A stretch of 63,534 nt of DNA from Rhodobacter sp. GTDB lineage: Bacteria > Pseudomonadota > Alphaproteobacteria > Rhodobacterales > Rhodobacteraceae. The position numbers and the translations under genes are program-made. Below the pieces are notes generated by a model. The model was not told where the DNA came from, did no database searches, and was given only the letters and a program-made list of their open reading frames with translations. The stretch covers positions 1-63,534 of the forward strand of contig JADCEN010000020.1 of assembly GCA_020250175.1 (NCBI GenBank). The letters run 5' to 3'. Within the stretch, counting starts at the first letter, position 1. Each line of letters begins with the position of its first letter. This document shows, in pieces, positions 1 to 63,534 of the stretch.

Positions 1-621
1 CAGGTCCGGGAACAGCAGAGGCCAGCGCCCGACCCGGCGGGCGAGAAGCGCCCGCCCGGGGCGGGGCGGGCGCTGGCCGGGGGCTTTGGCCCCCGGCTGG
101 CAGGAGGCGACGTTGCGGCGTGGCAAAGGCGATGGCCTTTGCCATTGAAGCGGCGAAACTGCTTCCGCCACTGCGGGCGGGAACAGGAAACGCACTGCGT
201 TTCCCCCGCCCGTGCGGGACGGTGCCTTGTAGACCGGCAGGTCCGGGAACAGCAGAGGCCAGCGCCCGACCCGGCGGGCGAGAAGCGCCCGCCGTGGGCG
301 GGGCGGGCGCTGGCCGGGGGCTTTGGCCCCCGGCTGGCGGGGTGTCATCGAAGCGCTGTGGCAAAGGCGATGGCCTTTGCCATGGCGGCGGGGGGGCAGG
401 TGGAAATGCATGGCACCATCTTCCACCCCCTCTCCGGGCGAGTACACGGAAACGCACCGCGTTTCCTCCGCCCCTGCGGGACGCCCCAGACATGACCATC
501 GCAACCCGCACACCAAAGGCCTGCGCCCGGCCCAAGGGCGGGGCGGGTACCAGCCGGGGGCTTTGGCCCCCCAAGCCTCGCGCGGCAGGCGCAGCGCAGG
601 GCCGGGGTGATGGCCCCGGCC
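1..621 (+). repeat. GC-rich tandem repeat array 1 (units of ~237 bp, truncated by the window edge)
   Basis: Two units start at 1 and 238 with the same opening (CAGGTCCGGGAACAGCAGAG), so the period is 237 bp, and a decayed third segment runs to about 621. Each unit holds nested inverted repeats: GCCAGCGCCCG pairing with CGGGCGCTGGC, a GCCGGGGGC/GCCCCCGGC hairpin, a GGAAACGC/GCGTTTCC hairpin, and a 9-bp-stem hairpin with a GATG loop at 122-143, 360-381 and 600-621. The stem sequence differs between copies but pairing is kept. The same family recurs at 11.5-12.36 kb in the same orientation. Frames are open in both directions but give low-complexity Arg/Gly/Pro/Ala peptides, so I read this as non-coding. 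The 622-822 stretch before the LysR gene shows nothing recognisable. Confidence 0.85.
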
Positions 622-822
622 AGACCGCGTGGGGCAGCCGCAGGCGGACGCCTGCCCAGCGTTGCGGTCAGCATCCCCTGCGGCCAGCACATATCCACCA
701 CCCTGAACAGATGACGGATCGGTACCGCTGCCAGCGACCGGTGCGAAGCCCCGGCCATGTTTCCGTTGCAACGCTGCGATGTCGTCCCTAAGTGCAAAAG
801 GCGAAGGGGTCAGGGTGCCGGG

Positions 823-1716
823 ATGGATTGGGACAAACTTCGGATATTTCACGCCGTGGCCGATGCAGGCAGCCTGACCCATGCGGGCGAGGTTCTGCAT
901 CTGTCGCAATCCGCCGTCAGCCGCCAGATCCGCGCGCTTGAGGAAAGCCTGAACACCACCCTGTTCCACCGCCATGCGCGCGGTCTGATCCTGACCGAAC
1001 AGGGCGAGTTGCTGTTTGATGCCACCCAGGCGATGGTGAAACGGCTGGATGCCGCCGCAGCCCGGATCCGGGACACCGAGGATGAGGTCTTTGGCGAGCT
1101 GCGCGTGACAACCACGACGGGCTTCGGCACGCTCTGGCTGGCACCCCGGCTGACCGCGCTTTATGACAAGTACCCCTCGCTCAAGATCGACCTGATGCTG
1201 GAAGAGCGGGTGCTGGACCTGCCGATGCGTGAAGCCGATGTTGCAATCCGGATGAAAGAACCCAGCCAGGCCGACCTGATCCGCAAGCGGCTGATGAATA
1301 TCCGGATGCGGCTTTACGCCTCGCCGGCCTATCTGGACAAGGCAGGCGTTCCGGAACGGCCCGGGGACCTGGGCCAGCACCGTCTGATCAGCCAGCACCC
1401 CGGCACGCCGCAGGTGGCGGCCGGGGCGGCGCTGGTGCAGGACCTGATGCGCTTTGACGTGCCCTCGACGCTGACGGTGAACAATTATTTCGGCGTGCTG
1501 CAGGCTGTGCTGAACAATCTGGGCATCGGCGTTCTGCCCGATTACCTGACAGATGACTTTCCGGACCTTGTGCATGTCCTGCCCGAGGTGGAATCGGGCG
1601 ATGTGCCGGTGTTTCTGGCCTATCCGGAGGAGTTGCGCCATTCCAAGCGGGTCGCGGCCTTTCGCGAGTTCGTGATGGAAGAGATTTTCGCCTACCGAAA
1701 GCGACAGCAGATGTAG
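823..1716 (+). CDS. LysR-family transcriptional regulator
   Basis: A 297-aa protein with the LysR layout: an N-terminal winged helix-turn-helix in residues 1-60 (recognition region around LSQSAVSRQIRALE, residues 28-41) and a substrate-binding-like effector domain from about residue 90. I chose the ATG at 823 because the protein then opens MDWDKLRIFHAVADAGS, the usual LysR start; further upstream the frame runs into low-complexity sequence. The gene stands alone between the repeat array and a convergent sigma-factor gene, so its target cannot be inferred from neighbours. A strong hairpin plus T-run at 1951-1977 lies about 235 nt downstream on the same strand. Family assignment is secure; the ligand and regulon are unknown. 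Confidence 0.93.
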   Translation: MDWDKLRIFHAVADAGSLTHAGEVLHLSQSAVSRQIRALEESLNTTLFHRHARGLILTEQGELLFDATQAMVKRLDAAAARIRDTEDEVFGELRVTTTTGFGTLWLAPRLTALYDKYPSLKIDLMLEERVLDLPMREADVAIRMKEPSQADLIRKRLMNIRMRLYASPAYLDKAGVPERPGDLGQHRLISQHPGTPQVAAGAALVQDLMRFDVPSTLTVNNYFGVLQAVLNNLGIGVLPDYLTDDFPDLVHVLPEVESGDVPVFLAYPEELRHSKRVAAFREFVMEEIFAYRKRQQM

Positions 1717-1885
1717 GCGGCAGTGCCGCCGGCGCGATGGCCGGCAGGGGGCGCTATACGCGCGCGCTGCTTCAGGTCCTCGGCACCGCGCGCAACGGCC
1801 CCGATCAAAGCAGGTATGCGTCATGAGCATAACGGCCATGCCGCACCTGCAGCATGTTCGATATTGAACCGATAGGTCGATGTGC

Positions 1886-3241
1886 CTATTTCGGCCTTGA
1901 GGGTGACGGTGCATTTTGATCGTTGGCCTCATACCTCCCTGTTGGACTTGGGCCGGGCGTTTGCTCGGCCTTTTTTTGGCCCAGGACAGGAATATCGGTA
2001 TCTGCCTGCACCTTGACCCGGGCGGACCGGCGGGCGCGCAAGAATGCGGCATCCGCAGAAGTGGGGGCAAGGGCGATGGCGCGACCGTAGGCCGCGTCCG
2101 ATTCGGGCGCGCGCGCCAGGCGGCGCAGCAGATCGGCCCGGGCCGCGTGGAACTGCGGATAGCTGTCCAGTGCCACGGCCAGCGTCTCGATCTCTCGCAG
2201 AGCCGCAGGCAGCGCCCCGGCCTCGGCCAGCGCCACGGCGCGGTTCAGCCGCACGACCGGCGTCGGTTCCATCCGCAGCAGGCTGTCATAAAGCAAGGCG
2301 ATCTGTGTCCAGTCGGTGCCGCTGCCGTCTGCGTTCTGCACATGCAGGGCAGCGATGGCGGCCTTGATCTGAAACGGACCCGGCGTGTGGCGCGCCATTG
2401 CCCGGTCCAGCAAAGCAAGGCCCTCGGCGATCATCGCGGCGTCCCACAGGCGGCGATCCTGCGCCTCCAGCGGCACCAGGACACCTTGCGCGATGCGGGC
2501 CGCCCGGCGGGCATCGGTCAGCAGCATCAGCGCCAGAAGGCCTTCGGCTTCCGGCTCTTTTGGACGCAGATAGATCAGCAGGCGCGCCAGAAAGACGGCC
2601 TCTTCGCACAGGTCCCCGCGCAGCGGCTCCGCCCCGGAGGAGGCCAAATATCCTTCATTGAAGATCAGGTAGATCGTGGTCAGCACCGAGTCGAGCCGCT
2701 CGGCCCAAAGGTCCGGGCCGGGCACTGCAAAGGGAATGCCGGCCGCCGCGATCTTGGCCTTTGCCCGCGACAGGCGCTGGCCCATCGCCGGTTCGCGGTC
2801 CAGAAATGCGCGGGCGATTTCGGCCGTTGTCAGGCCGCCCAGCGTGCGCAGGGTCAGCGCCACACGGCTTTTGGGGTCCAGGGCCGGGTGACAGCAGGTG
2901 AAGATCAGCCGCAGCCGGTCGTCGGGTATGTCCTCGGCAGCCCATTCTGCCGCCTCCTCCCCGGACAGCAGGGTCAGATCTGCGATGCGCCGGCCATCGC
3001 GGGCGCCCGCGCGCAGACGGTCAATCGCCTTGCGCTGCGCCACCCGCAGAAGCCACCCCTGGGGCGAGGCGGGCAGGCCCGACCTGCCCCAGTGCCGCAG
3101 TGCCGCTTCCAGCGCATCCTGCAAGGCATCCTCGGCCAGCTGAAAGTCGCGCAGGCGGGCGATCAGCGCCGCGATCAGGCGGCCCCGGTCGGATCGGACG
3201 ACCTGGGCCAGGCTCAGCGCCGGATCACCCGCCCGCGTCAC
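1886..3241 (-). CDS. ECF sigma factor, ECF42 type, with long C-terminal domain
   Basis: A 451-aa extracytoplasmic-function sigma factor. Sigma region 2 lies at about residues 15-85 (LAEDALQDALEAALRHW, then a WLLRVAQRKAIDRLR helix) and region 4 at about 115-175 (LTLRTLGGLTTAEIARAFL). A long helical, TPR-like C-terminal part follows, which sets ECF42-like sigma factors apart from short ECFs. The GTG at 3241 is preferred: it sits 2 nt after the stop of the DGPF-domain gene, while longer starts run back into that gene. In the ECF42 group the partner is not a classical anti-sigma factor but a DGPF protein, as seen here. The last ~35 residues are low-complexity and follow a seven-A run, so the natural end may be shorter. 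Confidence 0.88.
   Translation of the reverse strand: MTRAGDPALSLAQVVRSDRGRLIAALIARLRDFQLAEDALQDALEAALRHWGRSGLPASPQGWLLRVAQRKAIDRLRAGARDGRRIADLTLLSGEEAAEWAAEDIPDDRLRLIFTCCHPALDPKSRVALTLRTLGGLTTAEIARAFLDREPAMGQRLSRAKAKIAAAGIPFAVPGPDLWAERLDSVLTTIYLIFNEGYLASSGAEPLRGDLCEEAVFLARLLIYLRPKEPEAEGLLALMLLTDARRAARIAQGVLVPLEAQDRRLWDAAMIAEGLALLDRAMARHTPGPFQIKAAIAALHVQNADGSGTDWTQIALLYDSLLRMEPTPVVRLNRAVALAEAGALPAALREIETLAVALDSYPQFHAARADLLRRLARAPESDAAYGRAIALAPTSADAAFLRARRSARVKVQADTDIPVLGQKKAEQTPGPSPTGRYEANDQNAPSPSRPK
1951..1977 (+). terminator. Rho-independent terminator for the LysR gene
   Basis: GGCCGGGC and GCTCGGCC form an 8-bp stem (one G-T pair) around a 4-nt loop, followed directly by seven T on the + strand. 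It suits transcription coming from the LysR gene. It lies within the 3' end of the convergent sigma-factor frame, where the same bases are read as part of a low-complexity tail. Confidence 0.75.
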
Positions 3242-3243
3242 CG

Positions 3244-3594
3244 TCAGTTCCAGACCACCAGCGGGCGCAGCTCCACCGACCCATAGGCGGCGGTGGGGAT
3301 CATTGCGGCAAAGCGCAGCGCCTCGTCCAGATCGGCGCATTCCATGATGTAGAACCCGCCCAGCCGTTCCTTGGTTTCGGCGAAGGGGCCGTCCATCGTC
3401 TCGGTACGCCCGTCGCGGATGCGCAGCGTGGTGGCCGTATCGACCGCCTGCAGGGCATCGCCCGCAACATAGGCACCTGCCGCCTTGAGCGCGTCATTCA
3501 GCGCCGCGTACCCCTGCATCATCGCCTGGAACTCCGGCGTGCCCCAGGCGGGACCAGTGCCGTCCTGCGAATAGATCAGTGCCATGTATTTCAT
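3244..3594 (-). CDS. YCII/DGPF-domain protein, partner of the ECF sigma factor
   Basis: A 116-aa single-domain protein of the YCII-related (DGPF) family. The name-giving DGPF tetrad is visible in [16 protein letters not shown], and the protein opens [12 protein letters not shown] as is typical. It is transcribed just before the sigma factor, with 2 nt between its stop and the GTG of the next gene, so the two are almost certainly translated from one mRNA. Linkage of DGPF proteins with ECF42 sigma factors is an established pattern. The molecular role is not settled; the fold is a ferredoxin-like alpha/beta barrel dimer. No signal peptide or membrane segment. Confidence 0.9.
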
Positions 3595-3832
3595 CTTTGG
3601 TCTCCCATTTTCCGTTGATCTTGGGCATCAGCAGCGCCGTGCCGCAAGAGGGTTGCATGCCACCTACACGGTTTCGCAGGCGGGCATGACCCAAGGACGC
3701 CGCAGGGGGCAGCTTTTCGACAGGGGCCCCCAAGTTTTTTTTGACGCGGTCCTCCCCGCCGCCCTGCTCTGCCCTTTCCCCAGCCCGTACCTTGTCCTAA
3801 GAGGCAGCCAGGGCCGCTGCAGGGGGCAAGAG

Positions 3833-5995
3833 ATGACCGAACCCGAAATCACCCCCGATCTGGTCGCAGCACACGGGCTGACGCCCGACGAATACGCGCG
3901 GGTCCTGTCGATCATCGGCCGCGTGCCGACCTTCACCGAGCTTGGCATCTTCTCGGCGATGTGGAACGAGCACTGTTCCTACAAATCGTCAAAGAAATGG
4001 CTGCGCACGCTGCATACCACCGGGCCGCAGGTCATCTGCGGGCCGGGCGAGAACGCGGGCGTCGTCGATATCGGTGACGGTCAGGCCGTGGTGTTCAAGA
4101 TGGAAAGCCACAACCACCCAAGTTACATCGAGCCGTATCAGGGGGCGGCAACCGGGGTGGGTGGCATTCTGCGCGATGTCTTCACCATGGGCGCGCGCCC
4201 GATTGCGGCGATGAATGCGCTGAGCTTTGGGGTGCCGTCGCATCCAAGGACCGCGCATCTGGTCAAGGGCGTGATCGAAGGGATCGGCGGCTATGGCAAT
4301 GCCTTCGGCGTGCCGACCGTCGGCGGCGAGCTGCGCTTTCACCGCGCCTATAACGGCAACTGTCTGGTCAATGCCTTTGCCGCCGGTCTGGCGCGGGCCG
4401 ATGCCATTTTCTATTCCGCCGCCTCGGGCGTGGGCATGCCGGTGGTGTATCTTGGCGCCAAGACCGGGCGCGACGGGGTGGGCGGCGCCACCATGGCCAG
4501 CGCCGAATTCGATGACAGGATCGGGGAAAAGCGCCCCACCGTGCAGGTGGGCGATCCCTTCACCGAAAAGCGCCTGCTGGAGGCCTGCCTTGACCTGATG
4601 GCCTCGGGCGCGGTGATCTCGATCCAGGACATGGGGGCAGCCGGGCTGACCTGTTCGGCGGTGGAAATGGGCGACAAGGGCGATCTGGGCATCCGCCTGG
4701 ACCTCGACCGCGTGCCGGTGCGCGAGCCTGGCATGACCGCCTATGAGATGATGCTGTCCGAATCCCAGGAACGGATGCTGATGGTGCTCCGGCCTGAAAA
4801 AGAGGCGGAAGCGCGCGCGATCTTCGAAAAATGGGACCTCGATTTTGCCATCGTCGGCGAAACCATTGCCGAAGACCGCTTTCTGGTGATGCGTGGCAAC
4901 GTGGTGAAGGCCGACCTGCCGCTGAAGGCACTGTCGGGCAATGCGCCGGAATATGACCGCCCCTGGGCGGCAACGCCAAAACCCGCCCCCCTGGGGCCGG
5001 TGCCTGACATTGACCCCATCGCAGGGCTGCGGGCGCTGATCGGATCGCCCAGCTATGCCTGCAAGGCCTGGGTGTGGGAGCAATATGACAGCATGGTCAT
5101 GGCCGATACGGTGCGCAGGCCGGGCCTGGGGGCGGGCATCGTGCGGGTACATGGCACGGCCAAGGCGCTGGCCTTCACCTGCGACGTGACCCCGCGCTAC
5201 GTCAAGGCGAACCCGGTCGAAGGCGGCAAGCAGGCGGTGGCCGAAGCCTGGCGCAATCTGATCGCGGTCGGCGCACGCCCGCTGGCCGCAACCGACAACC
5301 TGAATTTCGGCAACCCGGAAAAGCCCGGGATCATGGGCCAACTGGTGGGCGCGATCACAGGGATTGGCGAGGCCTGCCGCGCGCTTGATTTCCCGATCGT
5401 GTCGGGCAATGTCAGCCTGTACAATGAAACCGACGGCACCGGCATACTGCCCACCCCCACCATCGGCGGCGTCGGCCTGCTGGCACGGATCGAAGACATC
5501 ATCGCAGGCCTGCCGGCAGAGGGTGACGTGGCCGTGCTGATCGGCGAAGGTGCAGGGCATCTGGGCCAGTCGGCGCTTCTGGCCGAGATGTTCGGCCGCG
5601 AAGACGGCGATGCGCCCTTCGTCGATCTTGCCGCCGAGCGGCGCAATGGCGCGTTCCTGCTGGCCAACCGCAGCCTGCTGCGGGCGGCCAGCGACCTGTC
5701 GGATGGCGGGCTGGCACTGGCCGCCTTCGAGATGGCCGAAGCCGCGGGCCTTGGGGTGGCGCTGGACATGGCAGAGACCGGCGCGCTGTTTGGCGAAGAC
5801 CAGGCGCGTTATCTGGTGGCCTGCACCGGGGAACAGGCGGATGCGCTGCGGGCCGAAGGGCTGAAGGCAGGCGTGGCGGTGGCCAGGGTGGGCCGGTTTG
5901 GCGGACCGGACATCCGCTTTGGCGAAAGCAGGGCACCGCTTGCCGATCTGTCCGCGCTGCACCGCAGCGCCTTTGCCGGTTCCCTTGGGCTGTGA
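3833..5995 (+). CDS. purL: Phosphoribosylformylglycinamidine synthase subunit PurL
   Basis: A 720-aa small-type PurL. It performs the ATP-dependent conversion of FGAR to FGAM in purine synthesis, with ammonia supplied by PurQ through PurS (both presumably elsewhere). The N-terminal ATP/substrate region shows [15 protein letters not shown] and [17 protein letters not shown], followed by [16 protein letters not shown], all classic PurL signatures. Two AIRS-like halves are visible, the second with [16 protein letters not shown] start at the ATG at 3833 ([10 protein letters not shown]), preceded by AGGGGGCAAGAG; the frame is open upstream but not protein-like. The next gene's ATG overlaps the TGA by one base, so translation is coupled. 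Confidence 0.97.
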
Positions 5996-6462
5996 TGCTG
6001 CGAAAGGCGACGGCGCGGGACGCGGCCTTTGTTCGCGCCCTTTGGACCACCCCTGACAACACCCGCTTCATCGTCGCCCCCGAAGCGGACGAGATTGAAG
6101 CAAAGACCGCAACCGGCGATCTGCTGATCTGGACCACAGCGGGGCAGCCCGCCGGATTTGCCACCCTGACGCAATGGTTTCCCCGGGTCTGGACCATCCC
6201 TGCGGTCGCGGTTCATGACCGCAGGGCGGGAACCGGGCTGGCGATGATGCAGGCGGTGCTGGATGAGATGTTCCATGTCCGGGACGCGCATCGGGTGGGG
6301 CTGGACGTGACGGCAGACAACTCAGGCGCGCTGTCACTGTTCCGCAGGCTGGGCTTCGTGACGGAAGGCGTCTGGCGGGAATGCTGGTGCCGCCCGGACG
6401 GCGGCTGGGTGGATTGCGTCTTTCTGGCGCTTCTGAAGCACGAATGGCGCGCGACGGCCTGA
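5995..6462 (+). CDS. GNAT-family N-acetyltransferase
   Basis: About 155 aa with the GNAT fold. The acetyl-CoA-binding region lies near residues 65-90 (AVHDRRAGTGLAMMQAVLDEM), and the C-terminal strand-helix part reads DVTADNSGALSLFRRLGFVTEG, a typical GNAT motif B region. The ATG at 5995 overlaps the purL stop in TGATG; a GTG 3 nt earlier is an alternative. It sits between purL and bolA. The acceptor substrate cannot be deduced; GNATs in this position are usually annotated only generically. Confidence 0.9.
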   Translation: MLRKATARDAAFVRALWTTPDNTRFIVAPEADEIEAKTATGDLLIWTTAGQPAGFATLTQWFPRVWTIPAVAVHDRRAGTGLAMMQAVLDEMFHVRDAHRVGLDVTADNSGALSLFRRLGFVTEGVWRECWCRPDGGWVDCVFLALLKHEWRATA

Positions 6463-6524
6463 CGCGATCCCTTGCGGCCCCGCTGCGCGCAGCCTAAATT
6501 GAGGGCCAGACAGGAGCCGTTCTG

Positions 6525-6767
6525 ATGCCGATGGAAGCCCGCGACATTGAAAACCTGATCCGCGAAACCTTTCCCAAGGCGCGCATCACCATCACCGATC
6601 TGGCGGGTGACGGCAACCACTGGGCCGCCGAAGTGATCGACGAAAGCTTCAAGGGCCTGAACCGCGTGCAGCAGCAGCGCGCGGTCTATGCCAGCCTGAA
6701 GGGCCGGATGGACGGGGCACATGGCGAATTGCACGCCCTGGCCCTGACAACCAAGGCACCGGACTGA
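6525..6767 (+). CDS. bolA: BolA-family protein
   Basis: An 80-aa protein with the class II KH-like BolA fold. The [19 protein letters not shown] segment (residues 46-64) matches the conserved helix-turn of BolA/IbaG proteins, and [15 protein letters not shown] contributes the variable loop and strand. BolA proteins bind monothiol glutaredoxins through a shared [2Fe-2S] cluster, and the monothiol glutaredoxin gene follows 23 nt downstream, so the pair is expected to act together in iron-sulphur trafficking or iron sensing. The ATG has AGGAGC shortly upstream. Confidence 0.94.
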
Positions 6768-6790
6768 TCCCATCCTTAAGGAATATCGCC

Positions 6791-7153
6791 ATGGCACAAG
6801 CCGAAGACCTGATCCGCGACACCATCGCAAAGAACGACGTTGTCCTGTTCATGAAAGGCACAAAGTCGATGCCGCAATGCGGTTTTTCCAGCCGGGTGGC
6901 GGGTGTGCTGAATTACATGGGCGTTGAATTCACCGACGTGAACGTGCTGGCCGATGCCGAGATCCGTCAGGGTATCAAGGATTTCTCGGACTGGCCGACG
7001 ATCCCGCAGCTTTACGTCAAGGGCGAATTCATCGGCGGCTGCGACATCGTCACCGAGATGACCCTGTCGGGCGAACTCGATGCGCTGTTCGCCGACAAGG
7101 GCGTGGCCTTTGACAGGGACGCTGCCGAAAAGATCAGGTCTGCCAACGCCTGA
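6791..7153 (+). CDS. grxD: Monothiol glutaredoxin, Grx4 type
   Basis: A 120-aa monothiol glutaredoxin with the CGFS active site (C30 in [12 protein letters not shown]) and the downstream glutathione-binding [19 protein letters not shown] (residues 67-85). Grx4 proteins ligate a [2Fe-2S] cluster between two subunits or with BolA and pass it to target proteins; they are poor thiol reductases. Co-transcription with bolA supports the heterodimer role. The ATG follows AAGGAATATCGCC, a good ribosome site. The gene ends before a palindromic stretch separating it from the convergent zapA. Confidence 0.96.
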
Positions 7154-7200
7154 CGGCCTTTCGTCCGCCGGTTTTCGTTCACAAATATCCTTGGAGGGGC

Positions 7201-7240
7201 GCGTCCGCAGGACGCGAAGGGGGCAGACAGCCCCCCTGCC
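7201..7240. terminator. Paired hairpins between convergent grxD and zapA
   Basis: GCGTCC-GCA-GGACGC (7201-7215) and a GGGGGC/GCCCCC hairpin just after it fill the gap between two convergent genes. There is no clear T-run on either strand, so a terminator role is inferred from position and structure only. Confidence 0.4.
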
Positions 7241-7248
7241 CGGTCGGG

Positions 7249-7623
7249 TCAGGCCGCACGGCCCGCCCGCTCTTCCGCTGCGGCGGCAAGGGCTTCGGCG
7301 CGGGCGGCAAGCTCTGCAAGGGTTTCCACGACATGGGCCGGCACATCGGCCAGGCCTGCGCGAAGCTGGTGTGCCCGGCTTTCCAGCATGTTCACATCGG
7401 CCTTCAGCGCTTGCCGCTCGTCTTCCAGGGTCGCCATGCGGTCGGCCAGCATCAGTGCGGCCATCAGCAGCATGCGGGATTCGGGCAGTCGGCCCATCTG
7501 GGCCACCAGCGGCCGGGCTTCCGCATCCAGCAACTCTGCGGCGGCGCGCAGCAACTGCTCTTCGCCGGGCTGGCAGGCCACCTGGAACGTCCGTCCCCCG
7601 ATCATGATATCGACGTCAGGCAT
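7249..7623 (-). CDS. zapA: Cell division protein ZapA
   Basis: A 124-aa ZapA-family protein. The N-terminal part (DVDIMIGGRTFQVACQPGEE) is the conserved ZapA globular domain, and the rest is helical and coiled-coil (LAELAARAEALAAAAEER). ZapA binds and bundles FtsZ filaments at midcell. Its ATG overlaps the end of the upstream coiled-coil gene (ATGCCTGA), so the two are translationally coupled. Confidence 0.92.
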   Translation of the reverse strand: MPDVDIMIGGRTFQVACQPGEEQLLRAAAELLDAEARPLVAQMGRLPESRMLLMAALMLADRMATLEDERQALKADVNMLESRAHQLRAGLADVPAHVVETLAELAARAEALAAAAEERAGRAA

Positions 7624-8089
7624 CCTGCATCTCTCCGATCAGGGGGTGGAGTTCGGCCAGAATTTCTTCCATTTGCGCCATTTCGGTCAGCCGCGTCGCG
7701 TGCAGCGCCTCAAGTTCCACCAGCATCGCCGTATTGAGCAGATGCGGGTCGGCCACGGCCCCGGTCTGCGCCTCGCGCAGGGCGCGCAGGCTTTCGCGCA
7801 GCTGGATCACGGTTTTCTTCAGGCGCTGAAGTTCAAGGCCCTGCGCGTCAAGCGCCCGGACCAGACGGCCCACCTTTGCGGTGGACTCTGCGGCATCGCT
7901 TGCCTCGCGCAGCGTCATGACGCGCAGGCGTTCGGTCAGATCGGCATTGGTGGCCTGCTCGGTCCGCAGGGCGTCCTGCAACTCTGCGGGGCCGGTCCCA
8001 AAGGCTGCGGGCACAAAGCCGTCAACGGCCTGACCGATCCGGTCCAAGGCCAGGCTGATGCGCCGCTCCAGATCCTTGATGTCGCTCAT
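7616..8089 (-). CDS. Small coiled-coil protein upstream of zapA
   Basis: 157 aa, almost entirely predicted helix with heptad-rich segments (MSDIKDLERRISLALDRIG, then RLVRALDAQGLELQRLKKT). No signal peptide, membrane segment or catalytic motif is visible. Its stop overlaps the zapA start by 8 nt. The tight coupling suggests a ZapA partner or accessory divisome factor, but this is inference from position. I do not recognise a named family. Confidence 0.8.
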   Translation of the reverse strand: MSDIKDLERRISLALDRIGQAVDGFVPAAFGTGPAELQDALRTEQATNADLTERLRVMTLREASDAAESTAKVGRLVRALDAQGLELQRLKKTVIQLRESLRALREAQTGAVADPHLLNTAMLVELEALHATRLTEMAQMEEILAELHPLIGEMQDA

Positions 8090-8324
8090 CGCCTGCCCTT
8101 CCCTGTGGCGACCCTGCGCAAGGGTCAGCTTGACACCGGCCCCCCGTGCGAATCGCGATCACATCCGCCTTCGGTGATCTTACCCCAAAGGCCAAAGCTT
8201 TTGCGCGCCCTTTCGCCACAAGCTGTTGCGGGGCACGCTTGATCTTGCCGCCCGGGCTGGTATTCAGCCGCCAAGACAGTCTGCATCCGGGCCAAGGGGC
8301 CCCCTTTCCGAAGGACACCTGGCC

Positions 8325-10343
8325 TTGGACATAGCGACCCTGCGCGCAAAACACCCCGACCACTGGATGAAGGCCTGCGCGATCCGCGCGCTGACGCTTG
8401 ATGCGGTGGCGGCGGCAAATTCCGGCCATTCCGGCATGCCGATGGGCATGGCCGATGTGGCGACCGTGCTGTTCGAACGGCACCTGAGCTTTGACGCCGC
8501 AGCGCCCGACTGGCCGAACCGCGACCGCTTCATCCTGTCGGCCGGGCATGGCTCGATGCTGCTTTATGCGCTGCTGCACCTGACCGGCCATGCCGACATG
8601 ACCATCGGGCAGGTCCGCAGTTTCCGCCAATGGGGGGCGATCACGGCAGGCCACCCGGAATTCGGCCACGCCGGGGGGATCGAAACCACCACCGGCCCGC
8701 TGGGTCAGGGGCTGGCCAATGCGGTCGGCTTTGCCATTGCCGAGGAATCGCTGCGCGCCCGCTGGGGGGCCAGGGTGATCGACCATCATACCTATGTCAT
8801 CGCCGGTGACGGCTGCCTGATGGAAGGCGTCAGCCAGGAGGCGCTGGCGCTGGCGGGCAAGCTGGAATTGTCGCGGCTGATCGTGCTGTGGGATGACAAC
8901 GGGATCACCATCGACGGCAAGGTCTCGATCTCGGACGTGACCGACCAGAAAGCGCGCTTTGCCGCCTCGGGCTGGGCGGTGTTTGCCTGCGACGGTCATG
9001 ATCCGGAGGATATCGACCGGGCGATCACGGCGGCAAAGGCGGCGGGGCGCCCGGCGCTGGTGCAGTGCCGCACCCATATCGCGCTGGGGTCTTCGGCGCA
9101 GGATACGGCCAAGGGGCATGGCGCGCTGACCGATGCCGGGCTGATCGCCGATACCAAGGCCGCCTATGGCTGGCCCCATGCGCCCTTCGTCATCCCTGCC
9201 GACATCAAGGCGGCGTGGGAGGCCATCGGCACCCGTGGCCGTGCCGCGCGCGAGAGCTGGGAGGCGCGCCTTGCCGCCCTGCCGCCAAGCCGCCAGGCCG
9301 AATTCGCCCGCATCTTCGCGCGCGACACCCCGGCCAGGCTGACGGCGGTGATCCGCGCGCTGAAGAAATCGGCGGTGGACAAGCTGCCGAAGGTCGCCAC
9401 GCGCCGTGCCAGCGAAATGGTGCTGGAGGCGGTGAACCCGGTTCTGGGCGAAACCATCGGCGGCTCGGCCGACCTGACGGGATCGAACAACACCAAGACG
9501 CCCGATCTGGGTGTCTTCGATGCCGCCAACCGCAAGGGGCGCTATGTCTATTTCGGCATCCGCGAACATGGCATGGCGGCGGCGATGAACGGCATGGCGC
9601 TGCACGGCGGGGTGCGCCCCTATGGCGGCACCTTCCTGTGCTTCACCGATTACGCCCGCCCTGCGATGCGGCTTTCGGCGCTGATCGGTATTCCGGTGGT
9701 CTATGTGATGACGCATGACAGCATCGGGCTGGGCGAGGACGGGCCAACGCACCAGCCGGTGGAGCATCTGGCACTCTTGCGCGCCACACCCAACACCTGG
9801 GTGTTCCGCCCCGCAGACCTGGTGGAAACCGCCGAAGCCTGGGAACTGGCCCTGACCGCGAAGACCACGCCTTCGGTGCTGGCACTGTCGCGGCAGAACC
9901 TGCCCGCAGTGCGCAAGGTGCACAGCAACCGGAACCTGACGGCGCGCGGGGCCTATGTGCTGGCCGATGCCACGGGCAAGCGCCGGGCGATCCTGATGGC
10001 GACGGGATCCGAGGTGGAAATCGCGCTCAAGGCGCGGGACCTGCTGCAGGCCGGCGGAATCGGCACGCGCGTGGTGTCGATGCCCTGCTGGGAGCTGTTT
10101 GAAGACCAGGACGCCGCCTGGCGCCGCAAGGTGCTGCCGCCCGGTCCGGTGCGGGTGGCGATCGAGGCCGGGGTGCGTTTCGGCTGGGACCGCTGGCTGT
10201 TCGGCGAGGGCGGCAAGCGCGAGAAATCGGGCTTCATCGGCATGCATGGCTTTGGCGCCTCGGCCCCGGCAGAGCGGCTTTATGCCGAATTCGGCATCAC
10301 CGCCGAGGCCACCGCCGCCAAGGTCAGGGCATTGCTGGGCTGA
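8325..10343 (+). CDS. tkt: Transketolase
   Basis: A 672-aa thiamine-diphosphate enzyme transferring two-carbon ketol units in the pentose phosphate and Calvin cycles. Visible signatures are the N-terminal [19 protein letters not shown] with [12 protein letters not shown], the ThDP-binding [14 protein letters not shown], and the pyrimidine-domain [21 protein letters not shown] place the start at the TTG at 8325 ([14 protein letters not shown]), which has AAGGA upstream and gives family-standard length; the frame stays open to 8226 but that leader has no family character. Divergent from the zapA pair. A CCCCCTGA/TCAGGGGG hairpin follows the stop. Confidence 0.96.
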
Positions 10344-10427
10344 CTGGCGGCCGGGGTCGGCCCGTTCCCCCTGATCGGTCAGGGGGGCCTGCGCCTGGTC
10401 GGCACGGCAATCGCCGGCGCGCCGGCC

Positions 10428-11390
10428 TCAGGCGGGCTTGCGCCGGATCACCTGCCACAGGGGCAGGATCACGAACCGGGACAGGGGCAGGATCAAAAGC
10501 CCAAGGATCAGGCCGATGATGCCATCCAGCACGGCCTTCACCGCCCAGGTCACCAGGCCTGCGGCCTGCGGCACGGCATGGGCGGCCATTTCGGCGATAT
10601 GCCCGATTTGATGTTCGGGCCAGGCAAAGCCGATCTGCGCCAGCCCGTGGATCACGATGGACCCGCCGACCCAAATCATCGCCGCCGTGCCCACCGCAGA
10701 CAGGACCGCCATGAAACCGGGCATGCCGCGCACGACCCCGCGACCCAGGGCGCGGGTCAGGCCAAGGCGGCCACGCCGACTCAGGTACAGCCCCACATCG
10801 TCGGCCTTCACGATCAGCGCAACCCCGCCATAGACCAGCACGGTGATCGCGGTGCCGACAACGGCCAGGGCCGCCGCCTGAAACCAGATGTCCCGCCCCG
10901 GCAGGGCGGCCAGCGCGATGGTCATGATTTCAGCCGACAGGATGAAGTCGGTCTTCACCGCGCCTGCGACCTTTTCCTGTTCCAGATGCAGGGCTGATCT
11001 TGCCTCCTCGTCCAGCGGTTCATCCGCATGGGCGGGATGGACGACCAGGTGATACACCTTCTCGGCCCCTTCGAAACACAGATAGGCCCCGCCCAGCATC
11101 AGCAAAGGGGCAATGACCTGCGGTGCAAAGGCCGACAGCAGCAGGGCTGCCGGCAAAAGGATCAGCATCTTGTTGCGGATTGACCCCAGCGCGATGCGCC
11201 CGACGATGGGCAACTCGCGGTCGGCGGCAAAACCGTGAACATATTTCGGCGTGACGGCGGCATCGTCGATAACGGCCCCGGCGGCCTTCAGCCCGGCCTT
11301 GGCCGATTGTCCGATGACATCATCCAGCGAGGCCGCCGCAACCTTGGCAATCGCCGCCACATCGTCGAGAAGTGCAAGCAGTCCGCTCAT
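10428..11390 (-). CDS. DUF808 (YedI-like) inner-membrane protein
   Basis: 320 aa. The N-terminus MSGLLALLDDVAAIAKVAAAS, followed by KAAGAVIDDAAVTPKYV, is characteristic of DUF808 proteins. Several hydrophobic segments follow (ILLPAALLLSAFAPQVIAPL; LVYGGVALIV; GTAAMIWVGGSIVIHGLAQI; a C-terminal LILGLLILPL), so it is an integral membrane protein. Function is unknown. I start at the ATG at 11390; the upstream frame continues into repeat array 2 only as low-complexity sequence. Together with the array it separates tkt from gap. Confidence 0.9.
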   Translation of the reverse strand: MSGLLALLDDVAAIAKVAAASLDDVIGQSAKAGLKAAGAVIDDAAVTPKYVHGFAADRELPIVGRIALGSIRNKMLILLPAALLLSAFAPQVIAPLLMLGGAYLCFEGAEKVYHLVVHPAHADEPLDEEARSALHLEQEKVAGAVKTDFILSAEIMTIALAALPGRDIWFQAAALAVVGTAITVLVYGGVALIVKADDVGLYLSRRGRLGLTRALGRGVVRGMPGFMAVLSAVGTAAMIWVGGSIVIHGLAQIGFAWPEHQIGHIAEMAAHAVPQAAGLVTWAVKAVLDGIIGLILGLLILPLSRFVILPLWQVIRRKPA

Positions 11391-11489
11391 CGCATATCCT
11401 TTGCTGACGGGGCACTGACGGGGTGCTGAAAGAAGTCCGGTCGCCTGCCGGGTGGAGGTTCTTCCATATCCTGCCGCAAAAGGGCTGCC

Positions 11490-12360
11490 AATCCGGGCGG
11501 ACAGGGAAACGCACCGCATTTCCCCCGCCCGCGCGCGACGGTGCCCTGCAGACCGGCAGGTCCGGGAACAGCGCAGGCCAGCGCCCGACCCGGCGGGGGC
11601 GAAGCGCCCGCCGGGGGCGGGGCGGGCACCGGGCGGGGTTTGGCCCCCGGCTGGCGGCAGGCGACGTTGCGGCGTGGCAAAGGCGACGGCCCCTGCCATT
11701 GAAGCGGTGATACTGCTTTCGTCCCTCCGGGCGGGAACAGGAAACGCACCGCGTTTCCCCGCCCGCGCGGGACGGTGCCCTGTAGACCGGCAGGTCCGGG
11801 AACAGCAGAAGGCCAGCGCCCGACCCGGCGGGCGAGAAGCGCCCGCCGTGGGCGGGGCGGGCGCTGGCCGGGGGCTTTGGCCCCCGGCTGGGCAAGGGGC
11901 AGCGTGGCGCTGTGGCAGGGGCGATGGCCCCTGCCATTGAAGCGTTGGAAGTGCAATCGTCCCTCCGGGCGGGATGAGGAAACGCACTGCGTTTCCCCCG
12001 CCCGCGCGGGACGGTGCCCCGCAGACCGGCAGGTCCGGGAACAACGCAGGCCAGCGCCCGACCCGGCGGGCGAGAAGCGCCCGCCGTGGGCGGGGCGGGC
12101 GCTGGCCGGGGGCTTTGGCCCCCGGCTGGCCTGATGCCAGCGTGGCACTGTGGCAGGGGCGATGGCCCCTGCCATGGCAGCGGTTAGCGTGCTTTCCCCA
12201 CTCCGTGCGGGAAAAGGATACGCACCGCGTTTCCCCCGCCCGTGCGCTACGGTGCCCCGCAGACCGGCAGGTCCGGGAACAACGCAGGCCAGCGCCCGAC
12301 CCGGCGGGCCAAGGGGCAGCGGGGCGCTGTGGCAGGGGCGATGGCCCCTGCCAGACCGCG
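11490..12360 (+). repeat. GC-rich tandem repeat array 2 (four units of 234-239 bp)
   Basis: Units begin at 11557, 11791, 12030 and 12268, each with CAGGTCCGGGAACA, in the same orientation as the array at the window start. The GATG-loop hairpin occurs at 11676-11697 (loop GACG), 11914-11935, 12152-12173 and 12331-12352. The last unit lacks about 60 bp that would hold the first two hairpins. Both arrays end in GCCAGACCGCG followed by a G-rich tail, suggesting a defined border. Stems read GGCAGGGGC/GCCCCTGCC here against GGCAAAGGC/GCCTTTGCC in array 1; the 11676 copy is mixed (AAA facing CCC). The rest of the gap to gap (12361-12689) shows no gene, only a GGCAGGCCTGCC palindrome. Confidence 0.88.
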
Positions 12361-12689
12361 CGGGGTGCGTGCGGAAGGGTTTCCTGCTTTTCAGCCAGCA
12401 GTCCATGCAGGCTTCACTTTCTTGAACACCGTGGCAGGGGATCGCAGGCAGGCGCGCCGACGGGCGGCAGGCCTGCCGTAGGGGGCGAAGCGCCTTTGCG
12501 CTGACGGGGCGCGCGCGGGCCGGGCCACGGGGCACCAAAAAAGACAGGGCGGGGCGTGGAAACTTCCGCGCGGGGGCGTTATGGTCCGCCCTGTCCACAA
12601 GTATTCAACCCGCGTCCGTGTTACCGGCGCAATCTTACCCATGCCCATGGTTGCCCCTCGGGGCGGCGCGGGCCAGCAAGGAGAACCAG

Positions 12690-13691
12690 ATGACGGTCAA
12701 GGTGGCAATCAACGGCTTTGGCCGGATCGGGCGGAACGTGCTGCGCGCCATCATCGAATCGGGGCGGACCGATATCGAAGTGGTTGCGATCAATGATCTT
12801 GGCCCGGTCGAGACCAACGCACATCTCCTGCGCTTCGATTCGGTCCATGGCCGCTTTCCCGCAACGGTGACGACCACTGCCACGACCATCGACGTGGGCC
12901 GCGGGCCGATCGAGGTGTCGGCAATCCGCAATCCGGCCGACCTGCCCTGGGCGCATGTCGACATCGTGCTGGAATGCACCGGCATCTTCACCGACAAGGA
13001 CAAAGCAAAGATACACCTTGAAAACGGGGCAAGCCGCGTCCTGGTGTCTGCCCCGGCGGCAGGGGCGGACAAGACCATCGTCTACGGCGTGAACGACCAT
13101 ACGCTGACAAAAGATGATCTGATCGTTTCGAACGCGTCCTGCACCACCAACTGCCTGGCGCCGGTGGCACAGGTGCTCAACACTGCCATCGGCATCACGC
13201 GCGGATTCATGACCACAATCCACAGCTACACGGGCGACCAGCCCACGCTGGACACGATGCACAAGGACCTGTACCGCGCCCGCGCCGCCGCACTCAGCAT
13301 GATCCCGACATCGACGGGGGCCGCCAAGGCGGTGGGGCTGGTCCTGCCGGAGTTGAAGGGCAAGCTGGACGGGGTCGCGATCCGCGTGCCGACACCCAAC
13401 GTGTCTGTGGTGGACCTGGTGTTTGAGGCCGGTCGCGCCACCACGGTGGAAGAGGTGAACGCCGCCATCCGCACGGCCGCAGACGGCCGGCTGAAGGGAA
13501 TTCTGGGCTATACCGACCAGCCGAATGTCTCGTCCGACTTCAACCATGACCCGCATTCCTCGGTCTTTCACATGGACCAGACCAAGGTCATGGAAGGCAC
13601 GATGGTGCGCATCCTGTCCTGGTATGACAACGAATGGGGCTTTTCCAACCGCATGGCGGATACCGCCGTGGCGATGGGCAAGCTGATTTGA
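12690..13691 (+). CDS. gap: Glyceraldehyde-3-phosphate dehydrogenase
   Basis: A 333-aa phosphorylating GAPDH. The Rossmann start is [20 protein letters not shown], the catalytic cysteine is in [13 protein letters not shown] (about residue 152), and the C-terminal [16 protein letters not shown] is canonical. It interconverts glyceraldehyde-3-phosphate and 1,3-bisphosphoglycerate. The ATG at 12690 has AAGGAG 7 nt upstream. In relatives gap is commonly close to tkt; here they are split by the DUF808 gene and the repeat array. A 9-bp hairpin lies about 120 nt after the stop. Confidence 0.97.
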
Positions 13692-14306
13692 CGGGCCGCT
13701 TGTCGGGCAGGTGCGTGTCGGCACCACCCTTGCACTGGTGCGGCAGACAGGTGCATCTCTGGCGGTCGTTCCTGACGGCCGCCGTCAAGACGGAAGACGG
13801 CTGAAGGGCATCTGCCCTGATGACTCACAGGGCAGAACGGCTTTGTCAGGGTGCGCCTGGCGGTGGATCTGACAAAGCTCGGTTTTTCCACCCTTATTGC
13901 ACTTTCTGAAGATCAGCTTTCCCCAACCAGGATGACCCCGGCCAGGATCAGGAAGGCGGTGCAGGACGCAACCGGAGTCTTTGACGCGCACCAAAACCGG
14001 CGGCAATAACGACGAGAGCCGGATTGAGCGCGCCTGATCTGCCATGCAACCGGCGCGTTCAGATCTGACCGGCCCCGGGCGCGACGGTGCCGCGATCCGC
14101 CAACGCTTTGCGTTTGACGGTCCCGAAGTCGTCCCGTCGAAGTCTCACGGTCCTGTCCCGGCACAGGTCAGGAACCAAGGATTGCTTGCTTCAGGGGCAA
14201 ATGGGGGCATATGCCCCGGCGGCGCAGAAGCGCTGGCGCGCGAGGCGGGTTTGGGCTCATGTGCGACCGCTTTGGGGGAAGGCCACCCGGCACCCGGGCA
14301 CAGGCA
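13692..14306. other. Intergenic stretch after gap; one strong hairpin, no gene seen
   Basis: 615 bp between convergent gap and coaD. TCTGCCCTG (13811-13819) pairs perfectly with CAGGGCAGA (13828-13836) around an 8-nt loop; without a T-run it is at best a weak gap terminator or processing site. Frames in both directions give no recognisable protein. Confidence 0.55.
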
Positions 14307-14798
14307 TCAGGCGTATTTTGCCGTCAACGCCGTGCAGACGGGCGGTGGCACGAATTTCGACACGTCACCCCCCAGCCGCGCGATTTCCTTCACCAGTTTC
14401 GAGGCAATCGCCTGACGGCGGGCATCAGCCATCAGGAACACGGTCTCGATGCTGCTGTCCATGGCCCGGTTCATGCCGACCATCTGGAATTCATATTCGA
14501 AATCCGCCACCGCGCGCAGGCCGCGCAGGATGATCGTGGCACCGACATCGCGGGCGCAGTCGATCAGCAGGTTTTCAAAGGGATGCACGACAATCTCACC
14601 CCCCGTCCTGGCAAGGATGGCCCCGGCTTCGGCTTTGACCATGGCGACCCGTTCTTCCAGGCTGAACAGCGGGCCCTTGTCGCGGTTGATGGCAACGCCG
14701 ATCACCAGACGGTCAACCAGCGCCATGGCGCGCTGGATGATATCGGTGTGACCCAGCGTCACCGGATCGAAGGTTCCCGGGTAAAGTCCAATGCGCAT
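14307..14798 (-). CDS. coaD: Pantetheine-phosphate adenylyltransferase
   Basis: A 163-aa nucleotidyltransferase of coenzyme A synthesis, joining 4'-phosphopantetheine and ATP to dephospho-CoA. The N-terminal MRIGLYPGTFDPVTLGHTDI holds the T/HxGH nucleotide-binding motif; RGLRAVADFEYEFQM and the C-terminal KEIARLGGDVSKFVPP match the family. The ATG at 14798 gives the standard length; the upstream extension is not family-like. It lies 87 bp downstream of the CBS-domain gene on the same strand. Confidence 0.96.
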   Translation of the reverse strand: MRIGLYPGTFDPVTLGHTDIIQRAMALVDRLVIGVAINRDKGPLFSLEERVAMVKAEAGAILARTGGEIVVHPFENLLIDCARDVGATIILRGLRAVADFEYEFQMVGMNRAMDSSIETVFLMADARRQAIASKLVKEIARLGGDVSKFVPPPVCTALTAKYA

Positions 14799-14884
14799 GA
14801 CGCCCCCCCTGTGCCTGCCCGTGCACACGCAACAATAGTGCGCAAGCCATTGCAAGCGGCAAAGCAGGCCGGACGGCGGGATGG

Positions 14885-15319
14885 TCAGAAGCCCTTGATC
14901 ATGCCTTCCAGGGCGTCCTTTTCCATCGCAAGTTCGGACAGGCGGGCCTTCACGGCATCCCCGATCGAGACAAGCCCGGTCATCCGCTGGCCCTCCATCA
15001 CCGGCAGGTGACGAAAGCGCCCGTCGGTCATCTTCTGCATCACCTCGGTCACCGGATCGCCGGGCGCGCAGGTGGTGATCCTGGCCGTCATGACATGCGA
15101 CACCGGCAAGGCCAGACAGGACGGGCCGTGGCGGGCCAGTTCGCGCACCACGTCCCGCTCTGACAGGATGCCCGCAACCCCGGCCCCGTCTTCAGAGACA
15201 ACCACGGCGCCGATGCGGTGCTCGGCCAGAACCGCCACCGCTTCGGCCAGCGTCGCCGCAGGCGGAACCGTCACCACGCCCCCCTTGGGTTTCGATGTCA
15301 GGATCTGTTGAACCAGCAT
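14885..15319 (-). CDS. CBS-domain pair protein
   Basis: 144 aa made of two CBS domains (about residues 5-65 and 75-130), seen in GIL-SERDVVRELARHG and in RFRHLPVMEGQRMTGLVSIGD. Paired CBS modules bind adenosyl ligands and usually sense energy state or regulate a partner. Stand-alone proteins of this kind are common in Rhodobacteraceae and have no assigned partner. I start at the ATG at 15319 (MLVQQILTSK), with a GGAGG nearby upstream. Confidence 0.92.
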   Translation of the reverse strand: MLVQQILTSKPKGGVVTVPPAATLAEAVAVLAEHRIGAVVVSEDGAGVAGILSERDVVRELARHGPSCLALPVSHVMTARITTCAPGDPVTEVMQKMTDGRFRHLPVMEGQRMTGLVSIGDAVKARLSELAMEKDALEGMIKGF

Positions 15320-15368
15320 GTCATCCTCCACCTTCCTGCGCCAAGCGTCCGCCCCGCGCAACTTTCTG

Positions 15369-16262
15369 TCAAGTCATTGCTTCCAGACGCAACAGTTCGC
15401 GCCGCAGACCCTGGGCCAGCAGATCGGCGAAACGGGTCATCCGGTCGGTCCGGCGGTCATCGGCATGGCGGATCAGCCAGAAGGCGCGCGTCAGGCTGAT
15501 CTCGGCGGGCAGGACCTTGACCAGTTCCGGGGCAAAGGGCATGGCGAAATCATGCACCATCCCGATCCCGGCCCCGTGGCGCAGCCAGTTCAGTTGCACG
15601 GGCACGGAATTGGACGCAAGCGGCACCTCGGCAACCCCGAGTTCGGCCAGATAATCCAATTCCTTGTCAAAAATCATGTCGGGGATGTAGCCGACAATGC
15701 GGTGTGCGGCCAGGTCCGCGCGCCGCTGCGGGGTGCCGTGGCGGTCCAGATAGGCGCGGCTGGCGGCCAGATGCAGGTGATAGCCGGTCAGCCGCTGAAC
15801 CGTCAGCCGCCCCGCCGTGGGCGGCGAGACGGCAATCACCATATCCGCCTCGCGCCTGGACAGGTTGAAGACGCGCGGCAGCGCCACGATCTGCACCTCC
15901 AGCCCGGGGTTGTCATCGCAGATGGCCGCAACGACCTGCGGCAGCAGGTAATTGGCGCAGCCATCCGGCGCACCGATGCGGACCTGCCCCGACACTCCCC
16001 CTGCCCCGCCCCCCAGATCATCGGCGGCGGCCTGCAACGCCTGTTCGGCCGCTTCGGCATGGGGCAGCAGGCGCAGGCCCGCCTCGGTCGCGGCATAGCC
16101 CAGCGGGCTTCTGACAAACAGCCTTGTGCCAAGCGCCTCTTCCAGCCGGGCGATCCGCCGGCCCACCGTTGCAGGGTCAAGGCGCAGCGCCTTGCCTGCG
16201 CCCGACAGGCTTTCGCTGCGGGCCACGGCCAGAAACACCCGCAGATCATCCCAGTCAGCCAT
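15369..16262 (-). CDS. LysR-family regulator divergent from mmsA
   Basis: 297 aa with an N-terminal LysR winged HTH (MADWDDLRVFLAVARSESLS; LDPATVGRRIARLEEALG, residues 28-45) and an effector-binding domain. It is transcribed away from mmsA across a 101-bp shared promoter region that contains a CAAAA-CGC-TTTTG dyad. LysR regulators typically control the divergent neighbour, so regulation of valine/methylmalonate-semialdehyde metabolism is the natural inference, not shown directly. Confidence 0.92.
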   Translation of the reverse strand: MADWDDLRVFLAVARSESLSGAGKALRLDPATVGRRIARLEEALGTRLFVRSPLGYAATEAGLRLLPHAEAAEQALQAAADDLGGGAGGVSGQVRIGAPDGCANYLLPQVVAAICDDNPGLEVQIVALPRVFNLSRREADMVIAVSPPTAGRLTVQRLTGYHLHLAASRAYLDRHGTPQRRADLAAHRIVGYIPDMIFDKELDYLAELGVAEVPLASNSVPVQLNWLRHGAGIGMVHDFAMPFAPELVKVLPAEISLTRAFWLIRHADDRRTDRMTRFADLLAQGLRRELLRLEAMT

Positions 16263-16281
16263 GGCTATCCCTGCAAAATTG

Positions 16282-16294
16282 CAAAACGCTTTTG
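16282..16294. promoter_or_regulatory. Palindrome in the lysR-mmsA divergent promoter
   Basis: CAAAACGCTTTTG is a perfect 5+5 dyad around CGC in the short region between the two divergent starts, with a second TGCAAAATTGCAA stretch just before it. It is a plausible operator for the adjacent LysR protein, by position and symmetry only. Confidence 0.45.
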
Positions 16295-16363
16295 AAATCT
16301 TGCCTCTTTCCCGCGCATTTCCGCAAGCCTATCCTGCAGGGGGACATTGCCTTGGAGGATCGG

Positions 16364-17863
16364 ATGCAGGAACTTACCCACTGGATCAACGGCGCGCATG
16401 TAACGGGCACCTCGGGGCGCTTTGCCGATGTGTTCAACCCCGCCACGGGCGAGGTGCAGGCTCGCGTGCCGCTGGCCTCGAAACAGGAGATCGACCATGC
16501 CGTGGCCGAAGCGGCCAGGGCGCAGCCTGCCTGGGGTGCCACCAACCCGCAGCGCCGGGCGCGGGTGATGATGGAGTTTGTCCGCCTTCTGAACCGCGAC
16601 ATGGACAAGCTGGCCCAGACGCTGAGCCGCGAGCATGGCAAGACCCTTCCCGATGCGCGGGGCGATATCCAGCGCGGGCTGGAAGTGATCGAATACTGCA
16701 TCGGCGCGCCGCAGATGCTGAAGGGCGAATTCACCGACAGCGCCGGGCCCGGCATCGACATGTATTCCATGCGCCAGCCCCTGGGTGTGGCCGCCGGGAT
16801 CACCCCGTTCAACTTTCCCGCCATGATCCCGATGTGGAAGATGGGCCCCGCCCTTGCCTGCGGCAACGCCTTTATCCTCAAGCCAAGCGAGCGTGATCCT
16901 TCCGTCCCGCTGATGCTGGCCGAACTGATGCAGGAGGCGGGCCTGCCCGACGGCGTGCTGCAGGTGGTGAACGGCGACAAGGACGCGGTGGATGCGATCC
17001 TGGACAACCCGGCCATCGCCGCCATCGGCTTTGTCGGCTCTACCCCCATCGCCGAATACATCTACGGGCGCGGCTGTTCCAACGGCAAGCGTGTGCAGTG
17101 CTTCGGCGGGGCCAAGAACCACATGATCATCATGCCGGATGCCGATCTTGATCTGGCCGCCGATGCGCTGGTGGGCGCGGGCTATGGTGCCGCCGGTGAA
17201 CGCTGCATGGCAATCTCGGTTGCCGTGCCGGTGGGCGAGGCCACGGCGGATGCGCTGATCGAACGGCTGATCCCGCGCATCGAAAAGCTGAAAGTGGGCC
17301 CCTACACCGCCGGCAATGACGTGGACTATGGCCCGGTGGTGACGGCGGCGGCCAAGGCGAACATCCTGCGGCTGGTCGAATCCGGCGTGGCCCAAGGCGC
17401 AAAGCTGGTGGTCGACGGGCGGGGCTTCAAGCTGCAGGGGTACGAGGACGGCTTCTTCGTGGGGCCGCATCTGTTCGACCGTGTCACGCGCGATATGGAC
17501 ATCTACCGCAAAGAGATTTTCGGCCCCGTTCTGTCCACCGTCCGCGCCCGGACCTATGAAGAGGCGCTGGCCCATGCCATGGACCACGAATATGGCAACG
17601 GCACCGCGATTTTCACCCGCGACGGCGACACGGCGCGTGACTTTGCCCACCGCGTCAACATCGGCATGATCGGCATCAACGTACCCATTCCGGTGCCGCT
17701 GGCCTATCACACCTTTGGCGGCTGGAAGAAATCCGCCTTCGGCGATCTAAACCAGCACGGGCCGGACAGCTTCCGCTTCTATACGCGGACCAAGACCATC
17801 ACCTCGCGCTGGCCCAGCGGCATCAAGGAAGGGGCCAGCCTGAACTTCCGCCCGATGGACTGA
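16364..17863 (+). CDS. mmsA: Methylmalonate-semialdehyde dehydrogenase (CoA-acylating)
   Basis: A 499-aa aldehyde dehydrogenase-superfamily enzyme that converts methylmalonate semialdehyde (valine catabolism) or malonate semialdehyde to propionyl-CoA or acetyl-CoA. Visible are the NAD-binding GITPFNFPAMIPMWKMGPAL, the FVGSTPIAEYIY loop, the catalytic Cys281 in AAGERCMAISVAVPVG, and the C-terminal SAFGDLNQHGPDSFRFYTRT, which is MmsA-specific. The ATG at 16364 (MQELTHWINGAHV) follows GGAGG. The upstream open frame overlaps the divergent LysR gene and is not part of the protein. Confidence 0.96.
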   Translation: MQELTHWINGAHVTGTSGRFADVFNPATGEVQARVPLASKQEIDHAVAEAARAQPAWGATNPQRRARVMMEFVRLLNRDMDKLAQTLSREHGKTLPDARGDIQRGLEVIEYCIGAPQMLKGEFTDSAGPGIDMYSMRQPLGVAAGITPFNFPAMIPMWKMGPALACGNAFILKPSERDPSVPLMLAELMQEAGLPDGVLQVVNGDKDAVDAILDNPAIAAIGFVGSTPIAEYIYGRGCSNGKRVQCFGGAKNHMIIMPDADLDLAADALVGAGYGAAGERCMAISVAVPVGEATADALIERLIPRIEKLKVGPYTAGNDVDYGPVVTAAAKANILRLVESGVAQGAKLVVDGRGFKLQGYEDGFFVGPHLFDRVTRDMDIYRKEIFGPVLSTVRARTYEEALAHAMDHEYGNGTAIFTRDGDTARDFAHRVNIGMIGINVPIPVPLAYHTFGGWKKSAFGDLNQHGPDSFRFYTRTKTITSRWPSGIKEGASLNFRPMD

Positions 17864-17876
17864 CCGGAACGGGGTG

Positions 17877-18914
17877 TCACGGCAAGGCCCCTGGCACCCC
17901 GGCGCGCAGGCGGCGGGAAAAGGTGATGCTGTCATCGCTGACCGGGCCAAGGGGGTGCAGCCGGGCCTGGGCCAGCACCTGGTCAAGCGGGGTGCCGGGG
18001 CTGATGACCCCCAGGCCATGCAGGTATTCCGGCAGATGCGCCGACAGCAGGATGCGCCAGTTCAGCGGCAGGCGTGGGTCAACCATGCGTGCCAGTTTCC
18101 ACGGCACGGTTGTGCAATTGGTCGTGGCGGTGTTGTAAAACCGGGGGTTTTCCGCCAGATCATTGCCCATGTCCAGAAACTGCAGGAACAGCGCGCGGCG
18201 CTGACCGGCATCAAGCGCCAGCGGAAAGATGGAAACGGTCTCGGGCGGGTTCTGCCGGGCATCGGTGCGCCAGTGGATGGCATCACGTTCATCGGCGGCA
18301 ATCAGAACCAGCGGGAACATGCGGAAAAAACCGCCAAAGGTGGAATAGACTTGGCCCACCTGTTTGCGCGTTTCCGCCGAAAACAGCACATGCCGGCCAT
18401 CGGCAAAGCCGAAGCTGATCATCACATGCGCAATGTTCGGATCACCCCAGACCGAGGTGAACAGATCCGCTTCGGTCAACTCGTCCAGATTGTAGATGCG
18501 GGTTTCCCACACAGGCGGCGGGGTGAATTCCCTGTCACCGGTCCAGGTAAAGTCGCGGACGTTTTGCAGGGTGACAAGATTGTCCTTGATCTCTGCCGTC
18601 ACGCCACGGGCAACATCGGGCTGCCAGTTGCCGTCATTGGTGGGCCGGATGGTGGACCACCAGGCAGCCGCAGCGATAAGGATCACGCCAGAGCAAAGCC
18701 ACACCATGCGCCCCTGCCCCCGCCACCACAGGCCAACCAATCCAACCGACGCCAGGGCAAGGCCCCCAAGCAGGGCGCTGCGTGGCAGGCCGGAAAACTG
18801 AAACCACAGCGCCATAGCCAGCAAGGCCAGGAACGGCACAATCACCAAAGCCTGCAGCGCACGCGAAAACCATCCGTTGCGCTGCGGCGCTGCGCCAAAC
18901 CTTAACCCAGACAT
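17877..18914 (-). CDS. DUF4105 membrane protein
   Basis: 345 aa. Three hydrophobic N-terminal segments (ALVIVPFLALLAMALWF; LLGGLALASVGLVGLWW; LCSGVILIAAAAWW) precede a large soluble, probably periplasmic domain with DUF4105 features: HVMISFGFADGRHVLFSAE, then NTATTNCTT. DUF4105 is related to the Lnb N-terminal periplasmic region; its conserved Cys/His/Asn residues have led to a suggested hydrolase role, unproven. The ATG at 18914 is chosen over an upstream TTG. Convergent with mmsA; 72 bp downstream of uvrA on the same strand. Confidence 0.87.
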   Translation of the reverse strand: MSGLRFGAAPQRNGWFSRALQALVIVPFLALLAMALWFQFSGLPRSALLGGLALASVGLVGLWWRGQGRMVWLCSGVILIAAAAWWSTIRPTNDGNWQPDVARGVTAEIKDNLVTLQNVRDFTWTGDREFTPPPVWETRIYNLDELTEADLFTSVWGDPNIAHVMISFGFADGRHVLFSAETRKQVGQVYSTFGGFFRMFPLVLIAADERDAIHWRTDARQNPPETVSIFPLALDAGQRRALFLQFLDMGNDLAENPRFYNTATTNCTTVPWKLARMVDPRLPLNWRILLSAHLPEYLHGLGVISPGTPLDQVLAQARLHPLGPVSDDSITFSRRLRAGVPGALP

Positions 18915-18986
18915 GCCACGCCCTGTATATGCCCGCAAGCCAGGCGGAACATTGCAGAACCCGAGCGGACGCGCCAGCGGGATCGG

Positions 18987-21851
18987 TCACTCTGCCGCCA
19001 TGCGCCCCGTCTTCAGCATTCCCGCCAGATAGCGCCCGGTATGGCTGGCCTCCACCTTCGCCACCTCTTCCGGGGTGCCGGTGGCCACGATCCGGCCGCC
19101 GCCATCGCCCCCCTCGGGGCCGATGTCGATGATCCAGTCTGCCGTCTTGATGACGTCAAGGTTATGTTCGATCACGACCACGGTGTTGCCCTGTTCAACC
19201 AGTTCATGCAGCACATCCAGCAGCTTGCGCACATCCTCGAAATGCAGCCCCGTGGTCGGCTCGTCGAGGATGTACAGCGTCCGGCCCGTGGCGCGGCGGC
19301 TCAGCTCCTTCGACAGTTTCACCCGCTGCGCCTCGCCGCCGGACAGCGTCGTGGCCTGCTGGCCCACCTTGATATAGCCAAGCCCCACCTGCACCAGCGC
19401 ATCCATCTTTTCGCGAATGCCGGGCACCGCCTGAAAAAAGCCCTGCGCATCTTCCACCGTCATATCAAGAACATCAGCTATGCTTTTGTTCTTGAACTTT
19501 ATTTCAAGTGTTTCGCGGTTATAGCGCGCCCCCTTGCATGTCTCGCAGGTCACGTAGACATCGGGCAGGAAATGCATTTCGATCTTGATCAACCCATCGC
19601 CCTGGCACGCCTCGCAGCGCCCGCCCTTGACGTTGAAGCTGAAGCGCCCGGGCTGATAGCCGCGCGCCTTGGCCTCGGGCAGACCGGCAAACCAGTCGCG
19701 GATCGGGGTGAAGGCCCCGGTATAGGTCGCCGGGTTTGACCGGGGCGTGCGCCCGATGGCGCGCTGATCAATGTCGATGACCTTGTCCAGATGCTCGAAC
19801 CCCTTGATGGTTGCGCAGGGGGCCGGGGTTTCGCGCGCCCCGTTCAGGCGCGTGGCGGCGGTCTTGAACAGCGTCTCAATGGTCAACGTGGATTTTCCGC
19901 CCCCCGAAACACCGGTGACGCAGATGAACTTGCCCAGCGGGAAATCGGCGGTGACGTTCTGCAGGTTGTTGCCGGTTGCCCCCACCACCGTCACCTTCTT
20001 GCCGTTGCCCTTGCGGCGGGTGCGGGGAATGGCAATCTCGCGGGCGCGCGACAGGTACTGCCCGGTCAGGCTGGCCGGATCGGCCGCCACCTGCGCCGGC
20101 GTGCCGTGGCTGACCACCTGCCCGCCATGCACACCCGCCCCCGGCCCCATGTCAAAGACATAATCCGCCTCGCGGATCGCATCCTCGTCATGTTCCACGA
20201 CCAGAACCGTGTTGCCCTGATCGCGCAGGTTCTTCAGCGTGGTCAGCAGCCGGTCATTGTCGCGCTGGTGCAGCCCGATCGACGGCTCGTCCAGCACATA
20301 GAGCACGCCTGTCAGACCCGAGCCGATCTGGCTGGCCAGCCGGATGCGCTGCGATTCCCCGCCCGACAGCGTGCCGGCACTGCGCGCCAGCGTCAGATAG
20401 TTCAGGCCGACATTCACCAGAAACCCCAGGCGTTCGCGGATTTCCTTCAGGATGGCGCGGGCGATCTCGTTCTTCTGCGGCCCCAGGGTATCGGGCACCG
20501 TTCCGATCCAGGCATGCGCCTCGGCGATCGACATCTGCACCACCTGCCCCGCATGCAGCCCGGCGATCTTGACCGCCAGCGCCTCGGGCTTCAGGCGAAA
20601 GCCGTGGCAGGCACCGCAGGGGCGATTGTTCTGGTAGCGCTCGAACTCTTCCCGCACCCAGGCGGAATCGGTTTCGCGGTAGCGGCGTTCCATATTGGGA
20701 ATCACGCCTTCAAAGACGCGGCTGACCTGATAGATGCGCCCGCCCTCGTCATAGCGGAACAGGATTTCCTCTTCGCCCGATCCGAACAGGAAGACCTGAT
20801 GGATCTGGGCGGGAAGGTCCTTCCACTTCTTCTTGCGGTCGAAACTGTAGTGTTTCGACAGCGCCTCGATGGTCTGCAGGAAATAGGGCGACTTCGATTT
20901 TGCCCAGGGGGCCAGCGCGCCCTGCCCCAGCGTCAGGTCCTGATCCGGCACCACCAGGCGTTCGTCAAAGAACAGTTCCACCCCCAGCCCGTCGCAGACC
21001 GGGCAGGCCCCGAAGGGCGCGTTGAAGGAAAACAGGCGCGGTTCGATTTCGGGAATGGTGAACCCGCTGACCGGGCAGGCGAATTTCTCCGAGAACGTCG
21101 TGCGCACAGGCTCGCCCTCGCCCTCGGCCGGGGCGGTTTCCAGAATGGCGATGCCATCGGCCAGGTCCAGCGCAGTGCGGAAGCTGTCGGCAAGCCGGGA
21201 CTGGATACCGTCTTTCACGATGATCCGGTCCACCACCACATCGATGTCATGGCGCAGCTTCTTGTCCAGGACCGGGGCATCCTCCAGCTCGTGGAAGGCA
21301 CCGTCGACCTTGACGCGCTGAAAGCCCTGCTTGCGCAGATCGAGGAATTCCTTGCGGTACTCGCCCTTGCGGTCGCGGATGATCGGGGCCAGAAGATAGG
21401 CGCGGGTGCCTTCGGGCATCGCCATCACGGCATCGACCATGTCCTGCACCTGCTGCGCGGTGATCGGCAGGCCGGTTGTGGGCGAAAACGGCGTGCCGAC
21501 GCGGGCGAAGAGCAGCCGCATGTAATCGTAGATCTCGGTCACCGTGCCGACGGTGGAGCGGGGGTTTTTCGAGGTGGTCTTCTGTTCGATGGAAATGGCG
21601 GGCGACAGGCCCGAGATATGGTCGACATCGGGCTTGCCCATCATATCCAGGAACTGCCGCGCATAGGCCGACAGCGATTCCACATAGCGGCGCTGCCCTT
21701 CGGCATAGATGGTATCGAAGGCAAGGCTCGATTTGCCCGAGCCGGACAGGCCGGTGATCACCACAAGCTGGTCCCGCGGGATGCTGACGTCCACGCCTTT
21801 CAGATTGTGTTCGCGCGCGCCGCGCACTTCGATGAATTTCTGCTCGGCCAT
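18987..21851 (-). CDS. uvrA: Excinuclease ABC subunit A
   Basis: A 954-aa UvrA, the damage-recognition ATPase of nucleotide excision repair. Two ABC modules are visible: Walker [13 protein letters not shown] near residue 30 and [13 protein letters not shown] in the second half, with signature sequences [13 protein letters not shown] and [13 protein letters not shown]. Zinc-finger cysteines lie in CPVCDGLG and in CEACQGDG and [14 protein letters not shown] start at the ATG at 21851 ([16 protein letters not shown]). A LexA-type box is centred about 75 bp upstream, so SOS control is expected. Confidence 0.98.
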
Positions 21852-21918
21852 GCCCAGCCCCCATGATCCCAAGGGCAAGACATAGGGGAGTGCAAGTGAG
21901 TCTCCAACCATATAATGT

Positions 21919-21933
21919 GAACATAGCAGGAAC
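21919..21933 (-). promoter_or_regulatory. LexA (SOS) box upstream of uvrA
   Basis: On the minus strand this reads GTTC-CTGCTAT-GTTC, an exact match to the alphaproteobacterial LexA operator GTTC-N7-GTTC. It lies 68-82 nt before the uvrA ATG and next to an AT-rich ATTATATGG stretch that could hold the -10. uvrA is a classical SOS gene in this class, so a functional operator is very likely. Confidence 0.85.
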
Positions 21934-21968
21934 GGCGGCATTTTCCCCGCCACACCCCCGTCGCGGCA

Positions 21969-23126
21969 TCACCCGCGCCGCCGCCGCGCCTGAAGGCTGT
22001 GCAGCACAATCCCGCCAAGGCACAGCGGCACGGCAAAGCCCACCACCCCCGCCGCGCCATAACCGGCGATCAGCGCTGCAAGCAGTGGTGTGCCGGTGGT
22101 GGTGCCCAGATTGCCCAGCTGCGCCACCGCCCCCGCTGCCAGCGACCGCTCACCCTCGCCCGCGTTCAGCTGCGGGATCGCCGCAAACGACGCGCCCTGC
22201 ACAATCCCCAAAGCCGCCGCCAGCAGCAGCACCGCCGTCAGGCGCGGCCCCGGCATCTGCCAGAACAGCCCCATCGCCACAGCGGCACCCAGCGCCAGCG
22301 CAAATCCTGCCTGCACCAGATGCACGGCGCTGAGGTGGTGCAGCAGCCAGACCCCCAGCGTCAGCGAGACTGCAATGCTGACCAGCGGCATGGCCGTGGC
22401 GGCCAGCGCCCGGTCCGCGCCCAGCAACGGCGGCAACAGCGTGAGCACGGCGACGTAGAGGATGGTGTAAAAGAAAAACCCCATCGCCGGGGCGGCAATG
22501 CGGGGTGAGCGGTAAATGGTGCCATGCTGGCGGATCACACCGGCCAGCGTCAGCGGCGGCAGGTCCGCCGGGGCAAGGCGCGGCAACAGCGCGGCCAGCA
22601 CCGCCGCAATGGCCAGCATATACCCGGCATGGGCCAGAAACAGCGCGCTTACCCCCTGCCATGCCGCCAGCCACGGCCCGATCACCGCCAGCCCGGCAAA
22701 GGACAGGCCAAAGAAGCTGGACCACAGCGTCATCGCCAGCCCCTGATGCTGTTGCGGCGCGGTTTGCGCGATCAGCACCGGTCCCGCCACGACAATGCCC
22801 AGATGCGACGCGCCTTCCAGAGTGCGGCTGGCCATCATCACCGGATAGGGCGGCAGCAGCGCCTGAACTGCCGACAGACCGGCCCCCAACAGCAGCGCGC
22901 CCAGCAACACCCGGCGCAAGCCCAGCCGCTGCCCGAAAATGCCCGCCGTAGTGCCAAAGACCAGCCCGACCAGTCCCACGACGGACACCATAAAGGCAAC
23001 GCGCCCCGGCGTGCCATAATCCGCCACCAGCAGATCATAGATGACGCTGATCTTGCCAAACTGCGCCGCCGCGCCAAGGCCGGCCGCCCAGAGGGCAAGG
23101 ATCAGGAGTGCAGGATGCCGGGTCAT
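21969..23126 (-). CDS. MFS transporter
   Basis: A 385-aa major facilitator protein with about 12 hydrophobic segments spread through its length (LLILALWAAGLGAAAQFG; VAFMVSVVGLVGLVFG; LLGALLLGAGLSAVQALLPP and others). The GQRLGLRRVLLGAL loop between helices 2 and 3 resembles the MFS G-x-x-x-D-R-x-G-R-R consensus. The substrate is not recognisable. It follows lpd on the same strand and lies upstream of the uvrA operator. Confidence 0.88.
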   Translation of the reverse strand: MTRHPALLILALWAAGLGAAAQFGKISVIYDLLVADYGTPGRVAFMVSVVGLVGLVFGTTAGIFGQRLGLRRVLLGALLLGAGLSAVQALLPPYPVMMASRTLEGASHLGIVVAGPVLIAQTAPQQHQGLAMTLWSSFFGLSFAGLAVIGPWLAAWQGVSALFLAHAGYMLAIAAVLAALLPRLAPADLPPLTLAGVIRQHGTIYRSPRIAAPAMGFFFYTILYVAVLTLLPPLLGADRALAATAMPLVSIAVSLTLGVWLLHHLSAVHLVQAGFALALGAAVAMGLFWQMPGPRLTAVLLLAAALGIVQGASFAAIPQLNAGEGERSLAAGAVAQLGNLGTTTGTPLLAALIAGYGAAGVVGFAVPLCLGGIVLHSLQARRRRG

Positions 23127-23211
23127 GTGCCTTGGCTAGCAAAGCGGGCGAAGGTGCGCCATGGGGAAGGGCGGGAAGGAGTATGGGGTGGGTGCCACCG
23201 CCCCATTCTCT

Positions 23212-24609
23212 TCAGAAATGAATCACCCGCCCATAGGCATCCAGCACCGATTCATGCATCATCTCGCTCAGCGTCGGGTGGGGGAAGACGGTTTCGATCA
23301 GTTCCGCCTCGGTCGTCTCCAGCGTGCGGCCGATGACATAGCCCTGGATCAGTTCGGTCACTTCGGCCCCCACCATATGCGCGCCCAGCAATTCGCCGGT
23401 TTTGGCGTCGAACACGGTCTTGATGATCCCCTCCGCCTCGCCCAGCGCAATCGCCTTGCCATTGCCGATGAAGGGGAAGCGGCCGACCCGCACCTCATGC
23501 CCCGCCGCCTTTGCCTTCTCCTCGGTCAGGCCGACGCTGGCGATCTGCGGGTTGCAATAGGTGCATCCGGCGATGGACCCCGGCTTGATCGGGTGCGGAT
23601 GGCCGCCCGCAATCAGTTCGGCCACCATCACGCCTTCATGGCTGGCCTTGTGCGCCAGCCAGGGTGCCCCGGCAATGTCGCCAATGGCATAAAGCCCTTC
23701 CACCCCGGTGCGGCAGAATTCATCCGTCACCACATGGGTGCGGTCGATCTTTACCCCCAGCGCCTCCAGCCCCAGATTTTCGGTGTTGCCCACAATGCCC
23801 ACGGCGGAAATCACCGTGTCAAACTCCATGGCCGTGGTCTTGCCGCCCTGCTCGATCTGCGCGGTGACACCCAGGCCCGGCTTGCGGTCCAGCGATTTGA
23901 CAGCGGCTTTTTCCAGGATTTTCATGCCCTGCTTGACGAATTGCTTTCTCGCAAAGGTGGCAATCTCGGCGTCTTCCACCGGAAGGATACGGTCCAGCAC
24001 CTCGACCACGGTCGTATCCGCCCCCAGGGTGTTGAAGAAGCTGGCGAATTCAATCCCGATGGCCCCCGATCCGATCACCAGCAGCTTTTTCGGCATCCGG
24101 ACCGGCTGCAGCGCATGGCGGTAGGTCCAGACCAAATCGCCATCCGCCTCCAGCCCCGGCAATTCCCGCGCGCGTGCGCCGGTGGCCAGGATGATGGCGG
24201 GGGCAGACAGGTCTTCCACCCCCTTGTCGGTGGTGACGGTGACGCGCCCCTTGGCGGGGATGGTCGCCACGCCCATGAAGACGGTGATCCTGTTCTTCTT
24301 CATCAGATGGCCGACGCCGCCCGAAAGCTGTTTCGCCACCCCGCGCGACCGGGCGACAACGGCGGGCAGGTCATAGCCGATCCCGTCCGCCTTCAGCCCG
24401 AATTCCTTGGCGCGGTGCATCAGGTGGAACACCTCGGCAGACCGCAGCATCGCCTTGGTCGGAATACAGCCCCAGTTCAGGCAGATGCCGCCCAGGCTTT
24501 CCCGCTCGACAATGGCAACCTGCTTGCCCAGTTGCGCCGCCCGGATGGCGGCAACATAGCCGCCGGGGCCGGACCCGATCACGATCACGTCAAAGGATTT
24601 GGCAGCCAC
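23212..24609 (-). CDS. lpdA: Dihydrolipoyl dehydrogenase
   Basis: A 465-aa flavoprotein disulphide reductase that reoxidises dihydrolipoamide in 2-oxoacid dehydrogenase or glycine-cleavage complexes. The FAD motif is VIGSGPGGYVAAIRAAQLG, the redox disulphide is C43/C48 in GGICLNWGCIPTK, the NAD motif is VIGSGAIGIEFASFF, and the C-terminal FPHPTLSEMMHESVLDAYG contains the catalytic His. The start is GTG at 24609 with GGGGAGGGG upstream. No E1/E2 genes lie nearby. Confidence 0.96.
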   Translation of the reverse strand: MAAKSFDVIVIGSGPGGYVAAIRAAQLGKQVAIVERESLGGICLNWGCIPTKAMLRSAEVFHLMHRAKEFGLKADGIGYDLPAVVARSRGVAKQLSGGVGHLMKKNRITVFMGVATIPAKGRVTVTTDKGVEDLSAPAIILATGARARELPGLEADGDLVWTYRHALQPVRMPKKLLVIGSGAIGIEFASFFNTLGADTTVVEVLDRILPVEDAEIATFARKQFVKQGMKILEKAAVKSLDRKPGLGVTAQIEQGGKTTAMEFDTVISAVGIVGNTENLGLEALGVKIDRTHVVTDEFCRTGVEGLYAIGDIAGAPWLAHKASHEGVMVAELIAGGHPHPIKPGSIAGCTYCNPQIASVGLTEEKAKAAGHEVRVGRFPFIGNGKAIALGEAEGIIKTVFDAKTGELLGAHMVGAEVTELIQGYVIGRTLETTEAELIETVFPHPTLSEMMHESVLDAYGRVIHF

Positions 24610-24692
24610 GGTCCCCTCCCCCGGAAAACTGTTTACCGGTAAACCATTCTGCGCGCCCCGGCAACAAACGGCCCCATCATGGCGCGTTGCGC

Positions 24693-25277
24693 CTATTGCA
24701 TGGCTTCGGCCTTCAGCCGTTGCACCACGGAACCATAGCCGCCTTCGGCAAGAAACGCCTCTTCCCCGGCGGTGGATGCCCGGCCCAGCGCGGCATTGCG
24801 GAAGGGAAAGCGCCCGAAGCGGCGGATGATCTCGCGGTGCGCGCGGGCATGCAGCAGCGTTTCCGCGCCGCTTTCGGGCAGGCGTTCCTCAATCAGCGCC
24901 ACCGCCCGGTCCTGATCCGCCAACATCTCGCTGTGTTCAAAAGGCAGGTAGAAGAACTGCCGGTCCGGTTCCGGTGCGCCCAGGTCCCAGCCTGCCGCAA
25001 CCGCCCGCTTTGCCGCAGCCAAAGCCCGCGCATCGGTGGCAAAAGCCAGCGCCGTGCCACGATGGATGTTGCGCGAAATCTGATCGGTCAGCACCAGATA
25101 GGCCAGCGTGCCGACGGTGCCATCCACCCAATGGTCCAGCCCGCCCTCTGCCGCCGCCTGCCAAAGGTCGGCAAAGCGCCGCCTGCATTCGGCGTCAATC
25201 GCCTCACCCCCGGCATACCAGCCTTCGGGGCCAAGCTCGCCGATCCAGTAATCCAGTACCTCGACCGGGTCCGCCAT
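24693..25277 (-). CDS. DUF924-family protein
   Basis: A 194-aa all-helical cytosolic protein. It shows the family features VLDYWIGELGPEGWYAGG at the N-terminus, VLTDQISRNIHRGTALAFAT in the middle and FFYLPFEHSEMLADQDRAV, followed by the HREIIRRFGRFPFRNAALGR motif. DUF924 proteins have a TPR-like fold and no established function. The gene is preceded by an MFS transporter gene further upstream and followed by lpd. Confidence 0.92.
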   Translation of the reverse strand: MADPVEVLDYWIGELGPEGWYAGGEAIDAECRRRFADLWQAAAEGGLDHWVDGTVGTLAYLVLTDQISRNIHRGTALAFATDARALAAAKRAVAAGWDLGAPEPDRQFFYLPFEHSEMLADQDRAVALIEERLPESGAETLLHARAHREIIRRFGRFPFRNAALGRASTAGEEAFLAEGGYGSVVQRLKAEAMQ

Positions 25278-25360
25278 GCCGCCCCCCCCTGCGTTGCCAC
25301 GCCCGACCCTGACAGGTCACCCGACCCATCGCAAGACCGCTGCAGCCCGCCCGGCCCGCG

Positions 25361-26581
25361 TCAGGCCGCGCGGTCGCGCACGGCATCCACCGCCATGGCC
25401 GAGGCGGAGGGAACGATGGGCGCAAAGCCGCCCCCCGCCGGGGCCGCCACGCGGCGCGTCATCCGCCATCCGGCATAGGCCGCCAGCGCCCCGAACAACA
25501 GCGCCATCAGCAGAAAGAACCCGCCGGGGCCGACCTGCGCCATCATCCACCCGGCCACCACCGGCCCGCCAATGGCCCCCAGACCGTTGAGAAAGATCAT
25601 CCCGGCGCTGGCCGCTGCCATATCCTCTTTCTTCAGGTAGTCATTGGTATAGGCAATCAGCAGCGAATACAGCGGGTTGATCACCCCGCCCAGAACGACG
25701 GCAGACCCGACCAGCACCGGATAGGGCAGCGTCAGGGCAAAGGTCAGCAGCATGGCCACCGAACCCAGCGCTGACAGACCCAGGATCAGCTTGCGCCTGT
25801 CGATCCGGTCCGATGCCCAGCCGATGGGGTACTGAAACACCAGCCCGCCCACATAAAGTGCGGCCACGAAAATGGTGATTTGCCGCACGCTTAAGCCAAC
25901 CATCGCCCCCCAGACGGCGGCCATGCCGAACATTGCGGCAAAGATGCCGCCGGTCAGCAGCATGCCCGCACAGCCCAGCGGCGAAATGCGGAACAGCCTG
26001 CGGAACGGAAGGGGGCGGATCGTGTCAAAGGTCGGGGCAGGTGTAGCCGCCAGCAGAATCGGCATGAAGGCCAGCGACACCAACACCGAGGGCAGGATGA
26101 ACAGCAGAAAGCCCGAGGGATCGGGGATGTTCAGCAGGGCCTGGCTGGTGATGATGCCGATCATCTGCACGATCATGTACAGCGACATCGCCTGCCCGCG
26201 CGTCTCGTTCGTTGCCGTGTTGTTCAGCCAGCTTTCCGCAGTGACATAGACCCCGGCAAAGCAGAACCCGATCAGCGCCCGCATCAGCGACCACGCCACC
26301 CAGTCAGGCACCACCGGATACAGGATCAGCACGGCGGAAATCAGCGACCCCAGTGCTGCAAACACCCGCACATGCCCCACCCGGCGGATCATTTCCGGTG
26401 CCAGGCGCGACCCGAACAGAAAGCCCACGAAATAGGCCGACATGACATAGGAAATCTCATAGGTGGAGAAACCGCCCGCCGTCCCCCGGATGCCCAGCAA
26501 AGAGCCTTGCATGCCGTTGCCGACCATCAGCAGCATGACGCCCAGCAGCAACGGCCAGGTTGTGGCAAGAACCTTCAGCAT
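25361..26581 (-). CDS. MFS transporter, YcaD-like
   Basis: 406 aa with about 12 transmembrane segments, starting MLKVLATTWPLLLGVMLLMV. Helix 2-3 loop GSRLAPEMIRRVGHVRVFA and the second-half YPIGWASDRIDRRKLILG match the MFS loop motifs. The overall pattern, including MALIGFCFAG-type helix 4 and a long ESWLNNTATNETRGQ loop, resembles the YcaD/UMF1-like branch seen in Rhodobacteraceae. Substrate unknown. It lies 49 bp downstream of queA on the same strand. Confidence 0.88.
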   Translation of the reverse strand: MLKVLATTWPLLLGVMLLMVGNGMQGSLLGIRGTAGGFSTYEISYVMSAYFVGFLFGSRLAPEMIRRVGHVRVFAALGSLISAVLILYPVVPDWVAWSLMRALIGFCFAGVYVTAESWLNNTATNETRGQAMSLYMIVQMIGIITSQALLNIPDPSGFLLFILPSVLVSLAFMPILLAATPAPTFDTIRPLPFRRLFRISPLGCAGMLLTGGIFAAMFGMAAVWGAMVGLSVRQITIFVAALYVGGLVFQYPIGWASDRIDRRKLILGLSALGSVAMLLTFALTLPYPVLVGSAVVLGGVINPLYSLLIAYTNDYLKKEDMAAASAGMIFLNGLGAIGGPVVAGWMMAQVGPGGFFLLMALLFGALAAYAGWRMTRRVAAPAGGGFAPIVPSASAMAVDAVRDRAA

Positions 26582-26630
26582 TCCGATCTCCGCGTCACAT
26601 GCCCCGCAGGGCCTGCCCGGCCCTGACGCG

Positions 26631-27695
26631 TCACGCCCTGCCCTTGTCGGGAATCAGCAGCGACGCATCGCCATAGGAAAAGAACCGGTACCCGTGATCT
26701 ATGGCATGGGCATAAACCCGGCGCATCCTGTCTTTGCCCATCAGCGCGGAAACCAGCATCAGCAGCGTCGATTTCGGCAAATGAAAATTGGTCATCAGCG
26801 CGTCTGTGATCCGGAAGGCATAGCCGGGATAGATGAAGATGTCGGTCGTGCCCTGCCAGGCCCGCATCTGCCCATCCGGGTCGGCGGCACTTTCGATCAG
26901 GCGCAGCGCCGTGGTGCCCACGGCAATGATCCGCCCGCCCTCGGCCCGTGTCCGGTTGATCATCCCGGCCGCGCCTTGCGTGACCTCGCCCCATTCGGCA
27001 TGCATCCGGTGGGTGGTGACATCTTCCACCGTCACCGGCAGAAAGGTGCCTGCGCCGACATGCAGCGTCACTTCCGCCAGCCGCACCCCCCGGTCCACCA
27101 GCGCGCCCAGCAGGGCCGCATCGAAGTGAAGCGAGGCGGTCGGGGCCGCGACAGCCCCGGCGTGGCGCGCAAAGACCGTCTGGTAATCTTCGGTGTCGGC
27201 TGCGTCGGGTGCCCGCCTGGCGGCGATGTAGGGCGGCAGCGGCATCATGCCCGCCGCGCCCAGCGCCGCGTCAAACTCATCTCCCGTCAGGTTGAAGACA
27301 AGCCGCAGGTCCGTCTTGCCCTTCTCGGCCACCACGGCGGACAGATCGGGGGAAAAGACAATCTCCTCGCCGGGCATCACCTTGCGCAAGGGCTTGGCCA
27401 GCGCACGCCAGCCACCTTGTGCGGAAGGCTCCATCAGGGTCACTTCGATGCGTGCCGCGACTGCGCCCTGCCCGGTCATGCGGCGGCGCGTGCCGGTCAG
27501 GCGGGCCGGGATCACCCTGGTATTGTTCAGCACCAGAAGGTCGCCGGGGCGCAACACCTGCGTCAGGTCGCGCACCTGCAGGTCGCGGATCGTCTCTCCG
27601 GCGGCCAGCAGCAGCCGGGCGGCGGTGCGCGGGCGGGCAGGCCGCGTGGCGATCAGCGCCTCGGGCAGATCAAAGTCGAAATCCGACAGCTTCAT
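26631..27695 (-). CDS. queA: S-adenosylmethionine:tRNA ribosyltransferase-isomerase
   Basis: A 354-aa enzyme of queuosine synthesis that transfers and rearranges the ribosyl part of SAM onto 7-aminomethyl-7-deazaguanine in tRNA. Family signatures are visible: [68 protein letters not shown] and [18 protein letters not shown] start at the ATG at 27695; the longer frame overlaps the preceding AsmA-like gene, which ends 4 nt before this start, so the genes are translationally close. Confidence 0.97.
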
Positions 27696-27699
27696 GTCG

Positions 27700-30600
27700 T
27701 CAACCCCCGGGCGGTGCGGCACGGAAGATATCGCGGAACATCCCCGGTGTCAGGATCGACAGCGGATTGACCGACACAACCGGATCATCCGCCGTACCGG
27801 TCAGTTGATAGCTGAAGCCGAACAGCCCCTCGCCGGGCCGGGTCAGGACCCTGCCGATGCTGTTCAGCAGGTAGATCGGCGAAATCACCCCCTGCATGTT
27901 CAAGCTGCGGGTGATCGAATTGAAACTGCCCGACAGGCTGACGCCCAGCGATGCCCCCACCGCCGACCCGCGGGTGACCGAGACGCCCGCAGGCGACGTG
28001 CGGAACCGGGCCTCGACCGTGCTGAACACCAGCCCCGCGTTGTTCAGTTGGTCCAGCAGGCCGACCACGCTGATCGCATTCAACAATTCGGCAAGGATCG
28101 GCACGCCGCGAATCCGGATGTCCGTAACCACGGCACTGCCGTCATAGACGCCCTTCGCCCCGCGCGGCCAAAGTGTCAGGTCAAGCGCGCCCCCCCGTAC
28201 CCGGCCGGAAATCCCGGCCGCAGCAATGACCGCCCCCGCATTGTCCGACAGGATGCGGGCCGCCGTGCCGTCCTGTGTGGGCAGGACAGACCCCGAAACC
28301 CGCGCCTTGCCATTGACCGATCCGGTGAATTCCCCTTTCAGGCCGTCGCCGTAGCCGCCGCTGAACAGGCCCTGAAACCCGGTCAGGGAAATGCCTTTTG
28401 TCACTGTCAGGCGGTCCAGCGCCACGCTCAGCGGCAGGCCACCGGAACTGCCCGACGACTCTTCCGGCAGGTAGCGCAGGTCGGCCGTTCCCCCGGTCAC
28501 GGCAATGCCCACATCGCGGCCCGGGCCATTGCCGGTCAGGTCCACCTGCGCATCCAGCCAATCGCCGCTTTTCACCGTCCCGAAACGCGCAAGCGCCAGT
28601 CCCCCGTCCGGGCGCAGCGTGACGCTGCCCTCGACAGTCACATCGCCGCTGGTCAGGCGCAACAGGTCAATGGCCGCCGGGCGACCGAGGCGGCCCTCAA
28701 CCGTGATCGCCGCGCTGTCGTTCGGTCCCTTGGCAAGTCCGATCGACGGCACAAACAGCGAAACCCCTGCCAGCGCCGAGTCCAGCCGGAAAGTGCCGCC
28801 ATCCTTGACAAGATCCATCGCCAGCCGGGCCGTGCCCTTGCCCGTCATGCTGTCGGCCGGCAGGCGGACCCCGAACTCTTGCAGCGCAGCGTCCGAGATC
28901 TCGGCCTCGCCTTCGATCCGGCTGATGCCCTTGAAGGCGGGGCCGAACTTCTGTGTCCAGGTCCCGTCGAACGGGGCATTGCCCAGCCGCGCCTTCCCGC
29001 TGATCCGCAGCGCCGCAGTGTCGGCCCGAAGCGCCAGCCTGTCGGCGCGCAGCGTCTTGCCCCGGACCAGCCCGGTCGAGGTGACATCGCTCAGAGTACC
29101 GGACACGTCAAAGACCACGTCCTGCGCCTGCACCTTGGGCTGCAGCGGCAAGTGAAATGTCGCGGTCAATTCGGCCTGCCCCTCTGCCAGCGACACGGGA
29201 AAGCCCGCCTTGGCCGGGAAACCGAAGGGCGGCTCATCCAGAAGCGACATCGCGGCGGTGACCGAGCTTTTCGTCTTCAGGATGATCTCCGCCCGCGCAG
29301 GCGTTTGTGTGATGTCCGGCACCCGGATGACCGATCCCGTCACATCGATGCGCCCCCCTTTCGGCGGCGTCACCCCGCCCCGGTCCAGAACCGTGGTGTG
29401 GGTGGAATCCAGGATCGTGGAATAGCCGTAGGCATCCCTGACCGGCGGCAGCGTGCGCATGAAGCGCACCTCAGCCCCGGCAAAGTCATAGCCCAGCGAC
29501 AGGCGCGGTTCCTGCCCCGGCCGCAGGCGCACCCCGCCCTTCACGTTGGACAGAACACCTTCCTGCACATTGGTCACCAGCCAGGCCCGGGTTTTCGGAA
29601 CCAGACCCAAAGGCCACAGCGCCAGCAGCCGGTCGTGGCGGATCTCGTTCAGCGCCACGTCCAGCGACAGGTTCCACCCTGCGGGTTCGGCCAACGCCAC
29701 CCCCTTGACGTGAAGTCTTCGCTTGCCTTCGTTCAGCGCGATCTGGCCGATGTCGATCCGGAAGGGGTTGAGATGCAGCCGCGCGTCCGCCGACCCTTCG
29801 GTAAAGACCACCGGTTCTTCGAAAAGACCTGCTGGATCAACGCGCAGATCGCGGATCTTCATCTGACTGATGAAAGCCTTCGGCAGGCCTTCGGCAAGTC
29901 CCGGCACCCGTGTTACACCGCTTGCCTTCAGACGCAGCGAGGTGCTTTCCACCGACAGACTTGTCAGGGTCAGCACTTCGCCCTGCGTATCCAGGGCAAA
30001 GCTCAGCCCGGCCCGGTCAAAGGCTATGGGCAGCGCCGCCTCGTTCGGGTGCAGCGCCCCGGCCCCGATTTCAAGTGTCCCGTCGGTGCCGGTCAGCCGG
30101 CCCGCCCTGTCCAGACGGGCCGAAAGCCGCCCCGAAATCGGCGCGTCCAGCACGCCCAGCCAGGCCAGGGCCGGTGCCTGGGATGCGATGTCAGCCGCAG
30201 CCACCCCGGTCACCGTGGCACGGATGCGGGCCGACGAATCGGCCTTGGTGCTGATGAAGGTCAGTTCGGCCTGCGCCGGGGCGGATCCGCCCCCCAGAAG
30301 TCCGAAGGCCAGCGCCAGGGCAAGCTCATCCGGGCGGTTGACGATGGTCACGCGCCCGTCCCCCACTTGCCAGACGCGGTCCGCGCGGCGGTCATCCAGC
30401 GTCAGCGTCAGCGCTTCCGCCTCGATCCGGTCCAGCGCGGACAGGGCCGGAAGCTGGAAGACATGCTCGATCCGCTGCAGCAGTTCTGCCAGACTGGCGG
30501 GCGGCGGCCCTGCGGCATCCGCCCCGAATTCCAGATCGAAGCGGCCGTCCGACAGCCGCCGCAGCGTTGCCTGCGCCCCGGCGACGCGCAGGGCGCGCAG

Positions 30601-30999
30601 GCGGATTTCGCCCTGCAGCAGATGCCCCGGATCAACACTGGCATCCAGCCGCGGCAGCAGTACGATGGTGCGGCCCGCGCCGTTGATCAGGCGCAGGTCC
30701 TGAAGTTCCAGCCGTGGAACCCCGCCCGGCCCGACCGACACTGCGGCCCCGCCAAGGGCCAGGGACGCGCCGGGTTCAAGCGCATTGCCGATCAGGCGGT
30801 TCATCCGCGATTCAACTTCTGCCACAGCCCAGACCGGCAGATGAAACGACCGCCCCGCAAGACCCGGCAGCGCAGCTGCGGCCAGCGTCGCCAGGGCCAC
30901 AAGCACAAGCGACAGCCACAGGAAGGACCGCCGCCGCCCGGCCCTGCGCCCCGCAGCGGGAGCCGGGTTCTGCGGTTCTGGCTGACCGGGCTGTGAAAT
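27700..30999 (-). CDS. AsmA/YhdP-like envelope protein (DUF3971), probable AUU start
   Basis: About 1,099 aa if the ATT at 30999 is used, or 1,068 aa from the GTG at 30906. One N-terminal membrane anchor ([20 protein letters not shown]) with Arg-rich flank is followed by a very long beta-rich periplasmic part and a C-terminal AsmA-like region (GLLGFSY-type, ending [18 protein letters not shown]). YhdP-type proteins are inter-membrane bridges for phospholipid transport. The Arg-rich anchor lies upstream of the first GTG in frame, and no ATG, GTG or TTG exists between it and the in-frame stop. GGGAGAGG sits 5 nt before the ATT. It is followed by queA and is divergent from bcp. Confidence 0.85.
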
Positions 31000-31115
31000 C
31001 GCGCCTCTCCCCGATGCTGGATCATCGTCCCTGCGAACCTGCGGTTGCCTTTATCTTTCCGGCAAGGCAACTAAAACTCAAAAGCATGTCACCAGTTTTC
31101 ACAAAGGAGCCGCCT

Positions 31116-31577
31116 ATGCCTGCCGCCGGTCAGCCCGCCCCCGATTTCACCCTGCCCCGCGACGGCGGCGGCCAGGTTTCGCTGTCGTCCTTTCGCCCTG
31201 GAAAGGTCGTCCTGTATTTCTACCCAAAGGATGACACGCCAGGCTGCACCCTCGAAGCCACCGACTTTACCGCGAAGCTGGCCGAATTTGCCGCAGCCGA
31301 CACCACGGTGATCGGCATTTCGAAGGACAGCGTCAAAAGCCATGACAAGTTCCGCGCCAAGCACGGCCTTGCGATCATCCTTGCCTCGGACGAGGGCGGC
31401 ACTGTCTGCGAGGACTGGGGGGTCTGGGTCGAGAAAAGCATGTATGGCAAGACCTATATGGGGATCGAACGGTCCACCTTCCTGATCGACGGCACCGGCA
31501 CGGTGGCGGTTGCCTGGCCGAAGGTGACGGTCAAGGGGCATGTGGACGCCGTGCTCGAGGCGGCAAAGGCGCTGTGA
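31116..31577 (+). CDS. bcp: Thioredoxin-dependent peroxiredoxin (BCP/PrxQ)
   Basis: A 153-aa peroxiredoxin. The peroxidatic Cys44 lies in YFYPKDDTPGCTLEATDF, and the FLIDGTGTVAVAW strand is family-typical. In E. coli BCP a resolving cysteine stands five residues after the peroxidatic one; here that position is Thr. The only other cysteine is C98 (GGTVCEDWGVW), so this is a 1-Cys or atypical 2-Cys form. ATG at 31116 follows AAGGAG. The DUF455 gene overlaps its stop by 4 nt (GTGA). Confidence 0.94.
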   Translation: MPAAGQPAPDFTLPRDGGGQVSLSSFRPGKVVLYFYPKDDTPGCTLEATDFTAKLAEFAAADTTVIGISKDSVKSHDKFRAKHGLAIILASDEGGTVCEDWGVWVEKSMYGKTYMGIERSTFLIDGTGTVAVAWPKVTVKGHVDAVLEAAKAL

Positions 31578-32404
31578 CCGCGACCCTGGCGCAGATGGCG
31601 GTCGAGGTGCTGACCACGGCCGATGGCCGCGCCAAGACCGCGCTGGGCCGTCGCCATGCGGCAGCCTGGCGTGCGGCGCGTGCGGCGGGCACCCCGCTGC
31701 CCCTGGGGCAGGCGCAGCCCCCCGCGCGCCCGGCGCGCCCCGACGCGCCCGAACTGCTGGCCCCGCGCGATGTGCCGCGCCGCCGCCCTGGCACGCCGGC
31801 CGGGCGTATCGCCCTGCTGCATGCCGTTGCCCATATCGAGTTGAACGCGGTGGACCTGCACTGGGATATCATCGCCCGCTTCACCGATACGAAGATGCCG
31901 ATGGGCTTTTATGACGACTGGGTGAAGGCCGCGGATGAGGAAGCCCGGCATTTCAACCTGATCTGCGACTGTCTGGAGTCCTTGGGCAGCCATTACGGTG
32001 CCCTGCCCGCCCATGCCGGCATGTGGCGTGCCGCCGAAGATACCGCCGGTGATCTGCTGGGCCGTCTGGCCGTCGTGCCGATGGTGCTGGAAGCGCGCGG
32101 GCTGGATGTGACGCCCGGCATGATCGAGATTTTCCGCAAGGCCGGCGACGCGCAGGCGCTGGCGGCGCTGTCGGTGATCTATGCCGAAGAGGTGGCGCAT
32201 GTCGCCTATGGCTCGAAGTGGTTCCATTTCCTGTGCGGGCGTCAGGACACCGATCCCAAGGACATGTTCCATGATCTGCTGCGCATCTACTTCCATGGCG
32301 CGCTGAAGCCGCCCTTCAACGAGGAAAAACGGGCAGAAGCGGGCATCCCCCCTGATTTCTACTGGCCGCTGGCAGAACAGACCGCACTGCGGACGCGCGA
32401 TTGA
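31574..32404 (+). CDS. DUF455 ferritin-like protein
   Basis: A 276-aa protein with a ferritin-like four-helix core: HAVAHIELNAVDLHWDIIARF supplies one E/H set, and DDWVKAADEEARHFNLICDC with IYAEEVAHVAYGSKWFHF supplies the others, fitting a di-metal site. Members of this family are often annotated as ferritin-like or tRNA-modifying (MiaE-like) proteins; the actual reaction here is unknown. The GTG start overlaps the bcp stop, so it is co-translated with the peroxiredoxin, hinting at an oxidative-stress or iron link. Confidence 0.87.
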   Translation: MTATLAQMAVEVLTTADGRAKTALGRRHAAAWRAARAAGTPLPLGQAQPPARPARPDAPELLAPRDVPRRRPGTPAGRIALLHAVAHIELNAVDLHWDIIARFTDTKMPMGFYDDWVKAADEEARHFNLICDCLESLGSHYGALPAHAGMWRAAEDTAGDLLGRLAVVPMVLEARGLDVTPGMIEIFRKAGDAQALAALSVIYAEEVAHVAYGSKWFHFLCGRQDTDPKDMFHDLLRIYFHGALKPPFNEEKRAEAGIPPDFYWPLAEQTALRTRD

Positions 32405-32596
32405 ACCCGCGCCGCATCGGCGACATTTCGCCGATTTTGGACACCTTCGGCAACCTTCGGTGACCGGCGTTTCAAAGGCGTTGCGACAGGACAATTCCAT
32501 CTGTTAGCTGCCAATGACGCGGAACCACACAAGTATTCGCGCCAGCTTCGGGGCTGACCGCCCTGCACCCTTGGGGAAACAACACGGGGCGTTCAC

Positions 32597-33946
32597 GTGA
32601 CGGGGCATCTTTCCTACCGAATGAATGCAGCGCTTGAGCGCGTTTTTCCGGAACAGCGGCTGTTCCTTAAATCCGATCACGATACCCGTTTCATCCGGCT
32701 GCGTCCCGTGACCCAGGCCATCGCCGCCGTCGGGGGTGCCCTGCTGATGGCATGGCTGATCGTCGCCTCTGCGATCCTGCTGATGACATCGATTTCCGCC
32801 GGATCAGCCCGCGAGCAGGCTCAATTGGCCGGACAGATTTACGAGCAGCGCCTGAACGCCCTGTCGCAGGACCGCGATCTGCGCTCTGCCGAGGCCATGC
32901 AGGCGCAAGAGCGGTTCAATCTGGCGCTGGAACAGGTGTCGCGGATGCAGTCTGCACTTCTCGCCTCGGAAGACCGCCGGAAAGAACTTGAGACCGGCAT
33001 CGAGGTTATCCAGAAAACCCTGCGCCGCACCATCGCCGAGCGCGACGATGCCCGCAGCGACGTGCAGCGCATCGGCCTGGCGATGGCAGAGCAGACCGGC
33101 TCCGGCCCGGGCGATGTGTTCCGCAGCGAAGACGTGCTGGCCACGCTGAAGGTTCTGACCCGGACTCTGGGCGACACCGCTGAAGAGCGCGATTCGCTCT
33201 ATGCCGACGCCGCCCTCGCCCGCGACGAGGCGGCAGAGACGGCCCTTGAAATGCGCCTGATGGAAGAGCGCAACGATGTGATCTTTGAACAGCTTGAAAA
33301 TGCGGTGTCCGTTTCGATGGAACCGCTGGACAAGATGTTCAAGGCCGTGGGGCTGCAACCCGACAGGGTGCTTGACCAGGTGCGCCGCGGATATTCCGGC
33401 CAGGGTGGCCCGCTGGTGCCGCTGAGCCCGTCCACAAAGGGAAGCCCCGCAGGATCGCCAAGCGCGGAAGAGATTCGGGCCAATGCGGTGCTGAAGGGAC
33501 TGGACCAGATGAACATGTACCGGATCGCCATCAGCAAGGTGCCGTTCGGCCATCCGGTCGGGACGGCCGTGCGTTACACATCGGGCTTTGGCGGGCGCAA
33601 TGACCCGATGGGGCGCGGCCACCGCATGCACGAGGGGCAGGACATGGCGGGAAAGCATGGCTCTGCGATCTATGCGACTGCGGACGGCGTCATCACCTAT
33701 GCCGGCTGGGAAAGCGGCTATGGCAGGCTGGTCAAGATCCGGCATGATTTCGGTATTGAAACCCGTTACGGCCACCTTTCCAGAATCCGCGTAAACGTCG
33801 GAGAGAGGGTATCGCGCGGTGATCGTATCGGTGATATGGGAAATACTGGCCGGTCAACCGGCACCCATCTTCACTACGAGGTCCGGCTAAGCGGCACCGC
33901 CGTGAACCCGATGACCTACATCAAGGCGGCGCGAGATGTTTTCTAA
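32597..33946 (+). CDS. M23-family peptidoglycan endopeptidase with coiled coil
   Basis: 449 aa. A short cytosolic N-terminus, one membrane helix (about residues 37-62, AVGGALLMAWLIVASAILLM), a long coiled coil (about 70-240) and a C-terminal LytM/M23 domain (about 335-440). The zinc ligands are visible in HRMHEGQDMAG and GTHLHYEVRLSG, with YGHLSRI between, so it should be catalytically active on peptide cross-links. GTG at 32597 is chosen; an ATG 24 nt later is possible. Its end overlaps the bactofilin start by 11 nt. The pairing of a membrane M23 peptidase with bactofilin is known from cell-shape modules in other bacteria. Confidence 0.92.
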   Translation: MTGHLSYRMNAALERVFPEQRLFLKSDHDTRFIRLRPVTQAIAAVGGALLMAWLIVASAILLMTSISAGSAREQAQLAGQIYEQRLNALSQDRDLRSAEAMQAQERFNLALEQVSRMQSALLASEDRRKELETGIEVIQKTLRRTIAERDDARSDVQRIGLAMAEQTGSGPGDVFRSEDVLATLKVLTRTLGDTAEERDSLYADAALARDEAAETALEMRLMEERNDVIFEQLENAVSVSMEPLDKMFKAVGLQPDRVLDQVRRGYSGQGGPLVPLSPSTKGSPAGSPSAEEIRANAVLKGLDQMNMYRIAISKVPFGHPVGTAVRYTSGFGGRNDPMGRGHRMHEGQDMAGKHGSAIYATADGVITYAGWESGYGRLVKIRHDFGIETRYGHLSRIRVNVGERVSRGDRIGDMGNTGRSTGTHLHYEVRLSGTAVNPMTYIKAARDVF

Positions 33947-34451
33947 AAGCAGAATCAATGAACCCGGTCCAAAGGCAGGCGGCGAGTCCGAACGCCCGAA
34001 AACGGCAGAGGACAAAGCGAGAAACACCATGGACTACTCCCCCTCTTCACCAAAGGCAAAACCGGCTGTGTCTGTGCTGTCATCTGATCTGACCGTTGTC
34101 GGCAACCTGAAGACCAGCGGCGACATCCAGATCGAAGGCACGGTCGAGGGCGACATCCGCGCGCATCTGCTGACAGTGGGCGAAACAGCCACGATTCGGG
34201 GCGAAATCGTGGCCGACGATATCGTGGTGAACGGGCGCGTCATCGGTCGGGTGCGCGGGTTGAAAGTGCGGCTGACCTCAAGCGCGCGGGTCGAAGGTGA
34301 CATCATCCACAAGACCATCGCGATCGAAAGCGGCGCGCATTTCGAAGGCTCTGTCCAGCGTCAGGATGATCCGCTGGCAACGGGCCGCGCGGCCCTTGCG
34401 GCACCGGCAGCGGCCCTTGCAGCCCCGGCGACCAAGCCCGACACGATCTGA
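33936..34451 (+). CDS. Bactofilin (polymer-forming cytoskeletal protein)
   Basis: 171 aa with a central beta-helix bactofilin domain (about residues 45-145) showing the repeated pattern DLTVVGNLKTSGDIQIEGTV and GDIRAHLLTVGETATIRGEI, flanked by disordered, Pro/Ala-rich ends as usual. Bactofilins polymerise without nucleotide and scaffold envelope enzymes. Overlap with the upstream M23 gene and a terminator 30 nt after the stop define a two-gene operon. The partner relation is inferred from this operon and from known bactofilin-M23 modules. Confidence 0.94.
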   Translation: MFSKSRINEPGPKAGGESERPKTAEDKARNTMDYSPSSPKAKPAVSVLSSDLTVVGNLKTSGDIQIEGTVEGDIRAHLLTVGETATIRGEIVADDIVVNGRVIGRVRGLKVRLTSSARVEGDIIHKTIAIESGAHFEGSVQRQDDPLATGRAALAAPAAALAAPATKPDTI

Positions 34452-34482
34452 GGGGCGCGTGGCGGCAGCCCTGACATGAAGC

Positions 34483-34508
34483 CCTGACGCAACCCGTCAG
34501 GTTTTTTT
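34483..34508 (+). terminator. Rho-independent terminator after the bactofilin gene
   Basis: CCTGACG pairs with CGTCAGG around a 5-nt CAACC loop, followed at once by seven T. It closes the M23-bactofilin operon. Confidence 0.88.
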
Positions 34509-34521
34509 CTTTTTCCCGGTG

Positions 34522-35295
34522 TCAGACCAGCGCCCGCCGGTACAGATGCCATGTCGCATGGCCCAGCACCGGCAGGACGATCAGCAGCCCCAGGAAACCG
34601 GGCAGCATGGCCGCGAAGACCAGCAGGGCGATGAAGGCCCCCCATCCAAGCATCACCGCCGGGCTGGCCTGTACCGTCTGGACACTGACGATCATCGCGG
34701 TGACGAAATCAATCTCGCGGTCCATCATCAGGGGCAGGCTGACGACGGTGATCGAAAACAGAAGCGTGGCAAACACCGCCCCCACGGCGGTACCCACCGC
34801 CAGCATCGCCAGTCCGTTCGGCGTCAGGAACACCGACAACGACGATGACACATCCGTCATGCTCGACAGGCCCATGAACAGGGCAAAAATCATATGGGCC
34901 CCGAAATTCCAGAACAGGAAGAAGACCACGATCACAACAGCAATCGAGGGGATCTGCCGGTTCTTCTCGGCCCAGACCACCCCCAGGACCGACCGCCAGC
35001 CGGGCCGCCTGCCCTGTTCGATCTGCCGGCTGACCTCATAAAGACCGCAGGCGATGAAGGGGCCCAGAATGGGAAAGCCCGCCGCTGCGGGCAAGGTCCA
35101 CCACAACTGGCCGGAAACCGTCAGGGCAAGATATATCACCCAGCCGCCCAGAACATAGACCGACGCAAAGAACAGCCCGAACAGCGGGGCCCGGGTGAAA
35201 TCGCGCCAGCCAAGCCGCAGGGCGGTGGCCAGATCGGCCAGGGTGACCCTGTTGATCGCGGGGACCGCCGATGCGGGAAGGACCTTTTGCGTCAT
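34522..35295 (-). CDS. DUF2189 membrane protein
   Basis: 257 aa with a DUF2189 pattern: VTLADLATALRLGWRDF at the N-terminus, then about six hydrophobic segments (APLFGLFFASVYVLGGWVIY; SIAVVIVVFFLFWNFGAHMI; LAMLAVGTAVGAVFATLLFS; VMLGWGAFIALLVFAAMLPG). Function is unknown. The ATG at 35295 has GGAG upstream; an ATG 15 nt further up is possible. It lies downstream of prfB on the same strand. Confidence 0.88.
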   Translation of the reverse strand: MTQKVLPASAVPAINRVTLADLATALRLGWRDFTRAPLFGLFFASVYVLGGWVIYLALTVSGQLWWTLPAAAGFPILGPFIACGLYEVSRQIEQGRRPGWRSVLGVVWAEKNRQIPSIAVVIVVFFLFWNFGAHMIFALFMGLSSMTDVSSSLSVFLTPNGLAMLAVGTAVGAVFATLLFSITVVSLPLMMDREIDFVTAMIVSVQTVQASPAVMLGWGAFIALLVFAAMLPGFLGLLIVLPVLGHATWHLYRRALV

Positions 35296-35370
35296 GCCCG
35301 GCCGCTCCATCCGGGCACGGGCTGGCGCAGTCGGGCCTTGCCAGTCAATCCCGGTGCAGGCAGCGGCGGG

Positions 35371-36495
35371 TCAGTCGGCATTCGCCTCGGCCCGGCTTTT
35401 GCCCGCCACATCCATCGCCAGCGTTGCGGCCATGAAACGGTCCAGGTCGCCATCAAGAACGCCCTGCGTATCGGATGTTTCCACGCCCGTCCGCAGGTCT
35501 TTCACCATCTGATAGGGTTGCAGCACATAGGACCGGATCTGGTTGCCCCAGCCGGCATCGCCCTTGGTCTCGTGCGCCGCATTGATCGCCGCTGTCCGCT
35601 TGTCCAGTTCCAGCTGATACAGCCGCGAGCGCAGGGCATTCATCGCAATCTCGCGGTTCTGGTGCTGGGACTTCATCGATGAGGTGACAACGATGTTGGT
35701 CGGCAGGTGGGTGATCCGCACCGCCGAATCCGTGGTGTTCACATGCTGGCCGCCCGCACCGGAAGACCGGTAGGTATCGATGCGGATCTCGTTGTCGGGG
35801 ATGACGATTTCGATGTTGTCGTCCACCACGGGATAGACCCAGATCGAACTGAACGAGGTATGCCGCCGCGCGGCCGAGTCATAGGGCGAAATGCGCACAA
35901 GGCGGTGCACGCCGGACTCCGACTTCAGCCAGCCATAGGCATTCGGCCCGCTGATCTTGTAGGAGGCCGATTTGATTCCGGCCTCTTCGCCCGCACTTTC
36001 CGACATCAGTTCAACGCTGTAGCCCTTCTTTTCGGCCCAGCGCACATACATGCGTGCCAGCATGCTGGCCCAGTCACAGCTTTCGGTGCCGCCCGCGCCT
36101 GCGTTCACTTCCAGGAAGGTATCGTTGCCGTCCGCTTCGCCGTTCAGAAGGGCCTCCACCTCTTTTGCAGAGGCCAGCGTCACCAGACCCCGCAGCGCCT
36201 GTTCGGCCTCTGCCACAATCTCGGCATCGCCCTCGGCCTCGCCCAGTTCGATCAGCCCGACATTGTCGCGCAGGCCGGATTCGATCTGGCCAAAGGTTGA
36301 CAGCGCATCCAGCAGCGCCTGCCGTTCGCGCATCAGCTTTTGCGCCCGGGCAGGGTCAGACCACAGGTCACCATGCTCCAGCAGGGCGTTGAACTCTTCC
36401 AGCCGGTGCGATGCCGTTTCCCGGCCCATCCGCTGGCCCAGCAATTTCAGCGATTTTTCAATCGCCTCCACATTGTTCTGCGTCTCGGCGCGCAT
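35371..36495 (-). CDS. prfB: Peptide chain release factor 2
   Basis: 374-aa RF2, terminating at UGA and UAA. The peptidyl-hydrolysis GGQ motif lies in [17 protein letters not shown] (about residue 248). The stop-codon-reading tripeptide is SPY ([17 protein letters not shown]) rather than the SPF of E. coli, a form I recall as common in alphaproteobacteria. The frame is continuous from the ATG, so there is no programmed +1 frameshift near codon 25 as in many other bacteria. The order amiC, mrcA, prfB on one strand is conserved in relatives. Confidence 0.96.
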
Positions 36496-36581
36496 CGGTC
36501 AGCTTCCGTTTCCTTTGGTTCAGCGGGGGGTGATAACGGGTCGGGGCCGTCGGGGCAAGGGCGGGGCAGACCCCGCCTGCG

Positions 36582-39134
36582 TCAATAAAGCCCGCCCGAA
36601 CTCATCGTGCCGAAATCTGCCTTTTTCGGGATCACCCTGGTCTCGCCGGTCGAGGTTGTCACCGTCTGCTCCCCCTCGGACCCGTCGGTTTCGCCATAGG
36701 CGAACAGCGGCAGGTTGGACCCCATGGCAAAGCCGCCATCCACCACGGCCATGCCATATTGCGACTGCTGGCCGTCACGGAAATATTCGGCCACAACCGT
36801 GTCGCCGGTGGCATCATCGTAAAGCAATGCGCCGGTGAACCGGTCGATCTTCTGGAAATAGCCGCCCGGCGGCACGGCAAATTCGGTGCCGCCGTATTCT
36901 GCCACGGCCTTGGTCATGAACTCCTGAAACACCGGGCCGCACAGCCCGCCGCCCGACACCGATCCCAGACTGCGCGGCTGGTCATAGCCGATATAGCAGC
37001 CCGCCACGACGTTGGAGGTATAGCCGATGAACCAGACATCCTTGGCGTCGTTGGTTGTGCCGGTCTTGCCCGCAACCGGAACCGGCAGGTTGATGCCGCG
37101 CCCGGTTCCGCGCTGGATCACACCCTGCATCATCGAGGTCAACTGATAGGCCGTAATCGGGTCCATCACCCGGTCGCGGTTCGACAGGATGCGCGGTGCC
37201 TCGCCCGAACTCAGGCTTGCCAGCTGGCAGTCCGTGCATTTGCGCTGGTCATGGCGGTAAATCGTTTTGCCGGACCGGTCCTGCACCCGATCCACCAGCG
37301 TCGGCTCTACCCGTTCGCCGCCATTGGCGAACATGGCATAGGCCGCCACCATCTTGAACAGCGTGGTTTCCTGCGCGCCCAGCGCGTTTGCCAGAAAGGG
37401 CTTCATCGGCTCGTAAACGCCAAAGCGTTCGGCGTAGCCTGCAACGGTGTCCATCCCGATTTCCTGCGCAATCCGCACGGTCATCAGGTTCCGGCTTTGC
37501 TCGATGCCGGTGCGCAGCGGCGCGGGGCCATAGAACTTGTTCGATGCGTTCTTCGGCTTCCACAGCCCCTCGGGCGTGTTCACCTCGATCGGCGCGTCAA
37601 TGACGATGGTTGCCGGGCTGAAGCCGGAATCCAGCGCCGCGGCATAGACAAAGGGCTTGAAGCTGGACCCGGGCTGGCGTTGCGCCTGGGTGGCGCGGTT
37701 GAATTCGGAATCCTGAAAGCTGAAGCCACCCTGCATTGCCAGAACCCGGCCCGTGTTCACGTCCATCGCCATGAAGGCGCCCCCGACCTCGGGCACCTGG
37801 CGCAGCGACCAGCGAAGAAAGCTGCCATCCTCGTCGCTGGTCACGGCCCGCACCAGAATGACATCGCCGACCGACACAAGATCAGACGCCTCGTTCGCCT
37901 TGGGGCCAAGCCGCCCGTCCGCCTGGCGCTTGCGCGCCCAGGTCACATCCTCGGCCGGAATGACATGGCCGGCTTCGTCTTCATCGATCCCTTCGATGCC
38001 GATGCGTGCCGCGTCCCCCTCGATCGACAGCACCACGGCGGGATACCATCCCTCGACATCGCGCGGCACTTCGGCCTCGGCCAGGGCATTGCGCCAGTCG
38101 GCCTCGCTGCCCAGCCGGTCGGGGGCGATGACCTTGCGGGTTCCGCGCCATATGCCCTGCGACCGGTCGTATTTCTCCAGCCCCGCCCGCAGCGCCCGGG
38201 CAGCCTCCTGCTGCAGGTCCGGGTCAGCGGTGGCCCGAATCGTCAGGCCGCCGGTGAACAGCTCTTCCTTGCCGAAGGTGGTCGACAGCTGCCGCCCGAT
38301 TTCGTCGGTGAAATAGTCGCGCGGCGGAAGCGACTGGCGGAAGGCGGGAAAATCGCCGTTCTGTACCGACAGAAGCGGCATCTCCCGTTCCCGCAGGTAG
38401 GTCGCCTCGTCAAGATAGCCGTTCTGCAACATCTCGCGCAGCACGTAGTTACGCCGTTCGGTCACGCGGGCCTTGGCGGTGACGGGATGAAACTTGCTTG
38501 GGGCCTGCGGCATGGCCGCCAGCATCGCCGCCTCGTGCGGGGCCAGGTCCGCCAGCGATTTATTGAAATAGGTCTGGGCAGCGGCGGCAACCCCGTAGGA
38601 ATTCTGGCCAAGGAAAATCTCGTTCAGGTAAAGCTCAAGGATTTTTTCCTTGTTCAGCGTCTCTTCAATCCGCGAGGCAAGAATGATCTCCTTGATCTTG
38701 CGCTCGCCCGTACGCTCGCCACCCAGAAGAAAGTTCTTCATCACCTGCTGCGTGATGGTGGACGCGCCGCGCAGGTTCTGCCCGCGCGAGACGATGGCAT
38801 CGCGCGCCGCAGCGGCGATGCTGGTCACGTCATAGCCCTTGTGGTGGTAGAAATTCTTGTCCTCGGCGCTGATGAAGGCCTCTTTCACCAGATCGGGAAT
38901 GTCCTCGATCGGCGTGAACAGCCGCCGTTCTTCGGCGAATTCGTCAATGATCCGCCCCTCGCCGGAGTAGACGCGGCTGATCGTGGGCGGGGTGTATTGT
39001 GCAAGCCTTTCATGGCTGGGCAGGTCCCGCCCGTACATCCAGAAGATCGCCCCGACCGACAGCGCAGCAAAAAACAGCCCCAGGGTCAGGGTGGAAAAGA
39101 TCGCTCCCAGAAAAGACCCGACGAACCTGAGCAC
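36582..39134 (-). CDS. mrcA: Penicillin-binding protein 1A
   Basis: A bifunctional class A PBP of about 850 aa, with an N-terminal membrane anchor (SFLGAIFSTLTLGLFFAALS). The GT51 glycosyltransferase domain shows AFISAEDKNFYHHKGYD and ILELYLNEIFLGQNSYG. The transpeptidase domain has the SxxK serine in QPGSSFKPFVYAAAL, SRN in GIEQSRNLMTV and KTG in VAGKTGTTNDAKDVWF. It polymerises and cross-links peptidoglycan. I choose GTG at 39134 (VLRFVGSFLG) because AGGAG stands 7 nt upstream; the longer frame begins in non-conserved sequence. It follows the amidase gene. Confidence 0.96.
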   Translation of the reverse strand: MLRFVGSFLGAIFSTLTLGLFFAALSVGAIFWMYGRDLPSHERLAQYTPPTISRVYSGEGRIIDEFAEERRLFTPIEDIPDLVKEAFISAEDKNFYHHKGYDVTSIAAAARDAIVSRGQNLRGASTITQQVMKNFLLGGERTGERKIKEIILASRIEETLNKEKILELYLNEIFLGQNSYGVAAAAQTYFNKSLADLAPHEAAMLAAMPQAPSKFHPVTAKARVTERRNYVLREMLQNGYLDEATYLREREMPLLSVQNGDFPAFRQSLPPRDYFTDEIGRQLSTTFGKEELFTGGLTIRATADPDLQQEAARALRAGLEKYDRSQGIWRGTRKVIAPDRLGSEADWRNALAEAEVPRDVEGWYPAVVLSIEGDAARIGIEGIDEDEAGHVIPAEDVTWARKRQADGRLGPKANEASDLVSVGDVILVRAVTSDEDGSFLRWSLRQVPEVGGAFMAMDVNTGRVLAMQGGFSFQDSEFNRATQAQRQPGSSFKPFVYAAALDSGFSPATIVIDAPIEVNTPEGLWKPKNASNKFYGPAPLRTGIEQSRNLMTVRIAQEIGMDTVAGYAERFGVYEPMKPFLANALGAQETTLFKMVAAYAMFANGGERVEPTLVDRVQDRSGKTIYRHDQRKCTDCQLASLSSGEAPRILSNRDRVMDPITAYQLTSMMQGVIQRGTGRGINLPVPVAGKTGTTNDAKDVWFIGYTSNVVAGCYIGYDQPRSLGSVSGGGLCGPVFQEFMTKAVAEYGGTEFAVPPGGYFQKIDRFTGALLYDDATGDTVVAEYFRDGQQSQYGMAVVDGGFAMGSNLPLFAYGETDGSEGEQTVTTSTGETRVIPKKADFGTMSSGGLY

Positions 39135-39215
39135 AGCCCACTCCTGCTTATGTCCGCCTGCTATACAGGGGAAGCAGCCATCGGTCAAAACCCGAGCGCG
39201 TGATCCCGCCGAAGC

Positions 39216-40424
39216 CTACTTGCGGCGCAACTGCTGCCGGGCCGCATCGGCGACCGACCAGGATTGCAGACCTGCCGCTATTGCCTGCGCCATCCGGGCC
39301 CGCCAGACGCTGTCGCGCAGCCGGTCCAGATCGCCCGGGCTGGACATGAAGCCAAGCTCGATCAGCACCGAAGGGACTTCCGGCGACTTCAGCACGGAAA
39401 ATCCGGCCTGCTGCAGCGGAATGCGATGCATCTTCAACCCTTCCGCATCAATCGCGGCGCGCAGGGTCTCTGCCAGACTTCGGGTGCGCGGCAGGGTTTC
39501 GGTACGGGCCATGTCCATCAGCACCTCGGCCACCAGATCATCCTGGCCGGTCAGGTCGACCCCGGACAGCAGATCATCCCGGTCATGCCGTTCGGCCAGC
39601 GTGGCGGCTGCCGCATCGCTGGCCTCGGCAGCCAGGGTATAGATGGTAGCCCCCACCGCCTCGCCTTCGGCCAGCGCGTCGGCGTGCAGCGACAGGAACG
39701 CCGTGGCACCTGCCGCGCGGGCGATGGAAATGCGGGTTTCCAGCGGCACGAAAACATCCTCGTTCCGTGTCAGCACCACGGTAAAGCCGCCACTGCGCAG
39801 CAGGGTTTCCTTCAACTCCCGCGCGAAGGTCAGCATCAGGTCCGCCTCGGACAGCCCGGCGCGCTCGGCCCCCGGATCGATCCCGCCATGGCCTGGGTCC
39901 AGCACCACCACAACCGGACCGTCGCCGCGCCGTTCCGGCGCGGGCAGGTCGGACGCCTTTGGGGCGGCCCACTCTGCGGGTTCGGGCCGGGCGGCCTTTG
40001 CGGCAAAATCCGCCGGTGACGCAGGTTCCAGCCGAAGCGCCAGCCGCACTGATCCGGCGTCGGTGCGCATTTCGGCCTGATCCACCAGGAAGGGTCCGTT
40101 CATCTCCATCACCAGCCGCGACCAGCCGGGGCGAAAGACGCCGGCGCGCAGGCCGGTCACGCGCACTGAGGCGCGCGGAACCTCTGCGATGCCGGTCCAA
40201 TCCACCTCGCGCACATCCAGCACCAGCCGGGGCGGCGCATCCAGCACCCGCAGCCGCCAGGGCACCGGCTGCGACAGGGCCAGCGAAACGGCAATCCCAT
40301 CGCCCGTGTCGCCGATGGATGACGATTGCGGGTCAAGCCGGGCCAGCGCCGTCAGGTCCTGGGCCAGGGCACTGCCCAGCACCGCCCAGACCGCCACCAC
40401 CGCTGCCACGATCATCCGCATCAT
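39216..40424 (-). CDS. amiC: N-acetylmuramoyl-L-alanine amidase (AmiC-like)
   Basis: 402 aa with a signal peptide (MMRMIVAAVVAVWAVLGSALA), an AMIN domain (about residues 30-130) and a C-terminal amidase_3 domain. Zinc-site residues are visible in VVVLDPGHGGIDPGAER and FLSLHADALAEGEAVG; the catalytic Glu is in the SVLIELGFMSSPGDLD segment. AmiC-type enzymes cleave septal peptidoglycan under EnvC/NlpD-like control. The start is one of two adjacent ATGs. It is divergent from the DsbA-like gene and upstream of mrcA. Confidence 0.95.
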   Translation of the reverse strand: MMRMIVAAVVAVWAVLGSALAQDLTALARLDPQSSSIGDTGDGIAVSLALSQPVPWRLRVLDAPPRLVLDVREVDWTGIAEVPRASVRVTGLRAGVFRPGWSRLVMEMNGPFLVDQAEMRTDAGSVRLALRLEPASPADFAAKAARPEPAEWAAPKASDLPAPERRGDGPVVVVLDPGHGGIDPGAERAGLSEADLMLTFARELKETLLRSGGFTVVLTRNEDVFVPLETRISIARAAGATAFLSLHADALAEGEAVGATIYTLAAEASDAAAATLAERHDRDDLLSGVDLTGQDDLVAEVLMDMARTETLPRTRSLAETLRAAIDAEGLKMHRIPLQQAGFSVLKSPEVPSVLIELGFMSSPGDLDRLRDSVWRARMAQAIAAGLQSWSVADAARQQLRRK

Positions 40425-40594
40425 GCGCCATTCCCTGCCCGGCGCACAGTATTCCCGCGCAGGGACGCGAAGTCCACCGGCCAGATGCCCGCCGGAGCGG
40501 ATCACAATTCCGCGCAGGCCCGCCTCATGTGCGCAGCCTGCCTTGCCCCCGCGCCACGATCTGCGATGCTGCGCAAAACCCGAGGGAGCATGCC

Positions 40595-41341
40595 ATGACC
40601 CGACTGATCGCCGCCAGCCTTGTGCTGGCCCTGTCCTGTGCAGTCCCGGCCAGGGCCGACCTGACAGACATGACCCCCGCTGAACGGGAAAGCTTCCGGG
40701 CCGAGGTGAAGGCCTATCTGCTGGAAAATCCGGAAGTTCTGATCGAGGCGATGGATGTGCTGACTGCCCGGCAGGCCGAACTGGAGGCGCAGAACGATGC
40801 CGCCCTGCTGCAGAAGCACGCCGCCGAGATTTTCAACGATCCGGCAAGCTGGGTCGGCGGCAATCCCGAGGGCGACATCACGGTGGTGGAGTTCACCGAT
40901 TACCGCTGCGGATACTGCCGCAAAGCCTATGACGAGGTGGCGGAACTGGTGAAATCAGACGGCAACATCCGCTTTGTCGTCAAGGAATATCCGATCCTGG
41001 GCGAAGAGTCGCTGATTTCTGCCCGTTTCGCCATTGCGGTGCGCCAGGTTGGGGGGGATGCGCTGTATGATAAGGCGCATGACGCGCTGATCCGGATGCG
41101 CGGTGATCCGACGCCGGACACACTGGGCAAGCTGGCCCGCGACCTTGGCCTGGACCCCGCCAGCATCCTGGCCAGGATGGACAGCGACGAGGTTGCCGCC
41201 GTCATCGCCGCCAATCGTGCCTTGGGTGAACAGCTGCAGATCAACGGCACGCCGACCTTCGTGATCAATGACACGATGGTGCGCGGTTATGTTCCGCTGG
41301 ACGGCATGCGCGAGATCGTGCAGGCGCAGCGCGAAGGCTGA
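40595..41341 (+). CDS. DsbA-family thiol oxidoreductase (Com1-like)
   Basis: 248 aa. Signal peptide (MTRLIAASLVLALSCAVPARA), a short N-terminal helical part with YLLENPEVLIEAMDVL (typical of the ScsC/Com1-type extension), then a DsbA thioredoxin domain. The active site is C105-G-Y-C108 and the cis-proline loop reads QINGTPTFVIND. Extra N-terminal helices suggest possible oligomerisation and isomerase activity. Periplasmic. It stands alone, convergent with ispG. Confidence 0.92.
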   Translation: MTRLIAASLVLALSCAVPARADLTDMTPAERESFRAEVKAYLLENPEVLIEAMDVLTARQAELEAQNDAALLQKHAAEIFNDPASWVGGNPEGDITVVEFTDYRCGYCRKAYDEVAELVKSDGNIRFVVKEYPILGEESLISARFAIAVRQVGGDALYDKAHDALIRMRGDPTPDTLGKLARDLGLDPASILARMDSDEVAAVIAANRALGEQLQINGTPTFVINDTMVRGYVPLDGMREIVQAQREG

Positions 41342-41344
41342 CGG

Positions 41345-42472
41345 TCACTCTGCCGCTTCGGACGCGGTCTTGGCCTCAAGCTCTGCCGCCTTAGCCTCGA
41401 CCAGTTCGACGATATGATCGATCATCCGGTCATTGCCCAGCTTGTGGCTTTGCTTGCCCGCCAGATAGACCATGCCGGACCCGGCCCCGCCGCCGGTAAA
41501 GCCGATGTCGGTCATCAGCGCCTCGCCCGGCCCGTTCACCACGCAGCCGATGATGCTCAGGCTCATCGATGTGGTGATATGCGACAGACGTTCCTCCAGC
41601 GCCGCAACCGTCCGGATCACGTCAAAGCCCTGCCGCGCGCAGGACGGGCAGGAAATGATCGTGACGCCCCGGTGCCGCAGGCCCAGCGACTTCAGTATCT
41701 CGAAGCCGACCTTGACCTCTTCCACCGGGTCGGCGGACAGCGAGACACGGATCGTGTCGCCGATGCCCATCCACAGCAGGTTGCCCAGACCGATGGCCGA
41801 TTTCACCGTGCCGGACAGCATCCCGCCCGCCTCGGTGATTCCCAGATGGATCGGGGCATCGGTGGCATCGGCCAGTTGCTGATAGGCGGCTGCCGCCAGA
41901 AACACGTCAGAGGCTTTCACGCTGATCTTGAATTCGTGGAAATCATTGTCCTGCAGGATGCGGATATGGTCCAACCCGCTTTCCACCATCGCCTCGGGGC
42001 AGGGCTCGCCGTACCTCTCCAGCAAGTGCTTTTCCAGCGATCCGGCATTGACCCCGATGCGGATCGAACAGCCGTGATCCTTTGCAGCCCTTATCACCTC
42101 GCGCACGCGCGCGGCATCGCCAATGTTGCCCGGATTGATCCGCAGGCAGGCGGCACCGGCCTCGGCGGCCTCGATGGCACGCTTGTAGTGGAAATGAATG
42201 TCCGCAACGATCGGCACAGGGCTTTCGGCGATGATCGCCTTCAGCGCCTGCGTCGACTCGCGGTCGGGTGTGGAGATGCGGACAATGTCGGCACCGGCCA
42301 CCGCACAGCGCTGCACCTGCGCGATTGTGGCAGCCACATCGGTGGTCAGTGTGTTGGTCATTGTCTGCACCGAAATCGGCGCATCCCCCCCCACGGCCAC
42401 GCGCCCGACCATGATCCGGCGCGATCTGCGCCGCTCAATGTTGCGCCATGGGCGAATGGGGTTGTGCGGCAT
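41345..42472 (-). CDS. ispG: 4-hydroxy-3-methylbut-2-en-1-yl diphosphate synthase
   Basis: A 375-aa [4Fe-4S] enzyme of the non-mevalonate isoprenoid pathway (GcpE) that converts MEcPP to HMBPP. Cluster cysteines are visible in [12 protein letters not shown] and [10 protein letters not shown]; the N-terminal TIM-barrel part includes [20 protein letters not shown] start at the ATG at 42472 ([15 protein letters not shown]). It follows the RodZ-like gene by 91 bp; rodZ-ispG linkage is conserved from enterics to alphaproteobacteria. Confidence 0.97.
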
Positions 42473-42563
42473 GGGCGGCCTTTCAGGGTCCGGGATCACG
42501 CCGCAAGATAGACGTCGGCGCACCATTGGGCAACCGCCACGGCGCGGCGCTGCTGCGCGGCCC

Positions 42564-43820
42564 TCAGTCGGGGATGGGAAGCAGGCTCGCCCCGGCTGTC
42601 GCTTCGGCTGCCGGTTCGGCCATGGCCACGATGGCGGCCAGATCGGGGTCGACCGACAGATCGGCAAGCTGATAGCTGGCGGTCAGCGCCTCGGGCGACA
42701 GTGCGACGTTCTTCACCACCTGCGCCCCGGCGGCGGCCGGACCATAGGTCTGGCCGTTGACGGCGAAATAGACAGACCCGGAATTGCCCGCCCGCAGCAC
42801 CGCCGGTGCTTCCATCTGCGGCACGATATAGCGTTCGCCCGCATCGAGGATCTTCTCGAACAGCACCGTTCCATCGGCAGACTGCACCCGCACCCAGGAC
42901 GGGCGTACGGCCAGCAGTTCCACCGTTGGCGCAACGGCCTCAACCACCTGGACAAGGCCATCCTGCGGGGTTGGTCCCTGGCCGAAATCGGCGGTGATCG
43001 CGACTTCGGCATCTCTGCCCGGGGCATCGCCCGTGCGCGGGTCGATCCCGGCAATCGGGCCGTCGCGGGCCACGATCACCGGCACATCCAGCGCCTGCGG
43101 ACGGTACAGCCGGTCATAGCCCTGCGCCCCGGCCAGAACCGGGTCTTCGCCTGACGAGGTATCTGCGGCACCAGCGGGTGCCGGCAGGCTCTGCGGTGCC
43201 TCGCGGCTGACATCGCCCAGCGGATCAATCTCGGCCACCACCACGGGGGCCTGATCAACCGGGGCAAGCCGCACGCGCTGCACTTCCTGCAACACCGACC
43301 AGCCGCCGTAGCCGATTGACCCGATCAGCGCGACCAGGACAAGAATCGATCCTGCCGCACCCGGATCGAACCGCGACCACAGGCTTTGGCCCTGCGGAAT
43401 GAAGGTCGCCTTCGGGTCAGCAAAGGGATCTCTCAGCGTGGACCGGTTTCTGGCAGCGGATGCGATTGTGCGCGGCATGTGCGGTGCCGGGGCAGTGCTT
43501 GCCAGGCCATGCGCGGATGCAAACCCCGTTTCCGCACAGAACTTTGCATAGGCCCATTCCGCGTCCATCCCAAGATAGCGCGCGTAACCGCGGACATAAC
43601 CGGAGATGAAGCCCTGGCATTCGAAAGCCGAAACATCGCAATTCTCGATCGCCGCAATATAGGTGGCCTTGATCTTCAACTCGCGCTGAACATCCAGAAG
43701 TGACCGCCCAAGCGTTGCGCGTTCCCCGCGCATGACATCGCCAAGGCGCAGCTCGAAGTCGTCAAAGCCTTTCGGCTTGTCGACCACTGCCGCCGAAGGC
43801 TGTGCCCTGCGCCCGATCAT
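42564..43820 (-). CDS. rodZ: RodZ-like helix-turn-helix membrane protein (DUF4115)
   Basis: 418 aa. An Xre-type HTH at about residues 24-95 ([40 protein letters not shown]), a linker, one membrane helix at about 155-176 ([20 protein letters not shown]) and a periplasmic region ending in a DUF4115 beta domain ([20 protein letters not shown]). This is the RodZ layout: the cytosolic HTH binds MreB and links it to the elongation machinery. Position directly before ispG supports the call. Start at the ATG at 43820. Confidence 0.9.
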
Positions 43821-43931
43821 GCGTACCTGCCCCGCCGCACCAACACCGCACGAGTCGGTTTGCCCGACTCGCGTCATCGCTATTCCGCAAAGCGTAGCAC
43901 AGGACAAGGGGCCTTGCATCCGTACAAAGGA

Positions 43932-45155
43932 TCAGGCGGCACGCTCGGCGCGATTCAGCACACATTGTCCCCAAAGTCTGTCCAAAGCGTTAACAAGCAC
44001 CTCGATTCGCCCGGCGTCATGCACGGGCGACGGGGTGAAGCGCAGCCTCTCGGTGCCACGCGGCACGGTGGGAAAGTTGATCGGCTGAACATAAAGTCCG
44101 GATGTCTCCAGCAGCGTGTCGGACAACATCTTGCAATGCACCGGATCGCCCACATGCAGCGGCACGATGTGCGAGCCGTGGTCGATGATCGGCAGGCCCA
44201 GGGCTTTCAGACGCAGCTTCAGCATCCGGGCGTGCAATTGCTGCGCCTCGCGCAGCGTGCCATCGGATTTCAGGTGCCGCACGGATGCAGCCGCACCGGC
44301 TGCAATCGCCGGGGGCAACGAGGTGGTGAAGATGAACCCCGGCGCATAGCTGCGCACGGCATCCACCAGCCGGGCACTGGCGGCGATGTAGCCCCCCATC
44401 ACCCCATAAGCCTTGGCCAGCGTGCCGTTGATGATGTCGATCCGGCCCATCTGGCCGTCCCGTTCGGCCACGCCCGCCCCGCGCGGCCCGTACATGCCCA
44501 CCGCGTGTACCTCATCGATATAGGTCAGGGCACCAAACTCGGCGGCCAGATCGCAGATGCCCGAAATCGGGCCGAAATCGCCATCCATCGAATAGATCGA
44601 TTCAAAAGCAATCAGCTTGGGTGCCGCCGGATCATCCGCCGCCAGCAGCGCGCGCAGATGCGCCAGATCATTGTGACGGAAGATGCGCTTGTCGCCCCCG
44701 CCGCGCCGCACGCCCTCGATCATCGAGGCATGGTTCAGCGCATCGGAATAGATGATCAGCCCCGGGAAGATCGCCCGCAGCGTCGACAGGGTGGAATCAT
44801 TGGCAACATAGGCCGAGGTAAAGACCAGCGCCGCCTCTTTCCCGTGCAGATCGGCGAGTTCGGCTTCCAGCGCCTTGTGATAGACGGTGGTGCCGGAAAT
44901 GTTGCGCGTGCCCCCGGACCCGGCCCCGGCCGCGTCCAGCGCCCCGTGCATTGCGGCCAGCACTGCCGGGTGCTGCCCCATGCCAAGATAGTCGTTGCCG
45001 CACCAGACGGTAATGGTCCGCTCGGTCCCGTCCGGCCTGCGCCAGACCGCCTCGGGATAGGCCCCCCGGCACCGTTCGATATCGATGAAGGTGCGGTAGC
45101 GCCCTTCGTCATGCAGCCGGTTCAGCGCCGTATCAAGTGCCAGGCCGTAATCCAT
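43932..45155 (-). CDS. hemA: 5-aminolevulinate synthase
   Basis: A 407-aa PLP enzyme condensing glycine and succinyl-CoA to 5-aminolevulinate, the first step of haem and tetrapyrrole synthesis in alphaproteobacteria (C4 pathway). The PLP lysine is K248 in [29 protein letters not shown] and [16 protein letters not shown] are classic ALAS sequences. Length matches the Rhodobacter enzyme. The ATG at 45155 follows GGAGAAACAG. An FNR-type box is centred about 86 bp upstream, pointing to oxygen-dependent control. Confidence 0.98.
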
Positions 45156-45234
45156 CTGTTTCTCCGGTCCCCATGCGGCCCCGCTGCGCATATGCGGCCC
45201 CGGACCCCTGTCGGCCATAGGCCAATGATTTGCC

Positions 45235-45248
45235 TTGATATTGATCAA
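45235..45248. promoter_or_regulatory. FNR (FnrL) binding site upstream of hemA
   Basis: TTGAT-ATTG-ATCAA is a perfect 5+5 palindrome matching the FNR consensus TTGAT-N4-ATCAA. It lies 80-93 nt before the hemA ATG. FnrL control of hemA is established in Rhodobacter sphaeroides, so oxygen-responsive regulation is the natural reading. It also lies 44 nt beyond the 3' end of the next gene. Confidence 0.9.
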
Positions 45249-45292
45249 GCGGACAGATCTGCCAGTGGCAATTTGCCGCCCTCGCCCGGCCG

Positions 45293-45868
45293 TCAGTCCT
45301 GCAGGACCACAACACAGTCCGCAGCGGCCACCTCTTTGCCCGCACAATCGGCCACGGCCTTGACGGCGGCATCCCGGCCCTTGGCCATGCCCCAGGCCCC
45401 GGTCGTCGGTGATACGGCAAAGGCCTTGTCGCGACGGATTTTGGTGTATCCGGCAAATTCCGCCGTAGCAGTCGCCGACAGCTGGAAGGGTTGCTCTTTC
45501 CAGCCTGCCGGCCGGATCAGGGCCACCACGGCGCAGGGTGCCGCCCCTTTGCGCCTGGCCTCGCAGGCCGCAAGGGCCGCGGTTGATGCAGCCTCGGTCG
45601 AATGGTGATTGGCGGCGGCAACGGTCGCCTCAACCATGATCCCTTCGTCGGGGGATACCGCAATTGCCCCGTAATAGGGCTGCGACACACCCACGGTCTT
45701 CAGCAGCTCTGCCTGATCCGGCGGAAGGAAGGGGGCAGGCAGCAATTCCACCTCGGCACCCGTCGCGGCAAACAGCAGCGGGGCCACCGCCTTGCCCGTC
45801 ATCGGCTGGGCCAGCGCGGCAAAGGGCAACCCCGCGCAGACCAGACACTGAAGAACCGACCGGATCAT
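45293..45868 (-). CDS. Secreted protein of unknown function upstream of hemA
   Basis: 191 aa with a clear signal peptide ([20 protein letters not shown], cleavage after AQ likely). The mature part has two related Cys-containing segments, [20 protein letters not shown] and [20 protein letters not shown], so two disulphide-closed repeats of one small fold are likely. I have seen such neighbours labelled as ALA synthase in databases, but nothing here resembles that enzyme. It is probably periplasmic. Transcribed towards hemA with an FNR box between them, so it may be a separate unit. Confidence 0.75.
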
Positions 45869-46328
45869 CCCTTTCCCCCCCGTTGCGACTCGGGCGCTGT
45901 CCTAGCGCATGGCGCGCGTTCTGCACAGGGGCCAGTTGCCTGTCCGGGCCCTGTCCGGACTGCGGAGCGAGGCCGACATGATCCCCCCGCCCGGACTGAC
46001 GCCGCCCTTGTGCAGGCACCGGACCGTCTGCGCAGGGTGCGGCGCTTCGCGCGGATTTCCAACGATCCGGCCTTAGCCCCTGGCCAAAGACCGGGGCCGC
46101 CCCGAACGCAGCCACGGGTGCCCCGCTGATCAGCCTTGGCAAGGATAACGACCGGCGTCACGCGCCCGGCACGACGCAGAATGTCGCCAGGGTCCGCAAG
46201 GGCATCCGCTGGTGGTCAGCGACGCCGGACCGCGAGCAGTCAGGATGATCACCGGCACCAGGGGCGCAGCGGGCACCGCGCCTGCCACAGGGTCAGGGCT
46301 GGCCGCTTTGGCTGCTGTTCGCAGAATA
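45869..46328. other. Intergenic stretch, no gene recognised
   Basis: 460 bp between the start of the secreted-protein gene and the first tRNA-Asp. Both strands give only short low-complexity frames. A promoter for the secreted protein should lie near 45870-45930 but no convincing -35/-10 pair is seen. Confidence 0.5.
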
Positions 46329-46405
46329 TGGCGCGGTGGACGGGGCTCGAACCCGCGACCCCCGGCGTGACAGGCCGGTACTCTAACCGACTGAGCTACC
46401 ACCGC
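46329..46405 (-). tRNA. tRNA-Asp (GTC), copy 1
   Basis: The minus strand folds as a full cloverleaf: acceptor GCGGTGG/CCACCGC, D arm AGCTCAGTCGG, anticodon arm CCGGC-CTGTCAC-GCCGG with anticodon GTC, T arm GCGGGTTCGAGCCCCGT, and an encoded CCA at the 3' end (46329-46331). It differs from copy 2 at one D-loop base. Confidence 0.97.
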
Positions 46406-46578
46406 GCGTGGCAGGGCGGATACAAGCCCGCGTCGGGGGCGTCAAGCGGGAAACGGCGGCAGCCGACGCTTGGGCGCCAGCGCGGTACGAAAGCCGTCAA
46501 CGGCGCTGACCGAAGCGAAGGGCTTTGACCGGGGGCAGCCTTGGCAAGGATGTCGGCGCAAGCGCCGCGTCTGGCAGG

Positions 46579-46655
46579 TGGCGCGGTGGACGGGGCTCGA
46601 ACCCGCGACCCCCGGCGTGACAGGCCGGTACTCTAACCAACTGAGCTACCACCGC
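46579..46655 (-). tRNA. tRNA-Asp (GTC), copy 2
   Basis: Same cloverleaf and anticodon GTC with encoded CCA, 250 bp from copy 1. The similarity extends about 50 bp into the 5' flank (GCGTG-CAGGGCGGA, then GGCGTCAAGC-GGAAACG), so the pair arose by duplication of the gene with its promoter region. Confidence 0.97.
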
Positions 46656-46766
46656 GCGTGCAGGGCGGAATAGTCGGTTGGCCCTTGGGCGTCAAGCCGG
46701 AAACGCCGGGGTTGATCGCCGCCCGCGGGCAGGTCACTCTGTCTGGGGACAGACAGGAGCGACCCC

Positions 46767-48365
46767 TTGGCGAACAGCGCGGCGGAAAAGGCCTTTGAGG
46801 CGGCGGTAAAGGAAATCCGGCGGGTGAAACGGGCCAGGGCAACCACCCTTGACCTGAGCGATGTGCACTACCGCGCGCTGGACCGGATCCCGCAGAACAT
46901 CGCCACCCTCACCGCACTGCAAGTGCTCCGGCTCGACCAGACCGCCGTCAGCGACCTTGCCCCCCTCGCCACCCTCACCGCGCTGGGTTGGCTCACCCTC
47001 GACCAGACCGCCGTCAGCAACCTTGTCCCCCTCGCCGCCCTCACCGAGCTGCAAACGCTCACCCTCAACCAGACCGCTGTCCGCGACCTTGCTCCCCTCG
47101 CCGCCCTCACCGCGCTGCGAACGCTAACCCTCAGCCGGACAGCCGTCAGCCATCTCGCCCCCCTCGCCGCCCTCACCAAGCTGCAATGGCTCTGGCTCAA
47201 CCGAACCGCCGTCAGCGACCTTGCCCCCCTCGCCGGACTGGCCGACCTGAGGCAACTTGCGCTGGTCGGCTGCCAGGTGGCCGACCTGCGCCCGATCCGG
47301 GGTCTTGCCAAACTCGGCACCAACGATCCACCTGGCCTGCGCTTCGACGACACCCCCGCCACCAGGGCTGACGGCACCCTCGCCCGACTGGCCGGGATCA
47401 AGATGCACAAAGATCGCGCCCGCGAAACCCTTGCCTACCTCAACACCCTGCCGCCCTGGCCGGAACCCTATACCCCGAGCGCGAGACCGGATGGAGCACC
47501 TCCCCAGCCCATCGGGCAGGCGGAGCCTGAGGTTCCAGCCCCGCAACCGGCACCTCTGCAGGTGGTCGAGGTCGATGGCGAGCTTCGCCCGGCCCTGCCG
47601 GGCGATGGGCTTGGCGACCAGGCCCGCCTCCTCGCCCGGCAGGCCTGGGCCGCCTTGCGCGACTATCTCGCCGATCTGACGCGATTGCGGCCCCGGCTCG
47701 ACAATCAGATGCCGACCTTGTCCCGCGCGCTGGACCGCTTCGACTCGGCGCTCGGGGCCGACTACGCGGCGCTGAACGCCATCGCGCTTGGGCTTCACGG
47801 TAGCCGGATCACGCGCCTTGCCGCTGCGGCCAGCGACAGTCTGGGCGATGCCGATGCGGCCGAGATTGCGGCATTTGCGGCCGCCGTCGCCCTGTTTCTG
47901 GAGCGCTTTCCCGAATGGCGGGACTACCGCCGGATCGAAATCCCCGAGGTTCCCTCGCCCGCCCGTCTTGCCGGGGCCCTGCCCCGGATCGATGAAATCA
48001 TCGGCGACCTTTTCGACCGCGACGCGATTGCCGCAGAAATCCCCGAACAATTGCAGATGCTGGAACAATCTGCGTGGGAAGCCCCCGAGGATGCACTTGC
48101 GGCGCGCGGGCTGTTCGCGTCGTTCGGCAATGTCCTCTCGGCCTTGGCTCACGTCGCCCTGCGTGCCGTCAAAGCGGTGGGACGTGGGGCTTTGAAGCAG
48201 GTCGGCGATCTTGTTGAGGAGACCCGGAAACTGGCGCTGAAAGGTGTGGCCGCTGCGGCAGCCGACATCTTCCTCAACAAGGCAGCGGTCCTCACTTCTC
48301 TGGCGGCAAGTTTTCCAGAATGGTTCGGCTGGATCACGCCGTTCCTGCGCATGCTCGGGCTGTAA
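46767..48365 (+). CDS. Leucine-rich-repeat protein with uncharacterised C-terminal domain
   Basis: 532 aa, TTG start at 46767 with AGGAG 8 nt upstream. No signal peptide, so probably cytosolic. After a short N-terminal cap (TTLDLSDVHYRALDRIPQNI) come six consecutive 22-residue LRRs (residues 48-179) of the form LTALQVLRLDQTAVSDLAPL, the internalin-like class. Then GTLARLAGIKMHKDRARETL, a Pro-rich linker (about 235-270) and a helical C-terminal domain of about 250 residues with AALRDYLADLTRLRPRLDNQ, a LFLERFPEWRDYRR segment and a hydrophobic end (FPEWFGWITPFLRMLGL). I recall similar LRR proteins in Rhodobacteraceae but no assigned role. It is bounded by tRNA-Asp and an oxyR-like remnant. Confidence 0.85.
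   Translation: MANSAAEKAFEAAVKEIRRVKRARATTLDLSDVHYRALDRIPQNIATLTALQVLRLDQTAVSDLAPLATLTALGWLTLDQTAVSNLVPLAALTELQTLTLNQTAVRDLAPLAALTALRTLTLSRTAVSHLAPLAALTKLQWLWLNRTAVSDLAPLAGLADLRQLALVGCQVADLRPIRGLAKLGTNDPPGLRFDDTPATRADGTLARLAGIKMHKDRARETLAYLNTLPPWPEPYTPSARPDGAPPQPIGQAEPEVPAPQPAPLQVVEVDGELRPALPGDGLGDQARLLARQAWAALRDYLADLTRLRPRLDNQMPTLSRALDRFDSALGADYAALNAIALGLHGSRITRLAAAASDSLGDADAAEIAAFAAAVALFLERFPEWRDYRRIEIPEVPSPARLAGALPRIDEIIGDLFDRDAIAAEIPEQLQMLEQSAWEAPEDALAARGLFASFGNVLSALAHVALRAVKAVGRGALKQVGDLVEETRKLALKGVAAAAADIFLNKAAVLTSLAASFPEWFGWITPFLRMLGL
46908..47303 (+). repeat. Six 66-bp tandem repeats inside the LRR gene
   Basis: The LRR region is six in-frame units of exactly 66 bp. The DNA is close to identical across units (ACCGCCGTCAG-AACCTTG and CTCGCCGCCCTCACC recur), so unit number could change by slippage or recombination without breaking the frame. 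Confidence 0.85.
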
Positions 48366-48602
48366 ACGCGACTGCGGAACCAACCGGCAGACTACTGCGC
48401 AACACCTTACCAAAAAGTAAACTCGCGCCGCCAACCCCTTGATTTCAAATGCCCCGAGTCATGTCCCACCGCGGGCACCACTGACCTGCGGCTGCCCCGG
48501 ACCCCTCCCCGGCCAGACCACTCCCTGACTTTCCGGCGGCTCTCCCGGCGCAGTGTCCGGTCTGCGGCTGGTCAGCCCTCCGGGGCCGTGATGAACCCGG
48601 CA

Positions 48603-48695
48603 TCATCCCCCGGCGGCAGGCGAAAGCGGCCCTGCGCCCAGTCGCCCGCGCGCCAGGGCATCGACATGGCGCACCTGCTTGAGGGTCAGGTTCAT
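48603..48695 (-). pseudogene. Probable oxyR remnant (N-terminus only)
   Basis: Reading leftwards from the ATG at 48695 gives MNLTLKQVRHVDALAR, which resembles the first 16 residues of OxyR-type LysR regulators (M-N-L-T-L-x-Q-x-R-x-x-x-A-L-A-R). After that the family similarity stops and a TGA follows at codon 31. Another frame over the next bases reads RFRLPPGDDAGFITAPEG before its own stop, suggesting a deletion junction. oxyR is commonly divergent from katG in relatives, and katG starts 185 bp away in the right orientation. The rest of the 48366-48879 gap holds no other gene. Confidence 0.55.
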
Positions 48696-48780
48696 CATAA
48701 CTGCAGCTTATCGTCGCAATCAGCAGATTCAACTTAAACTGATGGCTGCTCCTTGCTACAGAACACCAAGCGAGTTGTAG

Positions 48781-51093
<2,313 letters not shown>

Positions 51094-51514
51094 TCGGGCC
51101 GTGTGACGGCAGACGCAAAGCGCCGCCCGGGGTCTGGCCCAGGCGGTTGTCTGGCCCGATTGCCTGGAAAAGGGCACCGCTGTTGCGGGGGCGTGCGGCG
51201 GTCTTGCCGGCGAATCGCTGCTGTCGCCGGGGGCGTGCCACTGTCCACGGGCAACGCCGCCTTTGGCGCGGGGTCGGGCTGCAATCGCCGGAGTCTGCAA
51301 TCCACCCGGCACCCTGTCGCGCCGCCTTGGTCGGGAGCCTCAAGTGTCCGGCCTGCCATCCCGCGTGGCGGCCTGTGAAAATAGCCGTTCAAGCGCCATC
51401 GGTCCTTGCCGGGCGATCCGGTCAGCCCTATTGCGCCACTCATGCATTGCGGTTGCCCTGGGGGCGTCGTCGTCCGACAGTGCGTGACCGGAACGGAAAG
51501 AAAGCGAATCACAG
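51094..51514. other. Intergenic stretch, no gene recognised
   Basis: 421 bp between katG and the LytTR gene, GC-rich with several short inverted repeats and no protein-like frame. It should contain the LytTR gene's promoter and perhaps its own binding sites, but I see no clear direct repeats. Confidence 0.5.
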
Positions 51515-52483
51515 GTGAAGAAACAATCCTTGTCCGAAGCGCTTGCCTCCATGGGACCCAGGATCGACCCCCGCACATCCTGGGTAGGCTATCTTTTCGC
51601 GTCCGGCGCGGCTTTGGCCATCGGGATCACCTTGCTCAATCCTTCCGCATCCCAGGACCTCAGCTTCATCGAGCGCCTTGTCTTCTGGTTCGCCCATGCT
51701 GCCCTGGCAATCGTGATTCTTGAAACTGTCCAGATCCTTCTTGGCCGGTTTCGTGTGGCGGCGAAACTGCCCCCTCTCCTGCTTGTTGTGGCAGGAGGCG
51801 TCATCGGCGCGCTGATCTTTGCGACGCTGTCCCTTCTTGTGCTGGAACGATTGCTCCAGCTTCCCGCATCCAACCTTGGGGGCGATGCCGCCACGCTTGC
51901 AGAGTTCTTCAGTGAATTCCGGTCCAGCGGCGGGCAGGTGATTCTGTTCTGGGTCCTGCTGAATGCCCCCCGATTGCTGATGCTGTCCCCGCAACAGACC
52001 GCCCGGCCAGAGCAGCCAGAGCAGCCAGAGCAGGACCGGTCAGGGCCCCCGGGCCCGGCCGGGGCGGACACCGAAAAGGTCAACCCTGACCTGGTCGAGC
52101 TTCTTGCCCGGATACCGGTCACCCTTGGCCGTGATATCGTGGCCCTTTCGGCAGAGCTGCATTACCTGCGCGTCTACACGACGAAAGGCAACACGCTGAT
52201 CCTGATGTCCTTCAGCCGTGCGGTTTCTGCGGTGCGGATCATTCCCGGAATGGTTGTTCACCGGTCGCATTGGGTTGCACTGAAACATGTGGACTCGCTT
52301 GAAGGCCAGGGGTCCGGCGTGATGTGCAAACTTGTCACCGGGCTGACTGTGCCGGTCAGCCGCACGAACCGGGCTGCTTTGCGCGCTGCCATGACAGAGC
52401 GCGGCATCAAAGATGCCGAACGCAGCGCGCGCGATCTGGCCGTCGGCACGGCAGCACCGACGGATGAGCGCCGGGTGGTTTGA
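51515..52483 (+). CDS. Membrane-anchored LytTR transcriptional regulator
   Basis: 322 aa. About four hydrophobic segments in the first 160 residues (SWVGYLFASGAALAIGITLL; LVFWFAHAALAIVILETVQI; PPLLLVVAGGVIGALIFATL; GQVILFWVLLNAPRLLML), a Gln/Glu/Pro linker and a C-terminal LytTR DNA-binding domain at about 205-300 (IVALSAELHYLRVYTTKGNT; VRIIPGMVVHRSHWVALKHV). Such proteins sense a membrane or envelope signal without a separate kinase. GTG at 51515 is used, with a weak ribosome site; an ATG at 51551 is an alternative. The signal is unknown. Confidence 0.88.
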   Translation: MKKQSLSEALASMGPRIDPRTSWVGYLFASGAALAIGITLLNPSASQDLSFIERLVFWFAHAALAIVILETVQILLGRFRVAAKLPPLLLVVAGGVIGALIFATLSLLVLERLLQLPASNLGGDAATLAEFFSEFRSSGGQVILFWVLLNAPRLLMLSPQQTARPEQPEQPEQDRSGPPGPAGADTEKVNPDLVELLARIPVTLGRDIVALSAELHYLRVYTTKGNTLILMSFSRAVSAVRIIPGMVVHRSHWVALKHVDSLEGQGSGVMCKLVTGLTVPVSRTNRAALRAAMTERGIKDAERSARDLAVGTAAPTDERRVV

Positions 52484-52826
52484 CTGACCTGTCGCGGAAC
52501 GCAAGCGTGCCGGGAAAAGGCAACCGACCGGTCTTTGTCCTTGGCAGGGTCCGGCAGGCAAACCGCGATTTGCCTGGCGGCAACCCTTGACGGCACCCTG
52601 CGGCAGCAGTCGCGGCCCTGTGCAATGCCGGGTGCCGGGCAGATGAAAAGCGATACCCGCCTGTCGAAGATGATCGTCGCCGCACCCGACAGGACGGCAA
52701 GACTGTACCCGTCCCTGCCCCGTCCTTGCCCCGACCTGATCGATCCGGCCGGGGATGCAACGGCGATTTCGTCCGCACGCCTGAGGCAGATCCCCATCCG
52801 CGCCTGGGCTTGCGGCGTGCCGCGGC
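52484..52826. other. Intergenic stretch, no gene recognised
   Basis: 343 bp between the convergent LytTR and outer-membrane genes. GGCAGGCAAACC-GCGATTTGCCTGGC forms an imperfect hairpin near 52551-52580; otherwise nothing stands out. Confidence 0.5.
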
Positions 52827-53441
52827 CTAGAAATTGAAGATCACACCGGCAACAAGGTCAGTGCTGCGGTAGCTTGCCTTCAACGTGTTGCCGGCGCTGT
52901 TCGTCAGTGTCGGGGTGTCTGCCGTTGTGAAGTAACGCGCCTCACCGAAAAGCGTCCATGTTTCATTCAGGGACCAGTCCGCGCCCAACATGATCTGGCC
53001 GGCCAGACCGCCCCGGTCGTTATACTGTCCCGCGTTCGGCTGTGAGGTCACGTCGAAGTCGATCTCTGTGATGAAACCAATGCCGGCACCGACATAGGGC
53101 CTGACTGGCCCGCTTACGGGAAAGCTGTAGCGTCCGTTCAGCATGATGGACGTGCTGGCATAGTCACCGGACAGTTTGCCGCTGGCCTCGCTGGACCTGT
53201 AGACAAACTCAACCTCGGACCGCCAGGGACTGTCAGGATAATCGTAGCCCACGGCCCCGCCTGCGATCGCGCTTGATGAGAAGGAGATCGCCGAGGTTAT
53301 TCCACGCAAGGAAACGTCGGTTCCCTGAAGATCGGACAGCCCCCCAAATGCCCGAAGGGTGAAACCCCCGCTGTCCTGCGCGGCTGCCGCCGATCCGAGG
53401 CAGGCGAGGATGACGCCGAATACTGTGGCTCTTGCTGTCAT
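52827..53441 (-). CDS. Outer-membrane beta-barrel protein
   Basis: 204 aa with a signal peptide (MTARATVFGVILACLGSAAAA) and an eight-stranded-barrel pattern of alternating aromatic/hydrophobic strands: GFTLRAFGGLSDLQG, WRSEVEFVYRSSEASG, VRPYVGAGIGFITEIDFDV and the terminal ASYRSTDLVAGVIFNF, which ends in the Phe expected for BAM-dependent barrels. It belongs to the OmpA/Opa-like porin-family barrels. The ATG at 53441 follows GGAAGG. Role unknown. Confidence 0.88.
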   Translation of the reverse strand: MTARATVFGVILACLGSAAAAQDSGGFTLRAFGGLSDLQGTDVSLRGITSAISFSSSAIAGGAVGYDYPDSPWRSEVEFVYRSSEASGKLSGDYASTSIMLNGRYSFPVSGPVRPYVGAGIGFITEIDFDVTSQPNAGQYNDRGGLAGQIMLGADWSLNETWTLFGEARYFTTADTPTLTNSAGNTLKASYRSTDLVAGVIFNF

Positions 53442-53678
53442 TTGACAATCCTTCCGTCGTTGCTTTGCGAACCCGTTGCAGCGGTATAAGGCGCGTTGAC
53501 CCGGCACCGCCGCACCCGTCACCCTGTTCTGGCATGTGGTGCAGGGGTTTCCATCGATCCTGCATGAAACGACCACAGGCTTGCACCAGCGGTTGCCGGT
53601 GCGCTTCAGGTATTGGAGAACGTTGCGGACATTCCGGGTGCCGCGTTTGCGATGGCAGGCAAGGCTCGCGGATGGAAT

Positions 53679-53755
<77 letters not shown>

Positions 53756-53797
53756 ACGGCTGTCTTCCTAGCGGCCTTGCGGCGGCTTGGAAAGCGG

Positions 53798-54280
53798 CTA
53801 ATCGCAGGGCCATGCCGCAACACGGGCGTCAAGTGCGGGGTGACGAAGCTCGTCCCCCGGACCGATCCCCAGCTTTTCCGCAAGGCCGCCGTTGATTTCC
53901 AGCACCGCTGCCACCCCCTCGCCGCCGTCGATCGGCGTCAGGTCCTGCGGCATGGCATTGCTGTGCACCCGCGTCACCCGACCCGACGCATCGGCGAAGA
54001 TCATGTCGAGGGGAATCAGCGTGTTCTTCATCCAGAAACTTGCCCGCTGCGGTGTGTCATAGACGAACAGCATCCCGGCGGACTTTGGCAGCGACTCGCG
54101 GAACATCAGGCCAAGGGCGCGCTCTGCGCCGGTATCGGCCACATCGACAGTAAAGCGCGCCTGCCCGAACCCACCCCGGATATCGACGACACCGGGGGCG
54201 CAGTCGGCCAGGGCGGAAGTGGCGCACAGTCCGGCGCATAATGCCGCGATCAAGGCCCCTGTCGCACAGCCGTTCCGCAT
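53798..54280 (-). CDS. DUF192 secreted protein
   Basis: 160 aa with a signal peptide (GALIAALCAGLCATSALA) and a DUF192 domain: FTVDVADTGAERALGLMFRE, MLFVYDTPQRASFWMKNTLI, PLDMIFADASGRVTRVH and VAAVLEINGGLAEKLGIGPG. DUF192 is a small barrel-like fold of unknown function, usually periplasmic or secreted. ATG at 54280; a GTG 3 nt earlier is possible. It lies 43 bp upstream of nothing but tRNA-Pro on the same strand. Confidence 0.93.
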   Translation of the reverse strand: MRNGCATGALIAALCAGLCATSALADCAPGVVDIRGGFGQARFTVDVADTGAERALGLMFRESLPKSAGMLFVYDTPQRASFWMKNTLIPLDMIFADASGRVTRVHSNAMPQDLTPIDGGEGVAAVLEINGGLAEKLGIGPGDELRHPALDARVAAWPCD

Positions 54281-54707
54281 CACTCACCTGCACCGCCTTG
54301 CGGCCCCGCCTGCCGCCGACACCCCTGTCGCCGGGCGCACCGCCGGGTTGACGCCCGGCAAATCCGGACCGGTGCTGCCCCCCGGCGCACGCCCCTGCAT
54401 CTTGGTACCGTCCGCAGGCATTTGCAAACCCGAATCCCTTGCCCTGTCAAATCCCCGTTGCCGCAGCATGCCGGTGGACAAGCCGATGCCTGACCCGGTT
54501 CCGTCTGATGCGATGAAGCAGGACCCGTCGCGGGATCGGGCCGCTTGACCTTGCCCTGCGTTACATCCGGCGGTTCGGGCATTGACAGGCGATCCGGTCT
54601 TCCCGCGCCCCGGACATGCCCGTGCCGGCGGCGGGCCGCCGTCACCCCTGCGGCCTTGTCAGGCACGGCCGCGCAGAGGTGACCGCCCGCCAGCCGCAAT
54701 CCGCCGG
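54281..54707. other. Intergenic stretch, no gene recognised
   Basis: 427 bp between the DUF192 gene and the end of pdxH. In relatives a cold-shock gene often precedes the DUF192 gene, but no CspA-like frame is present. Contains a GGGTTGACGCCCGGC stretch and other GC-rich dyads. Confidence 0.5.
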
Positions 54708-55310
54708 TCACGGGTTCAGGCGCAGAATGGTCCAATCCTCTGCCGTCCCGCTGCGCGACCAGCGGAACCTGTCATGCAGCCGGAAGGCCCCGTCGGCCCA
54801 GAACTCGATTTCCAGGGGCCGGATCCGGATGCCCCCCCAAAAAGCAGGCCGGGCCGGGTTGGTGCCATGGATCGCGGTGATCCTTGCCACATCCGCCATA
54901 AGTGCCGCGCGCGACGAAAGCGGCTGCGACTGCGCCGAGGCCCAGGCCCCCAGACGGCTTTTCAGCGACCGCGACGCATAGTATTCATCGGCCTTCGGCC
55001 CCTCTTCCCGTTCGGTCACACCCCGCACCCGGATCTGGCGGCGCAGGGATTTCCAGTGCAGCACGAAGGCCGCCTTGCCCGACCGCTCAATCTCCTGCCC
55101 CTTGCGGCTGGTGTAGTTGGTGTAAAACACGAAGGCATCGGCTTCGATATCCTTCAGCAGCACCATCCGCACATTCGGAAGGCCCGCCGCATCCACCGTC
55201 GCCAGCGCGATGGCATTGGGGTCGTTCGGTTCGCTGGGTTCCGCCTCGGCCAGCCAGGTGCGGGCGATGGCAAAGGGGTCGTCCCCCGCGAAGATGCCGG
55301 TTCTGTCCAT
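54708..55310 (-). CDS. pdxH: Pyridoxamine 5'-phosphate oxidase
   Basis: A 200-aa FMN flavoprotein that oxidises PNP/PMP to pyridoxal 5'-phosphate. Visible family sequences are [70 protein letters not shown] and the C-terminal [20 protein letters not shown]. It supplies the cofactor of HemA and of the aminotransferase in this window. Start at the ATG at 55310; divergent from fabI. Confidence 0.97.
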
Positions 55311-55419
55311 GATCGTCCTTTTCTGCGGGGCACGCCTGCCCCCCTGTCCCGCCCTTGATGCAGCCGGGTGGATCGCCTACACCTCACGGTCAATGAAAAG
55401 GGTGGGCGAGGGACAAGAA

Positions 55420-56250
55420 ATGTCAACGGGGCTTTTGCACGGCAAGCGCGGCCTGATCATGGGCCTTGCCAACGACAAATCCATCGCCTGGGGCATTGCC
55501 AGGTGCTGCGCCGATGCCGGTGCGACGCTGGCCTTTTCCTATCAGGGCGAAGCCCTGAAAAAACGGGTCGAGCCGCTTGCCGCCTCGATCGGCATGACCG
55601 AGATGGTGGAGTGCGACGTGGCCGACGCGCCCTCGCTCGAGGCGCTGTTCGATCATATCGGGTCTGTCTGGGGCAGTCTTGATTTCGTGGTCCATGCCAT
55701 CGGCTTTTCCGACAAGACCGAACTGCGTGGCCGCTATGTGGATACCAGTGCTGCCAACTTCCGCATGACGATGGACATTTCCGTCTACAGCTTTACCGCC
55801 GTGTGCCGGCATGCCGCCGCGATGATGCCCCGGGGCGGCAGCCTGCTGACGCTGACCTATTACGGCGCGGAAAAGGTCATGCCGCATTACAATGTCATGG
55901 GTCTGGCCAAGTCCGCGCTGGAAACCAGCGTCAAGTACATCGCCGAAGACCTGGGCCGCGACGGCATCCGGGTGAACGCCATTTCCGCAGGCCCGATCAA
56001 GACGCTGGCCGCCAGCGGCATCGGCGATTTCCGCTATATCATGAAGTGGAACGAGCTGAATTCGCCCCTGCGCCGCAACGTGACCCAGGAAGAGGTGGGC
56101 AAGGCCGCGCTTTATCTTCTGTCCGATCTGGGGTCGGGCACCACGGGCGAGGTGCTGCATGTGGACGCAGGATATCACGTGGTCGGCATGAAGGCGGTGG
56201 ATGCGCCCGATATCGATGTGGTGACAGGCCGCAAGGACAGCGGTCAGTGA
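55420..56250 (+). CDS. fabI: Enoyl-[acyl-carrier-protein] reductase (NADH)
   Basis: A 276-aa SDR-fold FabI that reduces enoyl-ACP in fatty-acid elongation. The N-terminal GLLHGKRGLIMGLANDKSIA, the catalytic Y157-x6-K164 (HYNVMGLAKSALE) and the GPIKTLAASGIGDFRYI loop are diagnostic. I start at the ATG at 55420; an in-frame ATG 27 nt upstream is less likely. The stop overlaps the GTG of the LysE-type gene by three bases, so those genes are coupled. Confidence 0.97.
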   Translation: MSTGLLHGKRGLIMGLANDKSIAWGIARCCADAGATLAFSYQGEALKKRVEPLAASIGMTEMVECDVADAPSLEALFDHIGSVWGSLDFVVHAIGFSDKTELRGRYVDTSAANFRMTMDISVYSFTAVCRHAAAMMPRGGSLLTLTYYGAEKVMPHYNVMGLAKSALETSVKYIAEDLGRDGIRVNAISAGPIKTLAASGIGDFRYIMKWNELNSPLRRNVTQEEVGKAALYLLSDLGSGTTGEVLHVDAGYHVVGMKAVDAPDIDVVTGRKDSGQ

Positions 56251-56861
56251 CACTCGCAGGTTTCACTGCCGCCTGGGCGATGCATTTCCTTGCGGCGGCC
56301 AGTCCCGGCCCCGCCATTCTGATGGCGGCGCGCACGGGTGTGACGCAGGGGCTGCGCAGCGGCATCTTTCTGGCGGCAGGGCTTGGCATCGGGGCACTGG
56401 TCTGGGCCTGCGCGGCCCTGTTCGGGCTGGCGCTGTTGTTCAAGGCGGCCCCTGCCCTGCTTTGGGGCTTCAAGATCGCGGGCGGCGCGTTCCTGTGTTC
56501 TCTGGCCTGGAAAATGTGGCGTCATGCCGATGAACCGCTGGCGATGACGGCAGAAGGTGCCACGCCGCAAGGCGCGCTGTCCGCGCTGCGCCTTGGCATC
56601 ACCACCCAGCTTGCCAATCCCAAACCCGCTGTCTTCTTCGGCGCGGTGTTTGTGGGCACCGTGCCGCCCGGCACCGCGCCCTGGGTGGTGGCCGCATTGC
56701 TGCTTGCCGTCTTCCTGAACGAGATGATCTGCAATGTTGCCGTTGCCCGCATCTTTTCCTTTCCCGCACCGCGCCGCCTCTACCTTCGCCTGAAATCGTC
56801 CATCGACCGGTGCTTTGGCGGCCTGCTTGCCGTGCTGGGACTGAAAATTGCCGTGACCTGA
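56247..56861 (+). CDS. LysE-family translocator
   Basis: A 204-aa membrane protein with six predicted helices. The N-terminal MHFLAAASPGPAILMAARTG with the S-P-G-P signature and the LANPKPAVFFGAVFVGTVPP segment mark the LysE/RhtB exporter superfamily, which exports amino acids or similar small molecules. GTG at 56247 overlaps the fabI stop. Substrate unknown. It is followed by gpt after 12 nt, so a fabI-lysE-gpt unit is likely. Confidence 0.92.
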   Translation: MTLAGFTAAWAMHFLAAASPGPAILMAARTGVTQGLRSGIFLAAGLGIGALVWACAALFGLALLFKAAPALLWGFKIAGGAFLCSLAWKMWRHADEPLAMTAEGATPQGALSALRLGITTQLANPKPAVFFGAVFVGTVPPGTAPWVVAALLLAVFLNEMICNVAVARIFSFPAPRRLYLRLKSSIDRCFGGLLAVLGLKIAVT

Positions 56862-56873
56862 GGGGGGCCTGCC

Positions 56874-57377
56874 ATGACCGACCGTCTGCCGCATGAAAAA
56901 GGCTTTCATGTCAGCTGGGACCAGATTCACCGCGACAGCCGGGCGCTGGCCTGGCGGCTGGACGGGCGCGGCCCGGATGGCGGCAGCTGGAAAGCGGTCG
57001 TGGCCATCACCCGTGGCGGCATGATCCCCGCGATGATCGTCAGCCGCGAGCTGGACATCCGCGTGGTCGACACGATCAGCGTGAAAAGCTATTCGCATCA
57101 GTCCCAGACTGAGGCGCGCGTGACGAAAAGCCCGCAGGCAGAGCTGATGGGCGACGGGACCGGCATTCTGGTGATCGATGATCTGGTCGATACTGGCAGA
57201 ACGCTGGAACTGGTGCGGCGGCTTTATCCGAAGGCGCATTTCGCCACGGTCTATGCCAAACCCTCGGGCCGCCCGATGGTGGACAGCTACATCACCGAAG
57301 TCAGCCAGGACACGTGGATCTTCTTTCCCTGGGACATGGCGCTGCAATATGTCCAACCGTTTCGCGGCAAGGACTGA
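56874..57377 (+). CDS. gpt: Xanthine phosphoribosyltransferase
   Basis: A 167-aa purine phosphoribosyltransferase that salvages xanthine (and guanine) with PRPP. The PRPP motif is [11 protein letters not shown] (residues 100-110), and [20 protein letters not shown] is the Gpt-type N-terminal strand. The C-terminal [18 protein letters not shown] is typical of Gpt. ATG at 56874 with GAGGGGG upstream. Complements purL for purine supply. Confidence 0.96.
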
Positions 57378-57412
57378 CCCTGGTTGCACTTTTGCCTTCA
57401 AGGCCTCGCGTC

Positions 57413-57883
57413 TTGCGCTGGCTTCATGAGCTTTTCTTAGCGACACTGCTGATCAAGGGTAGCCTTGCCGGGGCCAATGCACTGGCGGGGCTTGGGCTGG
57501 CGATGACTGCGAACGACGCCATCCTGTCACTCGTCGGCTGGCCGACCCGCAACCGGATTGCCCAAGGTCCCGGTGATTCCATGGCGCGCCGGGTGGAACG
57601 GGCGGTCCGCGCTTTTCCGATTCAAGCTCGGCATTTCCATACGTTCTGCCTGCTGGCGCATGGCGGGCTGATGCTGGCGATGGTGATCCTGCTGGCGCGG
57701 CATGTGATCTGGGCACATCCGGCGGCGGTCGCACTTCTGCTGGGCTTCACCGCCTGTCAGCTGCAGCACTTGTCCCTTGCCCCATCGCCCCCCCTGCTGA
57801 TCCTATCCGCCCTTGGTGCCATCATCATCGCGCTGGTGATCCGGGAGTGTAAGGCGCTGCGCTTGCCGCCCCACATCGCCTGA
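57413..57883 (+). CDS. DUF2127 small membrane protein
   Basis: About 156 aa. The N-terminal WLHELFLATLLIKGSLAGAN resembles DUF2127, followed by three more hydrophobic stretches (HTFCLLAHGGLMLAMVILLA; HPAAVALLLGFTACQLQHLS; PLLILSALGAIIIALVIREC). Function unknown. No ATG precedes the conserved start; TTG at 57413 (AAGG about 10 nt upstream) or TTG at 57392 are the candidates, so the start is uncertain. It directly follows gpt. Confidence 0.75.
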   Translation: MRWLHELFLATLLIKGSLAGANALAGLGLAMTANDAILSLVGWPTRNRIAQGPGDSMARRVERAVRAFPIQARHFHTFCLLAHGGLMLAMVILLARHVIWAHPAAVALLLGFTACQLQHLSLAPSPPLLILSALGAIIIALVIRECKALRLPPHIA

Positions 57884-57929
57884 ACGAAATCCAAAGGCAA
57901 AGCGTGGGCAACTCGCACCTCATTTCCGT

Positions 57930-58109
57930 TCATCGTTTACTGTCAGGCGTCCGCTCCAAAGGCTTCCACCCGTTGCCAGGTTTGGTCGTTGGCGGCAAAC
58001 GGGTATTGTCCGGAACTGCGGCGAAACTGGGCTTCGGCCCGCCGCGCGGTCCCACTTCCTGAAAAATACCGCCGTCCCGGCCAGTGCTCTCACCAGGTCT
58101 CTTTGCCAT
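57930..58109 (-). CDS. 59-aa conserved small protein
   Basis: A 59-aa protein, MAKRPGESTGRDGGIFQEVG at the start, then PRGGPKPSFAAVPDNTRLPP and TTKPGNGWKPLER. The pattern of PGE, G-x-x-x-x-VGPRGG, PPT-x-K-PG-x-G-W recalls the small YjzC-like proteins. The ATG at 58109 has AGAGGA 7-8 nt upstream, and a near-consensus promoter lies about 40 nt further up. It is cytosolic, rich in Pro/Gly/Arg, with no membrane segment. The function is unknown; signal strength suggests high expression. Confidence 0.75.
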   Translation of the reverse strand: MAKRPGESTGRDGGIFQEVGPRGGPKPSFAAVPDNTRLPPTTKPGNGWKPLERTPDSKR

Positions 58110-58147
58110 CTTTGTCCTCTTTCCTGCTGGGGATGCTCGATTCGGGT

Positions 58148-58176
58148 AATGTAAGAACAAAACAAGATTTAGTCAA
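58148..58176 (-). promoter_or_regulatory. Sigma-70-type promoter of the 59-aa gene
   Basis: On the minus strand: TTGACT (58176-58171), a 17-nt spacer and TACATT (58153-58148), in an unusually AT-rich pocket for this window. Transcription would start near 58141, giving a leader of about 30 nt before the ATG at 58109. One of the best promoter matches in the window. Confidence 0.75.
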
Positions 58177-58261
58177 GATATGGTATCATTTTACTCGAAT
58201 CACCGCAATAGGTTGTGACGAAAGCGGGTAATCGTCGGCACAGGACTGCCGCTGGAGTATT

Positions 58262-58448
58262 GCCGGATTTGACCCGCGTCAAATCCGGCCGCGCCTGCCT
58301 GCCCCTTGGCAGGCGCGTTCCGCGCCCGCCCAGGCAGGCGCAGCCGGATTACCAGGGTCAGGCCCGTGGATGGCCCCTTGCCTGCGGGCTTGCGCCCTTC
58401 GGCAATCGGACCGTGCAAACGCTCCACTGGAGCGTTCGCAGTCGGTCC
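58262..58448. other. Structured non-coding element with mutually exclusive hairpins
   Basis: CCGGATTTGAC (58263-58273) pairs perfectly with GTCAAATCCGG (58278-58288). The second arm also overlaps AATCCGGCCGCGCCTGCCTG (58282-58301), which pairs with CAGGCAGGCGCAGCCGGATT (58331-58350) with a single mismatch. A third long hairpin runs from GGACCG (58408) to CGGTCC (58448) with an AACGCTCCA/TGGAGCGTT core. The first two cannot form together. No protein-like frame covers it. It lies between the 59-aa gene (divergent) and the aminotransferase, so it could be in the aminotransferase leader, an ncRNA or an intergenic repeat. Confidence 0.6.
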
Positions 58449-58591
58449 TCTGCGCGCACAATTTCTGGTGCCGCTCCTCTTTCCTTCCATCAGCAGAATT
58501 TTTCGCTGCATTCCGCAGATTTGGGCCTGATGCTTCCACTATGTGCCGTCTTGTTTTAGGCTCATGTGCTGTTGAACAGCGGAGCCATGCC

Positions 58592-59770
58592 ATGACCCAT
58601 CCCCTGAACCCCGCCATGGCCGCCACCGAGCCGCCCCCGGTGATGGAGGCGCGCCGCTGGCTGGCCGATGCCACCTTCACCGCTGACCGGCCGCTGCTGA
58701 ACGTCAGCCAGGCCGCCCCGGTGGACCCGCCGCCGCTGGCCCTGCGCCAGGCGCTGGCCGAAGCGGCGGTGAACGACCCGGCCGCGCATCTTTACGGCCC
58801 GGTTCTGGGCAATCCGGATTTGCGGGCGGAAGTCGCGCTGCAGTGGTCTGCGGCCTATGGCGGCACGATCCGCCCCGATCAGGTTGCGATCACACAAGGC
58901 TGCAACCAGGCCTTCACCGCCGCGATATCAACGCTTGCGGGCGCGGGCGACGAGGTGATCCTGCCCACACCCTGGTATTTCAATCACAAGATGTGGCTTG
59001 ACATGCAGGGCATCACCACCCTGCCCCTGCCCGCCGGCCCCGGCCTGATCCCGCAGGCCGACCAGGCAGCAAAGCTGATCACCCCGCGCACGCGCGCCAT
59101 CGTTCTGGTCAGCCCCAACAATCCCGGCGGTGCCGAATACCCCGCCGAAACCCTGCGCGCCTTCCTCGATCTGGCCCGCAGCCATGGTCTGGCGCTGATC
59201 ATCGATGAAACCTACCGCGATTTCGACAGCAGGCCGGGCCGCCCCCATGCCCTGTTCGAAGACCCCGACTGGGCCGATACGCTGATCCAGCTTTATTCCT
59301 TTTCCAAGGCCTACCGGCTGACCGGGCACCGGGTGGGTGCCCTCATCGCCGCGACAGACCGGCTGGCCGAGGTGGAGAAGTTCCTGGATACCGTGGCGAT
59401 CTGTCCAGGCCAACTGGGCCAGATCGCGGCGCTGTGGGGGATGCGCAACCTGGCACAATGGGTGGCGGGCGAGCGTGCAGAGATTCTGGCCCGCCGCGCC
59501 GCCATTACCGGGGGCTTCGCCGCCCTGCCGGGCTGGCGTCTGCTGGGCTGCGGTGCCTATTTCGCCTATGTAGAACATCCCTTTGCCGAAGACTCTGACG
59601 CGGTCGCGAAGCGCCTTGTGCATGACGCGGCGATCCTGATGCTGCCGGGCACGATGTTCCAGCCCGCGCACCATCCCGAAGGGGCCCGGCAGTTGCGCAT
59701 CGCCTTTGCCAATATCGATGCCGCCGGCATTGCCGAGATGTTCCGCCGCCTTGCGCAGCTGCATCCCTGA
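58592..59770 (+). CDS. Class I/II pyridoxal-phosphate aminotransferase
   Basis: A 392-aa fold-type I PLP enzyme. The cofactor lysine is K239 in LYSFSKAYRLTGHRVG; GCNQAFTAAISTLAGAGDEV, VLVSPNNPGG and IDETYRDFDSRPG supply the other PLP contacts, and the C-terminal arginine is in GARQLRIAFANID. The exact substrate is not fixed; aromatic or aspartate-like are both possible. ATG at 58592 with GGAG upstream. The 57884-58591 upstream stretch is described under the small gene and structured element. Confidence 0.93.
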   Translation: MTHPLNPAMAATEPPPVMEARRWLADATFTADRPLLNVSQAAPVDPPPLALRQALAEAAVNDPAAHLYGPVLGNPDLRAEVALQWSAAYGGTIRPDQVAITQGCNQAFTAAISTLAGAGDEVILPTPWYFNHKMWLDMQGITTLPLPAGPGLIPQADQAAKLITPRTRAIVLVSPNNPGGAEYPAETLRAFLDLARSHGLALIIDETYRDFDSRPGRPHALFEDPDWADTLIQLYSFSKAYRLTGHRVGALIAATDRLAEVEKFLDTVAICPGQLGQIAALWGMRNLAQWVAGERAEILARRAAITGGFAALPGWRLLGCGAYFAYVEHPFAEDSDAVAKRLVHDAAILMLPGTMFQPAHHPEGARQLRIAFANIDAAGIAEMFRRLAQLHP

Positions 59771-59852
59771 CCCCGGGCGGCAGGCCCATCTTGCTCCGCC
59801 GCCGCTGACCGCTTAGACAGGCCGAAATCCGCGCAGGAGCGACCGATACGCC

Positions 59853-61730
59853 ATGACCAAAAAGCCCACCCCGTCGACCGACACCGAAACCGCGCCGAAA
59901 AAGCGCAAGGGCAGCGTTGTTCTGGTCTGGGTGCTGATGGCCATGCTCATTGCGGGACTGGGCGGATTTGGCGTGACAAACTTCGGCGGTGGCACGGCCA
60001 GGATCGCGACCGTCGGCGACCGGCCCATCGAGGTGACCGATTACGCCCGCGCCCTGCAGCAGGAACTGCAGGCCTTCAGCGCCCAGATCGGCCAGCCGGT
60101 GACCACGGAACAGGCCCGGACGCTTGGCCTTGACAGTCAGGTGCGCCAGCGGCTGATCACGGCGGCCGCGCTTGACAATGAAGCGGCCCGCGTCGGGCTT
60201 TCGGTGGGTGATGCCCGCGTCGCGCAGGAGATCATGGCGAATGACGCCTTCAAGGGGGTCACCGGCGCGTTTGACCGTGAAACCTACCGCTTCACGCTGG
60301 AGCGCAACAACCTGACCGAACCCGCCTTTGAAACCCGCGTGCGCGAGGATTTGTCGCGGTCGCTGCTGCAGGGGGCGGTCGCCGGCGGCTTCACCGCCCC
60401 GGCCCCGATGGTGTCGGTACTGCAGGGCTGGATCGGCGAAACGCGCGGCTTCACCCTGCTGCGCCTGACCGAGGCAGACCTGCCCACACCGCTGCCCGAC
60501 CCGACCGAGGCCGAGCTTCGCGCCTTCCACGCGGCGAACCCGGCCCTGTTCACCGCGCCGGAAGCCCGGCGCATCACCTATGCCGCCCTGCTGCCCGAAA
60601 TGCTGGCGGACACCATCCAGCTGGATGAGACGGCCCTGCGCGCCGCCTATGACGAGCGGATTGCGGAGTTTGTGCAGCCCGAACGCCGCCTTGTCGAACG
60701 GCTGGTCTTTCCGGCCGATGCCGATGCCGCCGCCGCCAAGGCCCGGCTTGACGCAGGCGAACCTTTTGAGGTGCTGGTCGAAGAGCGCGGCCTGACCCTT
60801 GCCGACATCGACCTGGGCGAGCAGTCGCGCGAGGATCTGGGGGCAGCGGGTGATGCCGTCTTCGCGCTGACCGAACCCGGCGTGACCGGCCCGCTCCCGT
60901 CTGAACTTGGGCCTGCCCTCTACCGCATGAACGGCATTCTGGTGGCCCAGACCATAGCCTTTGAAGACGCGCGCGAGGCGCTGGCCGCCGAACAGATGGC
61001 GGATGCCGCGCGGCGCGCCATTGCCGACCGCGTCGAGGAACTGGACGATCTGCTTGCCGGTGGGGCCACGCTGGAAGATCTGGCCAGCGAGGCGGGGCTG
61101 GAGCTTGCGACGATCGAATATGCACCGGGCACAGACGCCCCGATTGCCGGTTACGAGGCGTTCCGCATCGCCGCCGCCGCCGCTCAGGACGGCGATTTTC
61201 CCGAACTGATCGAATTGGAAGATGGCGGTCTTGTTGCGCTGCGGCTGGATGGCATCATCCCGCCTGCATTGAAGCCCTTTGACAGCATTGCCGAAGATGT
61301 GGCCACCGGCTGGCGCGCCGATGCCCTTGCCAGAGCGCTGTCGGCGCGCGCGATCGAGGTGAAGGCCGCCGTCGAAGGCGGGGCCGCACCCGGCACTTTC
61401 GGGATTGTCGATGTGACCCTGTCGATCACGCGCAACGGCTTTGTCGAAGATGCGCCCGACGCGCTGCTTGCCGCAGTGTTCGAAATGCAGCAGGGCGAGC
61501 TGCGCGTGATCGAAGGCCCGGATTTTGTGGCCCTGGTGCAGCTTGACAGCATTCAGCCCGCCGCCACCGATACGCCTGACGCACTGGCCACGAAGGCCGG
61601 GATTGCCTCCCAGCTGCAGCAGGCGCTGGCGCAGGATGCCTTCGAGATGTTCTCGGCTGCGCTGATCGCCGAAGCGGGCATCACCATTGATGATGCGGCC
61701 ATTGCCGCAGTCCATGCCCAGGTGCAATAG
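59853..61730 (+). CDS. ppiD: Membrane-anchored peptidyl-prolyl isomerase/chaperone PpiD-like
   Basis: 625 aa: a cytosolic Lys-rich start, one membrane helix (about residues 21-43, GSVVLVWVLMAMLIAGLGGF), a SurA-N-like chaperone domain (RQRLITAAALDNEAARVGLS, AFDRETYRFTLERNNLTEPA) and two parvulin-type regions (DETALRAAYDERIAEFVQPE onwards). It assists folding of proteins leaving the Sec translocon. ATG at 59853 follows AGGAGC. trpE begins 9 nt after its stop, so they form one operon. Confidence 0.92.
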   Translation: MTKKPTPSTDTETAPKKRKGSVVLVWVLMAMLIAGLGGFGVTNFGGGTARIATVGDRPIEVTDYARALQQELQAFSAQIGQPVTTEQARTLGLDSQVRQRLITAAALDNEAARVGLSVGDARVAQEIMANDAFKGVTGAFDRETYRFTLERNNLTEPAFETRVREDLSRSLLQGAVAGGFTAPAPMVSVLQGWIGETRGFTLLRLTEADLPTPLPDPTEAELRAFHAANPALFTAPEARRITYAALLPEMLADTIQLDETALRAAYDERIAEFVQPERRLVERLVFPADADAAAAKARLDAGEPFEVLVEERGLTLADIDLGEQSREDLGAAGDAVFALTEPGVTGPLPSELGPALYRMNGILVAQTIAFEDAREALAAEQMADAARRAIADRVEELDDLLAGGATLEDLASEAGLELATIEYAPGTDAPIAGYEAFRIAAAAAQDGDFPELIELEDGGLVALRLDGIIPPALKPFDSIAEDVATGWRADALARALSARAIEVKAAVEGGAAPGTFGIVDVTLSITRNGFVEDAPDALLAAVFEMQQGELRVIEGPDFVALVQLDSIQPAATDTPDALATKAGIASQLQQALAQDAFEMFSAALIAEAGITIDDAAIAAVHAQVQ

Positions 61731-61739
61731 GGGGCCTTC

Positions 61740-63248
61740 TTGGCGCTGATCCCGGATTTCGAGACTTTCGGGCGGGGCTGGGCCGAAGGGCGCAACCAGC
61801 TTGTCTATGCCCGCCTTGCCGCCGATCTGGACACGCCGGTTTCGCTGATGCTGAAACTGACCGAGGCGCGGACCGACAGTTTCATGCTGGAATCCGTCAC
61901 GGGGGGCGAGGTGCGCGGGCGCTATTCCGTGGTGGGCATGAAGCCTGACCTGATCTGGCGCTGCCACGGACCGCAGGCCCAGATCAACCGCGAGGCCCGC
62001 TTTGACGCCACCGCGTTTCAGCCGCTGGACGGCCAGCCCCTGGACACGCTGCGCGCCCTGATCGCCGAATCGCGCATCGACATGCCGCCTGACCTGCCGC
62101 CCATCGCGGCGGGTCTGTTCGGCTATCTGGGCTATGACATGATCCGGCTGGTGGAACATCTGCCCGATGTGAACCCCGATCCGCTGGGCCTGCCCGATGC
62201 CACGCTGCTGCGCCCCTCGGTGGTGGCGGTGCTGGACGGGGTCAAGGGCGAGGTGACGGTGGTGGCCCCCGCCTGGGTCGCCTCGGGCCTGTCGGCCCGC
62301 GCCGCCTATGCCCAGGCGGCGGAACGGGTGATGGATGCGCTGCGCGACCTGGACCGTGCCCCGCCCGCCCTGCGCGACTTTGGCGAGACCGCCCCCCCGG
62401 GCGAGGCGGTGTCGAATTTCACCAGGGACGGCTATATGGCCGCCGTCAGGAAGGCCAAGGACTATATCCGGGCGGGCGATATCTTTCAGGTGGTGCCCAG
62501 CCAGCGCTGGGCGCAACGATTTGCCCTGCCGCCCTTTGCGCTCTACCGGTCGCTTCGCCGCACCAACCCGTCGCCCTTCCTGTTCTTCTTCAACTTCGGC
62601 GGCTTTCAGGTGATCGGGGCCAGCCCCGAAATCCTCGTGCGCCTGCGCGATGGCGAGGTGACTGTGCGCCCCATCGCCGGTACCCGGTGGCGGGGTGCGA
62701 CGCCCGAGGAAGACCGCGCGCTGGAGGCGGACCTGCTGGCCGATCAAAAGGAGCTGGCCGAACATCTGATGCTGCTGGATCTGGGCCGCAATGATGTGGG
62801 CCGGGTGGCAAAGGTCGGCACGGTGCGCCCGACCGAGCAGTTCATCATCGAACGCTACAGCCATGTCATGCACATCGTGTCGAACGTGGTGGGCCAAATC
62901 GCCGAGGGGCAGGATGCCCTGTCGGCCCTGCTGGCGGGCCTGCCCGCAGGCACCGTATCCGGTGCCCCAAAGGTGCGGGCGATGCAGATCATTGACGAGC
63001 TGGAGCCGGAAAAGCGCGGCATCTACGGCGGCGGTGTGGGGTATTTCGCCGCCAATGGCGAGATGGACATGTGCATCGCGCTGCGCACCGCCGTGCTGAA
63101 GGACGGGATGCTTTACATCCAGGCCGGGGGCGGTGTGGTGCATGACAGCGACCCGCAGGCGGAGTACGAGGAAACCGTCAACAAATCCCGCGCCCTGCGC
63201 CGCGCGGCCGAGGATGCGGGGCTGTTTGCGGGGCGCGGGAACGGGTAG
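61740..63248 (+). CDS. trpE: Anthranilate synthase component I
   Basis: A 502-aa chorismate-utilising enzyme that makes anthranilate for tryptophan with TrpG. The N-terminal feedback-site region is MLESVTGGEVRGRYSVVG; the C-terminal catalytic half shows ILVRLRDGEVTVRPIAGTRW, LLDLGRNDVGRVAKVG, SGAPKVRAMQIIDELEPEKR and the end IQAGGGVVHDSDPQAEYEET. TTG start at 61740 with GGGGG upstream. In relatives trpG follows; here about 140 bp of IS5-like scrap and an IS3 element follow. The gene itself is intact. Confidence 0.96.
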   Translation: MALIPDFETFGRGWAEGRNQLVYARLAADLDTPVSLMLKLTEARTDSFMLESVTGGEVRGRYSVVGMKPDLIWRCHGPQAQINREARFDATAFQPLDGQPLDTLRALIAESRIDMPPDLPPIAAGLFGYLGYDMIRLVEHLPDVNPDPLGLPDATLLRPSVVAVLDGVKGEVTVVAPAWVASGLSARAAYAQAAERVMDALRDLDRAPPALRDFGETAPPGEAVSNFTRDGYMAAVRKAKDYIRAGDIFQVVPSQRWAQRFALPPFALYRSLRRTNPSPFLFFFNFGGFQVIGASPEILVRLRDGEVTVRPIAGTRWRGATPEEDRALEADLLADQKELAEHLMLLDLGRNDVGRVAKVGTVRPTEQFIIERYSHVMHIVSNVVGQIAEGQDALSALLAGLPAGTVSGAPKVRAMQIIDELEPEKRGIYGGGVGYFAANGEMDMCIALRTAVLKDGMLYIQAGGGVVHDSDPQAEYEETVNKSRALRRAAEDAGLFAGRGNG

Positions 63249-63299
63249 GAAAGCTTGATGCATTACAGAAGCAGATAAAACACAGCGCTGTCTTCCTCT

Positions 63300-63391
63300 T
63301 GCCGGATTAGGGCCTGTTGACGTTAATCTCAATCGGATGACGGTAGCTGTGAGGGAGATCAGAGCGCTGTAGCTTGCATCTGTTTTGCAAA
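63300..63391 (-). mobile_element. Possible IS5-like transposase C-terminal scrap
   Basis: The minus strand reads KTDASYSALISLTATVIRLR followed by LTSTGPNPARG, which recalls the C-terminal end of IS5-type transposases (L-x-A-x-V-I-x-L-R). The segment is more AT-rich than its surroundings and stops abruptly at the IS3 border, so the IS3 seems to have landed in an older element. Weak evidence. Confidence 0.35.
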
Positions 63392-63534
63392 AGTGAACCG
63401 CCCCGGGTTTACCGGAGGGTGATTTGTTCAACGGCTAGGCGACCATATCGAGCGTGTTCAGGTTTGCATAGAACGCTTCCTCTGCTTCTGCGGGTGGGAC
63501 GTAACCGATAGGACCGAGAAGGTCGAGCAGGTGA
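63392..63534 (-). mobile_element. IS3-family insertion sequence, one end (runs off the window)
   Basis: The element border is TGAACCGCCCCGGGTTTACC at 63392, the kind of TG-starting end seen in this IS3 subgroup. Inside it, the minus strand encodes the C-terminus of the OrfB integrase: LLDLLGPIGYVPPAEAEEAF then YANLNTLDMVA and a stop at 63435. The rest of the element lies to the right, outside the window. Confidence 0.85.
63435..63534 (-). CDS. IS3-family transposase OrfB, C-terminal fragment
   Basis: A partial frame of about 33 residues ending HLLDLLGPIGYVPPAEAEEA-FYANLNTLDMVA-stop. This is the conserved C-terminal end of IS3-family DDE integrases. The 5' part is outside the window, so it is impossible to say whether the transposase is intact. 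Confidence 0.85.
   Translation of the reverse strand, partial: HLLDLLGPIGYVPPAEAEEAFYANLNTLDMVA

What the first reader, a model, noticed from the sequence alone, without database searches (positions are those of the whole stretch)
1..621. Tandem ~237-bp repeat whose hairpin stems largely co-vary (array 1)
The GATG-loop hairpin at 122-143 and 360-381 has stem GGCAAAGGC/GCCTTTGCC, while at 600-621 it is GGCCGGGGT/GCCCCGGCC. Three stem bases change on both sides and the T-G pair keeps the fold; the loop stays GATG. Together with array 2 this gives seven copies with at least three paired stem versions. Paired changes that preserve a stem are what selection on an RNA or DNA structure produces; open frames through the array are a GC by-product.
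Basis: partly seen in the sequence, partly recalled or inferred. Interest (0 to 1): 0.78.

Follow-up and report, generated by a model that had tools for sequence, protein, structure and literature searches.

The report
Tandem arrays of REP-like hairpin repeats
The repeats are a local pile-up of a four-hairpin, non-coding DNA repeat whose core hairpin is scattered between genes in many genera of the bacterial family Rhodobacteraceae; it keeps its hairpins while its letters change, and it looks like a mobile palindromic repeat rather than a gene or a regulator of one gene.

Summary
The GATG-loop hairpins are at the stated places; window 1-623 and 11485-12355 hold head-to-tail ~238-bp units of four hairpins (H1-H4). 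Loci fetched from this genome hold 42 clusters, none inside a gene call; 12 share a flank with an array in a congener. Three of six congeners are array-rich, three are not. Other Rhodobacter-like genomes carry the four-hairpin element mostly as single copies with different but still paired stems. The core H2 is in 77 of 150 sampled family genera. Covariation is strong across genera; within the window genus it reduces to a few inherited H4 versions. All four H2 arms can change together (10 of 10 against 0 of 91). Orientation to host transcription is neutral; divergent gaps are avoided. Family-wide G.T far exceeds A.C (156:16) in either host orientation, but the window genus shows the reverse (111:179). 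Replication polarity is suggestive at best: seen in one chromosome and one sample, not confirmed in a second sample, absent in two genomes. RAYT/IS200 transposase is missing from 13 of 15 carriers; no Rfam match. Best reading: a REP-like palindromic element, probably spread through a single-strand hairpin, amplified in tandem in one lineage. No expression or mobility data.

The parts
1..623 (+). Array 1: about 2.5 units, cut on the left by the contig end; ahead of a LysR-type regulator gene (gene-1716)
18..78 (+). H2 of unit 1, core double hairpin
   Evidence: R1 hit G000:C13:18-78
77..96 (+). H3 of unit 1, CCGGGGGC TTTG GCCCCCGG, overlapping the 3' end of H2
122..143 (+). H4 of unit 1, GGCAAAGGC GATG GCCTTTGCC
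175..211 (+). H1 of unit 1, GGGCGGG ... GGAAACGC / GCGTTTCC CCCGCCC
255..315 (+). H2 of unit 2
   Evidence: R1 hit
314..333 (+). H3 of unit 2
360..381 (+). H4 of unit 2
448..466 (+). H1 inner stem of unit 2
554..573 (+). H3 of the last, partial unit
600..621 (+). H4 of the last unit, GGCCGGGGT GATG GCCCCGGCC
11485..12355 (+). Array 2: about 3.6 units between divergent DUF808 (10428-11390, -) and GAPDH (12690-13691, +) genes
11505..11523 (+). H1 inner stem
11676..11697 (+). H4, hybrid copy with one arm of each version (mispaired)
11740..11758 (+). H1 inner stem
11809..11869 (+). H2
   Evidence: R1 hit
11868..11887 (+). H3
11914..11935 (+). H4, GGCAGGGGC GATG GCCCCTGCC
11978..11996 (+). H1 inner stem
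12047..12107 (+). H2
   Evidence: R1 hit
12106..12125 (+). H3
12152..12173 (+). H4
12216..12234 (+). H1 inner stem
12331..12352 (+). H4 closing the array

Best explanation
Each ~238-bp unit is one copy of a dispersed, non-coding, REP-like palindromic element of Rhodobacteraceae, in the order H1 - spacer - H2 - H3 - spacer - H4. The core H2 (arms A A' A A', able to nest into one long hairpin) with H3 overlapping its 3' end is the family-wide part; H1 and H4 accompany it in the Rhodobacter-like relatives. Shown: it lies between genes, avoids divergent gaps, sits in convergent gaps and inside operons in either orientation, keeps its hairpins through paired changes, and was amplified head to tail in four species of one genus. 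Inferred: copies are made through a single-stranded hairpin (DNA at replication, or an RNA), so that pairing is policed on the element's own strand; copying between arms rewrites several arms at once; arrays grow by unequal recombination or slippage between units. In the host the hairpins are probably tolerated as intercistronic or 3'-end stabilisers (by analogy with REPs, recalled); the arrays in this window are probably passive expansions without a gene-specific job.
For: 42 clusters in loci fetched from the own genome, no gene call inside any. Of 150 candidates scored per genome, H2 matches number 64 in G000, 150, 131 and 149 in G001, G004 and G005, but 2, 2 and 0 in congeners G002, G003 and G006. 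H1-H2-H3-H4 elements, mostly single, in Rhodobacter sp. SGA-6-6, Pseudorhodobacter PARRP1 and others with other paired stems. H2 in 77 of 150 family genera. Covariation: H2 18 of 25 pairs with changes on both sides, 0 of 500 shuffles on every measure; H4 29 cells and H1 11 cells with both sides changed, 0 of 500 each; H3 a perfect stem of 7 bp or more in 67 of 95 against 7 of 950 control places, with 47 distinct 5' arms. Divergent gaps avoided, odds ratio 0.16. Orientation neutral: 29 sense, 34 antisense of 95. G.T 156 vs A.C 16, also in antisense operon insertions, 45:3. Quadruple arm change 10 of 10 vs 0 of 91. Polarity hints: G082 10 of 11; SGA-6-6 first sample, contig coherence 39 of 45, p 0.00045, and opposite to the G-rich strand 38 of 45.
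Against: In the window genus G.T does not exceed A.C (111 vs 179), array strand does not follow local GC skew (17 of 42) and is not coherent within contigs (16 of 24, p 0.94). In SGA-6-6 a second sample of 40 copies gives coherence 32 of 40, p 0.089, and 32 of them tested against new skew samples are concordant in 16 (third codon positions) or 25 (all bases). PARRP1 shows none (29 of 44, p 0.64). Other complete genomes: G015 4 of 7; eight more 11 of 17. No mobilising enzyme was identified. Elements sit in the same cysS-cimA gap in 14 genomes, which could mean old conserved function rather than mobility. Three pair columns supply 109 of the 156 G.T cells; without them it is 47:16, and outside tight gaps between co-directional genes only 4:5 and 2:2. 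No clean empty site with duplicated target was found.
Confidence: 0.66

Rival explanations
1. A structured RNA (sRNA or cis element such as a terminator, attenuator or mRNA stabiliser) is the selected product, and the arrays are repeated RNA genes or 3'-UTR modules.
For: Strong covariation; family-wide G.T over A.C on one strand; recurring positions after stop codons inside operons such as cysS-cimA, sucD-sucA, soxB-soxD, pheS-pheT.
Against: Orientation to host transcription is neutral (29:34; 23:23) and the pairing asymmetry is the same in antisense insertions (45:3). Inverted copies occupy the same cysS-cimA gap (4 of 14; 5 of 13). No Rfam match. Reverse asymmetry in the window genus.
Confidence: 0.2
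2. Paired changes are a by-product of template switching and recombination between palindrome arms and between units; no selection on structure is needed. This overlaps with the best explanation, which uses the same process.
For: All four H2 arms change together; hybrid H4 at 11676; stem versions concerted within each genome; array length differs at a shared site (L049 vs L204).
Against: Strong one-strand G.T bias family-wide; H3 keeps pairing with 47 distinct arms over many genera.
Confidence: 0.35
3. The open frames encode low-complexity repeat peptides.
For: Long frames run through both arrays on both strands.
Against: No Pfam family in 6 of 6 frames tested, no codon-based gene call in 42 of 42 arrays; units differ in length (about 212 to 248 bases among whole-unit hits), which breaks frame.
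Confidence: 0.02

Closest known systems
REP / BIME elements with RAYT (TnpA-REP), as in E. coli and Pseudomonas (recalled; abstracts seen)
   Same: High-copy extragenic palindromes, 3'-end and intercistronic placement, avoidance of promoter gaps, species-specific stem versions.
   Different: No GTAG foot (GTAG or CTAC in 2 of 95), no PF01797 gene in 13 of 15 carriers, much larger (core 67 nt plus H3, unit ~238 bp), head-to-tail arrays rather than alternating orientation.
CGTC-tagged REPs of alphaproteobacteria (PMC3733652; passages seen)
   Same: Alphaproteobacterial palindromic repeats reported to lack a dedicated transposase.
   Different: CGTC or GACG in the foot window in only 5 of 95; the paper's text holds no occurrence of Rhodobacter, Ruegeria, Paracoccus or Roseobacter; A A' A A' core and composite unit.
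Br-REP1/2 of Bradyrhizobium (PMC5082802; passages seen)
   Same: REP elements in 3'-UTRs of an alphaproteobacterium.
   Different: Other order; no composite H1-H4 unit or tandem arrays in the passages seen; sequences not compared here.
attC sites and IS200/IS605 ends (recalled)
   Same: Strand-specific folding of single-stranded DNA; two nested inverted pairs in attC; replication-strand preference of IS200/IS605.
   Different: No IS200 enzyme in most carriers; integron integrase was not searched for; attC core motifs not seen by eye (recalled motif).

Membership tests
REP (RAYT-associated) | Palindromic and extragenic | tested here: met
   42 of 42 own clusters outside gene calls; elsewhere 3 of 83 overlap a gene call and 2 of 95 lie inside one; hairpins
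REP (RAYT-associated) | High copy number in the genome | tested here: met
   119 model hits in loci of G000; 64 to 150 H2 matches in the four array genomes, 150 candidates scored each. Most other family genomes have few
REP (RAYT-associated) | GTAG foot | tested here: not met
   2 of 95, either strand
REP (RAYT-associated) | RAYT (PF01797) in the genome | tested here: not met
   0 in own genome; 2 of 15 carriers have a match
BIME | REPs in alternating orientation forming a mosaic | tested here: not met
   Whole units lie head to tail in one orientation, though each unit joins several palindromes
CGTC REP | CGTC tag at one end | tested here: not met
   5 of 95, either strand
Known structured RNA (Rfam 15) | Match at gathering score | tested here: not met
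   Only three tRNAs in the window; three hits, all below gathering score, in 10 loci
Cis-regulatory RNA | Fixed orientation to the regulated gene | tested here: not met
   29 sense vs 34 antisense of 95 loci
ssDNA hairpin mobile element (IS200/IS605-like behaviour) | Replication-strand polarity | tested here: inconclusive
   For: G082 10 of 11, SGA-6-6 first sample. Against: SGA-6-6 second sample, PARRP1, G000, G015
ssDNA hairpin mobile element (IS200/IS605-like behaviour) | Active mobilisation | not testable with these tools
   Needs experiment or close strains

The most novel reading that the evidence does not exclude
A family-wide bacterial repeat that spreads without its own transposase by replication-coupled template switching through a strand-specific double hairpin (A A' A A'), so that arms are copied onto one another and stems evolve by quadruple replacement, with tandem arrays as runaway products in one clade.
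Probability: 0.2. Interest if true: 0.78.

Novelty: new variant of a known kind. Interest (0 to 1): 0.53.

Why it matters
It would add a widespread class of REP-like elements to a major group of aquatic bacteria. Its stem covariation can mislead RNA finders, because the paired changes follow the element rather than host transcripts. The four-arm covariation makes the open question of how transposase-less REPs spread and evolve directly testable. The arrays also help to explain fragmented assemblies: 14 of 42 arrays in this genome lie within about 300 bases of a contig end.

Tried and rejected
Coding repeat: rejected. Known Rfam RNA: rejected. RAYT-driven REP: PF01797 absent from the own genome and from 13 of 15 carriers. 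Phage origin: no blastn match at E 1e-3 in 50,697 phage records. Plasmid-borne: 4 plasmid records with partial matches, Phaeobacter and Leisingera. Sense-RNA selection in the window genus: the G.T vs A.C test went the other way.

Rows dropped. SGA-6-6 pair counts: the H1 outer stem was mis-located in my script, so that row is dropped; without it the count is G.T 13, A.C 3 over 43 elements, and part of H2 was fixed by the search pattern. Family-wide pair counts: of 112 R1 matches, 101 were kept (100 distinct); dropped were 7 second-strand readings of palindromes, 3 weak matches (L097, L095, L160 5057) and the second window copy. One search used all 112.

Replication polarity. G082: of 13 hits below E 1e-4 two near the terminus (1592106, 1646813) are dropped, leaving 10 of 11 (p 0.012). 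G015: of 9, two near the terminus (1126122, 1268829) are dropped; 3185050 is placed by gidB; 4 of 7. Eight genomes with gidB as origin and the terminus assumed half-way: 11 of 17; weak matches and G124 2369937 (at the assumed terminus) left out. G188 and G105 left out, gidB on another contig. All together 25 of 35, p 0.017. GC skew was sampled for G082, G015 and SGA-6-6 only. The second SGA-6-6 sample did not confirm the first clearly, so I lowered the best explanation from 0.68 to 0.66, the novel case from 0.25 to 0.20 and interest from 0.55 to 0.53.

Literature: searches listed no description of this element in Rhodobacteraceae; only open-licence PMC papers are held, so this is weak evidence that it is undescribed.

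Full report
What is there. At 1-623 and 11485-12355 it holds head-to-tail units of about 238 bp. Each unit, read on the + strand, has four hairpins: H1 (GGGCGGG..GGAAACGC/GCGTTTCC CCCGCCC), H2 (GGCCAGCGCCCG.CCC GGCGGGCG AGAAG CGCCCGCC ... CGGGCGCTGGCC), H3 (CCGGGGGC TTTG GCCCCCGG) and H4 (TGGCAGGGGC GATG GCCCCTGCCA). The finding's hairpins are H4 and are exactly as described. Array 1 runs off the contig end; array 2 lies between a DUF808 gene and a GAPDH gene that diverge. Of six array frames tested none matches Pfam up to E 0.1.

In this genome and its congeners. A DNA search gave 78 matches on the own genome, with 40 of 166 candidates scored. Fetched loci hold 119 model hits in 42 clusters, none overlapping a call of my own codon-based gene caller; 14 of 42 lie within about 300 bases of a contig end. 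With the H2 model, 150 candidates scored per genome, G001, G004 and G005 have 150, 131 and 149 matches, G000 64, G002 2, G003 2, G006 0. By equal contig lengths G001, G004 and G005 are the MAGs titled Rhodobacter sp. M53BS1, M090S1 and M051S1 (inference). Twelve of the 42 own arrays share a flank, within 250 bases of the array edge, with an array in one of 57 congener loci compared. The DUF808-GAPDH gap carries array sequence beside both genes in G001 and G005 (on separate contigs) and beside DUF808 in G004; in G002 and G003 DUF808 is followed by a GAPDH gene after about 193 and 195 bp, though that is a second GAPDH paralogue. At one shared site with both flanks aligned the array is shorter in G004 (L049 vs L204). 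So many arrays are inherited by descent and change length.

In other genera. In Rhodobacter sp. SGA-6-6 the same H1-H2-H3-H4 order occurs mostly as dispersed single copies. Stems differ between genomes but stay paired: H1 GGCGAGGC/GCCTCGCC and H4 TGGCGAAGGC/GCCTTCGCCA in SGA-6-6, and further versions elsewhere. The H2 model (R1) matches 77 of 150 Rhodobacteraceae genomes, each of a different genus and G000 among them; in a class-wide sample of 144 genomes 4 match, 3 of them of the family.

Covariation. H4: 19 versions that I picked by hand, so they show variety, not frequency; 95.8% of cells pair against 81.9 shuffled, 29 cells have both sides changed against 9.2 (0 of 500 shuffles each), but the number of pairs so changed (4) and of pair types (9) does not exceed the shuffles (260 and 372 of 500). 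H1: 14 picked rows, 99.1% paired, 11 cells, 0 of 500; pairs changed 5 of 500, types 184 of 500. H2: 110 distinct rows, 18 of 25 pairs with both sides changed, 0 of 500 on all five measures; a smaller hand-made set agrees. H3: 84 of 95 family copies have a perfect stem at the 3' edge of H2, 67 with 7 bp or more against 7 of 950 control positions, with 47 distinct 5' arms. Sequences are related, so cells are not events. H2 has arms A A' A A': the pairs at columns 10/82 and 35/55 switch together in 10 of 10 copies (ten genomes) against 0 of 91; these ten may go back to few events. A single nested hairpin does not require that; copying between arms, or selection on the side-by-side fold (15 to 23 kcal/mol weaker in six examples), would.

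One strand. From a paired stem, G.T and A.C mispairs are equally likely if neither strand matters. Family-wide H2 has 156 G.T and 16 A.C (100 distinct copies); three pair columns supply 109 of the G.T, and without them it is 47:16. The seed set, found by sequence alone, gives 29:5. The excess holds whether the element lies sense (31:0) or antisense (45:3) in tight gaps between co-directional genes; with the three columns left out these are 11:0 and 15:3, but 4:5 and 2:2 in the wider gaps. So it looks like a property of the element strand. Against this, the window genus has 111 G.T and 179 A.C (206 copies): its array copies show no sense-strand constraint.

Context. Elements avoid divergent gaps: 9 of 103 classified elements against 94 of 250 remaining gaps of 100 bases or more, the latter taken as all such gaps minus the element gaps. 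Between co-directional genes orientation is even: 23:23 in the first sets and 29:34 in 95 family loci, which partly overlap the first. The same sites recur across genera: the cysS-cimA gap in 14 of 95 loci, 14 genomes of different genera, 10 with the operon and 4 inverted; also sucD-sucA, soxB-soxD and pheS-pheT (names by NCBIfam, soxD below its cut-off). Of 30 cimA loci taken without regard to the element, 13 have an H2 match upstream of cimA (8 with, 5 against cimA; one stretched by an insert); 6 have gaps of 0 to 8 bases before cimA, and in 6 my search found no cysS.

Replication. The evidence is mixed. In G082 10 of 11 copies lie with the sense strand opposite to the leading strand. In SGA-6-6 a first sample of 45 copies is coherent within contigs (39 of 45, p 0.00045) and lies opposite to the G-rich strand in 38 of 45; a second sample of the 40 best matches (overlapping the first) gives coherence 32 of 40, p 0.089, and concordance with new skew samples of 16 of 32 by third codon positions or 25 of 32 by all bases. 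G015 gives 4 of 7, eight further genomes 11 of 17. PARRP1 (29 of 44, p 0.64) and the own arrays (16 of 24, p 0.94; local skew 17 of 42) show nothing.

Mechanism. Shown: extragenic repeat, paired evolution, linked arms, family-wide strand asymmetry, orientation neutrality, tandem expansion in one clade. Inferred: spread through a single-strand hairpin (DNA at the fork, or an RNA), homogenisation by template switching, array growth by unequal recombination (hybrid H4 at 11676), host tolerance as a mild mRNA-end stabiliser. No mobilising enzyme was found; I searched for PF01797 only, which is missing from 13 of 15 carriers.

What is known. REP and BIME elements are the nearest kind; the GTAG-foot and RAYT tests fail, and so does the CGTC foot of the alphaproteobacterial group (PMC3733652, PMC12306157, PMC5082802 and PMC2873474 seen as passages). 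Seven library searches listed no description in this family. I therefore file it as REP-like, not as a REP.

Noticed in passing
window 46767-48365: A 532-aa open frame whose start holds leucine-rich-repeat-like units (LxxLTxLxxLxLxxTAVSDLAPLA) coded by 66-bp tandem repeats at 46900-47235.
   Followed up: partly
window 46329-46405 and 46579-46655: Two nearly identical tRNA-Asp genes 250 bp apart.
   Followed up: no
L353, L355, L359 (upstream of cimA): A different recurring hairpin, around GGGGGGC..T.TGCCCCCC, followed by a GTATTT...AAGAT-like tail, in the same gap of other genera.
   Followed up: no
L085, L101, L110: The 5' half of H2 followed by another hairpin whose stem differs between copies but stays paired, in place of the H2 3' half.
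   Followed up: no
L364, upstream of cimA: An inverted H2 element stretched to 132 bases by other DNA within it.
   Followed up: no
window 10428-13691 and the matching region of G002 and G003: G002 and G003 have two GAPDH genes after DUF808 where the window genome has one beyond the array.
   Followed up: partly
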